A stretch of 64,000 nucleotides of DNA. Origin: Marinimicrobium hydrolyticum. Lineage in GTDB: Bacteria > Pseudomonadota > Gammaproteobacteria > Pseudomonadales > Cellvibrionaceae. Shown here in pieces: positions 1-64,000 of this stretch. Position 1 is the stretch's first letter. Each line of letters starts with the position of its first letter. A program made the position numbers and the translations under genes. The notes under the pieces are model-generated. The model searched no databases. It was given only the letters and a program-made list of their open reading frames with translations, and was not told the DNA's origin. The stretch spans positions 310,001 through 374,000 of the forward strand of contig NZ_JAVDDU010000002.1 of the NCBI RefSeq assembly GCF_030848505.1, read 5' to 3'.

Positions 1-2270
1 ACCGAGACGACTACAGCATAGAGACTCAGCTGGCGTACCCCGAGCACGATTTTTCCTATCGGGTTCGGGCCACCGCGGATGGCCAAGTGGTCAGGCTCAG
101 CGTGCACTTGGACGATCCCCTGCCCGCCGAGCTGGTGGGCAAAGCCGGCTTTAACATGGAGTTTTTGCCCGCGGCCTATTTTGGCAAAGGCTATCTGATG
201 GATGGCAACAGCGGTCTCTTTCCCCGTCACCCCAGTGGCCCCATGAACGTGACCGAAGAAGGGCTGACGGAACCCACCCCATTCACTACCGGGAGTACTT
301 TTGTGCTTGCGCCAGAAGATCCCGAACATCGCATTACCGTGCGTGAAGCCACGGGTGACAACCAACTCATGGTGTTCGATGGTCGCAACAAGGCTCAAAA
401 CGGCTGGTACGTAGTACGCAGCTTGATCCCTGAAGGCCAGTCCGGGAAAGTCATTGAGTGGGAGTTGGACGTACACGGTATTCCTGGCTGGCAGCGCGAC
501 CCGGTAATTAGCTATTCCCAAGTGGGCTACCACCCGGCCCAGCCTAAAACCGCCATCATTGAACTGGACGCACAGGCCCGCCCGGAAAGTCGTGCCACGC
601 TGCTGCGGGTCGATGCCGAGGGCAACAAAACTCGCGCTCACCGTGGCGAGGTGGAGTCCTGGGGTAATTACTTGCGCTATCAATACGTCAGCTTCGATTT
701 CTCATCGGTGACCGAACCGGGTCTCTACGTCATCGAATACGGCGATCAAACCACCAAGCCGTTCCGTATAGATCCCAGCGTGCACGAAGACACCTGGCAT
801 TTGACTCTGGATGTGTTTTTCCCAGTGCAAATGGACCACATGAAAGTGCGCGAAGCCTATCGGGTTTGGCACGGCGCCTCGCATCTGGATGACGCCCTCC
901 AGGCGCCCGCAAATTACGAGCATTTTGATCTCTACGCTCACGGCCCGGAAACCGATACCAACTTCGAAACCTTCGAGCACATTCCCGGTTTGAATTATGG
1001 CGGCTGGTACGATGCCGGTGACTACGACATCCGCACCCAATCTCAATACTTCACCGTGCAGCATCTGGTGCACACCTGGGAGCAGTTCGGTATCGATCGC
1101 GACAACACCACCGTCAGTCAGGAAAAACTGTACACGGAAATTCATCGGCCCGACGGCAATCCCGATATCCTTCAGCAAATTGAGCACGGGACGCTTGCGT
1201 TGATCGCGCAACATCGGGCTATCGGCCACGCCATCCCCGGCATCGTGGCCGGCCATTTGTACCAGTACCCCCATCTGGGCGATGGCTCCACCAAGACTGA
1301 CAACCGGGTGTACAACCCAGAACTGGATCCCTACTCGGATCAGCGCACTGTGGGTGACATGTACAACCCGTCCACCGATGCGCCAGCACCCGAAGACAGA
1401 GTCATGGCAACCGATGGTCTTACCAGCGGCCGCTTCGATGATCGTTGGGCCTTTACCACCAACACAACTGCTCTGAACTACGGTTCAGCGGCCGCCCTCA
1501 CGGCAGCCAGCCGCGCCCTGCGTGGCTACAACGATGAGCTGGCGGACGAGTGTTTGGAAACCGCGCAAAACGTGTGGGTCTACGAACAGAACCGCGAACC
1601 CAACCTGTTCCGTCACGGCAACACCACGGGCGGCCTCCCCCACGAGGAGCAATTGAAAGCCGCCGTGGAGTTGCTGATCACCACCGGTGAGCAGCAATAC
1701 GCCGACGCGGTTCGAGATCTGTTGCCTCAAGTCGAAGAGCGTTTTGGTGCCAACGCGTTTATGTTGGCTCTGGCCCTACCGCACATGGACCAAGCCTACG
1801 CACAGCGCCTGGAAGAATTAACCCGGCAGTACCGGGAAGACATTCGTGAACATGAAGCGGAAAACCCCTTCGGCGTACCCATCACCCGGGGCGGCTGGGC
1901 CGGCGCCGGTACGGTAATCAATTTCGGTATCGCCAACTACTGGCTGCATAAAGCGTTTCCGGACATCGTTGAAGCGGATCTGGCGTTTCGCAGCCTGAAC
2001 TTCGTATTTGGCACTCGCCCGGCTTCCAACTACTCGCTGGTGTCCGGCGTCGGCGCTGACTCCCAACTGGTTGCCTACGGCATGAATCGAGCGGACTTCT
2101 CCTTCATCCCCGGCGGGATCGTCCCGGGCATTCTGGTGCTGCCGCCAGACTTCCCCGAGAACAAGGACAACTGGCCTTTCTTCTGGGGTCAGAACGAATA
2201 TGTGATTACGGTTGGGGGCAGTTATATGTTTTTAGCCAACGCTGTTCAGGATCTACTGGAACAGCAATAG
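1..2270 (+). CDS. Glycoside hydrolase family 9 enzyme (endoglucanase-like), 5' end outside window
   Basis: Secreted-type GH9 enzyme, a family of inverting cellulases and related beta-glycanases. The reading frame is open from base 3 with no stop, so the gene begins before the window; the GTG at 87 is internal. The N-terminal part is a beta-rich region of unknown type. It is followed by a CelD_N-like Ig domain beginning around the VISYSQVGYHP motif (near base 505) and then the (alpha/alpha)6 catalytic domain. The GGWYDAGDYD motif at about 1000-1025 carries the family's Asp nucleophile/base pair. The NEY motif at about 2193-2201 carries the Glu general acid. The gene ends on a strong bidirectional terminator and is convergent with the TSUP gene. 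Exact substrate (cellulose, mixed-linkage glucan or other) cannot be told from sequence. Family call is firm. Confidence 0.9.
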   Translation, partial: RDDYSIETQLAYPEHDFSYRVRATADGQVVRLSVHLDDPLPAELVGKAGFNMEFLPAAYFGKGYLMDGNSGLFPRHPSGPMNVTEEGLTEPTPFTTGSTFVLAPEDPEHRITVREATGDNQLMVFDGRNKAQNGWYVVRSLIPEGQSGKVIEWELDVHGIPGWQRDPVISYSQVGYHPAQPKTAIIELDAQARPESRATLLRVDAEGNKTRAHRGEVESWGNYLRYQYVSFDFSSVTEPGLYVIEYGDQTTKPFRIDPSVHEDTWHLTLDVFFPVQMDHMKVREAYRVWHGASHLDDALQAPANYEHFDLYAHGPETDTNFETFEHIPGLNYGGWYDAGDYDIRTQSQYFTVQHLVHTWEQFGIDRDNTTVSQEKLYTEIHRPDGNPDILQQIEHGTLALIAQHRAIGHAIPGIVAGHLYQYPHLGDGSTKTDNRVYNPELDPYSDQRTVGDMYNPSTDAPAPEDRVMATDGLTSGRFDDRWAFTTNTTALNYGSAAALTAASRALRGYNDELADECLETAQNVWVYEQNREPNLFRHGNTTGGLPHEEQLKAAVELLITTGEQQYADAVRDLLPQVEERFGANAFMLALALPHMDQAYAQRLEELTRQYREDIREHEAENPFGVPITRGGWAGAGTVINFGIANYWLHKAFPDIVEADLAFRSLNFVFGTRPASNYSLVSGVGADSQLVAYGMNRADFSFIPGGIVPGILVLPPDFPENKDNWPFFWGQNEYVITVGGSYMFLANAVQDLLEQQ

Positions 2271-2301
2271 GATTGGTACAGTGACAAGAGGTCACACCCA
2301 C

Positions 2302-2335
2302 AAAAAAGGCGCCCATGCTGCGAGCGCCTTTTTTT
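2302..2335. terminator. Bidirectional rho-independent terminator
   Basis: GGCGC/GCGCC stem (2308-2312 with 2324-2328), extended by A6 on the left and T7 on the right, with an 11-nt loop. The T-run serves the GH9 gene on the plus strand; the A-run reads as a T-run for the convergent TSUP gene. Confidence 0.85.
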
Positions 2336-2345
2336 GTGTTTTACA

Positions 2346-3434
2346 TTAAGTCGATTTGGTGACGGCGGGTTCGTCAGGATTAATAAATGGCTCGGGCGCA
2401 GCTTCAGGTGGTGCTCGGCGCTGGTCATTCTTTCTCTGCGCCTCCGCCACCAGAATACCGCCCCAGGAGCGAAGCTTTTCAAACACCATCAGACACAAGC
2501 CCAAAGCCGCCAGAGAAAGAGCTATACCCCAAACGCCCAGGGCGTCCTGCTCGGCAAAACAGGTCCAGATAAATTGCCCTACACATAAGGCCGCGACCAC
2601 CATCAAAATAGGCTTGCGGCCGATTCGCTCAACAATAAACACCCCCAAGGGTGCACCCAGCGCCACCACTGGCGCCGCCGCCAACCAGTTTTCGTAAACT
2701 CCCGGTTGCCAACTGTTAGTCAGCGTTTTAATGGCCACACCATAAACGGATGTAAACGCCATAATCACCACCGAAGTGGGAATGGCGATTTTAAGATCGG
2801 CACGGCACAGCAGTACCAGAGCGGCATAGATCACCATATCGATGCCGACGCCAGTCACTGAAACCGCCAGTAAGCTGGCTACCAATCCCAGCATAAAGCC
2901 GACCCGGTGGTCCCATTGTTCATCGAACTCGGTCATTCCCACGTGGCCAGCGATCTCGCCAATCCGGTACAGGTGTAAAACCCCAAAACTCCCCCACAAC
3001 ACCGCAAAGACAACTTTGATCCACAAATCCGGCACCAGAGGCGCGAAAAATATGATTCCGATGGGTGCACCAATCAAAGCGCCCACCACCGCCCCTTTGA
3101 GCATGGCCCAGGCCAGCGGCTGACGGCGGGCGAGAATAAAAATACTGGCGCTGACCATACCGATGGACTGGACCGCGAAACTGAAGTCCCGCCCCAGAGT
3201 GGCCGGCATATCAAACAACAACACCAGGACCGGGAAGCCTACGGTACCCCCGCCCATGGGCGTAGAACCGGCCGCATAGCTGCCAATGGCCATGGCCAGC
3301 GCCATAGGCCAGTGGCCCTTGGCGGCCTCCCAGGCACCTTCAGCTTGGAGTAACAGCAACCACGTTGAATAGAAAACGGCCAGCCACAGGAACCAGACCC
3401 AAAGATGTTTGCGCGGAGAAGCTTTTATGGACAT
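2346..3434 (-). CDS. TSUP (TauE/SafE) family sulfite/organosulfonate exporter-like membrane protein
   Basis: Inner-membrane protein of about 362 residues with roughly eight hydrophobic segments. A glycine-rich first repeat (around AAGSTPMGGGTVGFPVL) and a second half with similar topology are the duplicated arrangement of the TauE/SafE/TSUP family. Members export sulfite, sulfoacetate or other small anions, or are uncharacterised. I chose the ATG at 3434 (MSIKASPRK...), which is followed by the first membrane helix; the frame stays open to 3497 but the extra 21 residues do not look protein-like. It is divergent from oxyR, so the two may share a control region at 3435-3613. Substrate unknown. 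Confidence 0.85.
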   Translation of the reverse strand: MSIKASPRKHLWVWFLWLAVFYSTWLLLLQAEGAWEAAKGHWPMALAMAIGSYAAGSTPMGGGTVGFPVLVLLFDMPATLGRDFSFAVQSIGMVSASIFILARRQPLAWAMLKGAVVGALIGAPIGIIFFAPLVPDLWIKVVFAVLWGSFGVLHLYRIGEIAGHVGMTEFDEQWDHRVGFMLGLVASLLAVSVTGVGIDMVIYAALVLLCRADLKIAIPTSVVIMAFTSVYGVAIKTLTNSWQPGVYENWLAAAPVVALGAPLGVFIVERIGRKPILMVVAALCVGQFIWTCFAEQDALGVWGIALSLAALGLCLMVFEKLRSWGGILVAEAQRKNDQRRAPPEAAPEPFINPDEPAVTKST

Positions 3435-3613
3435 GAAATACAGCTCGTTCTTATTGGTGACAACCCCAGGGATAGAGGGTCTATAGTAGACCGGCAAGTT
3501 TTACGCCAGGCGCGAACAAGATCAAGCGATGCGCCATCAATTTTGGCTATGACGTTTTCAATCTCATCCCCACCCGATACTATGACCGTGTTTTTTCTTA
3601 AGATGACGGGCCC
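3435..3613. promoter_or_regulatory. Divergent intergenic region between TSUP exporter and oxyR
   Basis: 179 bp separating two divergent genes, the usual position for autoregulation by a LysR-type protein. I could not pick out a convincing OxyR operator (four spaced ATAG-type elements) or -35/-10 pair by eye. Confidence 0.3.
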
Positions 3614-4573
3614 ATGACGCTCACCGATTTACGCTATTTAGAGGCTCTGGCAGACCAGGGGCATTTTGGCCGCGCCGCCGCCCAATGCTGTGTCGGCCAG
3701 TCCACCCTGAGTATGGCCATCCGCCGCCTGGAGAGCGAGCTGGACATTGTCCTGTTCGAGCGCTCACCGGCCGGTATCCGTGCCACACCCGAAGGTGAGC
3801 GGATACTGGCCCACGCCCGCTGTGCCCTGACCCACGCCGACACCATTATCAGCCTGGCCGCTAATAGCACCAATCCGCTCGCTGAACCCATGACTCTAGG
3901 GGCGCCGTCCACCATCGCGCCCTACTTCTTTCCCCTGATGCTGCCGCATCTGCGTCAGTTGAGCGAAGATCCGCAGGTTTACCTGGAGGAAGATGATGGC
4001 GCCGCGCTCAAGCGTAAACTGGCGAATGGAGAGGTGGATGCACTGTTGGTGAGCTTACCCTTCCAGCACCCGGATATTGTTACCCGGCCCCTATTCGACG
4101 AACCTCTGGTGGTGTTGATGCCCTCCAGACACGCCTTGGCCAGCCGAGTGAGCGTGCCCCCTGAAGCGCTGGCCAACCAGAAAGTGCTTTTACCGGACCC
4201 CGGCGACTGCCTGCGCGAGCACATTCTGGCCGCCTGCCCTGAACTGAGAGACCGCGTCGAAAGTAGCCAAGACCGGTCACTCACCCACGGCAGCACTCTG
4301 GAAACCCTGCGACATATGGTAGCCTGTGGCCTGGGGCTCGCCGTGGTTCCCATCTCGGCCGTAAGCCTTGGCCTGCAGATGCCCGGAACGCTCTATCGCC
4401 CCTTTATCGGCCCCGGAGTCCACCGCACCCTGGGCTTGGCCTGGCGGGCGAGCTTTCCCCGGCACGAAGCCATAGACGCTCTGATTGAAGCGCTGCTGGC
4501 CTGCAACCCCGCCTACTGGCTAGACCCCATCGAGTCACCCAGCGGCGTATTCGTTGAAAACCAATACTGGTAA
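3614..4573 (+). CDS. oxyR: LysR-type hydrogen peroxide-inducible regulator OxyR
   Basis: Cytoplasmic transcription factor of 319 residues: N-terminal winged helix-turn-helix (about 1-60, MTLTDLRYLEALADQGHFGRAA) and C-terminal LysR substrate domain. It carries a Cys-Leu-Arg motif with Cys199 and Cys208. This is exactly the numbering and nine-residue spacing of the peroxide-sensing disulfide of E. coli OxyR, which strongly supports a true redox sensor over a generic LysR protein. It starts 180 bp from the divergent TSUP gene. The halogenase-like gene begins 19 bp after its stop, so the two may be cotranscribed. OxyR next to a halogenase is unusual. Target genes cannot be told from the window. 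Confidence 0.9.
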   Translation: MTLTDLRYLEALADQGHFGRAAAQCCVGQSTLSMAIRRLESELDIVLFERSPAGIRATPEGERILAHARCALTHADTIISLAANSTNPLAEPMTLGAPSTIAPYFFPLMLPHLRQLSEDPQVYLEEDDGAALKRKLANGEVDALLVSLPFQHPDIVTRPLFDEPLVVLMPSRHALASRVSVPPEALANQKVLLPDPGDCLREHILAACPELRDRVESSQDRSLTHGSTLETLRHMVACGLGLAVVPISAVSLGLQMPGTLYRPFIGPGVHRTLGLAWRASFPRHEAIDALIEALLACNPAYWLDPIESPSGVFVENQYW

Positions 4574-4592
4574 TGGCCGGACCTGGACACCC

Positions 4593-6092
4593 ATGCAGCC
4601 CATAAAAAACATTGTCATTGTCGGTGGCGGCACCGCGGGTTGGACCGCGGCGGCCATGCTGTCCTGTCATTTTCCCCCGGAGCGCTGCCGGATCGAAGTG
4701 GTGGAATCGGAGGAGATCGGGACCGTCGGTGTAGGCGAATCCACCCTGCCACCCTTTGTGCGGCTGCTACAAAAATTGGGCATCGACGAGCAAGACTTTG
4801 TGCGATCCACCCAGGGCTGCTACAAGCTGGGCATTCGCTTCGAGAACTGGCTGGAACAAAAGCACAGTTACTTCCACCCCTTCGGTGCTCTGGGCCGCAA
4901 CATCGGCAACCACGACTTTTATCAGTGCTGGTTAAAGGCCCGTCAGGAGGGGCCGGTCGCGCCTCTAATGGCTTTTTCCCCCTGTGCCGCCATGGCCGAA
5001 GCAGGACGCTTCTACCAACCGACCCGCGCTGGTGGAGGGCCGGCCGGCACGGCCAGCTACGCGCTGCATATGGACGCCAGCTTGGCCACCGACTATCTGC
5101 GTCGCTACGCCAAGGCCAAGGGGGTTCATCATACGGAGGGCCGCGTTACCAGCGTCAACCAGCAGCCCGGCGGCAATATTGCCAGCGTACAACTGGAAAA
5201 TGGCCAGAGCCTATGCGCGGACTTTTTTATCGACTGCACCGGCTTTTCGGCGTTGTTGATTGAAAAAACACTGGGCGTGGGTTTTAAGGATTGGTCAGAA
5301 CTTTTGCCGTGCGACCGCTCGGTGTCCGTCAAAACGGCAGCGCCCGACGTGTTGCGGCCGTACACTCAGGCCACCGCCCGCAAAGCGGGCTGGAGCTGGC
5401 GCATCCCCCTGCGCACCAGCACCGGTCACGGCCATGTGTACTCCAGCCGCTTTTGCACCGATGCTCAGGCAAAATCCATTCTGCTGAAATCTCTGGACGC
5501 CCCGCGCATCAGCGAACCGCGTTTTATTCCCTTTACGCCCGGCCACCGCGAGGAAATGTGGAAAGGCAACTGCCTGTCATTGGGGCTCTCGGCCGGTTTT
5601 ATCGAACCCCTGGAATCCACCTCCATCCATTTGATCGCGCGCGGTGTGGAGTTCTTTTTGCGCTACTTCCCGGACACCGACTGCGATCCGGCTCTGATCC
5701 GGGAATACAACCGGCGCATGAGCGCGGACTACGAAGAGATCCGGGATTTTATTTTGCTGCACTACTGCGCCAGCCAGCGCACCGACAGCGACTTCTGGAA
5801 GCACTGCCGCCAGTTGCCCGTACCGGAATCGCTGCAACAACGCATTGATCTGTTCCGGGCCCAAGGGCTGCTACGGGAGCAACTGGACCCACTGTTTCGC
5901 CCCAGCAGTTGGCAGGCGGTGTTCGAAGGCATGGGCATCCGCCCCCGTCGCCCCGCTCCCCAAACCGACACCCTGGACATGGAAACCCTACGCCAGGCAC
6001 TGGAACAGACCCATGCCGCCGTCAACGCGGTGACCACGCTTCAGCCCACGCACGAAGAATATCTAAAAGGCCTGCAATCCACTTCGAGTTAA
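4593..6092 (+). CDS. Flavin-dependent tryptophan halogenase family protein
   Basis: Predicted soluble FAD-dependent halogenase of 499 residues. The family oxidises chloride or bromide through a flavin hydroperoxide and passes hypohalous acid to a lysine near the substrate. Visible motifs: GGGTAGW dinucleotide-binding loop (about 11-17), Lys78 in GCYKLGIRF (equivalent to catalytic Lys79 of PrnA), the WxWxIP signature at 267-272, and LEST with Glu341 (equivalent to PrnA Glu346). All key residues are present. The ATG at 4593 fits the family N-terminus; a TTG at 4554 in the same frame would overlap oxyR. No flavin reductase partner is in the window. In polysaccharide-degrading bacteria such genes often sit near TonB receptors and glycosidases, with unknown substrates. 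Confidence 0.88.
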   Translation: MQPIKNIVIVGGGTAGWTAAAMLSCHFPPERCRIEVVESEEIGTVGVGESTLPPFVRLLQKLGIDEQDFVRSTQGCYKLGIRFENWLEQKHSYFHPFGALGRNIGNHDFYQCWLKARQEGPVAPLMAFSPCAAMAEAGRFYQPTRAGGGPAGTASYALHMDASLATDYLRRYAKAKGVHHTEGRVTSVNQQPGGNIASVQLENGQSLCADFFIDCTGFSALLIEKTLGVGFKDWSELLPCDRSVSVKTAAPDVLRPYTQATARKAGWSWRIPLRTSTGHGHVYSSRFCTDAQAKSILLKSLDAPRISEPRFIPFTPGHREEMWKGNCLSLGLSAGFIEPLESTSIHLIARGVEFFLRYFPDTDCDPALIREYNRRMSADYEEIRDFILLHYCASQRTDSDFWKHCRQLPVPESLQQRIDLFRAQGLLREQLDPLFRPSSWQAVFEGMGIRPRRPAPQTDTLDMETLRQALEQTHAAVNAVTTLQPTHEEYLKGLQSTSS

Positions 6093-6522
6093 CACTCGGC
6101 CACTGGCTGCACTTTCCCAAGGGGCAATCATTTTGGCCACCGCCTTTCCTTGCACCCTTATATGTAGCTCTTTAAGCAATAAAGATTGCGCACCGGGGTT
6201 ATCTGAACTACCTTTTAAAAAGAATTAGAAACTCTTTAGGGTGGGGACACCCAACCTTACAAAATAGCTCTCCAGAAAACCCTTCTTCCACGATGCAGCT
6301 AGCGCAGTGACGCAGCAAAAACTGCAGATAAATGGACAACCCGACAGTGACCGCCAAGAGCTTGGCTATCTTGAGCCGCCGATTGATCGGCTCACCCATT
6401 GCTGTTCACATTTGGCCCTCGCTGAAGGAGCCTCTGAATCAGCTAGGCCAAGAGGTCAAACTTAACCGCTATCCTTTCCTGTTTTTCGAAGACCGCTCAC
6501 AACTACCAAGTAAGGCAAACCC
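6093..6522. other. Non-coding stretch between halogenase and giant surface protein
   Basis: Part of a 531-bp gap (6093-6623). It is visibly more AT-rich than its neighbours around 6150-6260. Possible frames here (plus strand 6332-6535, minus strand 6208-6399) lack a recognisable family, a good ribosome-binding site and the GC-rich third positions of the real genes. No clear terminator or promoter stood out. It presumably carries the promoter of the giant gene. Confidence 0.4.
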
Positions 6523-6618
6523 GTGTTCGCAGTAACTACACTCCCGGCCGAGGACGGCGAGCTGATCCCCCAGCACGTGATTCCCAACTCGGCACAACAC
6601 CCCGTGGTCAACAGGTAA
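6523..6618 (+). CDS. Possible 31-codon ORF just upstream of the giant surface protein
   Basis: GTG-initiated reading frame of 31 codons, ending 5 bp before the ATG of the giant gene. An AAGG sequence (6512-6515) sits 7 nt before the GTG, and third positions are GC-rich as in the neighbouring genes. No family is recognised. It may be a small leader peptide, the remnant of a larger gene, or chance. Confidence 0.2.
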   Translation: MFAVTTLPAEDGELIPQHVIPNSAQHPVVNR

Positions 6619-6623
6619 CAACG

Positions 6624-9600
6624 ATGAAAAAAATACTCGCCTCTCTTGCAGCGATTGCATCCCTCTTTTTGTACGCAGCTCAGGGTTCAACTGCTATCGC
6701 CGACAAGGAACTGGAAAGTCAGCGCCTGTTGAATGCATCTGCGGTGCTTGCTGAAATAACCGGCAAGTCTGACCTTCTTCTCGTAGCTGCCGAACTGGCT
6801 GAGCAGAAAGAAGCATTGGTGTCGGCGGCGAAGCGCCCCATTGATGCCAAGCTCTTCAGCTCCCTGAATGAATTGACGGGCATTGCGCCTGACGGTTCTC
6901 TATACAGCGGGATCCATCTCATCACGCATGGCCGCCCTGGCAAAATTTTACTGGGTGAGCGGGAGCTTGAGGTGGATGAGCTGGCCCGGCTGTTGGATAG
7001 GCTCTTGCTTAAAGATGGAGTGGTCTACTTATACGGTTGCGATATTGCCGGCAATATCGAGGGCACGGCGTTTGTCGACTCGCTCGCTCGTCAACTTGGG
7101 CGGCCGGTCATCGCTTCAGCAAACTCGACCGGAAATAGAGAACGGGGCGGTGACTGGGAACTGGAATACAGCTCCATGGCGTTGGATGCCGAGCCACTGT
7201 TCGCACAACGCGTAGAAGGCTTTGAGGTCCTTCTGCAAAGTAATGATGCCATTGTTTATATAGAACATTTAAAGCAAGGTGATCCGGGTGTTGATTGGAT
7301 GAGTGGAGCCAGTGACCCGGCTGTTAGTCCGGATGGCCGGCATGTATATGTGGCCGCTTTTACGAGTAGCGCGATTAATATTTTCAGCAGGAACGCAGCC
7401 ACAGGTGAACTCACCCCTGCAGGTGCTGTTGTTCATAATATGGATGGCGTCCAACATATGCAGTCGGCATTCAGCGTGGATATCAGTCCTGACGGAAAGC
7501 ATGTATATGTTGGTTCACCAAACAGTCATGCGGTCGTTGTTTTTGCCCGTAATGAAAATACTGGGCAGCTCACTTTTGTTGAATCAAAAACAACGGCTAA
7601 TGAAGCTTTTGCCGTAGGCGGATTCATTATGGTATCGGTAAGCCCGGACGGAAAGTCGGTATATGGTGTTGGCGGTGGCGGTGGCGAATTACATGGCCTG
7701 GTAGTGTTTGATCGCAACCCCGAAACCGGCAGGTTAACCTATGTTGAAGAGCATATAGCCGGTCAAAACGGGAATAAGTTAACCCAGGTCTTTTCCCCTA
7801 CAGCCAGCCCGATTAATAACATTGACTACTCTGCCGCAGGTGATTATCTCTATATAACATCCACTGCAGATCATGCCGTATCTGTTTATGCCCGAAATAC
7901 GGATACCGGGTCTTTAACGCTGGAGCAGGTTGCAGAAAACGGAATCAACGGAGTTCAGGGCATTCAGGCTGCCTCATCTCTTGTCGTTTCGCCTGATGAA
8001 AATTTTGTTTATGTAAGCGGACAAGGTCAACATGCTGTATCTGTGTTTTCACGCGACAAGGATACCGGGCATATTACCTATGTGGAGCATTATACCAATG
8101 GTACGGGCGGGATAAGTACCATGGAGCAAGCACGCAGCCTGGCTATGAGTCCTGATGGGCGCTACCTGTATGTGAGTGCCATCCAAAGTAATGCCATCAC
8201 CGTATTTGAAAGAAATGTACATACCGGAACCCTTTCACTTGCAGCATCAAGAATAAATGGTGAGGATGGTGTCCTCGGTATTTCTGCTGTTTCGGGCATG
8301 GTAACAGACCCTCTTAATCAGAACTTATACTCAGCGGGTCAGGGTTTACATGCTATCGCCGTGTTTAGCCTCCCCATACCGGGTATCGTATTGGCATCTG
8401 TCACAGCTTCGGCGGATGAAAGCGGACCCGCTGTTACACTTGATGATCAATTGCTGATTTTTGACAGTGATGATACACACCTGCAATCAGGCAGTGTTAC
8501 GATTGAATCCGGATTTAAACCCGGCGACCAGCTCCATGTGACGACACAGGGCGGGGTAACGGCAGATTATGACGCCGATACCGGAGTGCTTACGCTAACT
8601 GGTAGCGCCACATTGGAGACCTACCGTGACATTTTGCGATCGGTCAGTTTCCAGGCAGGTCCCGATCCGGATATTGTCGAGGGGGAAACTGCGGAAAGAA
8701 AAGTCGCCTTCCGGGTCAATGACGGCGACAATGAAAGTGCAGCGGCGATAGTAACCGTAACGGTACATGGCATTTCCGGAGCCGCAGTGACCAGCGTCGC
8801 CGTTCCCGCCAATGGCACTTACATCGCGGGCCAGAATCTGAATTTCACCATTAACACCAGCGAAAACGTCACCGTTAATACCGGCGGTGGTACACCGCGC
8901 ATCGCATTGACAATTGGCGCCACCACCCATTATGCCTTGTATCTCAGTGGCAGCGGCACGTCCGCATTGGTATTCCGCTACACCGTCCAGACGGGCGATA
9001 ACGATAACGATGGCATTGCTGTGGCAGCTGCCTTGGAACCGAATGGCGGCACCTTGCTCGATGGCACCGGTAATACCCTGTCTACCACCCTCAATTCCGT
9101 TGGCGATACCAACGCAGTCTTCGTGAATACCGCTACGCCAACAGTCACACCCGGCAACATTACTATTTCCGGAGCCACTGGCGCCAACGGTGCTTATCGC
9201 ATTGGCGATACGGTCACAGCCATCTGGGATAACACCGCCGATGGGGACAACAACAGTTTGCCAGTGACCAGCGTGACGGTGAATTTCTCCGAGTTTGGCG
9301 GCTCGGCTGCCTTGGCCGCATCCAATGACAACGGCACCTGGATTGCCACCTATGACATCGTGCCCGGCTCGATAGACGGGACCGACCGCAACGTCAGCGT
9401 ATCCGCCACCAATGCCAATGGCACCACCATAGTCGCCGACACCACCAATGCTACGGTGGATAACATTCGTCCCATTGTCACCGACGCCAACATCAACCTG
9501 ACCGGCGCCACGGGTACCAATGGGGCCTTTATCATTGGCAATACTGTGACCGCCACCTGGGACGACACGGCGGGCGGCGACAACAATGGGGATACCTCCG

Positions 9601-12600
9601 CGGTAACCATCGATTTTAGCCAGTTTGGCGGCTCGGCCATTGCCGCCACCAATAACGCCGGTGTATGGACCGCCACCTTCGACTTGAACCCCGGCGTTAT
9701 CGACGCCCCTGACCGCAATATCAGCGTCACCGCTACCGACGATGCCGGTAACCAAACCACCACGGCGGGCGATCATGACGTTTCGGTAAACACCATTGCC
9801 CCTCAAGTCAGTGCCGGCAACATCGTTTTAGACGGCGCCTCCGGTACGGGCGGCACCTTTATCGCCGGTGACACCCTGACCGTTACCTGGGACAACAGCG
9901 CCGCCGGCGATAACAACAGCCAACCGATAGCCGGTGTAACAGTGAACTTCTCCGCCTTTGGCGGTGGCAGTGCCGTTGCCGCCAGCTCCAGCGGTGATGA
10001 ATGGAGCGCCAGCCTCACACTGGGAGCGGGCCTTGAGGGCACCAACCTGAACGCCTCGGTAACCGCCATCACCGAGGCGGGCAACCAACGAACCACCGCC
10101 AGCACCAGCAATGTATCGGTGGACACCCAGGTGCCTGACGCTCCCGGCGTCAGCTTTGACCAAGCCCCAATCACCAGCGTTAATGCCGACAATATCAGCC
10201 TGACCCTGAGCGGCGCCGAGGTCGACACCACCGCCAACTACAGCATCAGCAGCGACGGCGGCGGCACCCCCATCACTGGCTCGGCGACCATCACCGATCC
10301 GGGGCAGACGCTGAGTGGTATCGATGTCTCCGGCCTGCCGGATGGCACCCTGACGGTGAGCCTGACCCTGACCGACGCGGCGGGTAATGTCTCCGACCCG
10401 GCCACCGCCACCGTCGCCAAAGACGCTCACCCGGCGGAAGTCTTGAGTTTGGGCATGACCGATGGCCACTACGCCGAAGGCGATCAACTCCTGATCACCG
10501 TCGAGTTGAACAAGAATGTTACCGTCACCGGCACCGATGCCACACTGGCCATCGATATAGGCCCCGATACCCGCAGCGCCGAGTTTGTCAGCGAAGTGGA
10601 TGGACTTCTGAGCTTCCGCTATATCGTGCAGACAAGTGACAATACCGACACCAACGGTGTGACGGTGCTAGCCAACGGCATTGGCCTCAACGGCACTACT
10701 ATCGAAGACAGCGCCGGCAACAGCGCCGACCTGAGCTTCGCCCAGCAAAGCTTTGCCAATGTCCAGGTGGATACCATTGCCCCGGACGAGCCGGTAGTCA
10801 CCGCTCCGACCCAGGCCATTGACGTCAACACCGATGCGTTTGAAATCACCGGCACCATGGGCGAGAACGGCGTAACGGTGCGCCTCTACGCCGACACCAA
10901 CCAGGACGGCACGCCCGATGACCTGAACGCGGTATTGGGAACGGCGACCGTGACCGGTGGCCAGTGGCTCATCGAACACACTCTGCTCCAGAACACCGAC
11001 AACCCTCTGGTGGTGGTAGCTCAGGATGCGGCGGGCAACCGCTCCGCGCCGGTGGTGGTACCGATCATTAGCCACGACAATATCGCCCCGGATGCACCGG
11101 AAGACCTGACGCTTGATCCGGCCAGTGACAGTGGCGCCAGTGACAGCGACGGCATCACCAACATCACCGAACTGGTGATCAGCGGTACCGGCGAGGTGGA
11201 CAGCACCATCACCTTGACCAGCGACCTGGACGATGCGGTAGGCACCACCACCGTGGACAGCGACGGTGATTGGGAAATCACCACCGACAGCCTGAGCGAT
11301 GGTGAGCACCAACTGACCGCCACCGCCACCGATGCGGCGGGCAATGTCAGCGCGGCTTCCGATGCCTTGACCGTAACGGTGGACACCGAAGCGCCGGTCA
11401 TCAGCGCCATTGCTAACCAACACATCAGTCTGGCGCACGGCAGCAACCCGATCAGTTTTACCCTGGCCGACAACGTCACTGACGCAGAGACGATTGACCT
11501 GGCGGTAGTCAGCAACAACCCAGACGTGTTGCCCGAAGCCAATATCGACCTCGGCGGCAGTGGTGAAGACCGATCAATCCTGTTAATGGGCGTAGCCCCC
11601 GGCTTGACCGAAATCACGCTGACCAGCAGTGATTCGGCGGGCAACAGTGGATCGATTAGCTTCGAGGTACTGGTCAACAGCCCGCCGTTGATTAGCGGCA
11701 CGGCTGCCGCACAGGCTGACCGGGGACAGCCTTACGCCTTCCAGCCAGCGGCCAGCGATCCCAACGGCGGCACTCTGATTTTCGCCATCAGCAATGCACC
11801 GACCTGGGCGGACTTTGATCCGCACAGCGGCCTGTTAAGCGGTACCCCAACGGAAGTGGGTACTCACCAGGATATCGTGATCTCGGTGAGCGACGGTTTG
11901 GACAGTGTGGTTCTGGCGCCCTTCTCCATTGAGGTGCTGGAAGCCAATCAACCGCCGATCATCAGCGGCACACCCGACCTGGAAGCCATGGTCAGTGAGC
12001 CCTACAGCTTTGTGCCTACGGCCAGCGACCCGGATGGCAATACGCTGACTTTCAGTGCCCAGGGTCTGCCAAGCTGGCTGAGCCTCGACACCGAAACCGG
12101 GGCTCTCACGGGCACGCCCGGTGCGTCAAACGAAGGCTCCAGCGCGACCATTACCCTGAGCGTGAGCGACGGTGAACTCAGCGCCAGCTTGCCGGCGTTC
12201 ACCCTGGCGGTGGTGCCCTTTGTGGACCTGGAACCACCGCAGCTCAATGCCCCGGCGGATCGCATCATTGACGCCCGCACCTTGTTTACCCGCATTACCG
12301 TGGCTCAGTTGCTGGGGCTTCCGGCGGATGCCTCGGCGGCGTCGGTCAATCAAGCGCTCGCGGCCCTGGCGACCGACAACGTGGATGGCGATGGCTGTTG
12401 CTCTCCCACGGTAGAAGGTTTTGAAGACGGTGCCCAGCGTCTACGCCCGGGGCATCACGAAATCATCTGGCGCGCCCAGGACAGCGCGGGCAACGAAGCC
12501 GAGGCCGTTCAGGTGATTCATGTAAGACCCATGGTTTCCCTGAGCAAGGACCAGATTGCTGTTCCGGGCTCGGAAGTCAGCTTCAGGGTCATTTTGAACG

Positions 12601-14012
12601 GCACCTCGCCCTTCTATCCGCTGGAGCTTCCCTACACCCTGGATAGCGCCACCACCGCCCGTGCGGACGAGCATGATCTGACCGACGGCACGGTGGTGTT
12701 TGACGAGGGCGAGACGGAGAAGACAGTGACCCTGCGCATTGACGATGTTCAGGCCTCCGATGGCAGTCTGCTGGTGGTGCGCCTTGATGATCGCGAGCAG
12801 CAAGTTCTGACCGACGTCTTTACCGGTACGCAACCCGGGCTCTACAACCTCAACTCCGGCGCCAGCAACCGCCACCGGGTGTTGATCCGCGAAGGCAATG
12901 TGCCACCCAGAGTACGGTTGTACCTGAACCAAAGCGGCAACAACGCGGCTCTGATCGCCGCTGATGCGGGCACCATCACGGTGACCTCAACCGTGTTTGA
13001 CCCCAATGTCGGCGACAGCCACAGCTTCGACTGGTCCGGCTCGGACAACAGCATCACAGCGCTGGCGAACAACCTGAGCACCGACACCCTGAGCTTGGAT
13101 CCAGCCGACCTGTCTCCGGGCCGATACACCCTGCAACTGGTGGTCACCGACAGCGCCGGCAACACCGGCCGGGCGCTCCTGCCCTTCAGAGTGGCGGCCA
13201 GTCTCCCGGCGCTGGACCCAAATCAGGACAGCAACAACAACGGCATCGACGACCTGACCGAAGGGCTGGGTGATCAGAAAGGCAACGGCATACCGGACTA
13301 CCTGGACGCTACGCCTTCCGCAAACGTTCTGCCGCAACGCGTTGCCCAACAGATTCAATACCTGTTGGAGTGCGACCCGGGCGTACGCTGCCGAATCGGC
13401 AGCCGCGCTCTGATGAGCGAGTCCGGTGGCGTGCAATTGCTGGATGAAGACTTCGAGCACCTGAGCGACCTGCCTGCCGATACCGGTTATCAGCCAGTTG
13501 GCGGTGTGTTCGACTTTGAAATCCACGACCTGTTGGAGTCCGGTCAAAGTGTGCGGGTCGTCGTGCCCCAGCGTGCCGTCATTCCAGAGAATGCGGTTTA
13601 CCGCAAACTCATCAACGGTCACTGGCAAACCTTTGTGGAGGACGAGCACAACGCCCTGCACTCCGCGTCGGGGGAAGAAGGCTACTGCCCCGCGCCGGGC
13701 GGCGACGACTGGCAGAGCGGGCTGATCGCCGGCTACTGGTGTGTACAGCTGACCATTGAAGACGGCGGTCCCAACGACGCCGACGGCGAGGCGGATGGCT
13801 CCATCTCTGACCCCGGCGCCGTCAGCCGTCGCCTGGCAGAGGGGGAAGAGCCAGAGCCGCCCGTGGAGGTGGAGCCCATCGAACAAATCACGGTAACCAG
13901 CAGCCGCCGCTCCGGACACAGTGGCCTGTGGTTATGGTTATTGATGCTGGGCTATGGCTTGCGCCAGGGACTCACTACGCAAAAACAACAGACTAATGGA
14001 GGTCGGTCATGA
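6624..14012 (+). CDS. Giant secreted multi-domain surface protein: DUF4347, YVTN beta-propeller, Ig-like repeats, choice-of-anchor U-like tail
   Basis: 2462 residues, probably exported and surface-associated. Signal peptide at 1-27. Residues about 35-205 match DUF4347 (HLITHGRPG, YLYGCDIAG, GGDWELEY). About 206-585 hold YVTN/lactonase-type propeller blades, each with an SPDG-x-YVY motif. Then come a beta-sandwich repeat (590-715), an Ig-like domain, three tandem 110-residue Ig-like repeats (about 837-1170), more Ig-like modules, two dystroglycan-type cadherin-like modules (about 1690-1865), a HYR-like module, and a calcium-binding TSP3-type stretch (about 2199-2235). A choice-of-anchor U-like region follows (CVQLTIEDGGPNDADG near 2375-2390), then a C-terminal hydrophobic helix with basic residues, resembling CTERM sorting tails. 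The propeller part is more AT-rich than the rest. It overlaps the OmpA-like gene by 4 bp. A role in adhesion or matrix is inference; no catalytic site was identified. Confidence 0.85.
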   Translation: MKKILASLAAIASLFLYAAQGSTAIADKELESQRLLNASAVLAEITGKSDLLLVAAELAEQKEALVSAAKRPIDAKLFSSLNELTGIAPDGSLYSGIHLITHGRPGKILLGERELEVDELARLLDRLLLKDGVVYLYGCDIAGNIEGTAFVDSLARQLGRPVIASANSTGNRERGGDWELEYSSMALDAEPLFAQRVEGFEVLLQSNDAIVYIEHLKQGDPGVDWMSGASDPAVSPDGRHVYVAAFTSSAINIFSRNAATGELTPAGAVVHNMDGVQHMQSAFSVDISPDGKHVYVGSPNSHAVVVFARNENTGQLTFVESKTTANEAFAVGGFIMVSVSPDGKSVYGVGGGGGELHGLVVFDRNPETGRLTYVEEHIAGQNGNKLTQVFSPTASPINNIDYSAAGDYLYITSTADHAVSVYARNTDTGSLTLEQVAENGINGVQGIQAASSLVVSPDENFVYVSGQGQHAVSVFSRDKDTGHITYVEHYTNGTGGISTMEQARSLAMSPDGRYLYVSAIQSNAITVFERNVHTGTLSLAASRINGEDGVLGISAVSGMVTDPLNQNLYSAGQGLHAIAVFSLPIPGIVLASVTASADESGPAVTLDDQLLIFDSDDTHLQSGSVTIESGFKPGDQLHVTTQGGVTADYDADTGVLTLTGSATLETYRDILRSVSFQAGPDPDIVEGETAERKVAFRVNDGDNESAAAIVTVTVHGISGAAVTSVAVPANGTYIAGQNLNFTINTSENVTVNTGGGTPRIALTIGATTHYALYLSGSGTSALVFRYTVQTGDNDNDGIAVAAALEPNGGTLLDGTGNTLSTTLNSVGDTNAVFVNTATPTVTPGNITISGATGANGAYRIGDTVTAIWDNTADGDNNSLPVTSVTVNFSEFGGSAALAASNDNGTWIATYDIVPGSIDGTDRNVSVSATNANGTTIVADTTNATVDNIRPIVTDANINLTGATGTNGAFIIGNTVTATWDDTAGGDNNGDTSAVTIDFSQFGGSAIAATNNAGVWTATFDLNPGVIDAPDRNISVTATDDAGNQTTTAGDHDVSVNTIAPQVSAGNIVLDGASGTGGTFIAGDTLTVTWDNSAAGDNNSQPIAGVTVNFSAFGGGSAVAASSSGDEWSASLTLGAGLEGTNLNASVTAITEAGNQRTTASTSNVSVDTQVPDAPGVSFDQAPITSVNADNISLTLSGAEVDTTANYSISSDGGGTPITGSATITDPGQTLSGIDVSGLPDGTLTVSLTLTDAAGNVSDPATATVAKDAHPAEVLSLGMTDGHYAEGDQLLITVELNKNVTVTGTDATLAIDIGPDTRSAEFVSEVDGLLSFRYIVQTSDNTDTNGVTVLANGIGLNGTTIEDSAGNSADLSFAQQSFANVQVDTIAPDEPVVTAPTQAIDVNTDAFEITGTMGENGVTVRLYADTNQDGTPDDLNAVLGTATVTGGQWLIEHTLLQNTDNPLVVVAQDAAGNRSAPVVVPIISHDNIAPDAPEDLTLDPASDSGASDSDGITNITELVISGTGEVDSTITLTSDLDDAVGTTTVDSDGDWEITTDSLSDGEHQLTATATDAAGNVSAASDALTVTVDTEAPVISAIANQHISLAHGSNPISFTLADNVTDAETIDLAVVSNNPDVLPEANIDLGGSGEDRSILLMGVAPGLTEITLTSSDSAGNSGSISFEVLVNSPPLISGTAAAQADRGQPYAFQPAASDPNGGTLIFAISNAPTWADFDPHSGLLSGTPTEVGTHQDIVISVSDGLDSVVLAPFSIEVLEANQPPIISGTPDLEAMVSEPYSFVPTASDPDGNTLTFSAQGLPSWLSLDTETGALTGTPGASNEGSSATITLSVSDGELSASLPAFTLAVVPFVDLEPPQLNAPADRIIDARTLFTRITVAQLLGLPADASAASVNQALAALATDNVDGDGCCSPTVEGFEDGAQRLRPGHHEIIWRAQDSAGNEAEAVQVIHVRPMVSLSKDQIAVPGSEVSFRVILNGTSPFYPLELPYTLDSATTARADEHDLTDGTVVFDEGETEKTVTLRIDDVQASDGSLLVVRLDDREQQVLTDVFTGTQPGLYNLNSGASNRHRVLIREGNVPPRVRLYLNQSGNNAALIAADAGTITVTSTVFDPNVGDSHSFDWSGSDNSITALANNLSTDTLSLDPADLSPGRYTLQLVVTDSAGNTGRALLPFRVAASLPALDPNQDSNNNGIDDLTEGLGDQKGNGIPDYLDATPSANVLPQRVAQQIQYLLECDPGVRCRIGSRALMSESGGVQLLDEDFEHLSDLPADTGYQPVGGVFDFEIHDLLESGQSVRVVVPQRAVIPENAVYRKLINGHWQTFVEDEHNALHSASGEEGYCPAPGGDDWQSGLIAGYWCVQLTIEDGGPNDADGEADGSISDPGAVSRRLAEGEEPEPPVEVEPIEQITVTSSRRSGHSGLWLWLLMLGYGLRQGLTTQKQQTNGGRS
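9133..10134 (+). repeat. Three tandem in-frame repeats of about 330 bp encoding Ig-like domains
   Basis: Coding repeats inside the giant protein starting near 9133, 9466 and 9796. Each encodes about 110 residues opening with a GNI-x-L/I-x-GA-S/T-G-x-x-G pattern, then a T-x-T/A-W-D/N block, DNN, V-x-V-N/D-F-S-x-F-GG, and a closing DR/N-x-S-V-T/S-A. They are clearly homologous at the protein level but diverged in DNA, so the duplication is not recent. Confidence 0.8.
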
Positions 14013-15085
14013 ATCGACACACTCGCCGCGTAGTTGCCCTGGCTGGCCTGACACTGCCACTGAGCATTCCCGCTCAGGCGGATTCCTCCATTTGGTCCGG
14101 TGACGGTCTGTATTTGGGTGGCACCCTGGGCGTTGCCCATAGTGGCATCAGTCAACAGCGGGTAGCCGACCGCTTCGAGTCTCTGGGATATGATTTTGAA
14201 GTCGAACTGGAGGATCGCAACCGCTGGGCTTGGGGTGCAATTGTGGGCTATCAGTGGACGCCACACTTCGCCACTGAACTGGGTTATCTGGATATGGGGG
14301 CTTTGGACGCCCGTATCACGGGCCAGCCCAGCGAAGTCCGCCGCTACTTGGATAGCGGCGCCGATGCCCTGCCACAAACACTCGCTGGCTGGGAACTGGC
14401 CGCCGTTGGCACCTATCCGTTGAGCAAGCGTTATTACGTATACGGACGTGTGGGTGTGATGGCTAGCCGATCAAAAGCCAGCTCAGCGGAGCTGGCTCAA
14501 GAATGGGCTCGAAGCACGGAAGGACCCAGCTTCGGGCTGGGTATTGGTTATAGATTCAATTCGCAATGGCGTACCCGCGCTGGGATAAGCTATTACGATC
14601 TCGATAATCAGCGTACCTCCCTGGCCTCGGTGAGTTTAATCTACCAGTTCGGGGAGCCTAGTCAGCGTGATCGCCATGTACCGTCGGTCGCAACCGCTCC
14701 GCCCCCCACAGAACGCGAGCCGGCACCGGTCGCCACCCCACCGCCGACACTCCACCTCGCGATCATTTTTGATTACAACTCCGTTGAAGTGTCGGGTGAG
14801 TTTCAGCCCAGGTTGAGAGTGGTAGCCAATCACTTGCATCAGAACCCGAACAAGCGTGTGCTCCTGACCGGGCACTCGGACAGCAGGGGGCCGAGCGATT
14901 ACAACCGTACCCTGTCAAAACACAGAGCTAAGTCGGTTCGTGACTTTATGGTGGAGACATACAATCTCAATCCCGATCGCTTTGAATTGCGGGCTTTGGG
15001 TGACACCCAACCCTTCGCGGACAATGCCACGGAAGAAGGCCGCGCACTGAATAGACGGGTCATACTGGACTGGGTTGAACCCTAG
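14009..15085 (+). CDS. OmpA-family outer-membrane protein
   Basis: 358 residues: signal peptide (1-24, cut after PAQA), an eight-stranded beta-barrel-like N-terminal domain (OmpA/OprF-type, about 30-215), a Pro-rich linker (about 225-250), and a C-terminal OmpA-like peptidoglycan-binding domain. The last has the TGHSDSRGPSDYNRTLSKHRAKSV motif region and the ALNRRV end. The ATG overlaps the stop of the giant surface protein (ATGA) and a GGAGGT ribosome-binding site lies at 13998-14003, so the two are translationally coupled. It may anchor or stabilise the outer membrane around the giant protein (inference). Confidence 0.88.
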   Translation: MNRHTRRVVALAGLTLPLSIPAQADSSIWSGDGLYLGGTLGVAHSGISQQRVADRFESLGYDFEVELEDRNRWAWGAIVGYQWTPHFATELGYLDMGALDARITGQPSEVRRYLDSGADALPQTLAGWELAAVGTYPLSKRYYVYGRVGVMASRSKASSAELAQEWARSTEGPSFGLGIGYRFNSQWRTRAGISYYDLDNQRTSLASVSLIYQFGEPSQRDRHVPSVATAPPPTEREPAPVATPPPTLHLAIIFDYNSVEVSGEFQPRLRVVANHLHQNPNKRVLLTGHSDSRGPSDYNRTLSKHRAKSVRDFMVETYNLNPDRFELRALGDTQPFADNATEEGRALNRRVILDWVEP

Positions 15086-15123
15086 CAGCAAGATGGGCGC
15101 AACCCAATTAAAAACCGTGAGTC

Positions 15124-15321
15124 CTAAGTCCCCTTGAGACGATGAATAGAATCCAAGGGGCACACCGCAATGCAGGTGGGCGAGTCATAAAAACCCTCAC
15201 ATTCGGTGCATAGGTCTGTGTCTATCTGATAGTGCTTGCGGCCCATGGCTATGGCCTCGTTCGGACACTCCGGCACACACATGTCGCAGTTGATGCAGCT
15301 GTCGTCGATCGCAAGTGCCAT
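15124..15321 (-). CDS. yfhL: YfhL-type 4Fe-4S ferredoxin
   Basis: Small electron carrier of 65 residues. The first cluster motif is C-x2-C-x2-C-x3-C (CINCDMCVPECP). The second cluster has a longer spacing (CTECEGFYDSPTC and then CP), the hallmark of the YfhL/alvin-type ferredoxins. It begins 3 bp after the stop of the trhP gene and so lies in the same transcript. The pairing suggests it could feed electrons to the tRNA hydroxylation enzyme or its cluster (inference). Confidence 0.88.
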   Translation of the reverse strand: MALAIDDSCINCDMCVPECPNEAIAMGRKHYQIDTDLCTECEGFYDSPTCIAVCPLDSIHRLKGT

Positions 15322-15324
15322 AGC

Positions 15325-16593
15325 CTAGAGCAGCCTTACCAGGAGCGCCGTACGAGTGTCGCATGCCACGGGCAGAGGTATCGCCACCCGGTGGCCGGAA
15401 CCTGGAGCGGTCAATATTGGCGTACCGTCAAGGCCGAGCATATCTTCCAGAGTGAAGGGCACGTTGCCACTTGGGCTGAGCAACAGTAATTTGTCGCCCA
15501 CATGAAAACGGTTCTTCACGTCCACCCAGGTATAGTCCGACGGACCGGGGTCGGAGCAGAATTCTCCAACCCATTGCTGATTGCCGTCGCTATGGTTTGT
15601 GGCATAGTTCTGCAACTCAGCGGCCGGAATGTGGCGGCGAAGAAAGCCGGGGGTGTAGCCGCGGTTGGCGAGGCCATCCAAATCTTCGAATAGGCTCGCT
15701 TGCAGAGGCTTTCCGGCCACGGCCGCATCAATCGCTTGCCGGTATACCTGTGCCGTGCGCGCCGCATAGTAGGGCGACTTGGTACGCCCCTCAATCTTAA
15801 GCGAGTGCACACCCAGGTTGACCAACTGTTCAACGTACTCCAACGCCCGCAGATCCCGCGAATTCATGATGTAGCTGCCGTGCTCGTCTTCATCCATGGG
15901 CAGCAACTCACCCGGGCGTTGCGGGTCCTCCAGCAGCACTGGTGCCGCTTGCCACTGCCCGACGGCATTTTCCTGTGCAGGGTGAACCTTGTAGTCCCAA
16001 CGACAGGCATTGGTACAAGCACCTTGATTGGGATCGCGCTTGTTGAAATAGCCCGACAGGAGACAGCGGCCCGAGTAGGCCATGCACAATGCTCCATGCA
16101 CGAACACCTCTAATTCCATGTCCGGCACGCGCTGGCGAATTTCCGCGATCTCTTCAATAGAAAGTTCGCGTGACAAAATGATGCGCGCAATACCCTGCTC
16201 CTGCCAAAACCGCACCGCGGCCCAGTTCAGCGTGTTTGCCTGTACGGACAAATGCAGAGGCACATGGGGGAATTGCTGACGCAGCAACCAAATAACGCCC
16301 GGGTCAGAGACAATCAGCGCATCGGGACCAAGCTCAACAACCGGCGCGAGTTCATCCAGCAAGTGGTTTACCTTGCTGTTGTGCGGAACGATGTTGGCGA
16401 CCACATAAAAACGCTTCCCCGCCGCATGGGTTTGCTCAATACCCAAACCCAAATTGCGCACATCAAATTCGTTGTTGCGTACTCGCAAACTGAATCTGGG
16501 CTGCCCCGCGTATACCGCGTCGGCACCGTAGGCCAACGCCAGGTGCATGGCCTTCAAACTGCCGGCGGGTGAAAGGAGTTCCGCTTTGAACAC
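15325..16593 (-). CDS. trhP: U32-family tRNA 5-hydroxyuridine modification protein TrhP (YegQ)
   Basis: 422-residue cytoplasmic protein of the U32 'peptidase' family, whose characterised E. coli relative TrhP is needed for 5-hydroxyuridine at wobble U34 of tRNAs, with prephenate and an iron-sulfur cluster. Visible: N-terminal ELLSPAGSLKAMHLALAYGADAVYAG, the U32 signature EVFVHGALCMAYSGRCLLSGY, and the Cys-rich NQGACTNACRW stretch that supplies cluster ligands. Length is close to YegQ. It is followed at 3 bp by a YfhL ferredoxin. RlhA, the 23S rRNA paralogue, is longer, which favours TrhP. Confidence 0.88.
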   Translation of the reverse strand: MFKAELLSPAGSLKAMHLALAYGADAVYAGQPRFSLRVRNNEFDVRNLGLGIEQTHAAGKRFYVVANIVPHNSKVNHLLDELAPVVELGPDALIVSDPGVIWLLRQQFPHVPLHLSVQANTLNWAAVRFWQEQGIARIILSRELSIEEIAEIRQRVPDMELEVFVHGALCMAYSGRCLLSGYFNKRDPNQGACTNACRWDYKVHPAQENAVGQWQAAPVLLEDPQRPGELLPMDEDEHGSYIMNSRDLRALEYVEQLVNLGVHSLKIEGRTKSPYYAARTAQVYRQAIDAAVAGKPLQASLFEDLDGLANRGYTPGFLRRHIPAAELQNYATNHSDGNQQWVGEFCSDPGPSDYTWVDVKNRFHVGDKLLLLSPSGNVPFTLEDMLGLDGTPILTAPGSGHRVAIPLPVACDTRTALLVRLL

Positions 16594-16944
16594 TCGAGAG
16601 TCCTCAATTCAAAAAACCGCTTATTTTAGTGGACGAGTTTTGCGGTGTTTTGATTCAGAACAAAGGCCGACTAGGTTTAGCCTCTACTACTTTGTGGGCA
16701 CCACCTTTGATCACTTGTGCCCATATAAATTTCGATGTACAGCTTGAAAACGTGCACCTATTAAAGAAGTTTTTTGGTGCGGCTTCGAGCCGAAAGATTG
16801 ACCTGTACGGCAGCGTTTCGTACCATGGTAGCGCTATCTTTTGTGTCGGCGGGAAGCCTCAGTCGCCCCCAAAGCCCACTCAGGGATAAACAAAATAATA
16901 AGCCGTTTTTTATCGGAATTTCGGAACCGCGGGGTAGACAAGAA
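16594..16944. other. Intergenic region between trhP and the diguanylate cyclase
   Basis: 351 bp between divergent genes. A TTG-initiated extension of the cyclase frame reaches back to 16774, but the 57 extra residues do not resemble a known domain, and a clear ATG exists at 16945. It must hold both promoters; I see no -35/-10 pair with correct spacing. Confidence 0.4.
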
Positions 16945-17904
16945 ATGCTAAGCGCCCATGATAGCGTTATCCGAGCCATTTTAGAGGTAACACCAGTAGG
17001 CATGCTATTGGTAGACGCGCACGGCCAAGTGGTATTTTGCAATAACCGCGCCTGCACCATACTCGCCTGGGATGGAAATGATCTCCCCGGACAGCACATC
17101 AACGCCCTCATTCCCGACCGATACCGCAGCGCCCACGAAGTCAGTCGCAAGGGCTATAACAAACAGCCCGAAGCTCGCAGCATGGGCGGCAACAGAGATC
17201 TGTTGGCGCTGACAAAAGACGGGCGAGAAATTCCGGTAGAGGTTGGCTTATCGCCAGTGAGTTTAGGCGGAAACAACTATGTGCTGGTCTCAATGCTGGA
17301 CATTAGTGATCGCAAACGGGCGGAGGATCTGGAAGCCGCCAACAGCCGGCTCGCCCACATGGCGACGCATGACCCTCTCACCGACTTACCCAACAGAGCG
17401 CAGCTGCTGAGTATTTTGGATGACGCACTGACTACGGCGTCGGACGGTAACGCCGTCACTTTGGCATTTGTCGACCTCGATGGGTTTAAAGCGGTCAATG
17501 ACCAACACGGGCACGACCTGGGAGACAAACTCCTAAAAGCCGTTGCGGATATTCTGCGCAGCCTTATCCGTCGCAGCGATTTTTTGGGGCGCTTGGGTGG
17601 TGACGAGTTTCTTTTGGTTTTCCGAGGCACCGATGCCGGCCATGGTATTCAGAAGACGCTGAAGGGCATTCTTCGAGCGATAAAACATTTGAGGCACGTT
17701 GAAGACAAAGAGGTCAGCATCACCGCCAGTATCGGCGCCGTCACTTGTTCTGCAGGCGCGAACATCAGCGCAGAAGTGCTGATAAAACACGCCGATCAGC
17801 TTATGTACCAAGCAAAACACCAAGGGAAAAACCGGCTTGTCGCTGAACACATCAGTGCGGAAAGCATCGAACTCACCAAAACCCAACGCCCACTGGCTCG
17901 GTAG
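16945..17904 (+). CDS. PAS-GGDEF diguanylate cyclase
   Basis: Predicted cytoplasmic enzyme of 319 residues making c-di-GMP from two GTP. It has one PAS domain (about 10-130, ILEVTPVGMLLVDAHGQVVFCNN), a short coiled linker (SDRKRAEDLEAANSRL), and a GGDEF domain (about 145-305). The active-site GGDEF is at residues 218-222, and an RxxD product-inhibition site (RRSD) lies five residues before it, so it is likely active and feedback-controlled. There is no membrane segment. The start is set at the ATG just before the PAS domain. It lies divergent from trhP. Confidence 0.87.
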   Translation: MLSAHDSVIRAILEVTPVGMLLVDAHGQVVFCNNRACTILAWDGNDLPGQHINALIPDRYRSAHEVSRKGYNKQPEARSMGGNRDLLALTKDGREIPVEVGLSPVSLGGNNYVLVSMLDISDRKRAEDLEAANSRLAHMATHDPLTDLPNRAQLLSILDDALTTASDGNAVTLAFVDLDGFKAVNDQHGHDLGDKLLKAVADILRSLIRRSDFLGRLGGDEFLLVFRGTDAGHGIQKTLKGILRAIKHLRHVEDKEVSITASIGAVTCSAGANISAEVLIKHADQLMYQAKHQGKNRLVAEHISAESIELTKTQRPLAR

Positions 17905-17979
17905 CATACCCCCGCCCCTTGACGGGCCTGCAGCATCGCTTTATGTTCGCCCTACCCCACCCTAGAATTTTGAGACTTC

Positions 17980-19929
17980 ATGAACAAACTCACCCCCCGC
18001 CGCCTGGGCGCCGCTTTGCTGTTGCCTATAACCGCCACCGGAGCCGTGAACACGGCCCAAGCTCAATCGACACCGCCGGTGGAGCAGATCTACGTCAGTG
18101 GCGTGCGCGGCGACACCAGCCAACGGCCGGTGGCCACCACAGTCACGGTCATTGATCGGGAGCAGATTCGCCTCAGCGGCGCGCAGCAGGTTTCTACGCT
18201 TCTGCGCACCCAAGCGGGTGTGCAATTGCGCGATGCCGACGGCAGCGGCGGGCGCAATGTCACGGTGTCCATGGGCGGCTTCGGCGGCAACGCCGCCAAC
18301 AACACCTTGGTACTGGTGGACGGGCGCAAACTGAACAACCCATCGCTGGCGGGTCCGGCCCTGAATGATATTCCCGTATCGGACATTGAACGCATCGAAA
18401 TTATTCAAGGCAGCGCCGGTGTTCTCTATGGCGATCAAGCCGTGGGCGGCGTCATCAACATCGTTACGCGCCGTCCCCGCGGTGAGCATATTGAAGGCTA
18501 CACGGAAATCCGGCGCGGCAGTCACGGACAGAAAGGGTATGGGGTGCGCCTGGCCCAAGGCCTGGATAATGGTGTGCATTACCGAGTCTCTCTGCACCAA
18601 CGGGAAGCGGATCATTACCGGGACAACAACGAACAGGAATACCGCAACATTCAAGCTCGCCTGGGTTGGGATTTCGCCGCTGGACGAATCGCCTACGAGT
18701 ACCAGCGGGTGGATGACGAGTTGCGCCTGCCCGGGGCTCTTTCCGACGAGCAGCTGGAGGAAGACCGCCGCCAGGCGAGCACTCCGGACGATTTCTCCAA
18801 CCAGGACACCCGCCTCTCCCGGATCAGTGGCGAATGGTACCTGTCGGAAAACTGGCGACTGCTCTCCGAGTACAGCACCCGAGAAACCGAAGCCGAGGGT
18901 TTTATTTTTTCACCCTTTCAGCAGCGCACCGAGGTTGAAACACTCACGCCCCGTTTGATCGGGCGTTTTGGCGCGCCGGGTGGAACCGCCGTTCTCACCC
19001 TAGGCACCGATCGTCAACGCGCGGAGTATCAACGCAGCAGTGAGTTTGGCACCACTCAGGCCGAACAGGATTTAAAGGGAAATTACGGCCAGTTAGTTTA
19101 TCCACTGACCGCCAAACTCTCGGGCAGCGCTGGTTTGCGCCGGGAAACGGTAACGGATCGCGATCCACTGGCAGAAGACGAAACCGAACGGGAACATCAG
19201 GCGGACGTACGTGAATGGGGGCTGAGTTATCAGTTCACACCCAGCTGGCGACTCTACGGTCGCAGCGCCGAAGGTTTTCGTTTCGCCAATGTGGACGAAT
19301 ACACCTTCACCGATGAGGGTGTGGAGTTTCTGGATCCTCAAGAAAGCCGCTCCACGGAAGTGGGCCTCAACTGGCGTGGCAACAAACACGATATCACCAC
19401 CTCGGTGTTTCGCATGCGCCTGCACAATGAAATTGCCTACGATCCCAGCGCCGGTTTCGGCGCGAACGTGAACCTGCCGGATTCGGAGCGCGAGGGCGCA
19501 CTGGTGGATGTTAATTATCAGTTTAATGAACGCTGGAGTGGGCAAGTCAACTACACCTTTACCGACGCCACACTCGCAGAAGGTGAATCCGCCGGCATGC
19601 AGGTACCCTTTGTGGCCCGACGCTTGGCCAATGCAACTTTGAGCTATGAGCCCATGAACATACTGGCCTTCTATGTGGATGCCCAATACACTGGCCCTCG
19701 CTACCGCATCGACGACAACTTCAATACCCAAGGCGAGTTGGCCAGCACACTGGTGTGGAACGCCAATATGATTTGGCGGGACGGCGACTGGGAATTGGGT
19801 ATCCGGGTCTTGAATCTAACGGACGAAGTAGTTTCCGATTATCAGGCCTGGTCGTCTCATTCCGGCAACTACGAATACCCGCGTCCGGGGCGTACGTTCG
19901 AAGGCAGGCTAACGTACCGCTTTAGGTAA
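17980..19929 (+). CDS. TonB-dependent outer-membrane receptor
   Basis: 649 residues. Signal peptide at 1-28 (cut after AQAQ), a TonB-box-like stretch (EQIYVSGVRG), a plug domain (about 45-160, with VLVDGRKLNNP and IERIEIIQGSAGVLYGDQAVGGVINIVTRR), and a 22-strand barrel ending in an aromatic/basic strand (LTYRFR). It resembles the BtuB/vitamin or siderophore receptor size class rather than the about 900-residue sugar receptors. No cobalamin riboswitch is visible in the 75 bp upstream. It starts a same-strand run with a serine hydrolase, regulator, propeller protein and alkaline phosphatase. Ligand unknown. Confidence 0.9.
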   Translation: MNKLTPRRLGAALLLPITATGAVNTAQAQSTPPVEQIYVSGVRGDTSQRPVATTVTVIDREQIRLSGAQQVSTLLRTQAGVQLRDADGSGGRNVTVSMGGFGGNAANNTLVLVDGRKLNNPSLAGPALNDIPVSDIERIEIIQGSAGVLYGDQAVGGVINIVTRRPRGEHIEGYTEIRRGSHGQKGYGVRLAQGLDNGVHYRVSLHQREADHYRDNNEQEYRNIQARLGWDFAAGRIAYEYQRVDDELRLPGALSDEQLEEDRRQASTPDDFSNQDTRLSRISGEWYLSENWRLLSEYSTRETEAEGFIFSPFQQRTEVETLTPRLIGRFGAPGGTAVLTLGTDRQRAEYQRSSEFGTTQAEQDLKGNYGQLVYPLTAKLSGSAGLRRETVTDRDPLAEDETEREHQADVREWGLSYQFTPSWRLYGRSAEGFRFANVDEYTFTDEGVEFLDPQESRSTEVGLNWRGNKHDITTSVFRMRLHNEIAYDPSAGFGANVNLPDSEREGALVDVNYQFNERWSGQVNYTFTDATLAEGESAGMQVPFVARRLANATLSYEPMNILAFYVDAQYTGPRYRIDDNFNTQGELASTLVWNANMIWRDGDWELGIRVLNLTDEVVSDYQAWSSHSGNYEYPRPGRTFEGRLTYRFR

Positions 19930-19974
19930 ACACCACCAGCGGCGAGTTAGTTTCAATATAAAACAGGTGACTGC

Positions 19975-21267
19975 ATGCAAAAGCAATGGATTATTCAGGG
20001 CGCGTTCGCCGCGCTGTTAACGCTTACACTCACCGCCTGCTCGGGCAACAACCCGGACACGCAGGAAGGACAGAGCGCAGGGGTTATTGATCAGGCCGCT
20101 ATTGAGAGACTGAATGCAACTCTGGGTGGTTTTGTGGAATCCGGCCATCTCGCCGGCGCCTCCGTGCTCATTTTCGAAGGTGGCCAGGAAGTGTATTTCA
20201 ACACCTTTGGAATGGCTGACCGGGAAGCGGGCGTGCCCATGTCCCGAGATACCCTGGTACAAATTTTTTCCATGACCAAGCCGATCACAGGCGTGGCCAT
20301 GCTCACACTCTACGAGCAGGGCAAATTGGATCTGGACGACCCCGTCTCAAAGTTCGTGCCGGAACTGGCCGATGTACGCGTTTACGCGGGCACCGATGAA
20401 CATGGAGAAATGATACTCGAAGCTCCGCATCGGGAAATCACCATTCGCGACCTTACCCGACACACCGCGGGGTTTGCCAATTCACCCGATCTACCCGGCG
20501 TGGGCCCAATTCTCGCGGCGGAAGCACCGGGCGCCCAGGAAAACACGCTCAGTGAAATGGCCGAAAAAATGGCGCGTGTGCCACTGTACTTTCAACCCGG
20601 TGAACGCTGGTCGTACGGGCCAGAAGTAGACGTCCTCGCGTTGGTGGTAGAGCGGGTGTCCGGCCAGCCATTCGACGCCTACGTGCGCGAGAAGATTCTC
20701 GTACCTTTGAAAATGCGGGAAACGAGTTACTTCGTCTCCGAAGAAGATCGCTCTCGGTTCGCCGCGGTTTATGAGCGCAACGGCAACGGAAAACTGAACC
20801 GGATGCCCGATGCTTTGGGTCAACGACTTGCCACTCAACGCTGGGCACTGACCCCGGGTGGTTACGGGCTAACGTCTAGCCTGGACGATTACATGCGCTT
20901 TGCCCGCATGCTTGTTAACGAGGGTGAGCTTGACGGCGCGCGAATTTTGCAGCCGGATACCGTGCGCACCATGGCCACCAACCATCTGCCCGACGACGTC
21001 ACTGATCGCTCCTGGTTGCCCCACAAGGGCCAGGTGGGTTTCGGTGTGAACGTCGCCGTGCGGCTTAATCCTCCCGCGTCGGCTGAGGAGAACAACGGTA
21101 CTGTGGGAGAGTTCTTTTGGGACGGCGCCGCCAGCACACTGTTTTGGGTGGATCCGGAAAATGATCTTGCAGCGATCCTGTTTGTACAACTATTGCCATT
21201 CGATGAAATTGGTCTGCACAAAGCCTTTCGCGATGCCGTCTACGGCCCTTTTTCAACTGAGCACTGA
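19975..21267 (+). CDS. Lipoprotein serine hydrolase of the beta-lactamase (class C-like) family
   Basis: 430-residue envelope lipoprotein: lipobox LTAC at about 19-22 followed by SGN. The catalytic SxxK motif is SMTK (Ser99-Lys102), and the second-motif tyrosine is in WSYGP (Tyr214). Family members are esterases, D-amino-acid peptidases or other hydrolases; few are true beta-lactamases. It lies 45 bp after the TonB receptor with its own AGGTGA-type ribosome-binding site. Substrate is unknown, but pairing with a receptor suggests it processes the imported compound at the membrane. Confidence 0.87.
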   Translation: MQKQWIIQGAFAALLTLTLTACSGNNPDTQEGQSAGVIDQAAIERLNATLGGFVESGHLAGASVLIFEGGQEVYFNTFGMADREAGVPMSRDTLVQIFSMTKPITGVAMLTLYEQGKLDLDDPVSKFVPELADVRVYAGTDEHGEMILEAPHREITIRDLTRHTAGFANSPDLPGVGPILAAEAPGAQENTLSEMAEKMARVPLYFQPGERWSYGPEVDVLALVVERVSGQPFDAYVREKILVPLKMRETSYFVSEEDRSRFAAVYERNGNGKLNRMPDALGQRLATQRWALTPGGYGLTSSLDDYMRFARMLVNEGELDGARILQPDTVRTMATNHLPDDVTDRSWLPHKGQVGFGVNVAVRLNPPASAEENNGTVGEFFWDGAASTLFWVDPENDLAAILFVQLLPFDEIGLHKAFRDAVYGPFSTEH

Positions 21268-21315
21268 ATACACCATTAAGTTGGGCGCAGGGAAGCGTCC
21301 GGGGGCTTGATACCT

Positions 21316-22692
21316 ATGCCAGATATTCCACTCACAACCGCTACTGTTTACCAGATCGGCGACTGGCGGTTCGATGCCACACACAACCGCTTGAGTCGGG
21401 GAGAGGAAGTGCAGCTGCTGGAAGATCGTCTGGCGCGGTTGCTGCATCACTTCATTCAAACCTCCGGCGAAATCCAAAGCAAAGAACAACTGATGAAGGC
21501 CATCTGGCCGGGTCGGGTTGTGTGCGACGACAGTCTTTCTGTGGCCATCAGCCAACTGCGCAAAGCGCTTGAAGATCAGGCTCGAACCCCCCGTTACATC
21601 AAAACCTTATCCGGTCGAGGGTATCAATGGATCGCAGATTACCAGCCAGAGGCGCCATCAGTTCGTGCGCGTTTTTCTGGGCGCGGATGGCTAGCTGCCC
21701 TGGGGGTTTTGTTACTGGCCCTCGGGCTCGGCGCGCTGCTCCTTGCACCTAAGACACCCTCCACAGAAGTGGCCACCTGGACCAACGAGCCTCACGACCA
21801 GAAAATGCGGGAAACCATTGGTCACTATCGCGACATACTGGCACAGAATCCCGGCGACGCCGACGCCTACCTGGGCATTGCCGAAGCCAAAATCCAATTG
21901 CTGGGGGAGGAAATTCTGGCCTCCGGACACTCGCCGGAAATCCGCGCGCTTTTGCAGCGCGCCCTAGAGTTGGATGACTCCCTGTCCGATGCCCATCGCT
22001 GGTTGGCCAACCTGCACTTTTGGTCTTACCGGGATGACCTGCAAGCGGAGCGGCATTTCCAGCAAGCCCTGCTGCTGGCCCCGGACAATGAGCGACTGCA
22101 TCTGGACTATGCCCAGTTCCTGCTAGCGATGGGCCGCTTCGAGGATTCGCTCCAGCATGTTGACCGACTGCGGGCATTGAACCCGCTGACCTACTCGGCC
22201 CCGACGGTGATCTGGATTTATCAAATGCAGCGCCGTCACGATTTAGCCTTGCAGGAATTCGAACGTATCCGCCGCACGGAACCGGAAGACCGCTACTACC
22301 GCATCTCCGCCCAGCGGGTTATGGAAAGCCTGGGTGACTATCGGGCCTCTTTCGAACACAGCCTGTGGTTGATGCGAGACGCTAGCTTTACTGACCAGGA
22401 AATCTCCCATGCCGAACAAACCTTCCACCGCGGCGGCTTGCGGGCATTTAATCGTTGGCTACTGGAGCGGCGCGAAGCGGCGGACCTGGGCGATTATCGT
22501 CCACCGCTGGCGTGGGCTCGCTATGCCATCGGTGCCGGCGATCTTGACTTGGCCCTGGACTATTTGGAGCAGGCGCGCGAGCAATTCCCCGTTTTGTGGT
22601 TGGCAGTAGATCCCAAGTACGATCCGTTGCGCCAAGAACCGCGCTTCCAGGCACTGCTTGATGGCTTAAAACTGAGCAACCCCGATTCTTAA
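21316..22692 (+). CDS. Membrane-bound winged-helix (CadC/ToxR-like) transcriptional regulator with TPR domain
   Basis: About 458 residues. An OmpR-type DNA-binding winged helix (about 10-105, ending in PRYIKTLSGRGYQWIADYQ), one transmembrane helix (about 125-147, WLAALGVLLLALGLGALLLAP), then a periplasmic alpha-helical region with TPR-like repeats (LERALELDDSLSDAHRWLANLHFW and following). This is the CadC/ToxR one-component layout, in which periplasmic sensing controls DNA binding without a kinase. The frame is open from a TTG at 21307; I chose the ATG at 21316. It sits inside the receptor-hydrolase-propeller-phosphatase run and may regulate it. Confidence 0.85.
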   Translation: MPDIPLTTATVYQIGDWRFDATHNRLSRGEEVQLLEDRLARLLHHFIQTSGEIQSKEQLMKAIWPGRVVCDDSLSVAISQLRKALEDQARTPRYIKTLSGRGYQWIADYQPEAPSVRARFSGRGWLAALGVLLLALGLGALLLAPKTPSTEVATWTNEPHDQKMRETIGHYRDILAQNPGDADAYLGIAEAKIQLLGEEILASGHSPEIRALLQRALELDDSLSDAHRWLANLHFWSYRDDLQAERHFQQALLLAPDNERLHLDYAQFLLAMGRFEDSLQHVDRLRALNPLTYSAPTVIWIYQMQRRHDLALQEFERIRRTEPEDRYYRISAQRVMESLGDYRASFEHSLWLMRDASFTDQEISHAEQTFHRGGLRAFNRWLLERREAADLGDYRPPLAWARYAIGAGDLDLALDYLEQAREQFPVLWLAVDPKYDPLRQEPRFQALLDGLKLSNPDS

Positions 22693-22775
22693 GAATTTTT
22701 AACCCCGTTTTCAGGACTTATTGGATTCTTCCCGCCACTCTCGCCTCCTTTCACGCAAAGCATTGAGAGGCAACC

Positions 22776-24107
22776 ATGAAAATCAAATCGTTCCTAGCAG
22801 GTGTTTGTACACTACTGATTCTTTCGCCAGGGCTGAGCTTTCAGGCGGCGGCTGACTGGCCCACCTTTATGGGCGACCCCACTCGCTCCGGCAGCGCAGG
22901 CTTAACCTCGGAGAAGGTAAACACCAGCGAGCTCTCCCTGGCTTGGGACATGCCCTTACACACGGAGGTGATAGCCTCACCAGTGGTCAAGGATAACCAG
23001 CTGCTGATCGCCGCCGAAAACGGCAACCTGTACAGCATCGACATGGAAACCCGGCGATTGCAGTGGCTGTTTCACAGTCACGGGGGCATCAGCTCGACAC
23101 CCGCAATCGATAGGGACAAGGTGTATTTTCTAAACCGGGCTGGCTATGTGTACGCGCTGGATCTCCAGGACGGCAAGCCGCTGTGGCGATTTGAAACCGG
23201 CGGCGAGTCGATTTTCAGCACCTACAATCTTTACGGCATCGACAGCGACGATCCGGTACCTGATCCCTGGGATTTCTTTTTGTCATCCCCGCTGGTGGCG
23301 GATGGCCGCGTCTATGTCGGCAGCAGTGACCAGCGCATCTACGCACTGGATGCGGAAACTGGCGCTCGACTATGGAGCTTTAAAACTGGCGGCGTGGTGC
23401 ATGCTTCGCCGGCATTGGCGGGCGACACATTAATTGTGGGCAGTTGGGACAGTGCCATTTACGCCCTGGATGCACAGACCGGTGCCGAGCGGTGGCGCTT
23501 TCAGACTGAGGCCGAACAAAAAATCAGTATCTGGCTGGGTGTTCAATCGTCCCCGGTCATTGATGGTGACAGCGTTTTCGTCGGCTCGCGAGACGGCTAC
23601 CTGTACCGCCTTAACGTCTCCGACGGCAAACAACAATGGCGTTACGATGTCGAGCGTTCCTGGGTAGTAGCCACCCCGGCCGTGGATGAGCAGCATGTGT
23701 ATTTTGGCACGTCGGATACCGCTGCAATGATCGCCGTAAACAAGCGCACGGGGAAGGAAAGCTACCGTTTTAATACCCGAGTATGGACTTACGCTTCGGC
23801 GTTAAGAGTGGGGAACGACTTGGTGTTCGGCACCATGGCGGGCGAGCTTTACGCACTGGACGCCACCACTGGTGAGCAGCACTGGCGCTACCAAACCCCC
23901 GCCCATCAAGAAGACGCGTTTGGCATTCTGGATGAGCAGGGCCGCTTCCGTCGCGATCGATTGTATGGCGAAACACACCAACTCTATTCCGCCATGGCGC
24001 ACGTCAAACGGCTGGGCGCATTCATCGCCTCGCCCATCTGGCACCGGGGCCAGTTAATAGCCGTTACCGCCACCGGTCAAATATTGGTATTTACTGCTGA
24101 GCCCTAA
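22776..24107 (+). CDS. PQQ-binding-like beta-propeller protein
   Basis: 443 residues, exported: signal peptide 1-26 (cut after QAAA). The rest is a beta-propeller of BamB/quinoprotein type with repeated blades of the pattern VYxG..D..IYALDAETGxxxWxFxTGG. No membrane anchor or lipobox is seen, and it is longer than BamB, so it is not the assembly factor. Whether it binds PQQ or is only structural cannot be decided; no dehydrogenase calcium/Asp motif was found. It precedes the alkaline phosphatase on the same strand. Confidence 0.85.
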   Translation: MKIKSFLAGVCTLLILSPGLSFQAAADWPTFMGDPTRSGSAGLTSEKVNTSELSLAWDMPLHTEVIASPVVKDNQLLIAAENGNLYSIDMETRRLQWLFHSHGGISSTPAIDRDKVYFLNRAGYVYALDLQDGKPLWRFETGGESIFSTYNLYGIDSDDPVPDPWDFFLSSPLVADGRVYVGSSDQRIYALDAETGARLWSFKTGGVVHASPALAGDTLIVGSWDSAIYALDAQTGAERWRFQTEAEQKISIWLGVQSSPVIDGDSVFVGSRDGYLYRLNVSDGKQQWRYDVERSWVVATPAVDEQHVYFGTSDTAAMIAVNKRTGKESYRFNTRVWTYASALRVGNDLVFGTMAGELYALDATTGEQHWRYQTPAHQEDAFGILDEQGRFRRDRLYGETHQLYSAMAHVKRLGAFIASPIWHRGQLIAVTATGQILVFTAEP

Positions 24108-24214
24108 GCTCAAGTGAGCGCGTAGACTTGAGACCGGGCCCCGATTGGGGCAATATCAGCCGTTACGCCAATAATAAAGTGCCCAGATCAAACGGGCCAA
24201 TCAGGAGCTCAAAC

Positions 24215-25501
24215 ATGCGTAACATAAGCCCAATTGCCCTATCACTTTTGTTGCTTACCTTCGCCGCCAGCAGCGTCGCGGCGCCCAAAAACATCATCGT
24301 CATGGTGGGCGACGGCATGGGGCCGTCTCACGTCACCGGCTACCGGCATATGCAACACACGAGTGGGGAAGTGAAGCCCACTATTCTGGATGAACTGCTT
24401 GTGGGTTGGTCCAGCACACACCCGGACGACGACACCATTGTCACGGATTCCGCGTCCAGCGCCACCGCTCTGGCCACGGGTCACAAAACCTGCAATTTGT
24501 CCATCGCCATGGACTGCAATGACCGCCCGCTTAAGACGCTGTTTCAAAAAGCCAAGCAACACGGTAAGTGGACCGGGATAGCCGTGACTTCGCAGGTAAA
24601 CCACGCCACTCCCGCCCCCTTTTACGCCCATTCACCCACGCGCCACCAATTGAACGAGATCGCGGATCAATTAGTAGACAATCGCGTCAACGAGCAATTA
24701 CCCGTGGACGTCATTTTGGGTGGTGGAGTGCAGTTTTTCGTGCGCGAAGATCGCAACCTGGTAGAAGAGTTGAAAGCCGAAGGTTATCAGTATGCGGACA
24801 GTTGGAAGAGTCTAAACAAACTGGATCGAGCTCCCGCGCTGGGGTTGTTGGCCAAGGTGGCGCTGCCCAGTGCCCTGGAGAGCCCTGTCCCCGATCCACT
24901 GGCGACTCTGACCGACCGCGCCCTGCAATTGCTGTCGAAAAATGAAAAGGGCTTTGTATTGGTAGTAGAAGGTAGCCAGATCGACTGGTGTAGTCACGCC
25001 AACGACATCGCCTGCGCCATGGCCGAAATGGATGATTTCGCCGCTGCAGTCACCGTTGCTCGGGACTTTGTCGATGCCCACCCCGATACCCTGCTGGTAA
25101 TTACTGGCGACCACGAAACTGGCGGTCTTTCCTTAGGTGCCAACAACCAGTACCACTGGCATCCCCATGTCATCAGGGGCGTCAAACTCACGGCGAATAC
25201 CTTGAGTGACCGTTTGTTGAAAACAAAACGGTGGCAGAGAGCCTGGCAGAAACACACAGGCATTGAGCTGGACGAGGAAGAGCAATCCGCCTTGAGCCAG
25301 GCACGCAGCGCCGGAAAAGAAGAGTTGGCCACGGCCATTAAGGACATCATCAATCGCCGCTCTCACACTGGCTGGACCAGTCACGGGCACACGGCCGTGG
25401 ATGTCCCGATCATGGCCTACGGAGCGGGCAGCGAGCGTTTTCACGGCTTTGTGGACAACGCCGACATCGGTGCTCGCCTGATGGAAGCTATCGGCGATTA
25501 A
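24215..25501 (+). CDS. Periplasmic alkaline phosphatase (PhoA family)
   Basis: 428-residue exported phosphomonoesterase. Signal peptide 1-20 (cut after SVAA). Metal-binding Asp33 is in VGDGMGPSH, the nucleophile Ser79 is in TDSASSATALATGHKT, and GDHETGG and GHTAVDVP supply the remaining zinc ligands. Two Cys pairs (HKTCNLSIAMDC and WCSHANDIAC) may form disulfides. The ATG at 24215 has a CAGGAGCT ribosome-binding site 6 bp upstream; the frame is open upstream to 24128 but that extension is not signal-like. It is probably involved in phosphate scavenging. No Pho box was identified. Confidence 0.92.
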   Translation: MRNISPIALSLLLLTFAASSVAAPKNIIVMVGDGMGPSHVTGYRHMQHTSGEVKPTILDELLVGWSSTHPDDDTIVTDSASSATALATGHKTCNLSIAMDCNDRPLKTLFQKAKQHGKWTGIAVTSQVNHATPAPFYAHSPTRHQLNEIADQLVDNRVNEQLPVDVILGGGVQFFVREDRNLVEELKAEGYQYADSWKSLNKLDRAPALGLLAKVALPSALESPVPDPLATLTDRALQLLSKNEKGFVLVVEGSQIDWCSHANDIACAMAEMDDFAAAVTVARDFVDAHPDTLLVITGDHETGGLSLGANNQYHWHPHVIRGVKLTANTLSDRLLKTKRWQRAWQKHTGIELDEEEQSALSQARSAGKEELATAIKDIINRRSHTGWTSHGHTAVDVPIMAYGAGSERFHGFVDNADIGARLMEAIGD

Positions 25502-25508
25502 ACCTGAA

Positions 25509-25543
25509 CCGCCCGGAGGCCTATGTCGGGTCCTGCCGGGCGG
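25509..25543. terminator. GC-rich stem-loop after the alkaline phosphatase
   Basis: CCGCCCGG (25509-25516) pairs with CCGGGCGG (25536-25543). No T-run follows, so it could be a weak or factor-assisted terminator, or an mRNA 3' stabilising structure. Confidence 0.4.
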
Positions 25544-25646
25544 CCAACTGCCCCTTCTCCGCCATTCGCCCCAACCCTGCATGTCGCCAAATATCGCCTA
25601 TACTTGGAAAATCGGTTGAACTGGAAATCCTGTATAGGCCCCCATC

Positions 25647-28229
25647 ATGCCCGTAGACGACAAGCCATCCATTGAGCGGCATTTGCTGCGCACCCTGGGT
25701 GACAACACGCTTGACCTTATTTACGCCAAGGACAAACAGGGGCACTACACCTTTGTAAACTCAGCCTTGCTTAGGCTCCTGGGCGTTAAATCTCAGGAGG
25801 AAGCCTTAGGCAAGACTGATTTCGACTTCCACCCAAAAGACATGGCCCAGGGTTTCTATGACGATGACCAGCGAGTTATCGCCTCAAAAACGCCCCTAGT
25901 GGACCGCGAAGAACTGGTGAGAAACCCCATCACCGGCGAGTCCCGCTGGCATTCCACCACCAAGGTACCCCTGTTTGATGACCATGACCAAACCATCGGC
26001 ATTATGGGTATTACCCGGGACATCACTTCCGCCAAAGAGGCGGAATTTGCGGCCCGCAAGCTTAACGCCACCCTGGAAGAGCGCGTAGCCGAACGCACTG
26101 CGGAACTGGAAACGTTAGCGCAGACACTGCAGTCAGAGCGCAACCTGATGCGCACACTCATAGATTCCATGCCCGATAACATTTTTGCCAAGGACGCCCA
26201 AAGCAAATTTCTATTGGCCAATCACTCGGTCGCCCGAGGCATGGGAACCACCCCGGAAAACCTCCTGGGTAAAGACGACTTTGACTTTTTTCCACAGAAA
26301 ATGGCGCAGAGTTTTTTTGATGACGAACAGCGCATCGTACAAACCGGCAAACCTCTGTTGGATTTGGAAGAACCCGCCGTTGATAAAGGAACCGGAAAAA
26401 TCCGTTGGCTACTGACCAGTAAAGTCCCTGTCCGGGATGCTGATGGCAAGGTCGTGGGTTTGGTAGGCATAGGCCGTGACATTACCGCCCGGCGAGAAGC
26501 CGAGCAGGCCTCCCGAGAAAGTGAAGCCCGCTTCCGGAGCCTGACTGATCTTTCCTCCGACTGGTATTGGGAGCAAGGTAAGGGCTTGCAGTTTGTCGCC
26601 ATGACCCACGCCAATGCCAAGTCCGGTTACTTGAGCACCGAGGTGATGGGCAAGATTTTGCAACAATTGCCGAACACCATGCCCCTGTCTGGCACCTGGC
26701 TGGAATACGAATCGCTGGTGGCCGAGCGAAAACCGTTTCGGGATTTGGAGTTGCGCCGCGCCATGCCAGATGGCGAAGCCGTTTATTTAAGCCTGAGCGG
26801 CTTGCCCATTTTCGATCAGGACGGGACCTTCAAGGGTTACCGTGGTATTGGCCGCGACATTACCGAGCGCAAATCATCGGAGGAACGCGTTCAGTACCTG
26901 GCCACCCACGACAGCTTGACCGGCCTTCCGAACCGCACCATGTTCAGTCAAATCCTGAATATTTCCATTGAGTCGGCGCGGCGCTATGGCCGCAAGCTGG
27001 CGGTGATTTTTATTGATTTAGACCGCTTCAAAAATATTAACGACACCCTGGGGCACGATGCGGGCGACATACTCTTAAAAGAGATGGCGCAACGGCTCGG
27101 CAACTCGCTGCGCTCGTGCGACGTGGTAGCACGATTGGGCGGGGATGAGTTCGTGGTGTTGGTGCAAGAACTCGAAGACGCGGAGCAGGTGGGCAAAGTG
27201 GCCCGAAAAATACTCTCTGCCGCTATTAAACCGGTAATCGTCTTGGGGCAGGAAGTTCGCGTTACGGCCAGCGTAGGCATCTGCATGTACCCGGAGGATG
27301 CCGAGGATGAACAGACGCTCATGAAAAACGCCGACATCGCCATGTATCGGGCCAAGGAAGAAGGCAAAAATACCTATCAGTTTTATTCCCCCGACATTAA
27401 GGCCCGTTCACTGGAGCGCCTGGTGTTGGAAAACAACCTGCGCCTGGCGATCGAACGCAACGAATTTTTCTTGCACTATCAAGCCAAGCGTGACTTGAAA
27501 ACCGGAGCCATTGCCGGTGTTGAAGCGCTGGTGCGCTGGCAGCATCCGGAGCTTGGTGTAGTTTCGCCCGCTCAGTTTATCCCCCTGGCGGAAGAAACCG
27601 GCCTGATTGTCTTGATCGGGCGCTGGGTGTTGAAAACCGCCTGTGCACAGAACGTAGCCTGGCAAAAGCAAGGACTGCCTCCTTTGTGTATGGCGGTAAA
27701 CCTGTCCGTGCGGCAGTTTTTCGATGAGGGTTTGGTGGACGATGTATCGGCGGCATTGCAAGAGTCCGGCATGGCCCCGGAGCTGCTGGAGATGGAAATC
27801 ACCGAAGGCATGGTCATGCAGGATTCCGAGCGGGCCATCAAAATACTGACGTCCATTAAAGCGTTGGGCGTGCGGCTGGCTATAGACGACTTCGGCGTCG
27901 GCTATTCGTCCCTGGCGCAGATCAAGCGTTTCCCCATCGATACCCTTAAAGTGGATAGTTCGTTCATCCGGGAGATCCCCAAAAACCTGGAAGACCGTGC
28001 CATTACCGAAGCCATTATCGCCATGGGGCGCACTCTGAGCTTGACGGTGGTAGCCGAAGGGGTAGAAACCGTGGAGCAGGAAACCTTTCTGCGCGATCAC
28101 GCCTGCGATCAATCCCAGGGCTATTACTTCAGCCGACCGATCACCTCGGATGAGTTTGTGAAATTAATGAAACAGCAACCCGAAGCAATACGCAATTACC
28201 CACCCGAGCCTGATACCACCCCAGCTTAA
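25647..28229 (+). CDS. PAS-PAS-PAS-GGDEF-EAL c-di-GMP synthase/phosphodiesterase
   Basis: 860-residue cytoplasmic signalling protein. PAS1 (about 9-130) and PAS2 (about 165-285) are close duplicates (both with FDF-P-x-x-MAQ-x-F-x-DD). A coiled coil (about 132-160, EERVAERTAELETLAQTLQSER) separates them, and a third PAS (about 290-405) follows. The GGDEF at residues 498-502 has an RxxD inhibition site (RSCD). The EAL domain (about 590-840) keeps E626-A-L, VNLSVRQF, MEITEG, IDDFGVGYSSL and VAEGVE, so both halves look catalytically competent. The ATG at 25647 stands alone upstream of ettA. Net activity cannot be predicted. Confidence 0.9.
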   Translation: MPVDDKPSIERHLLRTLGDNTLDLIYAKDKQGHYTFVNSALLRLLGVKSQEEALGKTDFDFHPKDMAQGFYDDDQRVIASKTPLVDREELVRNPITGESRWHSTTKVPLFDDHDQTIGIMGITRDITSAKEAEFAARKLNATLEERVAERTAELETLAQTLQSERNLMRTLIDSMPDNIFAKDAQSKFLLANHSVARGMGTTPENLLGKDDFDFFPQKMAQSFFDDEQRIVQTGKPLLDLEEPAVDKGTGKIRWLLTSKVPVRDADGKVVGLVGIGRDITARREAEQASRESEARFRSLTDLSSDWYWEQGKGLQFVAMTHANAKSGYLSTEVMGKILQQLPNTMPLSGTWLEYESLVAERKPFRDLELRRAMPDGEAVYLSLSGLPIFDQDGTFKGYRGIGRDITERKSSEERVQYLATHDSLTGLPNRTMFSQILNISIESARRYGRKLAVIFIDLDRFKNINDTLGHDAGDILLKEMAQRLGNSLRSCDVVARLGGDEFVVLVQELEDAEQVGKVARKILSAAIKPVIVLGQEVRVTASVGICMYPEDAEDEQTLMKNADIAMYRAKEEGKNTYQFYSPDIKARSLERLVLENNLRLAIERNEFFLHYQAKRDLKTGAIAGVEALVRWQHPELGVVSPAQFIPLAEETGLIVLIGRWVLKTACAQNVAWQKQGLPPLCMAVNLSVRQFFDEGLVDDVSAALQESGMAPELLEMEITEGMVMQDSERAIKILTSIKALGVRLAIDDFGVGYSSLAQIKRFPIDTLKVDSSFIREIPKNLEDRAITEAIIAMGRTLSLTVVAEGVETVEQETFLRDHACDQSQGYYFSRPITSDEFVKLMKQQPEAIRNYPPEPDTTPA

Positions 28230-28237
28230 CCCCCCAA

Positions 28238-28258
28238 TTAGGCCCGCAACGGGCCTAA
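28238..28258. terminator. Perfect 9-bp hairpin between the GGDEF-EAL gene and ettA
   Basis: TTAGGCCCG, loop CAA, CGGGCCTAA: a perfect stem with a 3-nt loop 9 bp after the stop codon. No T-run follows, so termination efficiency is uncertain. Confidence 0.45.
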
Positions 28259-28368
28259 GAACAGGTCGGCACGATTGCACTCCCGCTCCGCTTTCGGTAC
28301 CTTCCGCTTTTTGACTCATCCGCTTGAAGAACTCATACCTTCACGAAATGAACGAGGTTTAGCCCCCC

Positions 28369-30033
28369 ATGGCGCAATACGTCTATAGCATGAACCGGGT
28401 TGGCAAAGTGGTGCCCCCGAAAAAGGAAATCCTGAAAGACATCTCGTTGTCGTTTTTCCCTGGCGCGAAAATCGGGGTGTTGGGGCTGAACGGCTCCGGT
28501 AAATCCACCTTGCTGCGCATCATGGCGGGCGTCGACAAAGACTATAACGGCGAGGCGCGACCCATGCCGGGCATCCAAGTGGGCTACTTGCCCCAGGAAC
28601 CGGAGCTTGACCCCAACAAAGATGTACGCGGCAACGTAGAAGACGGCGTGCGCGAAGCGGTGGATGCGCTGGCAGAACTGGAACAGCTTTACGCCGCCTA
28701 CGCCGAGCCAGACGCTGACTTCGATGCGCTGGCCAAGCGCCAGGGCGAACTGGAAGACATTATTCAGGCCTGGGACGCCCACGCTCTGGACCATAAATTG
28801 GAAGTGGCTGCCGATGCCTTGCGCCTGCCGCCGTGGGATGCAGACGTCACTAAACTCTCTGGTGGCGAGCGCCGACGCGTAGCTCTGTGCCGTCTGCTGC
28901 TGTCGCGCCCGGACATGCTCCTACTCGACGAGCCCACCAACCACCTGGATGCCGAAAGCGTTTTCTGGTTGGAGCAGTTTCTACTCAACTTCTCCGGCAC
29001 CGTGGTCGCCGTAACCCACGACCGCTACTTTTTGGATAATGCGGCCGGCTGGATTCTGGAACTGGACCGGGGCCACGGCATCCCCTATGAGGGCAACTAC
29101 ACCCATTGGTTGGAAGCGAAAGAAAAGCGTCTGGAGCAGGAAAGCCGTGCCGAAGCGTCCCACCAAAAAGCCTTGAAGGCGGAGCTGGAATGGGTGCGAC
29201 AAAACCCCAAAGGACGCCAATCCAAAAGTAAGGCGCGCCTGTCCCGTTTCGATGAACTGCAATCTCAAGAATTTCAGGCCCGCAATGAAACCAATGAGAT
29301 TTATATTCCCCCCGGCGAGCGACTGGGCGATAAAGTGATCGAGTTGGACGGTGTGAGCAAAGGTTACGAAGATCACCTGCTGATCGACAACCTCACTCTC
29401 AGCATTCCAAAAGGTGCCGTGGTGGGTATCGTAGGCGGCAACGGTGCGGGTAAGTCCACCCTGTTTCGCATGATTGCCGGCGGCGAGCAGCCGGACAGTG
29501 GTTCCATTACTCTGGGCGATACGGTCAAGGTCGCTTATGTGGAACAAAGTCGTGAAAACCTGGACGACAGCAAAACCGTGTGGGAAGCCATTTCCGATGG
29601 CCAGGACATTCTGCGCATTGGCAATTACGAAGTGAATTCACGTTCGTATGTTGGCCGTTTCAACTTTAAGGGCTCGGATCAACAAAAACGTGTGGGCGAG
29701 TTGTCCGGTGGTGAACGCGGACGTCTGCATTTGGCCAACACCCTGAAGCAAGGCGCCAATGTCCTGCTGTTGGACGAACCGTCCAACGACCTGGATGTGG
29801 AAACCCTACGTGCCCTGGAAGATGCCATTCTTGCGTTCCCTGGCTGCGTATTGGTGATTTCACACGACCGCTGGTTCCTGGACCGGATTGCCACGCACAT
29901 TCTCGCGTATGAAGGCAACTCGGAGGTAGTCTTCTTCGAAGGCAATTACTCTGAATATCATGAGGATTTAATTAAGCGCAAGGGGGATAATGCCCAACCG
30001 CAACGAGTGAAGTACAAACCGCTTAAGCACTAA
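28369..30033 (+). CDS. ettA: Energy-dependent translational throttle protein EttA (ABC-F)
   Basis: 554-residue soluble ABC-F ATPase that binds the ribosomal E site and gates entry into elongation according to ATP/ADP. Two nucleotide-binding domains: Walker A GLNGSGKST and GGNGAGKST, signatures LSGGERRRV and LSGGERGRL, Walker B LLLDEPTNHLD and LLLDEPSNDLD. The linker between them carries basic residues and the EttA-type ERLGDKVIEL motif. The opening AQYVYSMNRVGKVVPPKKEILKDISLSF is characteristic of EttA and separates it from Uup, YbiT and YheS. GAGG ribosome-binding site upstream. Length matches E. coli EttA (555). Confidence 0.95.
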   Translation: MAQYVYSMNRVGKVVPPKKEILKDISLSFFPGAKIGVLGLNGSGKSTLLRIMAGVDKDYNGEARPMPGIQVGYLPQEPELDPNKDVRGNVEDGVREAVDALAELEQLYAAYAEPDADFDALAKRQGELEDIIQAWDAHALDHKLEVAADALRLPPWDADVTKLSGGERRRVALCRLLLSRPDMLLLDEPTNHLDAESVFWLEQFLLNFSGTVVAVTHDRYFLDNAAGWILELDRGHGIPYEGNYTHWLEAKEKRLEQESRAEASHQKALKAELEWVRQNPKGRQSKSKARLSRFDELQSQEFQARNETNEIYIPPGERLGDKVIELDGVSKGYEDHLLIDNLTLSIPKGAVVGIVGGNGAGKSTLFRMIAGGEQPDSGSITLGDTVKVAYVEQSRENLDDSKTVWEAISDGQDILRIGNYEVNSRSYVGRFNFKGSDQQKRVGELSGGERGRLHLANTLKQGANVLLLDEPSNDLDVETLRALEDAILAFPGCVLVISHDRWFLDRIATHILAYEGNSEVVFFEGNYSEYHEDLIKRKGDNAQPQRVKYKPLKH

Positions 30034-30080
30034 TCGCTTCCGCCGCTATCTGCAGGGACGCAGAAAGTACCCGGAGTTAA

Positions 30081-30119
30081 AACCCCGCTCGGCCGTTCGA
30101 CAAACGGCTAGGCAGGGTT
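30081..30119. terminator. Possible bidirectional terminator hairpin after ettA
   Basis: Outer AACCC/GGGTT (30081-30085 with 30115-30119) and inner GCCGTT/AACGGC (30092-30097 with 30103-30108) form an interrupted stem. It lies between the convergent ettA and the SBP-like gene and overlaps the latter's stop codon. No long T-run is present. Confidence 0.35.
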
Positions 30120-31353
30120 ACCGATTGGACCAGTCGTTGAACAACGCCTCTTCCACATTTACCCCGACGCTCACAACCCCCAGTTGCTCTTGAGTGTCGG
30201 GGTGGATGACCGGCATGCCCACATGGGCCTTAAAGCGCTCGGTGGAACGGTAAAAACGCACATCGTCGAACACCAGTTCTCCTGCGTCACGTCCTAAAAC
30301 CCGCTCATATCTGGCCTCGCCACCTTGCCAATACTCGGCAGGCATGGGACTGGCGGCAACGGTAAAGCCGCGGGCATCCATGAGCACAACCTCTATAGTA
30401 ATCCCCTCTGAATCGGCGATCCAATTCGCAAAAATTTTGGACAGTTCACTGTGCAGCCAATGATCGACTACGTCATATTGCCGCGCCTTGAACGCTTCTT
30501 GCCACTGACGCTCACGTGCGCGGATGTCTGCCGCCTCCAACTCCTGATTGAGGCGGTTATACTCCTCAAGGGCCGCGTGGACCCCTGACGAGCGCGCCCA
30601 ACGATTCAGTGTGGGCGCCACTCGCTCCGCGATGACGTTTTGCTCTTCCTTGGATAGCGAGAAACCTTCGGGTGCGCAATTGAAAACGTGGCGGTTAAAC
30701 TCCGTCATAAAGCCGGGATTGGCCTCCAAAAACGAAGGCCCGAAGTAAACGCTGAGGGGCATATAGCGGAAAAACCGCCGGGAGAAAAAATCCTCGTCGG
30801 CGTCGAGTCTATTCAACGCCTCCTCAAATTGATCCTTATACGCAATAAAAGCGTCTATCCGGCCACTGAGGACCAACTTCAGAAGTTGCTCCATAGTGTT
30901 GACCCGCTGGGAAACCTCGAAACCCGTTTGCTCAAACCAATCCGACTGATGGCTACCCAAAATAACGCCAACGCGGCCCCGAAAGCCAGGGTCGCCGGGA
31001 GGAGAGTCGTTTTTTCGCCAGAACCAGTACCAGTTTTCCAGCACCAGAGGAGCGGACAGACGCGCGTCCGTACCCCGTCCGCGCATCATCGCCGTAAAGA
31101 AGCCGTCCAGATCACCGCCGAACACCTCCTGACGAGCCCGTCGCCAGGGCATATTCATTATTTGGAAGGGAATATCGAGACGTTCAGAGATGCACTCGAC
31201 GTGGTCTATGGACCCACTCTTGGTCGTTTCACCGGGCCTGGTGGGAGAGGGTGACACGTTAGTGCCCAAACGTACTTCGGAAGGGGACGCAACCGCAGCT
31301 CCAGCTCCAGCCAATACCGGAAGTATTACGCAAAGCCACAACAACCGTTCCAT
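30118..31353 (-). CDS. Periplasmic SBP_bac_3-like protein fused to a PDC/CACHE-like sensor domain
   Basis: 411 residues, exported: signal peptide about 1-22 (GAGAAVASP). Residues about 27-255 resemble a family-3 solute-binding protein. The C-terminal about 300-411 (VVLMDARGFTVAASPMPAEYWQGGEARYERV, then GMPVIHPDTQEQLGVVSVGVN) look like the PDC/CACHE sensor module normally found in chemoreceptors and histidine kinases. A helical linker (about 255-295) joins them. There is no transmembrane helix or cytoplasmic output domain, so it must act through a partner. AGGGG ribosome-binding site. Ligand unknown; the nearby c-di-GMP genes make a signalling role plausible. Confidence 0.7.
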   Translation of the reverse strand: MERLLWLCVILPVLAGAGAAVASPSEVRLGTNVSPSPTRPGETTKSGSIDHVECISERLDIPFQIMNMPWRRARQEVFGGDLDGFFTAMMRGRGTDARLSAPLVLENWYWFWRKNDSPPGDPGFRGRVGVILGSHQSDWFEQTGFEVSQRVNTMEQLLKLVLSGRIDAFIAYKDQFEEALNRLDADEDFFSRRFFRYMPLSVYFGPSFLEANPGFMTEFNRHVFNCAPEGFSLSKEEQNVIAERVAPTLNRWARSSGVHAALEEYNRLNQELEAADIRARERQWQEAFKARQYDVVDHWLHSELSKIFANWIADSEGITIEVVLMDARGFTVAASPMPAEYWQGGEARYERVLGRDAGELVFDDVRFYRSTERFKAHVGMPVIHPDTQEQLGVVSVGVNVEEALFNDWSNR

Positions 31354-31404
31354 GGATTTCCCCTGCGCCTACCGCCAAGGATTCAGTATAACAACGAACG
31401 GTCG

Positions 31405-31836
31405 CTACTTCATTCTTCGTACCGACCTATCCTGCGGGATCAGATGCCATTCTTCCAAGTAAACGGCGGGTCGACGGCCAATGGACTTAATATACAGTCC
31501 CGCCCGGCGGACCTGGCCAGTAACCCGCAATAAAAAACTCGCATTTAGCAACACTGTGCGATGGCCGCCAATGTGGCAACGATCCAAAGCCAACTGCTGC
31601 ACACCACTGTCGTCCCAATATTTGAGGATCAATTGCAAGGGTTCCTGCACGCCTGTGGGCGTGCGCAGCCAGACCGCAATGTCGAATACGCCGCGCCAGA
31701 CACCACGACGTTGCGATGCGGGGTGACCGAGAAAGATCGGTGGCGGCACTTCCACCAGATACAAATCCTTTGCCGAACTAGGCTCTGTTCCTTGGGGTTC
31801 ACGTTTTTGAAGTGGTTGATGCTGAGTGGCGATCAT
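31405..31836 (-). CDS. Hypothetical protein
   Basis: 143 residues, no family recognised. No signal peptide or membrane segment. A central beta-rich, aromatic region (GVWRGVFDIAVWLRTPTG, LQLILKYWDDSG) and a C-terminal part (AGLYIKSIGRRPAVYLEEWHLIP) read like a genuine folded protein. A GAGG ribosome-binding site lies 5 bp before the ATG. It sits 51 bp upstream of the SBP/PDC gene on the same strand, so the two may share a transcript. Confidence 0.55.
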   Translation of the reverse strand: MIATQHQPLQKREPQGTEPSSAKDLYLVEVPPPIFLGHPASQRRGVWRGVFDIAVWLRTPTGVQEPLQLILKYWDDSGVQQLALDRCHIGGHRTVLLNASFLLRVTGQVRRAGLYIKSIGRRPAVYLEEWHLIPQDRSVRRMK

Positions 31837-31976
31837 AACGGCCTCGAGTGAATGAGTTCGACTGTGACTCAGCGTACCCTCTCGAATTCCCTACCGCCGT
31901 GACAGATTATGCACACTAACCGGAACTCTCTGGCATTTTTTCGTCTTTATTTGCGCGTGTTCGCATAAAGTAACTT

Positions 31977-32888
31977 TTAGGGCAGAGGATTCAACCAGGC
32001 GGCGCCTCTTACACCACTCGAGTCGCCGTGCTGGGCTTGGATAATGGGGGTATCACACTCGCCCCCAAACACATAGCGGGGCAACAGCTCCGGCACTCGA
32101 TCATAGATGGCGCGGATGTTGGACGCACCACCACCGAGCACAATCACATCCGGGTCCAACACATTGACCACGCCAGCCAAGCCTTTGGCCAGTCTCTCTA
32201 GGTACTGATCCAGCACTTTCACCGCCGCCGCCTCGCCAGCCTCCGCCCGTGCCAACAGTTGTTCGCCGGTGAGAGTTTCTCCCGTGCTTTGGAAGTACGA
32301 AAGCGCTAGGCCCGTGCCCGACAAAAAGGTTTCCTGGCAGCCGTACCGCCCGCAATAGCAGGGGCGAGCCTGGAGCTCCGTCTCTGAAGTCCAAGGTAAG
32401 GGGTTGTGCCCCCATTCGCCCGCAACCCCATTGGGGCCCACCAGGGGCGCGCCGCGAAATGCGATGCCGGCACCACAGCCGGTGCCAATAATACCCGCGA
32501 ATACCAATTCGTAGCCGCGCGCTGCACCGTCGGTGGCCTCGGACACGGCCAGGCAATTCGCGTCATTGGTGACTTTAATGTCCCGTTGCAGGCGGTTGCT
32601 CAGATCGTCCTTCAAGGGCTGGCCGTTAAGCCAGGTGGAATTGGCATTTTTGACCCGCCCAGTCTTGCGCGAAACGGTGCCAGGAATCCCCAAGCCCACC
32701 GGCAAATGTGCTTGACCAGCGGCCTCTTCGGCTCGCTGAACCAGGTCTGCAATGGCGTCCAGAGTGCCCGGATAATCATCCTTGGGGGTGCGGACACGGG
32801 TCCGGAACAGCTCCTGACTGTCCCCCCGCAACAAAATTACCTCGGTTTTGGTACCACCTAAATCAACGCCTATACGTAATTCCGTCAT
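31977..32888 (-). CDS. mak: ROK-family fructokinase (Mak)
   Basis: 303-residue cytoplasmic sugar kinase that phosphorylates fructose (and, weakly, mannose or glucose) at position 6. Phosphate loop [11 protein letters not shown] (about 7-17); the mid-part [41 protein letters not shown] and [11 protein letters not shown] matches E. coli Mak almost word for word. The ROK zinc motif [17 protein letters not shown] and the tail [20 protein letters not shown] are also Mak-like, which makes it more specific than a generic ROK call. A GGGGG-type ribosome-binding site precedes the ATG. It is apparently monocistronic. Confidence 0.92.
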
Positions 32889-33076
32889 CGTTCGCTATTC
32901 CACCCCCTCAAAATGTGCGGTCGAGTATAAAGTTACGCCCCAGTGTGGGGCAAATACCGCCATGGGCTGTCTTTTCCTGGAGAAAACCAGCTACACTTAC
33001 CTCAAACAACAGCTCAATTAATTACAACAAGAAACACGTTTGCAATCCCAACAACAGCAGTTTGGTAGTAAATAAG

Positions 33077-33442
33077 ATGCCCCATCACCCGCAAGAGCGG
33101 CGTTTTAGCCGTATTTATTTTGACGCTCGGGTGGAGTTAGAACAGGGAAAACATCAATGGCAGGGTAACCTGCTGGATATTTCCCTCAACGGATTGCTCA
33201 TGGTTCAACAAGGTGCGGACCGCTTGGATCCAAAGCGCCCGCTGCTCGCTCAAGTGCAACTGGATGCAGGTACCTGCATTATCATGCATTGCCGTGTTGC
33301 TCACCAGGAGGCAGCGTATCTGGGCCTGGCCTGCGAATCCATCGATGTCGACAGCATTACCCATCTGCGTCGCCTGTTGGAGCTCAACACCGGCGATCCG
33401 CACGCTCTTGAACGAGAGCTTTCAGAATTGATCACCGGTTAG
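33077..33442 (+). CDS. PilZ-domain c-di-GMP-binding protein (first of a tandem pair)
   Basis: 121-residue single-domain protein with both c-di-GMP-binding motifs: the RRFSR arginine motif at about 7-11 and DISLNG (D-x-S-x-x-G) about 28 residues later. The frame is open upstream to 32708 but the ATG at 33077 places the PilZ domain at the N-terminus, as in the second copy. 19 bp separate it from the second PilZ gene. It closely resembles the family that couples c-di-GMP to motility, pili or exopolysaccharide. Partner unknown. Confidence 0.85.
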   Translation: MPHHPQERRFSRIYFDARVELEQGKHQWQGNLLDISLNGLLMVQQGADRLDPKRPLLAQVQLDAGTCIIMHCRVAHQEAAYLGLACESIDVDSITHLRRLLELNTGDPHALERELSELITG

Positions 33443-33461
33443 AGGACAAGGACCGCTCACT

Positions 33462-33833
33462 ATGGCTTCACCGACGCATCATTCAGAACGACGAGAGAGC
33501 CCGCGCCACCCTGTTCGCGCCCATGCCTATCTTGAAGGTGCCGCCAACAGTTTGCCGGTGCATTTGCTGGATATGTCTGCCACCGGCGCGCGCCTAGCCG
33601 TGCTGGAGGAGCACTCCTTGCAGCCTGGTGACGACGTTAATCTCTCCATTGAGTTGGAGGACATTCGAACCCCCAACATAAAACCCCTCATCGATGAGCA
33701 GGCGCACAAGATTCTGCGCTTGCGAGGCACGCTGGTGCATTTGCGGGAACACATGCTGGGCGTCGAGTACCGGCCACTCAGCGGTGTGGATCAGGTTTTG
33801 TTGGCGCTGCTTCTGGCTCAGCCCGATGAGTAA
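33462..33833 (+). CDS. PilZ-domain protein (second of a tandem pair)
   Basis: 123 residues with the PilZ signature: RRESPR near residue 10-15 (RxxxR) and DMSATG about 25 residues later. It differs from its neighbour beyond the core, with an inserted stretch (IELEDIRTPNIKPLIDEQAHK), so the pair is not a recent duplication. GAGG ribosome-binding site before the ATG; probably cotranscribed with the first PilZ gene. Confidence 0.85.
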   Translation: MASPTHHSERRESPRHPVRAHAYLEGAANSLPVHLLDMSATGARLAVLEEHSLQPGDDVNLSIELEDIRTPNIKPLIDEQAHKILRLRGTLVHLREHMLGVEYRPLSGVDQVLLALLLAQPDE

Positions 33834-33942
33834 AGACTTTACTGGCATAATCAAATAGATCCGGCTGAGTCCAGAGGCTATGCTGGCCGTCGTCCAGTGA
33901 GCTTTGCACCGGAGTGATCCGCCTACGTTAAATCCGCAAGCA

Positions 33943-35976
33943 TCATTCACGCAGCGTATTCAAAAAGTGCATATGCTTTTCGTATTGGTCTAGGACGTCA
34001 GCGATCAGCTGCTCCTTGCTCCACCCCATCACATCGTAATCCTGCCCGCCCTCTTTGAGGTAAACCTCGGCCCGGTAATAGCGCAAGCGCTCGCCGCGGG
34101 CACTGCGCGTGTCTCGCATGACAAACGACGGTGGCGTATACGGACGCGCGTGCACGGAATAGAAAAAGTCCAACTCGTCGCCGTGTGCCACTTCAAGCCA
34201 GACGCGGTCCTGATCGTCACTGACTACGACTGAGTTAATTTGTTGTTTCGACAGTTCGTCACACACGCTTTGCAATGCGGGTTTAACCACTGACGACAGG
34301 AACGCCAAAACTTCTTCTTTTCGAGGCTGCCGCACCATAAGTGCCAGACGCTTCTGCCACGATATGGGGCTTTGCACCGCACGGGGCGCCAGCATAGCCT
34401 CCCGTAAACTGGTGCGTTTGACCATTTCCAGACGCAATGCGCGCAGCAACCCCCAGCACATCAGCAGCATGATGATGGTGAACGGCAAGGCGCTGGAAAT
34501 GGTAGCGGTTTGCAGGGCTGCCAGACCACCGGCCAGTAACAGAGCGGCCGCAATCACGCCCTCGGTCACCGACCAGAAAATACGCTGCCAAACCGGCGAT
34601 TCGTCGTCCGTACCACCGGAAGTGAGCATATCCACTACCAGCGATCCGGAATCCGACGACGTAACGAAGAACGTAATCACCAGCAACGTAGCAATCGATG
34701 AGGCCACAACGGGGAAGGGCAACCGCTCAAAAAACTGAAATAAAGCCACCGAAGGATCGTCGGCAACAGCCTCTGCAAGTTGCACCATGCCCTGCGCCAG
34801 GATCATATGAATGGCGGTGTTGCCGTAAAACGTCATCCAAATAAAGGTGAAACCCACAGGCACTAAAAGCACACCGGTCACGAATTGGCGAATGGTCCGT
34901 CCACGGGATACACGGGCAATAAACATGCCCACAAACGGCGACCACGCAATCCACCAGCCCCAATAAAACAGGGTCCAACCTCCGATCCAGTCGCGGGGCT
35001 CGTACGCATATAGATTAAAAGTAGTATCCACAAGACTGGACAGGTAGTAACCCGTGTTCTGTACGAAGGTTTGCAACAAGTACAACGTAGGCCCCGTTAC
35101 CAGCACGAACACCAACAAAGTCACGCCCAATATCATATTCAGTTCCGACACGCGACGAATACCGCCGTCCAGCCCAAGCACTACAGACAAGGTGGCAAGC
35201 CCGGTAATACCGACAATCAAAAGAACCTGTATGCCCACACTGACAGGGACATCAAACAGGTAGTGGATGCCGGAGTTAATCTGCATAACCCCCAGCCCCA
35301 GAGATGTAGCCACACCAAACAAAGTACCCAACACCGCGAACGTATCTACGACGTGGCCAATGGGGCCGTAAATGCGTTCACCAATCAGCGGGTAAAGGGA
35401 GGAGCGAATAGTCAGGGGCAGATTGTGCCGATAGGCAAAGTAGGCTAAGGACAAAGCCACAACCGCGTAGATAGCCCAAGCGTGAACCCCCCAGTGAAAA
35501 AAGGTGATGCGCATGGCGTCTCGGGCCGCTGCTGCCGTGGCGGGATCCCCGATCGGCGGGCTCATCAAGTGCATTACTGGCTCGGCGACCCCGAAGAACA
35601 TCAGGCCGATGCCCATACCAGCGGAGAAGAGCATCGCGAACCAGGACAGATAGGTATAGTCGGGTTCGCTGTGATCCGGCCCCAGTTTGATACGCCCGTA
35701 ATCTGACAACGCCAGAAGAACCACAAAAATTAAAAAAAGGGCTACGGCGAGTACGTAGAACCATCCCGCTGTTTGTACCACCCAGCTTTGGATGGCAGAG
35801 AACACTTCCTCGGCCTGATCCGAAAACACAACCGCGAAAAGCACGAACAGTAACGAGAGAATTGACGAACTCAGAAATACCGGTGGGTTAATTTTAATCC
35901 ACGGCTTCCGGTTAGAAGTGGACTCGGGCTGGCCAGATGAGCCCTCGTCTTTGTGCGACTGCTCGGACATTTTCAT
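33943..35976 (-). CDS. BCCT-family choline/betaine transporter (BetT-like)
   Basis: 677-residue inner-membrane symporter, the same length as E. coli BetT, with about 12 hydrophobic segments. Family signatures: MGIGLMFFGVAEPVMHL in helix 3 and WTLFYWGWWIAWSPFVGMFIARVSRGRTIRQF. A hydrophilic C-terminal tail of about 140 residues corresponds to the regulatory tail of osmosensing BetT proteins. It takes up choline or glycine betaine, driven by Na+ or H+. It lies 33 bp downstream of a porin-like gene in the same direction, forming a two-gene uptake unit. Choline versus betaine specificity is not settled by sequence. Confidence 0.88.
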   Translation of the reverse strand: MKMSEQSHKDEGSSGQPESTSNRKPWIKINPPVFLSSSILSLLFVLFAVVFSDQAEEVFSAIQSWVVQTAGWFYVLAVALFLIFVVLLALSDYGRIKLGPDHSEPDYTYLSWFAMLFSAGMGIGLMFFGVAEPVMHLMSPPIGDPATAAAARDAMRITFFHWGVHAWAIYAVVALSLAYFAYRHNLPLTIRSSLYPLIGERIYGPIGHVVDTFAVLGTLFGVATSLGLGVMQINSGIHYLFDVPVSVGIQVLLIVGITGLATLSVVLGLDGGIRRVSELNMILGVTLLVFVLVTGPTLYLLQTFVQNTGYYLSSLVDTTFNLYAYEPRDWIGGWTLFYWGWWIAWSPFVGMFIARVSRGRTIRQFVTGVLLVPVGFTFIWMTFYGNTAIHMILAQGMVQLAEAVADDPSVALFQFFERLPFPVVASSIATLLVITFFVTSSDSGSLVVDMLTSGGTDDESPVWQRIFWSVTEGVIAAALLLAGGLAALQTATISSALPFTIIMLLMCWGLLRALRLEMVKRTSLREAMLAPRAVQSPISWQKRLALMVRQPRKEEVLAFLSSVVKPALQSVCDELSKQQINSVVVSDDQDRVWLEVAHGDELDFFYSVHARPYTPPSFVMRDTRSARGERLRYYRAEVYLKEGGQDYDVMGWSKEQLIADVLDQYEKHMHFLNTLRE

Positions 35977-36009
35977 GTTCTACCTCAACGTCCAGAAAGT
36001 GTTGGCTCT

Positions 36010-37104
36010 TCACAAGTAAAAATCTATCGTGACATAAACCGCTTCAAAGTCCCCTTCCGCTACGCGGCCATCCCGATCCAGATCGCCGCTTTGAGACAAA
36101 AACTCGAGATAAATCCAACCCGGTCCATAGTTGTACTTCAAGCCCGGCACATGCGCCGTCACTTTACTGGGCTGGGAGTCATCTGTGTTTGGAAAGGCGG
36201 CGGTCCAGTCCCAATAAAAAGACCAGGGGCCCAGATCGTAGCCGATCTCCGTAGCCAAACGCTGGTTGCGAATTTTTTCCGGTAATTGTGCTTCCTGACG
36301 ATACAGCGGGGGTAGCTCTCTTTCCGTGGTGATAAAGGATGCCTTGACGTAGAAATTGTCGAACGTCCCCTGATAGTACACTATCGCCGCCTCATGATTC
36401 CCGTCCACCTCATCACTACCCAAGTCGGTGAGATCCTGCAAACCACCGGCCTGTGCCGCTAAACCGATAGAGTGAGCGTCTGACAGGTGATAACTCAGGT
36501 TGCCAACCCAGGTGCGCACTTTGCGGAATGTGGTGGAGCTGCCCCAGTGTGCATTGTCGTCGACGGTATCCGTACTTCGTCCACCCCAGTCGTCGGCGAG
36601 AAAAAAAGCGGCGTCGTAATCCCAGCGCGCTGTTCGACGGGAAAGCTTGATACCCACATCGGTATGATCCCCGAAACCGCCGAGGAGTATGTCTCCGGGC
36701 CAAAAATTAACTGTGTTCCACCCGAAGGGCACCCGAGTTTGTCCAACTCTTAAAGTGTGGTACTCGGTCAGCTCCCAGCCAACCCAAGCGGTTTTGAAGG
36801 CGAAATTGTTGCCAGTGGAGTTGTTGTTTGGGTCGGTGAAGCTGCCGGGTCCAATACGCAGCTCACTCTCATACAGCCAACTTCTGTCGCCTTCTGGCGC
36901 TCGGCCACTGGCATAGAGAATCATGGCTTCGTCGCGTATCTGCCCCCAGGTTTCGCGACTGGCGGAGTCGTCAGGCAAATAACGATAGTTCGCCCAGAAA
37001 CCGAGGGTAAAATTTGTTTCCGCGCGCGCGCAGGATACCACGAGAAAGAAACACAACAGCAAGGACTGCAGGACTTTTGTTTGCAGACGTGTAGTGGTCT
37101 TCAT
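36010..37104 (-). CDS. Outer-membrane porin-like beta-barrel protein
   Basis: 364-residue exported protein. Signal peptide 1-28 (LLLCFFLVVSCARAE). The rest alternates aromatic strand ends as in a barrel (FTLGFWANYRYL at the start, YVTIDFYL at the end). It loosely resembles OprO/OprP-type porins in the run GWNTVNFWPGDILLGG...DVGIKLSRR. The ATG at 37104 is preceded by AAGGAGTGACG, better than the upstream in-frame start at 37185. It is followed at 33 bp by the BetT-like transporter, so it may let choline or betaine cross the outer membrane (inference). Confidence 0.7.
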   Translation of the reverse strand: MKTTTRLQTKVLQSLLLCFFLVVSCARAETNFTLGFWANYRYLPDDSASRETWGQIRDEAMILYASGRAPEGDRSWLYESELRIGPGSFTDPNNNSTGNNFAFKTAWVGWELTEYHTLRVGQTRVPFGWNTVNFWPGDILLGGFGDHTDVGIKLSRRTARWDYDAAFFLADDWGGRSTDTVDDNAHWGSSTTFRKVRTWVGNLSYHLSDAHSIGLAAQAGGLQDLTDLGSDEVDGNHEAAIVYYQGTFDNFYVKASFITTERELPPLYRQEAQLPEKIRNQRLATEIGYDLGPWSFYWDWTAAFPNTDDSQPSKVTAHVPGLKYNYGPGWIYLEFLSQSGDLDRDGRVAEGDFEAVYVTIDFYL

Positions 37105-37226
37105 CGTCACTCCTTGTCCGTCAACGGTAAAGCCAGGCAACTCGACTTTACAGCGCGCAGAGGCCAGCTCCTCAGAGTGAATCAAGAGCCCATTAAAAAC
37201 ACTTCGTCACATGTGGCTGACGTGAA

Positions 37227-38600
37227 CTAACCGATCGCGTCCAGTGCTTCGGAAAGGTTTTTAACCGCCACGACTTCCAGCCCTGGGTGCTTTTCCCGGG
37301 GCGCGTTGCCTTTCGGCACTATAGCGCGTTTGAACCCATGCTTAAACGCCTCGCGTAAGCGCTCTTGACCGCTGGGCACGGGGCGAATCTCGCCGGACAA
37401 CCCCACCTCTCCAAATACCATTAAATCTTCCGGCAAGGGCCGGTCGCGAAAACTTGACACTATGGCCAATAGCAGAGCCAGGTCAGCGCTGGTTTCCATC
37501 ACGCGCACACCCCCAACCACGTTCACGAACACGTCCTGATCGCCCACCATAACGCCACCGTGGCGATGCAAAACAGCCAGCAACATGGACAAGCGATTTT
37601 GATCCAAACCGACCGCTACCCGCCGGGGGTTACCCAAATGACTGTCATCCACCAGCGCCTGTAACTCTACCAAAAGCGGGCGGGTGCCCTCCCACATGAC
37701 CATCACCACAGAACCCGAAGCGACGTCTTCAGCGCGCTGCAAAAAAATCGCCGAGGGGTTGCTGACTTCTTTCATGCCCTGCTCAGTCATGGCGAACACG
37801 CCCAATTCATTGACGGCGCCAAAACGGTTTTTGTGACCGCGCAAGGTGCGAAAACGGGAATCGTTGTCTCCCTCCAAAAGTACGGAACAATCGATCATGT
37901 GTTCCAAAACTTTGGGGCCGGCCAGAGAACCGTCTTTGGTGACGTGGCCCACCAAAATCACTACCGTTCCGGTTTGCTTGGCAAAGCGAGTGAGGTAAGC
38001 GGCGCTCTCACGCACCTGAGAAACCGAGCCGGGCGCGGACTGAATGTCGTTCAGATGCATGACTTGTATAGAGTCGACCACCATCACTTTGGGACCGACG
38101 GTTTGCGCCGCCGCACACACGGCCTCAACGCTGGTTTCGCTAAGCATTTGCAACTTATCGGTGGGCAACTCCAAACGCTTGGCACGCATGGCCACTTGCT
38201 GCAAGGACTCCTCCCCGGTTACGTAAAGCGCGCTCATGCGTTGCGCTAACTTGCACAGTGTTTGCAACAGCAGCGTGCTTTTCCCCGCGCCCGGACTGCC
38301 GCCGATCAGCACCACTGAGCCGGGCACAAAACCACCCCCCAGCACCCGGTCAAATTCCCCGGCGCCGCTGCCAAAGCGGGGCAAATCGCCCAGGCTGATG
38401 TCCGCAAGCGCCTGTACCGGGTTGCCTCCCGCACCTCCCGCATAACCTTCAAACTTGGCAGAACGGTTGCTGGCCGTGGGCCCCAGACGAACCTCCACGA
38501 CACTGTTCCAGGTACCGCACTCGCTGCACTGACCCTGCCACTTGCTGTAGTCGGCGCCGCATTCATTGCACACATAGGCGGTTTTGGATTTGCTGGCCAC
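37227..38600 (-). CDS. radA: DNA repair protein RadA (Sms)
   Basis: 457-residue RecA-related branch-migration ATPase in recombinational repair. N-terminal zinc finger C-x2-C...C-x2-C (YVCNECGADYSKWQGQCSECGTW), RecA-like domain with Walker A GGSPGAGKSTLL, the RadA-specific KNRFG motif (HKNRFGAVNELG), and a C-terminal Lon-like pseudo-protease domain. GTG start with AGGGG ribosome-binding site. Monocistronic; divergent from the MATE gene. Confidence 0.95.
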   Translation of the reverse strand: MASKSKTAYVCNECGADYSKWQGQCSECGTWNSVVEVRLGPTASNRSAKFEGYAGGAGGNPVQALADISLGDLPRFGSGAGEFDRVLGGGFVPGSVVLIGGSPGAGKSTLLLQTLCKLAQRMSALYVTGEESLQQVAMRAKRLELPTDKLQMLSETSVEAVCAAAQTVGPKVMVVDSIQVMHLNDIQSAPGSVSQVRESAAYLTRFAKQTGTVVILVGHVTKDGSLAGPKVLEHMIDCSVLLEGDNDSRFRTLRGHKNRFGAVNELGVFAMTEQGMKEVSNPSAIFLQRAEDVASGSVVMVMWEGTRPLLVELQALVDDSHLGNPRRVAVGLDQNRLSMLLAVLHRHGGVMVGDQDVFVNVVGGVRVMETSADLALLLAIVSSFRDRPLPEDLMVFGEVGLSGEIRPVPSGQERLREAFKHGFKRAIVPKGNAPREKHPGLEVVAVKNLSEALDAIG

Positions 38601-38746
38601 GGACGTTCCCCTGCTAAACCGGCCGTGAATCGGCCCGAAGTATGGCTATTGTGGCGCCAGTACAGCGAAGGTCAAGCACACGCCCCAAAGGCAGCACAAA
38701 CTTCGGTATAGTGAGGCCCCGAAATTTCCGGATTGGCTCCGCACTC

Positions 38747-40141
38747 ATGGATCAGACCCACCAGCCCCCACCGCCCGCCGTACCCGGTCGTACCGCCCGG
38801 GTACTCAGCGAGTGGAAAACACTGGCCGTGCTGGGCGGCCCCATTCTGGTGGCGCAACTGGCGCAGACCGCCAATGCCGTGATCGACACCATTATGGCGG
38901 GCCACTACAGCGCCGAGGACTTGGCGGCTGTGGGCATTGGTTCCAGCCTGTGGATGCCCCTGCTGTTATTTTTCTTCGGTGTTTTGAGCGCACTGCAACC
39001 GACGATCTCCGGGCAACTGGGCGCCGGTCGGTTGGGTCGGGTTATGCCCACCACCTGGCAGGGTCTTTATATCGCGGCGGTGTCTGCGGTGCTGATGATA
39101 CTGCTGCTGATCAACGTGGAGCCGGTGTTGCGGTTGCTTCGACTTGACGCGAGCACTGCTCAAATCGTGCAAGGTTATCTGCGCGCTTTTTCCTGGGGCG
39201 TACCTGCCCTATTGTTGATTGCGGCCCTGCGCGGATTGACTGACGGGCTCGGCCATACGCGCGTGATTATGGTGTTTTCCCTATTTGGTGCCCTGCTCAA
39301 CTTACCCCTGAATTACATTTTTATTTACGGCAAGTTGGGTCTGCCCGCCATGGGCGGTGTGGGCTGCGGTTGGGCCACGGCGCTCTCCAACAGCATCGCC
39401 GCTTTGGCTCTGCTGCTGTACCTGTACGGCAGCCGCCACTACCAACGCTTCCACCTGCTGGCTCACTGGTCGGCACCGCGCTGGCGGGACATTGTCTCCC
39501 TGCTGCGTTTGGGGCTCCCCATTGGGGCGACGATTTTCGTGGAAGTCAGTATGTTCGCGGTGATCGCCCTGTTTCTGGCACCTTTGGGTGCGCAGGTGGT
39601 GGCCGCACATCAAATTGTTCTGAACGTGGTTTCACTGTTTTTTATGCTGCCACTCAGTTTGGGCATGGCCCTGACGCTGCGAGTGAGTTTTTTGCTGGGT
39701 TCCGGAGCACCCAGCGACGCTCGTCTGGTGGCGCGCAGCTCATTGCTTTTGGGGCTGGCTGTGGCCGTCACCTACGTACCGTTGATTCTTTGGGGCCGAG
39801 GCTTGATTACCGCTTTGTACACCAACGACCCGGGTGTGCAGCAGATCGCTGAGCACTTGTTGGTATTCGCCGCCATCTTTCAGTTGGCGGATATTCTGCA
39901 GGTTACCGCGATCAGCGCTTTGCGCGGCTATCGGGATACGCGCATGCCACTGGGCATTATGCTGCTGTCTTTTTGGGGCCTGTGCCTGCCTCTGGGCTAT
40001 GTACTGACCTTTACCGACTGGCTGGTGCCAGCCCTGGGCGCCTCGGGGTTTTGGTTGGCTTTGATCGTCGGACTGAGCTGTGCCTGCGTCTTGTTGACCC
40101 TGCGCCTGTGGCGCTTCCGGGAGCTCCCACAGCCGGTATAA
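38747..40141 (+). CDS. MATE-family multidrug/cation efflux pump (NorM-like)
   Basis: 464 residues with about 12 membrane helices in two MATE bundles. Recognisable N-terminus: LAVLGGPILVAQLAQTANAVIDTIMAGHYSAEDLAAVGIGSSLW, typical of NorM/MdtK-type exporters that expel cationic drugs against Na+ or H+. The ATG at 38747 was chosen; the frame extends to 38642, but that part is not conserved-looking and would overlap the radA promoter region. Confidence 0.9.
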   Translation: MDQTHQPPPPAVPGRTARVLSEWKTLAVLGGPILVAQLAQTANAVIDTIMAGHYSAEDLAAVGIGSSLWMPLLLFFFGVLSALQPTISGQLGAGRLGRVMPTTWQGLYIAAVSAVLMILLLINVEPVLRLLRLDASTAQIVQGYLRAFSWGVPALLLIAALRGLTDGLGHTRVIMVFSLFGALLNLPLNYIFIYGKLGLPAMGGVGCGWATALSNSIAALALLLYLYGSRHYQRFHLLAHWSAPRWRDIVSLLRLGLPIGATIFVEVSMFAVIALFLAPLGAQVVAAHQIVLNVVSLFFMLPLSLGMALTLRVSFLLGSGAPSDARLVARSSLLLGLAVAVTYVPLILWGRGLITALYTNDPGVQQIAEHLLVFAAIFQLADILQVTAISALRGYRDTRMPLGIMLLSFWGLCLPLGYVLTFTDWLVPALGASGFWLALIVGLSCACVLLTLRLWRFRELPQPV

Positions 40142-40301
40142 AAAGTGCTAGTATCCAACGGACGATCCACACGCAGCCATCCCAATGAGACACCTGGCAC
40201 CGGGATCAACATACTCTAAGAATGATACAAGGCGTGCCCGCCTCGCCGCGGGGCTGCTACGCAGTGAGCCGTTGATAACTTGATAAAGCTGGGAGCTCCC
40301 T

Positions 40302-41882
40302 ATGTTCAAACCGACACTGCTGCCCTCGGCACTGCGACCTCTGGCGGCCGTGGCGACAGCGCTGTGGCTCATGCTAGCTGCGAGCGCGGTGACGGCGCAG
40401 GAAACCATTGAGCGCCTGGCTCCGCCCTTCCCCATGGAGCAACTAACCCGGCCCACGATTCCAGAAAAGAGCTTCAATATCCGTGATTACGGCGCTCGGG
40501 AAATGGACGGGCAAGACGGCCCCATGATCACCGAACCGGTGCGCCGGGCCATCCAAGCCGCCGTCGAAGCCGGTGGCGGCAAGGTGGTCATTCCCGCTGG
40601 TAATTGGCTCAGCGGCCCCATTCACTTAAAAAGTAATATCAACCTGCACCTGGAGCGGAACGCCGAGGTCTTCTTCAGTACCGACCGGGAACTTTACCTG
40701 CCCGTGGTCCATCAGCGCCACGAAGGTGTCGAGGCCTACAACTACTCTCCAATGATTTACGCCGCTCATGTGGAAAACGTCGCGATCACCGGGCAAGGCA
40801 CTCTGAACGGTCAAGGTGAACCTTGGTGGGACTGGTTTGAAAAACACGGCGCGCCCCCCCGCGTGCTCGCCAGCCAGTTTCCGCTATCCCAGCGCATTTT
40901 TGGCAAAGGCTCCGGCATGGAAGGCATGCGGCCCAGCTTTGTGGTGTTTTGGAAATCAGAGAACATTCTGGTGGAGGGCGTTAGATTAGTCGACGGCCCC
41001 ATGTGGAACCTGCACTTGGTGTACAGCGAAAACATTATCGTGCGCCGAACCCGAATCGAAAGTATGAAAGCCCCCAACGGCGACGGCATCGTCGTGGATT
41101 CGTCCCGGAATGTATTGATTGAGCACAACGACATACAGACAGATTCCGACGCCATTGTCTTGAAGTCGGGTCTAAATGAAGACGGACTGAATATCAATAT
41201 TCCCACAGAGAACGTCGTGATCCGGCACTTCTCCGCCCGCAATGTGCGCAACACTGGCGTGGCGTTTGGCAGCGAAACCTCCGGCGGCATTCGCAACGTT
41301 TATGTTCACAACGGCTTGTTCGATGGCATCGGCCGCGGTATCGGTTTTCGCACTGAGCGCGGTCGAGGCAATGTGGTAGAAAATATTTGGGTACGCGATA
41401 TCACTATGCGCAATCTCACCTACGAAGGGGTGAGTATCAACACGTTCTTTACCGGCCGCTCGGCCACCGGCCCCGCGCCTTTGGTACGCAATATACGCCT
41501 GAGAAGTATCAGCATTGATCGCAGCCCCACCGCCATTAACCTGACCGGCTTGCCGGAAAAATGGCTGGAAAACATTACCTTGGAGAACGTGAAAATCACC
41601 AACGCGGAGATGGCCGTCCAAGTCACCCGGGTAAAAAACCTGGTGCTCAAAGACGTATCCGTACGATCCCAATCGCTGGCCATGCAGGTAATGGATACTT
41701 ATGAGCTCCGACTGGAGCGTGTTTCACTACAAGATCGCGTGCCCGGCGGCCCTCTGCGCCTGGAAGGCCGCTACACCGGCGCTGTTTTTATTGACGATAG
41801 CCTGGAGATTGACGACATTCAGTTTGGCCGCGATGTGTCGCGCGAGGTGGTCAACCCTGAATCAACCCGCCAAGCCTGGTAA
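40302..41882 (+). CDS. Glycoside hydrolase family 28 (polygalacturonase-like) enzyme
   Basis: 526 residues, exported: signal peptide about 1-33 (AASAVTAQ). The parallel beta-helix fold of GH28 follows (AVEAGGGKVVIPAGNWLSGPIHLKSNINLHLE). Family motifs: NGDG with Asp261, then DSDAIVLKSG (residues 281-290), where the usual paired aspartates are replaced by Ser282-Asp283. The GHG position reads GSETSGG (Ser324) and the RIK region is FRTERGRG. The GSE form occurs in bacterial exo-acting GH28 enzymes as far as I recall; the Ser282 replacement is less usual. It is therefore an exo-polygalacturonase, a relative with other specificity, or of reduced activity. Solitary gene. Confidence 0.82.
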   Translation: MFKPTLLPSALRPLAAVATALWLMLAASAVTAQETIERLAPPFPMEQLTRPTIPEKSFNIRDYGAREMDGQDGPMITEPVRRAIQAAVEAGGGKVVIPAGNWLSGPIHLKSNINLHLERNAEVFFSTDRELYLPVVHQRHEGVEAYNYSPMIYAAHVENVAITGQGTLNGQGEPWWDWFEKHGAPPRVLASQFPLSQRIFGKGSGMEGMRPSFVVFWKSENILVEGVRLVDGPMWNLHLVYSENIIVRRTRIESMKAPNGDGIVVDSSRNVLIEHNDIQTDSDAIVLKSGLNEDGLNINIPTENVVIRHFSARNVRNTGVAFGSETSGGIRNVYVHNGLFDGIGRGIGFRTERGRGNVVENIWVRDITMRNLTYEGVSINTFFTGRSATGPAPLVRNIRLRSISIDRSPTAINLTGLPEKWLENITLENVKITNAEMAVQVTRVKNLVLKDVSVRSQSLAMQVMDTYELRLERVSLQDRVPGGPLRLEGRYTGAVFIDDSLEIDDIQFGRDVSREVVNPESTRQAW

Positions 41883-41965
41883 GCGCGGGCCCGCAATCCT
41901 CACTATAATTACGATCACGGCAACCGGCGCCAGCACAGGGAAGGTAATCGCCTGGTCGGAGGCCG

Positions 41966-42766
41966 CTAATTCCCCAACCCAAAAAACGCCCGTGAGGTTC
42001 TGACGGTGTGCTCCGCCAGAACCTCCACAGATTCTCCGCGACACTCAGCCAGAGCTTCCAGCACTACCGGCAACAGCGCCGGTTCATTGCGATTGTTTTT
42101 GGGCTTTTGCGTCAGATTTTTAGGGGTTAGATAAGGCGCGTCGGTTTCGATCATCAATCGATCAACCGGTATGTCGCGCACCTGAACCCGCAGATCAGCA
42201 CCGCGTTTGGGGTCACACAACCAACCGGTGATACCGATATGGCAGTCCAGCTCCAAATACTCCCGCAGCTCATTAGTGGCTCCGGTAAAGCAGTGCACGA
42301 CCGCGCCTTTCAGTTGTGAGCGATATTTTTTCAGCAGCGCTAAAAACGCCGCGTGGGCATCGCGCTGATGCAAGAACACCGGCTTTTGCAGTTCAACCGC
42401 CAACTGCAGCTGCGCCTCAAAACAGGTAAGCTGCTGATCACGGGGCGAAAAATCCCGGTTAAAATCCAGCCCACACTCCCCCACGGCCACCACCTCTGGC
42501 TCGCTGAGCAGCTCCGCCAGCCGATCAGCGGATTCCGAGTGCCAGTGCCGCGCGTCATGAGGATGAACCCCCGCCGTGGCGCTCATAAAGCCGGGGTGTT
42601 GTTGCGCCAGTTGCAGCGCGTCCCGGCTCGCGTTCTCTGACGTGCCTGTAATCACTATGTGCGCCACTCCAGCCTCACGGGCTCTGGCCATTACCTCGTC
42701 CAAATCGGTCGCAAAGCGGCGGTTGGTTAAATTTGCACCGATATCGATTAACGGAATGGCAGACAT
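41966..42766 (-). CDS. tatD: TatD family metal-dependent DNase
   Basis: 266-residue TIM-barrel hydrolase. N-terminal IDIGANLTNRRF, AGVHPHD, GECGLDF, HQRDAHAAF, CHCFTGA-like (VHCFTGATNELREYLE), and METDAPYL carry the metal ligands of the amidohydrolase-type DNases. TatD itself (not YcfH or YjjV) is indicated by the opening and overall length (260 in E. coli). It acts in DNA repair and fragmentation. GAGGTAATTC ribosome-binding site before the ATG. Confidence 0.9.
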   Translation of the reverse strand: MSAIPLIDIGANLTNRRFATDLDEVMARAREAGVAHIVITGTSENASRDALQLAQQHPGFMSATAGVHPHDARHWHSESADRLAELLSEPEVVAVGECGLDFNRDFSPRDQQLTCFEAQLQLAVELQKPVFLHQRDAHAAFLALLKKYRSQLKGAVVHCFTGATNELREYLELDCHIGITGWLCDPKRGADLRVQVRDIPVDRLMIETDAPYLTPKNLTQKPKNNRNEPALLPVVLEALAECRGESVEVLAEHTVRTSRAFFGLGN

Positions 42767-42941
42767 GAATTACCTCATAAGCCTCTGATTTGAAAAAGGA
42801 AGCACTTCCCTGGGGGACGCCGAAGCCAAGTTCTGCGGCATTCGGTCGTATCCCCGGCTCTCAGAAAAGTACTACAATAGTCGTATTAGGCGCCAAACGG
42901 GCATGACGCCATCCTAACAAAAAACCGTTGTTGAGAGCCCT

Positions 42942-44840
42942 ATGTTATCCGTCCGCTCTTCTCTCGCCCGGCTCGCAGGTCAGCCTGGGCTGCTCACCGT
43001 GACGGCCCTGTTGGCCACGTCTGCCTTGGCAGCCTTGGCGCTCACCTCCCCCCCCCTTAGCAACGTGTGGTTAATGGCCACGGGCCTTTGCGCATTGGTG
43101 GCTTTGGTCAGCATAAGCCTGCTGTGGTTTCGGTGCCGAGTGACTTCGGCAAAGGATTCTCGCCTCGATTTATCGGCCAAGCTGTTTGAGTACGGCAACG
43201 AGGGCTTTATTGTCACCGCGCCCGACCAGCGTATTGTTATGGTTAACAAGGCCTTCACGCGCATCACCGGCTACAGCGAAGCGGAAGCCTTAGGACAGAC
43301 ACCTGCCCTACTGTCTTCGGGCCGCCACGACGCCGCATTTTATGAGGCCATGTGGAGCGAGTTGGCCAGCACCGGCAGCTGGCAGGGCGAAGTCTGGAAC
43401 CGTCGCAAGGACGGCAGTATTTACCCAGAATGGTTGAGCATCAGTCAAGTGTGCAACGAGGAGGGGGAGGTCTGCCATTACATCGGTATTATCAGCGACA
43501 TCAGCGGGTTGAAACACAGCCAGGAGCAAGTGCAGCATTTGGCCTATTACGACCCTCTCACCAATTTGCCCAATCGCCTGCTGCTGGATGAGCGCGCTCA
43601 CTTTGCACTGGGGATGTCCAAACGAAGTGGCAAATCCATGGCTCTGGTATTTCTGGACCTGGATCACTTTAAACAGATTAACGACAGCCTCGGCCACCAT
43701 GTAGGCGATGAGTTACTGATTGGTTTTGCGCGCAGGCTGGCCTTGGCGTTGCGTGATCAGGACACGCTCGCGCGGCGCAGCGGGGACGAATTTATCCTGG
43801 TGCTGCCGGATACCGACGCCAATGGCGCCGCCCATACGGCGCAAAAGCTGCTCAATTTGCTCAAGGCTCCTTTTCAAATCTCCGGCTACAGCCTATCAGT
43901 GACCTGTTCTCTGGGCATAGCTCTCTATCCGTCCGACGGCCATACGCTGGATGAGCTCTACACCAGTGCCGATATCGCCATGTATCGGGCCAAACAAGAT
44001 GGGCGCGGCGTCTATCGCTTTTTTACGTCAGAACAACAAGCCAAACACGCGCGTACCATGACGCTGGAAAGCGCCTTGAAGCAAGCCGTGGAGCAGCAAC
44101 AATTCGAGGTGTACTACCAGCCGCAATACAACTTGGCGGATGGAACCCTGGTGGGTATTGAGGCACTGCTGCGTTGGCACCATGCCGAGCTGGGCGATGT
44201 CCCACCCCAGGAATTCATACCCATTGCCGAAACCAATGGGCTGATACTGCCGCTGGGAGAGTGGGTCCTGCGCGAAGCAACACAACAGCTCAACCGCTGG
44301 AGCAGTGCTGGGCTGACACCGGTGAGAATGGCCGTGAACCTGTCAACTCACCAGTTCAACCAAAATAATTTCTTCGAAATTTTGCTGGGAATACTCAGTG
44401 AAGCCGAGCTGGGCGCTGAATATTTGGAGCTGGAATTAACCGAGACAGCCGCCATGCAGGACGCGGAGCACAACATCCGCATTACCAACCAATTCACCCG
44501 GGCGGGCATCAGCTTATCCATGGACGACTTCGGTATCGGCTACTCATCCGTGAGCTGTCTGCGCCGCTTTAATCTGCGCACCCTGAAAATTGATATGTCC
44601 TTGGTACGCGACTTGGACAGCGACCCAGACGATCAGGCCATCGTTGGTTCCATTATTACTCTGGCGCGAGGGCTTGGCCTTAAGACCATTGCGGAAGGCG
44701 TGGAAACGGAGGCCCAGGCAAACTACTTACGCACCCTGGGTTGTCACTACGCCCAGGGTTATTTGTACGGTAAACCTCTGCCGGCGAGGGATTTGGAGCA
44801 GCTTCTTCGGGAGCGTGAGAACTGCCTGGAACAGCCCTAG
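42942..44840 (+). CDS. Membrane PAS-GGDEF-EAL protein with SGDEF variant
   Basis: 632-residue inner-membrane signalling protein. Two N-terminal helices (about 15-64), a PAS domain (about 75-190), a GGDEF-type domain whose motif reads SGDEF (280-284) with an RDQD inhibition site, and an EAL domain (E407-A-L, VNLSTHQF, LELTETAAMQ, MDDFGIGYSSV, IAEGVE) that looks intact. The first glycine of GGDEF is replaced; some SGDEF proteins remain active and others act only as GTP sensors. The phosphodiesterase function is therefore the more certain one. Confidence 0.88.
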   Translation: MLSVRSSLARLAGQPGLLTVTALLATSALAALALTSPPLSNVWLMATGLCALVALVSISLLWFRCRVTSAKDSRLDLSAKLFEYGNEGFIVTAPDQRIVMVNKAFTRITGYSEAEALGQTPALLSSGRHDAAFYEAMWSELASTGSWQGEVWNRRKDGSIYPEWLSISQVCNEEGEVCHYIGIISDISGLKHSQEQVQHLAYYDPLTNLPNRLLLDERAHFALGMSKRSGKSMALVFLDLDHFKQINDSLGHHVGDELLIGFARRLALALRDQDTLARRSGDEFILVLPDTDANGAAHTAQKLLNLLKAPFQISGYSLSVTCSLGIALYPSDGHTLDELYTSADIAMYRAKQDGRGVYRFFTSEQQAKHARTMTLESALKQAVEQQQFEVYYQPQYNLADGTLVGIEALLRWHHAELGDVPPQEFIPIAETNGLILPLGEWVLREATQQLNRWSSAGLTPVRMAVNLSTHQFNQNNFFEILLGILSEAELGAEYLELELTETAAMQDAEHNIRITNQFTRAGISLSMDDFGIGYSSVSCLRRFNLRTLKIDMSLVRDLDSDPDDQAIVGSIITLARGLGLKTIAEGVETEAQANYLRTLGCHYAQGYLYGKPLPARDLEQLLRERENCLEQP

Positions 44841-44860
44841 TCCGCTATTACCCCCAGTGG

Positions 44861-47800
44861 CTAACGCTCGATTTTAAAAATCACATCAACACTCTGATGC
44901 ACGCCCGATTCGCCCTCCAAATGCAGGTTTCGCGTTACGTCGTAGCGGAAGCCCACTTTGTTGGTTTGATCAAACAGCCCCACCACATAGCGGACGAACA
45001 GCCGGGGGGTTAGGTATTTCCCGATGTGCAAGGTGCTTTCGGTTACGTCGTCTTCGGTCTGAATGGTTACTTCATCAAAACCAAAGGTGCGCGCGATTTC
45101 CTCGGTAATAAAACCACTGCGTTCCAAGCCCAGACTGCCAATGGCGTTGATCAGCATATTGCCGTCCGCCGAGCTGCCTCCGGACAGTGGCCGCCCGGTA
45201 AACAACATGGCCATGGCCTCACTATCGGGCAGCGTAGGGGTGGAGAAAACCCGACTGCGCGGGCTTTGCAAGCTGCCGCCGATCTCCAGCCCCACCACGT
45301 ATTGCTCCACCGTGCGCTCAGCGCGAATATCCAGCCCCGGATTATCATAGGGCCCCTGAAAGATTAGCCGCCCCCGTTCAATGGTCAGGTCCTGACCGTA
45401 AGCTTCATACCGGCCCTCGGCAACGCCCACCTCACCCGTGGTAAACAGATCCCGAGTGGGGGTTTTCAGCAGCCCCAGTTCACCGGAGAGACGGCTGGTC
45501 AAACCAAAGCCTTCAAAGTGCACCTCGTCGCCCAGAATCAGGCGCAAGTCTACGAATACGGGTATCCCTGGTTCGGCCTCTTCCTCTTCAAGTTCTTGCC
45601 GTACTACCACGTCGCCGGACACCTGCGTGGCGGTTTCTGGAATGGTTTGAATGTTCGCGCGCGCTTCGGGAATGGTGGCCGAGCCCTCCAGGCGCAGCTC
45701 CTCAGCGCTGACTCGTAACGTCAAGTCAGGGGTGAGAAGCGCTGTGATTTCCCGCGTATTCAAAGCCTGAAAGTTTTCTCCTGTCAGTGAGGCTTGGCCT
45801 TGCCAGTCGGGCTCGCCCAGACGCTCTAGCGCCGCTTCTAGGCGCAAAATCCCCTCGCCAGAGGAAACCTCACCTTCCAGGGTGATGCGGTTCAAGTCGG
45901 CCGTGGCGCGCAGGCCAATGTTCTCTAAATCCAGCCCCGCTTCAGGGACTCTGGCTGAGCCATCAGCAAGTGCAGCGGTACCTTTAACTTCCGGGTCGGT
46001 AAGGGTGCCACCGAGCGCGAACTCAGCACTCAATTCGCCCGTTACATCTTGCAGTTGCGGCACCATGGCTTCCAGTGGCGCCAGGTTGGCGAAATTGGCA
46101 GTTAGCTTGCCATCCAGCTCGCCGGTTTCCAGCAGCAATCCCAGCTCTGCCCCTATGTCACCATAGTCACCCCAGTCGCTAAGCAGAGTGGCTTGGATTT
46201 GATTGTCTTGCAGGGTTGCGTTCACCTCGAAGCGCTCAATGGGATAGGTATCGGCGTCTTCAACGCCCCACATATGGTGAATTTCCGCCCCTTCGGTTTC
46301 CAGTAACAAACGCCCGCTGGGCGCGGACTCGGGCGGCGCTGTGAAAGAGAAGCGCCCCTGCAGCATGCCGCGCACGCGAACATCGGCGGGCAGGAAAGCG
46401 TGTGCAAGGCGCAGGGGTAACGCCAAGATTTCGCCCTCGGCCTGGGCGCCCTGCTCCGGTCGCCACTGCGCCCGCGAACACAGACGCGCTTCCAACTCGG
46501 CCGCACCGCGTTCGCTGTCCGGATCAAGCCAGGCGGGCAGTTCAGGGCGAAGACAGAAATTGCCCAGTGCTACCTCATCGGCGCTAAGGGTTAATGGCGC
46601 TGCTGCTGCCAGATGCACGGCCGGGTATTCTGTTGGCAGCAGAGACAATTTACGAATCTCCCCTTGCCAGCGCTCCGCATCGTAGCCGCCCGCCAGCACC
46701 CAAGTTATCTCCCCCAGCTCCTCACTAATTACACGCGTTTCAACGCTGTGATCGGCCATGGAACCTGAGCCTTGCATCAAGACTTGCTGAATGACCTGCT
46801 CAGCTGCGGTAATCTGACGGGCATCCACAGACACGCGGAAGCGCGCCGGGTCGATTTGATCGAGGTCCACCAGCACACTTTCCAGGTGGTACTCATCCTG
46901 CCACCGAAGATCTTCCCCGCGTGCACTAAGGCGTACGCGCGGATCTTCCAGATTGCCTTCCACTCGACCGTGGGCCGACAGGCTGCCACCGAGACCAGGG
47001 TCCAACTCCGCCAGACCCGGCGCCTCCAGGGACCAATCAAGTGCCACATCCGAGGGCATTTGTTCGCCGTCCAGAACAGCATAGCCGTCGATGAATAAGG
47101 TGTTGGAGCCCATAGCCAGATTTAACTGTTCGGCTTGGATGCGGTCACCTTCATAGTCCACCGCCCCCGAAGCGGCCAGGGCGATGGAGCGCAGCTCACC
47201 CGAGAGCTGTAGATCCTGAACCCGAGCCCGCAATTGCCCCTCATCTCCCAGCTCACCCCGGGTGGCGAAGGCGGCGCTAATGACGCCCGGCCAGTCTTCC
47301 AGGAACACTTCTGGGTTCAGCTCTCGCGCGTCGATGTTCAGATCCCAAGTCACGCCGGGGAGCCAAGTCACCAGCCCGCTCACGTCCAGCACCCCATCCA
47401 GCATCCGCACACGGGCTTCGGCAATGTCGAATTGCTCCAGGCTTCCCACACCACTGAGGCGCGCATCCAGGTCCGGTAAGTCGTCAGTGCGCACTTGAGT
47501 GGTCAGCGCCAACCGGTAGGCGTCCAGCCAACCTTCAACGGAAAGTTCGCCGGAGGTCACTGGCACGGGTTGCTCCTCGGGCCAAAACGCGGACGGCGGC
47601 GATTGGTTCTGCCAACGGTTGCGCAGGGAGAGCCAAGGGTCTTGTTCGGCGTCGTCGAGGCGCGGTTGCAATCGCACCACAGAGCTCAATGCCAAAGGTG
47701 CGGCCAGCTGATGTTCCAGCGTGATTTCTTCGACATTGCCGGTAAGATGCCCACGCCCATTCAAACCCAGTGGCTCCCCGTCCTCCATAGGCAATCGGTA

Positions 47801-48439
47801 CGCCCAGACAACGCGAAGGTCAGCGGTATAAGGATAACGAACGCCAATGCGACCATTGACACTGGCCTGGTATTCCTCGCTGATCACTTCCAGTTCCGAT
47901 ACCCGCAAATTGAAAGCGCCCAACGCTATGGAACCGCTGACCCGCTGCAATTCGGTAACCGTGTCGCCCTGTTCAATGCGGATGTTGTTCAGTTCCACAT
48001 CGCCTAATCTGATGCTCACCGGCAGCGCCAAGTCGGGCCAGTCGGTAATGGCCTCGGCGGGCTCCTCGTCTTCTTCGCCCTCGGGCAGCACCAGCAGCAC
48101 CGAGTCAGCACTCAACGACTGAATAGACACAGCACGTCCCAACAGAGCGACCGGGCGCCACCGAAAACTCAAGCCTTCCACTCGATAGCGCTGAGGTGGC
48201 TCCCCTTCTTCCAACTCGGGAATAAACTCCAGATAACTAATGTCGAGCCCTTCGATGAGGTTGCCTTCCACCGCTCCAAGCTCCAGCGGTAAACGCTGCG
48301 CGGCTTGATTCAATACCCAGCGGCTACCCCATTGCGTGGACACCAGAGAACTCACCAGCGCCAAGACCAGCACCAGCGTGATCAGCACTGACAGCAGGCT
48401 CCATTTGAGCCAAAAAAGTACTTTCCACACCAGGGTCAT
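44861..48439 (-). CDS. tamB: Translocation and assembly module subunit TamB
   Basis: 1192-residue AsmA-like inner-membrane-anchored protein (one N-terminal helix about 10-32) with a long beta-taco periplasmic part and the conserved C-terminal DUF490 domain (GGSLQSPRSRVFSTPTLP, MLFTGRP, HIGKYLTPRLFVRYVVGLFD). With TamA it bridges the envelope for outer-membrane protein insertion and lipid transport. The ATG overlaps the tamA stop by 4 bp (ATGA), showing tight coupling. Length is close to E. coli TamB (1259). Confidence 0.93.
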   Translation of the reverse strand: MTLVWKVLFWLKWSLLSVLITLVLVLALVSSLVSTQWGSRWVLNQAAQRLPLELGAVEGNLIEGLDISYLEFIPELEEGEPPQRYRVEGLSFRWRPVALLGRAVSIQSLSADSVLLVLPEGEEDEEPAEAITDWPDLALPVSIRLGDVELNNIRIEQGDTVTELQRVSGSIALGAFNLRVSELEVISEEYQASVNGRIGVRYPYTADLRVVWAYRLPMEDGEPLGLNGRGHLTGNVEEITLEHQLAAPLALSSVVRLQPRLDDAEQDPWLSLRNRWQNQSPPSAFWPEEQPVPVTSGELSVEGWLDAYRLALTTQVRTDDLPDLDARLSGVGSLEQFDIAEARVRMLDGVLDVSGLVTWLPGVTWDLNIDARELNPEVFLEDWPGVISAAFATRGELGDEGQLRARVQDLQLSGELRSIALAASGAVDYEGDRIQAEQLNLAMGSNTLFIDGYAVLDGEQMPSDVALDWSLEAPGLAELDPGLGGSLSAHGRVEGNLEDPRVRLSARGEDLRWQDEYHLESVLVDLDQIDPARFRVSVDARQITAAEQVIQQVLMQGSGSMADHSVETRVISEELGEITWVLAGGYDAERWQGEIRKLSLLPTEYPAVHLAAAAPLTLSADEVALGNFCLRPELPAWLDPDSERGAAELEARLCSRAQWRPEQGAQAEGEILALPLRLAHAFLPADVRVRGMLQGRFSFTAPPESAPSGRLLLETEGAEIHHMWGVEDADTYPIERFEVNATLQDNQIQATLLSDWGDYGDIGAELGLLLETGELDGKLTANFANLAPLEAMVPQLQDVTGELSAEFALGGTLTDPEVKGTAALADGSARVPEAGLDLENIGLRATADLNRITLEGEVSSGEGILRLEAALERLGEPDWQGQASLTGENFQALNTREITALLTPDLTLRVSAEELRLEGSATIPEARANIQTIPETATQVSGDVVVRQELEEEEAEPGIPVFVDLRLILGDEVHFEGFGLTSRLSGELGLLKTPTRDLFTTGEVGVAEGRYEAYGQDLTIERGRLIFQGPYDNPGLDIRAERTVEQYVVGLEIGGSLQSPRSRVFSTPTLPDSEAMAMLFTGRPLSGGSSADGNMLINAIGSLGLERSGFITEEIARTFGFDEVTIQTEDDVTESTLHIGKYLTPRLFVRYVVGLFDQTNKVGFRYDVTRNLHLEGESGVHQSVDVIFKIER

Positions 48440-50247
48440 AAATCCGGACCTATACTCAAATGCAAACCCCAGCCGCCAGGGTCATCCAAGGCTCTGGCCA
48501 CATCGACACGCACCGGACCAATGGGCGAAATCCAACGCACCCCCACACCAAGGCCGCGCTTCAAATTCATGTCAGTCCCGTCAAAGGCATTACCCTGATC
48601 AAAAAACACCGCCGCCGCCCAGCTGGGCCGGAAGCGATAATCGTATTCGACACTGTGGACCCACAAATGACTGCCGCCGACGACCAGTTCTTCATCCCCG
48701 TCTGGAGACATCACACTGGGCCCCAGAGATCGGAAACTATAGCCGCGCACACTGGCGTCACCACCGGCGAAAAATCGCTGGGAGACGGGCAGCAAACTGA
48801 AATCAGTGACATCCGTGGCGCCACCTTCGGCACGCACCAAAAACCGGCCGGGGCCGAACGCCTGGATGTATTTGGCGCGACCGTAAACCTGCACAAAACT
48901 GATGTCAGACCCCAGCGTTTGAGGGGAACCGGACAGGCGCCCCATGAGGCTCCAGCCGGAAAGCGGATAGGCGCTTTCGTCAGATTTGGTACGCGACAAA
49001 CTGATTGAAGGCACCACCAAATGCGAGGTGCGGCGTATCCCGCCCGCCACATAATCTTCCTGTTCGTAGTTGACGGAGTAGGTTTGCAGCCAATCGCTGC
49101 CCTCCTCAGAACGGATGTAACTGGTACCCACGGTCCACAGATTACTTTCGGTGTCGGCCACACGCTCCCGCTGATAGCCTGTATAAAAACGCACACTCTC
49201 GTGTGCCGGGCGGGTCATGGGGATACGGTAAGACGCCGCAATGTTGCCGCCGACCTCGGCGATGCGCAATTCGGTATTAAACGTATGGCCACGATCATTG
49301 ACGTAACGGTTTTCGTAACCGAGCAATAGCCGCGGCCCCGTGTCCGTGGCGTAACCGACACCCGCAGAGTAGCCGTGGCGCGGGCGCCCCTCCAACTGGA
49401 TCTCCACCGGAACATCCTCATCCCCCAACTGACGCAACCTCGGCACCACGTTCACATAATTAAAGTAATCGCTGCCGCTGTAGCGGCTCTTGAGTTCCAA
49501 AAGCCGTGACATGTCGTAGGGGTCGCCCGGCTCAAACGTTAGGTAGCGGAACAGGAAGTCCTGGCTGAGTATGTCGTTTTCCATGGTTACGTCGCCGAAC
49601 CGGTAACGCCGGCCGGTGCGGTAAACCAATTCCACGTGGGCGGAATACTCCTCCGTGTCCACGGTGACCCGAGAGCGCACAAAGCGCGCGTCGAAATACC
49701 CGCGCGCGGAAGCCACAGCGCCGAAACGGCCTTTTAAGGATTCGTACTCCCCATGGTCGAGGCGGTTACCCTCCACCAGTGTGGTTTGTCGAGTTAGCGA
49801 CTGGAAACGGGGGTCGGTTTCGCCCTCACCTTCAATGCGAATGTCCACTTGGGTGATGCGCACAGGACGTCCCGCGTCCAGATCAATGTGCAGCCCCCAG
49901 CAGTTCTCGTCGCGAGTGAGTTCGCGTGTGAATTGAACGTGGTAGTAGCCCACGGCTCGAGACGCCCGCTGAATCTGATTGTCCAGCTCCCGCATACGCG
50001 CGCGCAAACGCCATTCAGGCGTTGCACAGGGTTCATCCCCCATGCGAATAAAACTGCGCACATTGTCGCGCAAGCGCTCGGGACCACCCTCGATGGTGAT
50101 TCTGGGACTGTCGGCCACAGCAGCCATACTGGCCACGGAGGTCAGAAGCAGCGTGGCGAAAGCCACCAGCGCACGGCGCCCGAGTCTGGGCGAAGAAAGG
50201 CGAAAAATTAACAAGGCAAAGTCTCGGATAACAAACCAGTCTTCCAA
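48436..50247 (-). CDS. tamA: Autotransporter assembly complex protein TamA
   Basis: 603-residue Omp85-family outer-membrane protein. A hydrophobic N-terminal export signal (ALVAFATLLLTSVASMAAVADS), three POTRA domains (about 50-270) and a 16-strand barrel (about 280-603) with the Omp85 motif VRGYSFRSLGP and the C-terminal LHLSIGPDL. No ATG precedes the signal peptide in frame; the TTG at 50247 is used here and another TTG at 50214 is possible. The stop overlaps tamB. The tamA-tamB order is conserved. Confidence 0.92.
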   Translation of the reverse strand: MEDWFVIRDFALLIFRLSSPRLGRRALVAFATLLLTSVASMAAVADSPRITIEGGPERLRDNVRSFIRMGDEPCATPEWRLRARMRELDNQIQRASRAVGYYHVQFTRELTRDENCWGLHIDLDAGRPVRITQVDIRIEGEGETDPRFQSLTRQTTLVEGNRLDHGEYESLKGRFGAVASARGYFDARFVRSRVTVDTEEYSAHVELVYRTGRRYRFGDVTMENDILSQDFLFRYLTFEPGDPYDMSRLLELKSRYSGSDYFNYVNVVPRLRQLGDEDVPVEIQLEGRPRHGYSAGVGYATDTGPRLLLGYENRYVNDRGHTFNTELRIAEVGGNIAASYRIPMTRPAHESVRFYTGYQRERVADTESNLWTVGTSYIRSEEGSDWLQTYSVNYEQEDYVAGGIRRTSHLVVPSISLSRTKSDESAYPLSGWSLMGRLSGSPQTLGSDISFVQVYGRAKYIQAFGPGRFLVRAEGGATDVTDFSLLPVSQRFFAGGDASVRGYSFRSLGPSVMSPDGDEELVVGGSHLWVHSVEYDYRFRPSWAAAVFFDQGNAFDGTDMNLKRGLGVGVRWISPIGPVRVDVARALDDPGGWGLHLSIGPDL

Positions 50248-50402
50248 GGTTGAAGTACTTCACAGCAGTGCTTGCCGGCTGTGCCCCGACGGATCAAGAC
50301 CACTACTCTAACCAGTTAGACCCGCTTACTCAAAGTGAACTCGTCAATCTGAAAGTTATTTTTTGTTAACTTCAGCGTCGCGAGCCGCGAGTGACAGACG
50401 TT

Positions 50403-51284
50403 TCAGTAGGGGCAGGTATCGCTTAAGCCATGAGCCTTCAGAAAAGTTTCAATATCGTCAGTGGCCGGGTTCAAAAAGCGCAGCACACTGGCGACACCGG
50501 CCAGCAGGTTGACGTGCCGTGCACGAGGATAAATATGACTGGTAACCGGCACCCCCAGTTCCTCCAGTCGAGCTGTAAAACGCTCGGTGTGGTAGGGGTA
50601 GGCCGTGGTATCAGCGCCTCCGTGCAACAGCAGGCTCGGCGGCGCCTCGGCCGTCGCCAACGCCAAAGGGTTGACCTCCGCGTCATCGGTTACCCGAGTG
50701 AACTTGTCCACTACCAGCTCATGGTCCAGCGGGAGATCGTAAGGCGCCGCCAGACCGATCAACCCGCGCACTTGAACCTCTTCACCCTGATTGCGCGCCA
50801 GGTATTTGGGGTCGGTCGCCAGCATGGCGGCGGTATGCCCACCGGCGGAGTGCCCCATAAGAATCACATCCAGGCCCTCGGGGCAGGATTCGGGCATTTC
50901 CGCACTGAGCCGCGCTATCGCAAGGGCAATGTCGTCGACAAAGTCTGGGAACTCGACTTCCGGGTACAGCCGGTAGTTGGGAATGACGGTAACGTAGCCC
51001 ATGCGCGCAAAGGTCTGCCCCACAAACAGGAAGTCCTCTTTATCACCACTTTCCCAGGAGCCGCCATAGACAAACACCAGCACGGCGCGCCGATAGGGGC
51101 GGTTGCGAGGAAGGTAAATGTCCATTCCCTGACGATGCTCCGTGCCGTAGGGCACGTCGCTTTCGAGGGTGAAGGCACCCCGAGGGGTGACGCCATTGAG
51201 TACTTTTACGGGCTGACAGGCGACGAGCAGAGCTGTGGCGGCCAAAATGAAGAAGCCACCGAGAAACCAAACCTTGGAAGACAT
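50403..51284 (-). CDS. Lipoprotein alpha/beta-hydrolase (BD-FAE/esterase type)
   Basis: 293 residues. Lipobox LVAC at about 20-23, so it is membrane-anchored in the envelope. The HGG-equivalent oxyanion loop is YGGSW, the nucleophile Ser lies in GHSAGG, a likely acid Asp in HGGADTT, and the His in ARHVNLL: a complete esterase triad. It resembles the carboxylesterase/feruloyl- or acetyl-esterase clan; de-esterification of plant polymers would fit the genome but is inference. GAATAT-type spacing with TAGGAA ribosome-binding site. Confidence 0.82.
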   Translation of the reverse strand: MSSKVWFLGGFFILAATALLVACQPVKVLNGVTPRGAFTLESDVPYGTEHRQGMDIYLPRNRPYRRAVLVFVYGGSWESGDKEDFLFVGQTFARMGYVTVIPNYRLYPEVEFPDFVDDIALAIARLSAEMPESCPEGLDVILMGHSAGGHTAAMLATDPKYLARNQGEEVQVRGLIGLAAPYDLPLDHELVVDKFTRVTDDAEVNPLALATAEAPPSLLLHGGADTTAYPYHTERFTARLEELGVPVTSHIYPRARHVNLLAGVASVLRFLNPATDDIETFLKAHGLSDTCPY

Positions 51285-51463
51285 GATATTCCTATCTATC
51301 GATTTTTGCGTATTCTACTTTTTACTGAACAGCCCGTCATTCTCGCAAAGGTCCACAGATGGTGTAGACCGCGTTTTGCACTGCTTCGCACTCGCTTTAA
51401 ATTTCAGGCACTCGAAAACTAACTGCTAGCGAGTACTTCGTAAGAGGAATCCCAGGCGCTTCA

Positions 51464-51564
51464 CAGGAGGCTTTTCGAAAACGCCGTAAACCCGTCCCTG
51501 GGGGCTTTCTCACCGGGGCGCCGGCCGCAAGCTCCCTCTTGTGAGAGTTTCGAAAAGCCTCCTG
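51464..51564. repeat. Palindromic element A (17-bp perfect inverted repeat, 67-bp interior)
   Basis: Left arm CAGGAGGCTTTTCGAAA (51464-51480) and right arm TTTCGAAAAGCCTCCTG (51548-51564) pair perfectly. An inner pair TCTCAC/GTGAGA (51508-51513 with 51541-51546) is nested. The interior starts with a core (51481-51512) that matches the minus strand of element B at 27 of 32 positions. Confidence 0.75.
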
Positions 51565-51576
51565 CAAATCGCCTTA

Positions 51577-51671
51577 GCAGCCCCACCCAAGGCATTCTTA
51601 CCGCTCAGCAACTCCTGCTATGACGGTGGTAGGTAGGGGCTACAGAAAAGAACTCGGTAGGTTGGGGCTGC
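51577..51671. repeat. Inverted repeat spanning the spacer between elements A and B
   Basis: GCAGCCCCA (51577-51585) pairs with TGGGGCTGC (51663-51671), with partial pairing extending inward. It bridges the space between the two larger palindromic elements. Confidence 0.4.
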
Positions 51672-51673
51672 CA

Positions 51674-51779
51674 GGGCCGTGCAGGGTGAGTGTTCAGCAA
51701 GCCTCAAAAGAGGGACCTTTTGAGGCAGTCCCCAGGGAGGGGTTTACGACGTTTGCTGAACACTCACTCTGCATGGCCC
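51674..51779. repeat. Palindromic element B (27-bp inverted repeat with nested hairpin)
   Basis: Arms at 51674-51700 and 51753-51779 pair at 25 of 27 positions. Nested immediately inside is GCCTCAAAAG (51701-51710), loop AGGGAC, CTTTTGAGGC (51717-51726). The core shared with element A lies on the minus strand (51752 to 51721), so the two elements are in opposite orientation. Confidence 0.75.
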
Positions 51780-51950
51780 GAGGGCCTGCTTACGAAGTTA
51801 CCAATTCGATTGTTTATTCCACCGCAGCACGCATACATGGGGAGAACGCATGGGGTTTGACGCGCTTCGCGGTGAGATTGCGCCTTCATTGGGTGTTAAG
51901 CTGTGCGCTATTGTACAATGGCGCACCCGATCCGGCAGAGATGGCAGCTA

Positions 51951-52700
51951 ATGACCGACAAGAAAACGACGCATTTCGGCTATGAAGAAGTTCCGTTCGA
52001 CGAAAAAGCCGACCGTGTCGCCGGCGTATTTCACTCCGTAGCCGCTCGCTACGACTTGATGAACGACTTGATGTCTGGAGGCGTGCACCGAATCTGGAAG
52101 CGCTTCACCATTGAATTATCCGCCGTACGCCCCGGCCAGCGTGTGCTGGACATTGCCGGCGGTACGGGCGATTTGAGCTACCAATTTGCCCGCCGAGTCG
52201 GCGACGAAGGACTGGTGGTGCTGGCGGACATCAACGCCTCCATGCTAACCGTGGGCCGTGACCGGTTGCTGGACCGGGGCACGGCGGGCAACATTCAGTT
52301 CGCGCAGGCGGACGCACAGTACCTGCCTTTTCCAGACAACACCTTCGACTGCATTACCATTGCGTTTGGTTTGCGCAACGTGACCGACAAGGATCTCGCC
52401 CTGTCGGCCATGTTGAGAGTGCTCAAGCCGGGCGGGCGATTGCTGGTGCTGGAGTTTTCCAAGCCTCAGAACTCACTGCTGGAAAAAGCCTACGACGTCT
52501 ATTCATTCAAGCTGCTGCCGCTGATGGGCAAGCTGGTGACCAACGATGCCGACAGTTATCGCTACCTGGCCGAATCCATCCGCATGCACCCGGATCAAGA
52601 CACCTTGAAAGCCATGATGGAAAACGCCGGTTTTGTGAACACCGAGTTTCACAATCTGACCGGGGGCATAGTGGCACTGCATAAGGGAATTAAGCCCTGA
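51951..52700 (+). CDS. ubiE: Ubiquinone/menaquinone biosynthesis C-methyltransferase UbiE
   Basis: 249-residue SAM-dependent methyltransferase acting on the demethyl quinone ring in ubiquinone and menaquinone synthesis. Motif [12 protein letters not shown], and the UbiE blocks [52 protein letters not shown] and [26 protein letters not shown] are nearly identical to the E. coli protein. The ATG at 51951 matches its N-terminus; a GTG at 51903 is in frame. First gene of ubiE-ubiJ-ubiB. Confidence 0.96.
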
Positions 52701-52701
52701 T

Positions 52702-53352
52702 ATGGATGCCACGCTGATCACCGGAGCCCTGGTCGCCACAGAACAAGCCATCAACAAGGCTCTGGAGTATGACCCCGCCAGTCGCGCCGCACTGGGCAAA
52801 CTCAATGATCACGTTTTGGCACTCACGCTGGAGCCTTTAGCGCTCACCGTGTATGTGGCGCCCGGTACCGAAGCCGTTCGATTGCTGAGTCACTTTGAGG
52901 GCGAACCCAGCGTTCACGTGCGCGGCCCACTACCCGCTTTGATTCGCTTGGCCACCGGTCACCAAGGCAACCTGAAAGCCACCGGAGCACAAGTTTCCGG
53001 GGACAGCGGTGTGCTTTTGGAGCTACGCAGCGTACTGCAAAATCTGGATTTGGATTGGGAGGAGGCACTGAGTCAGCTGTTTGGCGACGTGGCCGGTCAT
53101 GGTGCCGCGCAGGGGCTGAGGGATGCCGGCCTCTGGCTGCGCGACCGGGGCACCAGTAGCCGCCGGCTACTGAGTGAATTCATGACAGAAGAGCTGCGTG
53201 TATTGCCCTCGCGCCAGGAGCTGCAAGATTACTACCGCGCCGTTGATGACGTGCGCTTTGATTTAGACCGGGTTGAAGCCCGAATGCGCCACCTCGCCGC
53301 CCGACTTCAACCGTCGTCTCCGGAGGCGCCTTCAACTCGTCGCCGAACATAA
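52702..53352 (+). CDS. ubiJ: Ubiquinone biosynthesis accessory factor UbiJ
   Basis: 216-residue SCP2-domain protein that binds lipid intermediates of ubiquinone in the Ubi complex (formerly YigP). N-terminal SCP2-like domain (about 15-110, ALTLEPLALTVYVAP, GPLPALIRLA), then helical C-terminus (LGDVAGHGAAQGL-type FGDVAGHGAAQGLRDAGLW). It starts one base after the ubiE stop and sits between ubiE and ubiB, the conserved order. Confidence 0.92.
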   Translation: MDATLITGALVATEQAINKALEYDPASRAALGKLNDHVLALTLEPLALTVYVAPGTEAVRLLSHFEGEPSVHVRGPLPALIRLATGHQGNLKATGAQVSGDSGVLLELRSVLQNLDLDWEEALSQLFGDVAGHGAAQGLRDAGLWLRDRGTSSRRLLSEFMTEELRVLPSRQELQDYYRAVDDVRFDLDRVEARMRHLAARLQPSSPEAPSTRRRT

Positions 53353-53361
53353 GGATCCATC

Positions 53362-55011
53362 GTGGCCGTTTTTTTTCGCTTAGTTACCATCCTCTGGACT
53401 CTGGTCCGCTACCGCCTCGATCAGGTGGTACCCGCTGAACAATTGCCTTGGCATGTGCGCCTGCTATTGCTGCCGTGCAAACTCTGGCCCGCGCCCAAAC
53501 TTAACCGGGGCGAGCGCCTGCGCCACGCGCTTGAAGATCTGGGGCCGATTTTTATTAAATTCGGCCAGCTCTTATCGACCCGTCCGGATCTGATTCCCGA
53601 AGACATCGTCGAAGAGCTTAATCGCCTGCAGGATAAGGTTCCGCCCTTCGACAAAGAGCTGTTTCGACGCTTGGTGGAAACAGCACTGGACGCACCAGTG
53701 GAAACCGTGTTCCAAAGTTACGAGCGCGATCCCCTGGCGTCAGCGTCGGTGGCACAGGTACACGGAGCCACCTTACACAGTGGCCAGAGCGTGGTCATTA
53801 AAGTCATTCGGCCCGGCATTGAGCGGGTGATCGCAAAAGACGTGCGCTTACTGTACGTACTGGCCCACATGGTGGAGCGCTACAGCGTAGACGGCAAACG
53901 CCTGCGGCCGGTGGAAGTTGTAGAGGATTACCGCACCACCATTTTTGACGAGTTGGATTTGCAGCGCGAAGCGGCCAACGCCTCTCAATTGCGCCGTAAC
54001 TTTTTGCACTCGCCACTGCTCTATGTGCCAGAAGTTTTTTGGGACTATACCCGCAACCATGTTCTGGTCATGGAGCGCATTGACGGCATCCCCGTCAACG
54101 ACGTGCGCGCACTTGTGGCGCAGGGCACGGACATGAAAGCCCTGGCGGAGCGCGGTGTCGAAATCTTTTTTAAGCAGGTGTTCGAGCACAATTTTTTTCA
54201 TGCCGACATGCATCCGGGCAATATTTTTGTGGCCAGGGAGAATCCCGAATACCCGCGTTACATTGCCGTGGATATGGCCATCGTGGGCTCCCTGACGCGA
54301 GAGGATCAGTATTATTTGGCGCGCAATATGCTCGCCATGTTCCGGCGTGACTACCGTCAGGTAGCCGAGCTGCATGTACAAAGTGGTTGGGTGCCGGAAC
54401 ACACCCGAATAGAAGAGTTGGAAGCGGCGGTGCGCACCGTGTGTGAACCGATTTTCGAAAAGCCACTGAAGGATATTTCTTTCGGACAAGTGCTGATGAA
54501 TCTGTTTCGCACCGCACGGCGTTTTGATATGGAAGTGCAACCGCAGTTAGTACTTCTGCAAAAAACCCTACTCAATATCGAAGGACTGGGCCGGCAGCTG
54601 TATCCGGACCTGGATCTTTGGACCACCGCACACCCGTTCCTGGAGCGCTGGCTGAAGGAACATTTTCACCCCAAAGCCGTGTGGTCGGATTTCAAGCGTT
54701 ACGGGCCCGAGTGGCTGGAAAAATTCCCCATGGTGCCGCAATTGTTACTCAGTGGATTGCAGCAGGCTCAAAACGTGGGCGACGTGGCGCCACAATTGCG
54801 GGACATCAAAGGGGAGTTGGAGCGCCAGCGAATTTTGATCACTCGCTCAAGGCGACGCGCGGCAATTGGTGTGCTGGCCATACTCGGCGCGGGCATTATT
54901 GCCTGGCCAACGCTGGAGACACAGGTAGCGGGGCTGGATCTGCATTTGGTTCCCATGCAAAGTTGGGCGCTGCTAGCGTTTGGCGCGGTATTGATATTAT
55001 TCCGAAAATAA
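53362..55011 (+). CDS. ubiB: Ubiquinone biosynthesis kinase-like protein UbiB
   Basis: 549-residue ADCK/UbiB atypical kinase-like ATPase; supports ubiquinone synthesis, probably by extracting or moving lipid intermediates. The KxGQ motif ([31 protein letters not shown]), the Ala-rich loop (SASVAQVH), HADMHPGN catalytic loop and VDMAIVGSL (DFG equivalent) are visible, as are two C-terminal membrane helices. GTG start 9 bp after ubiJ. The stop is 14 bp from the convergent dtd stop. Confidence 0.95.
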
Positions 55012-55025
55012 GCCCCGATGGTAAG

Positions 55026-55463
55026 CTAGCTGGATAGCATAAAGGTCACTGGCCCATCGTTAATCAAACTCACTTGCATGTCCGCGGCAAAGATGCCGGT
55101 TTCCACCGGGCTGTGCGCAGAGCTGAGCGTTTCCACAAAATAGTGGTACAGGTTCTCAGCCGTGGCCGGTTCCGCCGCAGAGGAAAAACTGGGGCGCAAC
55201 CCCTTGCGAGTATCCGCCGCCAACGTAAATTGCGAGACGACCAGAATACCCCCGCCCACCTGCCGCACATCCAGGTTCATTTTGTTTTGCTCGTCGGAGA
55301 ATAGCCGGTAGCTGAGCACCTTTTTGGCCAAGGCCTCGGTGCGGGTCGGATCATCGTTTTTTTCCACCCCCAACAACACCAACATGCCTGGGCCAATGGC
55401 GCCCACGGTCTGCTCGTCCACCATGACCGAAGCGCGGCTTACCCGCTGCACTAATGCCAACAT
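55026..55463 (-). CDS. dtd: D-aminoacyl-tRNA deacylase
   Basis: 145-residue proofreading enzyme that removes D-amino acids (and glycine) from mischarged tRNA. The two family motifs, SQFTL and NDGPVT (NxGPxT), form the active site, and the start [13 protein letters not shown] is typical. GAGGAG ribosome-binding site; it begins 10 bp after the stop of pip and is cotranscribed with it. Normal length for the family. Confidence 0.95.
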
Positions 55464-55473
55464 CGCGCGCTCC

Positions 55474-56445
55474 TCAGGCCAAATAATCGGTTTCGTGGCG
55501 TAGCTGGCGCGCCATTTCTTCCGTGGCGCGCACGAGCGCGTCTACCGTGCCCGGTTCGCTGGCGCCATGGCCGGCTTCTCGGATAATCTGCAGTTCGGCT
55601 TCGGGCCAGGCGTTTTGCAACGCAAAAGCATTGTCCAGCGGACAAATCATGTCGTAACGACCGTGCACGATGATGCCCGGAATCCCCGACAACCGATGGG
55701 CGTTGCGAAGAATCTGGTTGTCATCCAGAAAGGCGCGGTGGACAAAATAGTGCGCTTCGATGCGCGCCAGCGACAGGGCCCGGTGCGGGCGGGAAAAAGA
55801 ATCCAATACTTCCTGGTGCGGTCGTAGTGTCGCGCAACGGCCCTCCCACAATGACCAGGCTTTGGCTGCGCTCATTTTCGCCAGCTCATTGTCTCCGGTC
55901 AGAAGCTTATAGTAGGCGCCCATAATGTCGCCGCGCTCTTCAAGAGCGACGGGCCGCACAAAGTCCTGCCAGTAATCGGGGAATATACGGCTCGCGCCCT
56001 CCTGGTAAAACCAGTGAAACTCCTCCGGGCGGCATAGGTATACGCCACGCAAAATCAGCCCCATAACCCGATCAGGGTGGGTTTGCGCATACACTAAGCT
56101 GAGTGTGGACCCCCAAGAACCGCCAAATAACACCCACCGCTCGATGCCCAGCGCCGCACGAATGGCTTCCATATCCGCCACCAGATGCGCCGTGGTGTTA
56201 TTCTCCAAACTGGCGTGCGGCGTCGAGCGCCCGGAGCCACGCTGGTCGAACAGAATGATACGGTAGACCTCTGGATCGAAATAACGGCGATCGTAACGGC
56301 CGCAGCCCGCACCGGGACCACCGTGCACGAACAATACTGGGATCCCGTCCGGATTGCCGGATTCGTCCACATACAGCTGGTGCGGGGGCTCCACGTCGAA
56401 CTGGTGGCGTTGATAAGGTTTGATCTCGGGGTAGTAGGTCAGCAT
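55474..56445 (-). CDS. pip: Proline iminopeptidase
   Basis: 323-residue alpha/beta-hydrolase that removes N-terminal proline from peptides. HGGPGAGC oxyanion loop, nucleophile Ser in GGSWGS, Asp in GRYDMICP and His in GHGAS form the triad; DQRGSGRS is the S33-family signature. First gene of pip-dtd. No signal peptide, so cytoplasmic. The upstream ribosome-binding site is weak. Confidence 0.94.
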
Positions 56446-56563
56446 GGTTGTGTTGGGGACGCCCTGTCGAATGAGAATGAGTAAATAAGGAAAGGTAGCA
56501 TACTCCTTTGCCTAACGCTGCCCTGGCGAGCAGGCCAATAATTTTTTGAAACGGAGCGGGAGC

Positions 56564-57193
56564 ATGCCGCAGGAAACCGAACTCAAACGTTGCCCCTGGT
56601 GCGGTGATGATCCGCTCTACCGCGCCTATCACGATCAGGAGTGGGGCAACCCCCTTTACGACAATCAGCAACTGTTTGAATTTCTGATCCTGGAGGGTGC
56701 TCAAGCCGGCCTGGCCTGGATCACTGTATTGCGTAAGCGCGAAGCCTACCGCCGCGCGTTCGATCAGTTTGCCCCCCATCGCATGGCACGCTATACCCCT
56801 GCTCGCAAAGCCAAACTGCTGCGCAACCCAGGCATTATCCGCAACCGGCTTAAGGTCGACAGCGCCGTACGCAACGCCCAGGCCTATGTGGCCATGGAGA
56901 AAGCTGGCGAAGATTTCAGCGCTTTTTTGTGGGGGTTCGTGGGCGGTAGCCCCCTGCGCAATCGCTGGCGCACCTTTGCCGAGGTACCTGTGTCTACGTC
57001 AGAGTCTGACGCCATGAGCCGGGAGCTCAAGAAACGCGGCTTTAACTTTGTCGGGCCGACCATCTGCTATGCTTTCATGCAGGCGACGGGAATGGTCAAC
57101 GACCACCTCGTAGACTGCTACCGCCACAGCGAATGCGACGCTATGGCGACCCCTGCTGAGACTGGCCGCGCGTCTAAGTCGCCTCAGCGCTAG
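56564..57193 (+). CDS. tag: DNA-3-methyladenine glycosylase I (Tag)
   Basis: 209-residue base-excision repair enzyme removing 3-methyladenine. Zinc ligands of the family: Cys near the N-terminus (RCPWCG), His in YHDQEWG, and His/Cys in DHLVDCYRHSEC; the LEGAQAGLAWITVLRKRE and GFNFVGPTICYAFMQATGMVNDH blocks match E. coli Tag. The ATG at 56564 has a GGAGCGGGA ribosome-binding site; a TTG at 56546 also lies in frame. Divergent from pip. Confidence 0.94.
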   Translation: MPQETELKRCPWCGDDPLYRAYHDQEWGNPLYDNQQLFEFLILEGAQAGLAWITVLRKREAYRRAFDQFAPHRMARYTPARKAKLLRNPGIIRNRLKVDSAVRNAQAYVAMEKAGEDFSAFLWGFVGGSPLRNRWRTFAEVPVSTSESDAMSRELKKRGFNFVGPTICYAFMQATGMVNDHLVDCYRHSECDAMATPAETGRASKSPQR

Positions 57194-57291
57194 CCCGGCA
57201 CCGGACTTTCCCACTGGGATAATCCGTGCTTTAATAGTCATTCTGAATATAAGAAAACCGTCAACCAAACTTGATAAAATAAGAGTCTCTT

Positions 57292-58431
57292 ATGAAGCTA
57301 TCTCGCCGTAATTTCCTGTTGGGGTCCGCGGGTGTTGCCGCTCTGGCCAATCTGAAAGCTTGTGCGATCAATAATGCCGCCGAATACACCGGTCTGCGCA
57401 AAATCTACAAAAACGACTTCGTGATCGGCACAGCCATTAGCAACCAGACACTGGAAACTCAAGATAAGCCTCTACTGGATTTGATCGCGCGCGAATTCAG
57501 CTCCATTACCGCCGAAAACTGCATGAAGTCCGGTTTGATCCAACCTGCTCAAGGCCAGTGGGAATGGGAGTTGGCAGACCGCTTTGTCGAGTTTGGCGTA
57601 GAGAACGATATGAACATCGTTGGTCACGCGCTGGTGTGGCACTCGCAGGCGCCGAGTGACTTTTTTGTCCACGAAGATGGCCGGCAGATCTCCAGAGAAG
57701 AGTTGATCCGCCGCATGGACACTCACATCACCACCGTCATGGAACGCTACAAAGGTAAAATCCACACCTGGGATGTGGTCAACGAATCCATCGACGAAGA
57801 TCAAGGCTGGCGCCAGAGCCTCTGGTATCAGGTTATGGGCTCTGCCGAATACCAGGAGCGCGCCTTCCGTTTGGCTCATGAACTGGACCCCAAAGCACAC
57901 CTGATTTACAACGATTACAACATGCACAGCCCAGGCAAGCGCGACTTCCTGGTAGACGTGATCAAAGACTACAAGAAACGCGGAGTGCCCATTCACGGCG
58001 TGGGCATGCAAAGTCACGTAGGCCTGGATTGGCCGGACATGAAGGAATACGAAGCCAGTATTGAAGCGTTTGCCGCCCTGGGTATGCGTTTGCATATGAC
58101 CGAGCTGGAAGTGGACGTACTGCCCGTAGCCTGGGAGCACATGGGTGCGGAGATTTCCACCGAGTTCGAATACGCCGACGAGCTTAACCCCTATGTGGAC
58201 GGCTTACCGGCCGAGGTTGAAGAGCAATTGACCGAGCGCTACGTGGAGCTGTTCAAGCTGTACCTGAAGCATCGGGACAAGATCGACCGGGTTACCACTT
58301 GGGGCACCCACGATGGCGAATCCTGGAAAAACAACTTCCCGGTCCGCGGCCGCACCAACTACCCGTTGCTATTCGACCGCAACATGCAGCCCAAACCCGC
58401 GTACTACGCCGTGGCCAATCTGCGTCGCTAG
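57292..58431 (+). CDS. Glycoside hydrolase family 10 endo-1,4-beta-xylanase, Tat-type signal
   Basis: 379-residue xylanase. The N-terminus has twin arginines (SRRNFLLGSAG) and then a Cys after LKA, so it may be a Tat-exported, possibly lipidated, enzyme. The (beta/alpha)8 barrel has acid/base Glu165 in WDVVNESIDE and nucleophile Glu271 in MTELEVDV; GHALVWHSQ, YNDYN and TTWGTHD complete the family pattern. It lacks carbohydrate-binding modules. The partner sugar oxidoreductase gene lies 153 bp downstream. Confidence 0.93.
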   Translation: MKLSRRNFLLGSAGVAALANLKACAINNAAEYTGLRKIYKNDFVIGTAISNQTLETQDKPLLDLIAREFSSITAENCMKSGLIQPAQGQWEWELADRFVEFGVENDMNIVGHALVWHSQAPSDFFVHEDGRQISREELIRRMDTHITTVMERYKGKIHTWDVVNESIDEDQGWRQSLWYQVMGSAEYQERAFRLAHELDPKAHLIYNDYNMHSPGKRDFLVDVIKDYKKRGVPIHGVGMQSHVGLDWPDMKEYEASIEAFAALGMRLHMTELEVDVLPVAWEHMGAEISTEFEYADELNPYVDGLPAEVEEQLTERYVELFKLYLKHRDKIDRVTTWGTHDGESWKNNFPVRGRTNYPLLFDRNMQPKPAYYAVANLRR

Positions 58432-58584
58432 TCTTCACCATCCCCCTACTGCCACCTCTGCGTCGCCCCTGCCCGGGGCGTCACGGGGGTGGTGGGCTTT
58501 ACACCGATTTACACGCCAGCATTTGTTTCCCTGCGCCCCAGTTGCTACTCTTTGACTCCGCATTATCACCAGGAGGTTGTCCTC

Positions 58585-59736
58585 ATGACCCTTACCCTCA
58601 GGCATTATTCCGCTCTCACCTTTGCAGCTCTGTGCCTGTGTTTTGGCTCTGTGCACGCTCAGGATGAGATTCTCGCCGAAGCTCAAACCACCAAGCTGCG
58701 AATCACCACCGTGGCCGACGGCCTGGTCCACCCTTGGGGCATGGTCTTTCTGCCCAATGGCGACATGCTGGTGACCGAGAGGGCCGGCACTTTGCGACGA
58801 GTAACCCCCGAAGGTGAAAAAGGGCCCGCAATTGAGGGTCTGCCCACTATTGTCAGTCGCGGACAGGGCGGCCTGTTGGATGTGACCTTGGACCCGGACT
58901 TTGACGATAATCGCTGGGTATACGTGGCCTTCTCCGAGCCAGGCGATGGCGGCACCAGCACGGCCGTGGCGCGCGGGCAACTGGATGGCAATCAACTAAA
59001 CAACGTACAGGTTATTTTTAGCCAACAGCCTAAGGTGCAAAGCGACGGACACTTCGGCTCCCGCCTGGTGTTTGCCGATGACGGCACCTTGTTTATCACC
59101 CTGGGCGACCGGCAACAGAGTTACGAAGCGGCGGACGCCCAAGACCTAGGTAGCCACATCGGTACCGTGGTACGCATTTACCCGGACGGCCGAGTGCCCG
59201 CCTCCAACCCCTTTGTGGGTGATGACAACGCCCTGCCGGAAATCTGGTCCTACGGCCACCGCAACATTCAGGGCGCCGATCTGCACCCCACAACACGCGA
59301 ACTCTGGACCGGAGAACACGGCCCCCAGGGAGGCGATGAAATCAATCGCACACGCGCCGGCGAAAACTATGGCTGGCCCATCATCACGTACGGTGTGCAC
59401 TACGGCGGCGCCACGATTCTTGACGGTAAAACTCATGCGGAAGGAATGGAGCAACCTATCTTTTATTGGACACCCTCCATAGCCAATGCCGGCATGACCT
59501 TTTACACCGGCGATAAATTCCCCCAGTGGCAAAACAACTTGCTGGTAACCGGGTTGCGCAGTCGTTTGTTGTCCCGCCTAGTGGTGGAAGGTGATCGGGT
59601 GATTCACGAAGAGCGTCTGCTCCATGATGAGCTGGGCTTGCGCCTGAGAGACATAGTGCAAGGGCCCGACGATTTTCTGTACCTACTTACCGATGAGCGC
59701 GATGGTAAAATCTTGCGCATGGAACCGGCAAACTAA
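58585..59736 (+). CDS. PQQ-dependent soluble aldose sugar dehydrogenase (YliI-like)
   Basis: 383-residue exported protein. Signal peptide 1-25 (CLCFGSVHAQ). Six-bladed propeller of the glucose/sorbosone dehydrogenase family: LVHPWGMVFLPNGDMLVTERAGTLRR, RGQGGLLDVTLDP, HFGSRLVFADDGTLFITLGDR, SYGHRNIQGADLHP, GEHGPQGGDEIN, and ENYGWP are the PQQ- and calcium-binding blocks. It oxidises aldoses in the periplasm, feeding electrons to the respiratory chain. AGGAGGT ribosome-binding site. Near the xylanase, so oxidation of xylan-derived sugars is plausible. Confidence 0.92.
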   Translation: MTLTLRHYSALTFAALCLCFGSVHAQDEILAEAQTTKLRITTVADGLVHPWGMVFLPNGDMLVTERAGTLRRVTPEGEKGPAIEGLPTIVSRGQGGLLDVTLDPDFDDNRWVYVAFSEPGDGGTSTAVARGQLDGNQLNNVQVIFSQQPKVQSDGHFGSRLVFADDGTLFITLGDRQQSYEAADAQDLGSHIGTVVRIYPDGRVPASNPFVGDDNALPEIWSYGHRNIQGADLHPTTRELWTGEHGPQGGDEINRTRAGENYGWPIITYGVHYGGATILDGKTHAEGMEQPIFYWTPSIANAGMTFYTGDKFPQWQNNLLVTGLRSRLLSRLVVEGDRVIHEERLLHDELGLRLRDIVQGPDDFLYLLTDERDGKILRMEPAN

Positions 59737-59747
59737 GTTTGCCGGTT
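59723..59747. terminator. Stem-loop whose loop is the stop codon of the sugar dehydrogenase gene
   Basis: AACCGGCAAAC (59723-59733), TAA loop (59734-59736, the stop codon), GTTTGCCGGTT (59737-59747): a perfect 11-bp stem. No T-run follows, so termination is uncertain; it could also shield the mRNA 3' end or slow ribosome release. Confidence 0.5.
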
Positions 59748-59876
59748 GATGGCGGTGGCCAGCCCCCGGCCGCCGCTCTTCTCTTGACCTACCCAGCGCT
59801 ATAGCGCCTTTCCTATTTCTGCCGCTGGCAATTTGGTGAGCGAGCGGGTATGTTCCCCGCCCTGTTCGGAGGAAAC

Positions 59877-60917
59877 ATGACACCACGTTATAGCGCCATC
59901 AATGACAACATCGAAGAGCGTTTTCACCAACCCAGTGACAGCGCCCGCGCCTTGCAACAAAAAACCGGCGTACTGCTCACCAACCTCGGCACTCCAGACG
60001 CGCCCACACCCAAGGCTCTGCGCCGATACCTGAGTGAGTTTTTATCCGACCCGCGCGTTATTGAGCTGCCCCGCCTGTTGTGGCTGGTCATTCTGCATGG
60101 GGTGATTTTGCGTATTCGCCCCCGCAAATCCGCCGCCGCCTACCAAACGGTTTGGACTGATGAAGGCTCGCCACTGCTGGTCATCAGCCAACGTCAATGT
60201 AAGGCTGTGCAGGAAGCTTTAGGGGAGAACGCCGTGGTGAAACTGGGCATGCGCTACGGCAACCCTTCTATCGCCAGCGCACTGCGAGAATTTCAGGCGC
60301 TGGGCATCCGCCGTATCGTGGTGTTACCACTTTATCCTCAGTACTCTGCCGCCACTACCGGCTCCACCTTTGACGCCGTGGCCAAGGAGTTGTCCCAATG
60401 GCGCTGGGTTCCGGAGCTGCGCTTTATCAATGGCTACGTGGAAAACCCACTTTTTATTGAGGCGCTCGCAAAAACTCTGCAAGAACACATTAATAACCAT
60501 GGCATGCCGGATCGATTTTTATTTTCCTACCATGGCACCCCCAAGCGTTACCTGACGGCGGGCGACCCCTACCACTGCCTGTGCCACAAAACCACGCGCT
60601 TAGTGCGGGAAAAACTCGGCTTGCCGGAAGATCTGTGCATGACCACGTTTCAGTCTCGTTTCGGCCGGGAAGAGTGGCTCAAGCCGTACACGGACCACAC
60701 ACTCGAGTCGCTACCAAAGGAAGGCGTTAAGAACGTCGCCATACTGTCTCCCGCCTTTAGCGCCGACTGTTTGGAAACGCTGGAAGAGCTCGAAGTGGAG
60801 AACCGTGCTTGCTTTATGGAGGCCGGCGGCGAGGCGTACCACTACATCCTCGCCCTAAATGACCGACCGGATCATATCGAGGCCATCGCGGATATTCTGC
60901 GCCGCCACGGCGTTTGA
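59877..60917 (+). CDS. hemH: Ferrochelatase
   Basis: 346-residue enzyme inserting Fe2+ into protoporphyrin IX, the last step of haem synthesis. GVLLTNLGTPDAPTPKALRRYLSEFLSDPRVIELP is the family N-terminus; FSYHGTPKRY carries the catalytic His and FSADCLETLEELEVENR holds the Glu. The ATG at 59877 has a GGAGGA ribosome-binding site. It carries several Cys residues toward the C-terminus (YHCLCHK, SADC, ENRAC), which could bind an iron-sulfur cluster in some species, but I cannot confirm that. Confidence 0.94.
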   Translation: MTPRYSAINDNIEERFHQPSDSARALQQKTGVLLTNLGTPDAPTPKALRRYLSEFLSDPRVIELPRLLWLVILHGVILRIRPRKSAAAYQTVWTDEGSPLLVISQRQCKAVQEALGENAVVKLGMRYGNPSIASALREFQALGIRRIVVLPLYPQYSAATTGSTFDAVAKELSQWRWVPELRFINGYVENPLFIEALAKTLQEHINNHGMPDRFLFSYHGTPKRYLTAGDPYHCLCHKTTRLVREKLGLPEDLCMTTFQSRFGREEWLKPYTDHTLESLPKEGVKNVAILSPAFSADCLETLEELEVENRACFMEAGGEAYHYILALNDRPDHIEAIADILRRHGV

Positions 60918-61031
60918 CGGCAGGCTGATCAGATTTAGCGCATCAGTCAAAAAAATGCACCACAAGAAAACCACTCCCCGCCCCGAAAATGACTCCCTTT
61001 TGGGGCACAATGCGAATCCAACCGATTTATG

Positions 61032-61048
61032 TGCACGAAAGCTGTGCA
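61032..61048. promoter_or_regulatory. Putative NtrC-type enhancer site
   Basis: TGCACGAAAGCTGTGCA: 17 bp with perfect TGCAC/GTGCA outer arms, the size and symmetry of the NtrC consensus (TGCACC-N5-GGTGCA), with one mismatch in each half. It lies about 105 bp upstream of the -24/-12 element, a normal enhancer distance. Confidence 0.55.
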
Positions 61049-61136
61049 CCGAAGATGCCCTATCGAAGTGCAAACGCCCCACAATTCCACCACAAACTTC
61101 TTCTGAATCAACAAGTTAAATCATAAAAATAAAAAC

Positions 61137-61151
61137 TGGACCGGTTTTTGC
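61137..61151 (+). promoter_or_regulatory. Putative sigma-54 (RpoN) -24/-12 promoter for the FNT gene
   Basis: CTGGACCGGTTTTTGCC region: TGG at 61137-61139 and TTGC ending at 61151, with exactly 10 nt between GG (61138-61139) and GC (61150-61151) as in sigma-54 promoters. The match to TGGCACG-N4-TTGC is good outside the ACC segment. The start site would be near 61163. Confidence 0.55.
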
Positions 61152-61234
61152 CCAATACAAAAAGTCGAAACGCCAAGAGTCCAGCTCACGCCGGCTCGAG
61201 TTAACTTTTTAAATCCGTTACCAGTGGGAAGTCT

Positions 61235-62053
61235 ATGTCGTATTTATTACCTTCTGAATTCGCTACCAAAATGGTGGACGCCGGTGAGGCCAAACTTTTT
61301 ATGGCTAACCGCGACGCTTTCATTCGCTCCTTTATGGCGGGCGCCATCCTGGCTCTTGCGGCCGTGTTTGCCGTCACCATATCGGTCCAGACCGGCTCGC
61401 CCTTGATTGGAGCGCTGCTGTTTCCGGTCGGCTTCTGCATGCTGTACCTGATGGGTTTCGACTTGCTCACTGGGGTTTTTGTGCTGACACCACTAGCCTA
61501 CTTTGACCGTCGTCCGGGGGTAACCATCAGCGGTATTCTCAGACACTGGGGCGTGGTCTTTATGGGCAATTTGCTCGGTGCTCTGTTGGTGGCTTTTTTG
61601 ATGGCCATCGTGTTTACCTACGGGTTTTCTATCGAGCCTGGCGCGGTAGGTGAACGTATTGCCAATATCGGCCACGACCGCACGCTCGGTTACAAAGAGC
61701 ACGGCGCGGCGGGCATGCTGACCATTTTTATTCGTGGGGTGTTGTGTAACTGGATGGTGTCGCTGGGCGTGGTCGGTGCCATGATTTCCACCACCGTCAG
61801 CGGTAAAGTCATCGCCATGTGGATGCCGATCATGCTGTTCTTCGCCATGGAATTTGAGCACTCTATCGTGAATATGTTTTTGTTTCCCTTTGCGCTTATG
61901 GTTGGCGGTGACTTTTCTGTGATGGACTACATCATCTGGAACGAATTGCCCGTGGTGATTGGCAACTTCGTCGGCGGCATTGCGCTTACCGGCCTCACGC
62001 TTTACGCCACCCATGTGCGCACTGGCGCCCAACGGGCGATCCAAACACCTTAA
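61235..62053 (+). CDS. Formate/nitrite transporter (FNT) family channel
   Basis: 272-residue inner-membrane pentameric channel for small anions, with six membrane helices. FNT features: PLIGALLFPVGFCMLYLMGFDLLTGVF, then RGVLCNWMVSLGVVGAMIS and EHSIVNMFLFPFAL near the second half. It ends exactly at the start codon of the phosphatase/kinase gene. Regulation by sigma-54 and NtrC, and pairing with a kinase like that in nitrate-assimilation clusters, favours nitrite (NirC-like) over formate; this is inference. Confidence 0.88.
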   Translation: MSYLLPSEFATKMVDAGEAKLFMANRDAFIRSFMAGAILALAAVFAVTISVQTGSPLIGALLFPVGFCMLYLMGFDLLTGVFVLTPLAYFDRRPGVTISGILRHWGVVFMGNLLGALLVAFLMAIVFTYGFSIEPGAVGERIANIGHDRTLGYKEHGAAGMLTIFIRGVLCNWMVSLGVVGAMISTTVSGKVIAMWMPIMLFFAMEFEHSIVNMFLFPFALMVGGDFSVMDYIIWNELPVVIGNFVGGIALTGLTLYATHVRTGAQRAIQTP

Positions 62054-63793
62054 GTGAGCGTATCGCAAATGAGTGCTTCACTCACCGTTGACCTGGGCCA
62101 ACACTCCAGCGCGGGGCGCAAGCCCCGCAATCAGGATTTTCACGGCGCCTGCCTGCCCGAAAAACCCCAACTAACCACAAAGGGTATAGCCCTGGCGCTG
62201 GCGGACGGGATCAGCAGCAGCGATGTAAGCCATATCGCCAGCCAGGCGGCCGTGGGCAGTTTTCTGGAGGATTATTACTGCACCCCCGAAACCTGGTCCG
62301 TAAAACAATCCGCACAGCGGGTTCTTATGGCCACCAACTCCTGGCTCTACGGTCAAACCTCTCGCAGCCCCTACCGCTTTGAGAAAGATCGGGGTTACGT
62401 GTGCACGCTAAGCGCTATCGTACTGAAAGGTCGGAGCGCGCATTTGTTTCACATAGGGGATGCCCGCATCTACCGCCGTCAGGGTGAAAAACTGGAGCCG
62501 CTGACCCAGGATCATCGCTATTGGTTGAGCCAGGACGAGAGTTTGTTGAGTCGGGCCATGGGGGTTAAACAACACCTGGAAGTGGACTACCAGCGGCTAA
62601 GTCTTGAGCCAAAGGACACATTCGTGCTCGCCACCGATGGCGTATACGAATTTTGCAGTGAAGCGTTTATGGTCCAGACCATTGACGATCACAGTGACGA
62701 CCTGGATACCGCAGCGCAAGTCATTGTTGAACACGCTCTGGCTCAGGGAAGCGATGACAACTTGACCGTGCAGATAGCGCGTGTCCTGAGTCTTCCTGAA
62801 GGCACGGGTGCGGTGCAGGATCTCATTGAACTGCCACCGCCACCACTTTTGGATCAGGGCAAAACCCTCGATGGTTATCAGATTTTACGCAAGCTGCACG
62901 CCAGCAGTCGCAGCCATGTTTATTTAGCCAAGGATTCGCTCACCGGCGAAAAACTGGTGCTAAAAACCCTGTCCACGGAGCTGCAAGACGATCCACGTCA
63001 GGTGGAGCGTTTTCTAACCGAGGAGTGGATCGCCCGGCGCATTGACAGCCCGCACGTGGCCCGCCCACAAAACAGCGAACGGCCACGCACCTGTCTGTAC
63101 ACCGTGATGGAATACCTTGAGGGGAGAACGCTAACGCAGTGGTTGCGTGACAACCCGCACCCGTCCATCAATCAAGTGCGAGACATTGTGGGGCAGGTTG
63201 CCCAGGGACTGCGAGCGTTTCATCGACTGGAAATGCTGCACCAGGATTTGCGCCCTGCCAACATTATGATTGACGACAGCGGCACGGTGAAGATCATTGA
63301 TTTTGGCTCGGCTCGCGTGGCTGGAATTTTGGAAATTGGAGCCCACCCCGACAGCGAAGCGTTGCTGGGCACCGCTCAGTACACGGCACCGGAATACTTT
63401 GTGGGCGGCCACATTTCTCCCGCTTCCGATTTATTTTCGCTAGCGGTAATCGCCTACCAAATGCTAACGGGCAACATGCCCTACGGAACCCAGGTTGCCA
63501 AAAAACGCACCCGCGCGGCGCAACTTAAACTAAGCTATCGTTCGGCGCTGCCCGCCAATCCAGAGCTGCCCTTTTGGATGGATGAGGTGCTCAAAAAAGC
63601 CCTACACCCCAACCCCTTCAAGCGTTACGGCGAGCTGTCAGAGTTTGTCGTGGAGCTGCGTCGGCCGGACCCGGCCATGCTCAATAAAGCCCGGCCACCG
63701 TTGCTGGAGCGCAATCCCGTGCTTTTTTGGCAGGGGACTTCCCTATTGCTGGCCGGCGCTTTAGTCGCCTCATTGGCCATGCCATACCTATAG
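62054..63793 (+). CDS. Bifunctional PP2C phosphatase / Ser-Thr protein kinase
   Basis: 579-residue fusion. The N-terminal PP2C-type phosphatase (about 8-250) has RNQDF, DGISSSD, HIGDARIY, ATDGVYEF and SDDN. The C-terminal protein kinase (about 270-530) has VLKT (Lys of VAIK), HQDLRPANIM (catalytic loop with Gln for Arg), DFGSARV and TAPEYF. One C-terminal membrane helix (about 555-575) anchors it. The GTG immediately follows the FNT stop; the ATG at 62069 is an alternative. In Pseudomonas such a gene sits between nasA and nirB, supporting a nitrogen-assimilation role. Targets unknown. Confidence 0.9.
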   Translation: MSVSQMSASLTVDLGQHSSAGRKPRNQDFHGACLPEKPQLTTKGIALALADGISSSDVSHIASQAAVGSFLEDYYCTPETWSVKQSAQRVLMATNSWLYGQTSRSPYRFEKDRGYVCTLSAIVLKGRSAHLFHIGDARIYRRQGEKLEPLTQDHRYWLSQDESLLSRAMGVKQHLEVDYQRLSLEPKDTFVLATDGVYEFCSEAFMVQTIDDHSDDLDTAAQVIVEHALAQGSDDNLTVQIARVLSLPEGTGAVQDLIELPPPPLLDQGKTLDGYQILRKLHASSRSHVYLAKDSLTGEKLVLKTLSTELQDDPRQVERFLTEEWIARRIDSPHVARPQNSERPRTCLYTVMEYLEGRTLTQWLRDNPHPSINQVRDIVGQVAQGLRAFHRLEMLHQDLRPANIMIDDSGTVKIIDFGSARVAGILEIGAHPDSEALLGTAQYTAPEYFVGGHISPASDLFSLAVIAYQMLTGNMPYGTQVAKKRTRAAQLKLSYRSALPANPELPFWMDEVLKKALHPNPFKRYGELSEFVVELRRPDPAMLNKARPPLLERNPVLFWQGTSLLLAGALVASLAMPYL

Positions 63794-63825
63794 TTGGCGG
63801 CCAGGGCAGCATCAAATGCTATAAT
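63794..63825 (+). promoter_or_regulatory. Putative sigma-70-type promoter of trmH
   Basis: A perfect TATAAT -10 at 63820-63825, 29 bp before the trmH ATG. The best -35 (TTGGCG, 63794-63799) is 20 bp away, longer than the usual 17, so the -35 is uncertain. Confidence 0.4.
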
Positions 63826-63854
63826 GCGGCCTATTTGAACCCGCGAAAAAACCC

Positions 63855-64000
63855 ATGAGCCGCTCCCGCTTCGAGAAATTCAAACAAGTCCTGCGCCAAC
63901 GTCAAGCGGATATGACCGTGTTGACGGATCAGGTACACAAAGCGCAGAACATTTCCGCCATTTTGCGCAGCGCCGATGCGGTGGGTATTCCTGAAATTCA
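63855..64000 (+). CDS. trmH: tRNA (guanosine(18)-2'-O)-methyltransferase TrmH, 3' end outside window
   Basis: The first 48 residues of a SPOUT-family tRNA Gm18 methyltransferase: MSRSRFEKFKQVLRQRQADMTV, VHKAQNISAILRSADAVGIPEI match the TrmH N-terminus (VHKPHNVSAIIRTADAVGV in E. coli). The ATG at 63855 lies after a perfect TATAAT. The C-terminal knot domain lies beyond the window. Confidence 0.88.
   Translation, partial: MSRSRFEKFKQVLRQRQADMTVLTDQVHKAQNISAILRSADAVGIPEI

Follow-up and report, generated by a model that had tools for sequence, protein, structure and literature searches.

On sequence grounds, the nearest named relatives of the repeat described here are the YPAL/RU-2 repeats of Yersinia and the Rfam family Ysr224. 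YPAL elements are reported to have target-site duplications of 3-26 bp, with empty sites in Yersinia, and to be co-transcribed with upstream transcripts that they possibly affect (De Gregorio et al. 2006, cited in PMC2229807). The second system that bears on this repeat is CsrA/RsmA, a global post-transcriptional regulator in the Gammaproteobacteria whose known antagonists are a handful of small RNAs. The CsrA/RsmA site is an ANGGAN hexaloop in which the N positions are free (PMC7652899, PMC3791407), the SELEX consensus is RUACARGGAUGU, and one CsrA dimer bridges sites 10-63 nt apart, with an optimum above 18 nt (PMC7652899/PMC3791407). The TwoAYGGAY RNA (RF01731) and the reverse complement of Bacillaceae-1 are sequence-based predictions of CsrA-binding RNAs (PMC4333381), and because they were made earlier, the idea of a twin-hairpin CsrA ligand has precedent. 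The element is ordinary in being an intergenic, MITE-like repeat whose relative already has a name; what is new is the breadth of the family across the class, the assignment of a strand, and the twin CsrA-type loops, which are candidates for binding.

Results

The window, the whole 64,000-nucleotide stretch of Marinimicrobium hydrolyticum DNA that was analysed, contains an inverted pair of elements, A and B, between the divergent ubiE and alpha/beta-hydrolase-like ORFs (Table 1). An earlier note on this DNA had described two palindromes upstream of ubiE, and both are borne out, the arms of A (51454-51480/51548-51574) being 89% complementary and those of B (51674-51705/51748-51779) 88%. The core that it saw in both palindromes, in opposite orientation, lies at 51485-51503 (+) in A and at 51730-51748 (-) in B, where 0.03 chance matches are expected per window. 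Covariance model R1 matches A at 51559-51469 (-) with 57.1 bits (E 1.7e-13) and B at 51689-51764 (+) with 72.7 bits (E 7.9e-18). RNA folding of the strand read in the earlier note gave z -4.2 for A and about -10.3 for B, both better than 200 of 200 shuffles. The third inverted repeat, said to bridge A and B, is also present; its fold is marginal (z about -2.2, with 8 of 200 shuffles as good), and its complementary tails CAGCCCCAACTA and TTAGTTGGGGCTG recur in other composites, e.g., L012, L022, and L005. The ends CTTCGTAAG/CTTACGAAG also flank many other type I and type II copies in the same genome. In the window region there was no convincing promoter or terminator and no terminator-like T tract, and no Rfam family reached gathering level in the window. 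Composites elsewhere (flanks of L003, L005, L012, L022, L028, and L034) are often bordered by the CGTC-type, REP-like motifs GTCATTCCCGCG/CGCGGGAATGAC and by CACTGCTGTCCGGAATAATT, which suggests that several repeat families are nested.

An alignment of 56 diverse copies, made on the strand opposite to the one read in the earlier note, reveals a common three-way junction that consists of an outer stem P1, a hairpin P3, and a hairpin P2 with a 2-bp outer extension. Its 26 pairs are formed in 95.1% of cells, compared with 61.7% after shuffling and 34-46% with the partners slid. Two-sided changes were found at 25 of the 26 pairs, including 9/9 in P3 and 3/3 in P2, and this excludes stems that vary without compensation. 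Because the copies were chosen partly for a paired P1, the contribution of that stem to the covariation is overstated; P3 and P2 were free of such selection. The P1 stem is found in 188 of 213 copies, with a median of 27 bp, and the P2 stem may be CCC/GGG, UAC/GUA, or UCC/GGA around the same loop. In two Pseudoteredinibacter species, orthologous inverted pairs with the same flanking genes (L169 2330-2560 and L187 4878-5095) have wholly different, near-perfect P1 stems: the sequence of P1 turns over fast while its pairing is kept. Insertions are found as well. A 15-nt palindromic insert, CCGG(A/G)GCGCCGGCCG, occupies an identical P3-arm position in at least six copies of both types, and a conserved insert of about 80-90 nt (CCGCAAGCGGCCCTGCCCC...CTTGCCTCACC) occupies one and the same P3-arm place in several copies of the M. 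hydrolyticum genome (L005, L022, L026, and L040).

Table 1. Positions of the element pair, its parts and the flanking genes in the window; strand given for the elements is the GGA (RNA-like) strand.
Feature	Position	Strand	Basis or remark
alpha/beta-hydrolase-like ORF	start 51284	-	flanks the pair, divergent from ubiE
Composite left end, ACTTCGTAAG	51435-51444	+	inverted copy of 51789-51798; sequence reading
Element A, type II copy, whole hairpin with outer arms	51454-51574	-	inverted repeat and covariance model
Element A P2 loop AGGGAC, closed by CCC/GGG	51494-51499	-	sequence reading, ANGGAN consensus
Element A P3-arm insert CCGGGGCGCCGGCCG, 15 nt	51513-51527		near-identical insert at the same place in L007, L012, L038, L044, L061
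Element A P3 loop AGGGAG	51532-51537	-	sequence reading and model alignment
A-B spacer with bridging inverted repeat 51571-51588/51660-51677	51571-51677		inverted-repeat search, folding
Element B, type I copy, whole hairpin	51674-51779	+	inverted repeat and covariance model
Element B P3 loop AGGGAC on stem GCCTCAAAAG/CTTTTGAGGC	51711-51716	+	sequence, fold, model
Element B P2 loop AGGGAG, closed by CCC/GGG	51734-51739	+	sequence, model
Element B GGG-TTYACGRCGT segment, conserved, 3' of P2 loop	51740-51752	+	TT.AC invariant in alignment A1
Composite right end, CTTACGAAGT	51789-51798	+	sequence reading
ubiE	ATG at about 51951	+	flanks the pair on the other side

The 3.99-Mb genome from which the window is taken contains 79 core matches (at most 3 mismatches), against 2 for a reversed-pattern control, which disposes of the possibility that no other copies exist; about 40 places resemble one type I copy of the sister genome. 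There are three main subfamilies: types I and II together form the composite of the window, and type III has unrelated stems around the same core. Across 369 genomes of the class Gammaproteobacteria, the exact core occurs in 11, with up to 108 copies each, and the variant with a UAC/GUA second stem (P2) in 41, with 382 copies in one, and neither control gave a match. The family is wider than its CCC/GGG core, since the UAC/GUA-stem variant is present in more genomes. A scan of 84,980 species genomes for the core returned at least 118 stretches, and the genera among the matches listed include Stenotrophomonas, Xanthomonas, Marinobacter, Microbulbifer, Rheinheimera, Zobellella, Methylotuvimicrobium, Yersinia, Alcanivorax, and others; the earlier note had placed similar strings in other marine Gammaproteobacteria, and Marinobacter, Microbulbifer, Rheinheimera, Zobellella, and others bear this out. 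Of 299 genomes sampled across the phylum, 19 contained matches to the covariance model, and all 19 are Gammaproteobacteria. Between genomes of one family the copy number ranges from 0 to 94. The highest number seen, about 490 copies of both core variants (108 + 382), is in the 5-Mb genome of Methylotuvimicrobium buryatense 5G (G249).

A phage search gave no convincing element match. Plasmid copies comprise one in Marinobacter adhaerens and those of E. coli, which look imported, and because plasmid copies are so scarce the element is essentially chromosomal. The YPAL-type copies of E. coli (L357 3004-3110 and L358) are found in five wastewater isolates, four of them on plasmids, beside IS-bounded genes for alcohol dehydrogenase and threonine ammonia-lyase, and the DNA around them is apparently imported.

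The existence of within-genome subfamilies, together with the patchy copy number, indicates that the element is copied. When 17 sister loci were compared with our genome, one site was filled in both (L362/L007). Site L045 is filled in our genome and the alignable sister stretch (L366 757-1057) is element-free, with flanks too diverged for a target duplication to be read. Another sister locus has flanking sequence that is missing altogether from our genome, and because flanks are absent in this way, absence of the element at most sites is not readable as an empty site. Several candidate mobilizers were considered and rejected. There are no Y1_Tnp (HUH) domains in our genome or its sister, the Y1 genes examined in carriers have no core within about 1.5 kb, and no element lies beside the five Y1 genes of S. 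maltophilia D457, where TIRYT-associated repeats were the candidate. Reverse transcriptase (PF00078), which could mobilize the element in a SINE-like manner, is absent from our genome, its sister, and the high-copy carriers G388, G274, G083, G309, and G239. Clustering of the ORFs near elements at about 100 loci, in search of a dedicated neighbour gene, recovered only ordinary host genes or orthologous neighbours.

Neighbouring elements less than 500 nt apart form pairs of a preferred polarity: 61 of 83 are '+-', as in the window, with the GGA strands pointing outward. In the pairs at L135, L187, and L217, P3 is identical or nearly so and P1 differs. By simple ORF calls, 52 of the gaps that hold elements are convergent, 76 tandem, and 17 divergent, against a background of 67/137/63, so the convergent class is enriched and the divergent class depleted, which is the 3'-end preference of YPAL; the window copy itself sits between divergent genes. 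No orientation bias is seen with respect to genes that present their 3' end to the element (96 vs 84, again with simple ORF calls), and this is unexpected for a purely cis-acting 3'-UTR RNA.

Which strand of the palindrome is selected? If neither strand were used specifically, the stems should contain as many G-T as A-C mismatches. When only strict Watson-Crick pairs were used to set the register of the stems, the non-Watson-Crick positions of 248 distinct P1 stems comprised 183 G-U and 46 A-C on the GGA strand (p = 1.6e-20). The G-U:A-C count is 30:1 in our genome, 12:0 in the sister, 20:7 in Stenotrophomonas, and 115:38 in the rest, the excess has the same direction in both main P2 types, and P3 gives 21:6. 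It follows from this excess that selection acts on the GGA strand in its folded, single-stranded form. Most likely it is the complement of the core quoted in the earlier note that is functional. RNA is the natural reading of a selected single strand, but a G-T excess would also arise in folded single-stranded DNA, and, against a GGA-strand RNA, Rfam Ysr224, which derives from the Yersinia relative, is annotated on the other strand.

On the GGA strand both terminal hairpins have the loop consensus CANGGANG (C-A-N-G-G-A-N-G), and the distance from GGA to GGA is 20-21 nt in 55 of 55 copies measured (20 nt in element B). Most P2 loci were retrieved by search patterns in which some loop bases were specified, and the clean test is a search that leaves the loop unspecified: in nine genomes searched in this way, 275 of 284 core matches still read NTCCNT, the complement of ANGGAN. 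The P3 loop, which no search constrained, has TCC in 171 of 178 copies. The variable loop positions of the element coincide with both N positions in the published ANGGAN site, and the UAC/GUA variant of P2 reads UACANGGANGUA, near the SELEX consensus. The hairpins are thus paired ANGGAN hexaloops at a spacing within 10-63 nt, and CsrA is suggested because the fixed bases, the free bases, the closing pair, and the spacing all match the published site. We regard the loops as candidate CsrA/RsmA binding sites. Expanded copies add GGA loops in P3 in Stenotrophomonas (L128 and L201) and in P2 in our genome (L006, L011, L067-L069, and L073), where covarying stems surround the loop (TCGC-AGGGAA-GCGA and TCAC-AGGGAA-GTGA); the P3 expansion of our genome, some 80-90 nt long, carries no further GGA loops on the GGA strand. 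The gene csrA is present in our genome (G000:C26:80884-81039) and in every carrier tested at 90% completeness or more. Most high-copy carriers have a single csrA and many element-free relatives have two or more, in a small sample uncorrected for kinship, and we base no conclusion on this difference.

Discussion

Elements A and B are an inverted pair of copies of a dispersed repeat, best explained as a non-coding, MITE-like mobile element of the YPAL superfamily that carries CsrA/RsmA sites, an explanation to which we give about an even chance. The GGA strand (- for A, + for B) is the selected product in this view. It folds into a long P1 stem of about 27 bp, free in sequence, followed by a junction that carries P3 and P2, each of which displays an ANGGAN hexaloop closed by C-G, that is, a putative high-affinity CsrA/RsmA site. 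The twin GGA triplets, 20-21 nt apart, could be bridged by one CsrA dimer. A trans-acting mobility function would spread the element, and a transcript in the GGA orientation would bind a CsrA/RsmA dimer, with the result that the host transcript is stabilised or repressed; alternatively, the roughly 100 copies together may take CsrA out of circulation. Dispersal, structure, covariation, the loop consensus, and the strand asymmetry are observed here, and transcription at the locus, CsrA binding, and its consequence are read from motif and fold. As a whole explanation, a mobile GGA-strand RNA with twin CsrA/RsmA sites seems to us evenly poised between right and wrong. Further points against the CsrA reading are the shortness of the motif, the conserved TTYACGRCGT segment, for which no part in CsrA binding is known, and the P3 expansions of Methylotuvimicrobium, which carry GGA hairpins on the other strand.

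The GGA strand might instead be a folded single-stranded DNA substrate for a transposase or recombinase, like REP or integron attC, with an accidental likeness to CsrA sites. Dispersal at patchy copy numbers with genome-specific stems, the strand asymmetry, which is likewise expected of folded single-stranded DNA, the fixed polarity of the inverted pairs (61/83 '+-'), and the target-site duplications and empty sites of YPAL in Yersinia all agree with this proposal. We consider it somewhat unlikely, however, given that no Y1 (HUH) transposase domain occurs in our genome or its sister and no core lies near the carrier Y1 genes examined, and that the loop fixes precisely the four bases read by CsrA and frees precisely the two unread. 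That the repeat is a REP/REPIN-type element, or a terminal inverted repeat of a RAYT-like gene, moved by a RAYT transposase is hardly credible. The element is palindromic, intergenic, and paired, and self-complementary terminal inverted repeat families do occur near RAYT-like genes in S. maltophilia (Di Nocera 2013), where the element is abundant too, but the RAYT domain is absent from both our genome and its sister, the element adjoins none of the carrier Y1 genes examined, including the five of S. maltophilia D457, and no GTAG tag was seen at the foot of the stem. When the earlier note named a MITE, a REP-like repeat or a dispersed RNA with compensating stems, it had the kind right, but by the tests run the element does not belong to the GTAG/RAYT type of REP.

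Two other alternatives invoke an RNA. A structural 3'-end element that stabilises or attenuates transcripts, as has been suggested for YPAL and REP, would act through the long stem alone, with loops kept for folding. It would account for the depletion of divergent and enrichment of convergent gaps (52/76/17 vs 67/137/63) and for the reported co-transcription of YPAL with, and possible influence on, upstream transcripts. Yet a plain stem needs no invariant A.GGA in two loops at constant spacing, and the window copy lies between divergent genes with no terminator-like T tract; we judge this explanation improbable. It is very unlikely that the TCC strand is the active RNA, an antisense sRNA family whose UCC loops pair with Shine-Dalgarno sequences. 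Ysr224 is indeed annotated on that strand, but the wobble asymmetry favours the other by 183 to 46, and pairing to GGA leaves the conserved sixth loop base and the free fifth unexplained.

Returning to the mobile RNA with twin CsrA/RsmA sites, a broader proposal, which we make tentatively and rate at rather less than an even chance, is that a mobile superfamily has spread such twin sites, tens to hundreds per genome, through many Gammaproteobacteria, as a distributed, transposable sponge or a ready-made regulatory switch. If true, such seeding would add genes to, or drain protein from, the Csr/Rsm network wherever the element lands. The free CsrA pool and the reach of the regulon would then depend on mobile DNA, if an element of up to several hundred copies displays two high-affinity sites per copy.

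Comparison with known systems

REP/REPIN sequences with their RAYT (PMC3733652) are also dispersed intergenic palindromes with a 3'-end bias and inverted pairs. However, they are 20-40 bp long, with GTAG/CGTC tags and a RAYT, whereas the element is about 100 nt long, forms a three-way junction, and has no RAYT in its genome. The TwoAYGGAY RNA resembles the element in having a pair of hairpins with ANGGA-type loops, for which binding of a CsrA dimer has been proposed (PMC4333381); its model, RF01731, has no match in the window or in 12 related loci, and a dispersed multicopy element is not reported in that paper. The sponge RNAs CsrB/CsrC and RsmX/Y/Z, like the element, expose ANGGAN hairpin loops on one strand. 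They are sRNA genes of one to few copies with many sites, whereas the element has two sites, about 100 genomic copies, and is seen as DNA.

Among Rfam families, the model of Ysr224 (RF02770, Yersinia sRNA 224) is itself a YPAL copy, on the opposite strand, and ends before the 3' arm of P1. It scores 72.4 bits with the E. coli plasmid copy L357 and 30.8 bits, below its gathering score of 70, with a Stenotrophomonas copy, and it does not match the element in the window even at an E-value cutoff of 5. In Yersinia proxima, a copy with a CCC/GGG core (L113) is recognized both by R1 (59.2 bits) and by Ysr224 (94 bits).

A search for the exact core strings in open papers returned nothing relevant, and a literature search with the UAC/GUA loop string TACATGGATGTA led to RU-2, which is YPAL. 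The printed Y. pestis sequence of RU-2 has the part order of the element, P3 CCGCGCCAAGGATGGCGCGG, P2 GCCTACATGGATGTA, and then TTTACGGCGT, within a long internal inverted repeat (PMC2759123), so that P3 and P2 lie in the same order and with the same junctions. Both repeats are intergenic and present in tens of copies. The window element differs from YPAL/RU-2 in its unrelated stem sequences, in a P2 that is mostly CCC/GGG in types I-III, in its inverted pairs within a larger composite, and in its non-enterobacterial host. Neither twin CsrA loops nor a spread of YPAL across the Gammaproteobacteria is reported in the YPAL/RU-2 papers (PMC2229807, PMC2759123). YPAL-type repeats, which have for years been described as hairpins of unknown use, would gain a specific, readily testable candidate partner, and the wobble asymmetry indicates which strand to examine.
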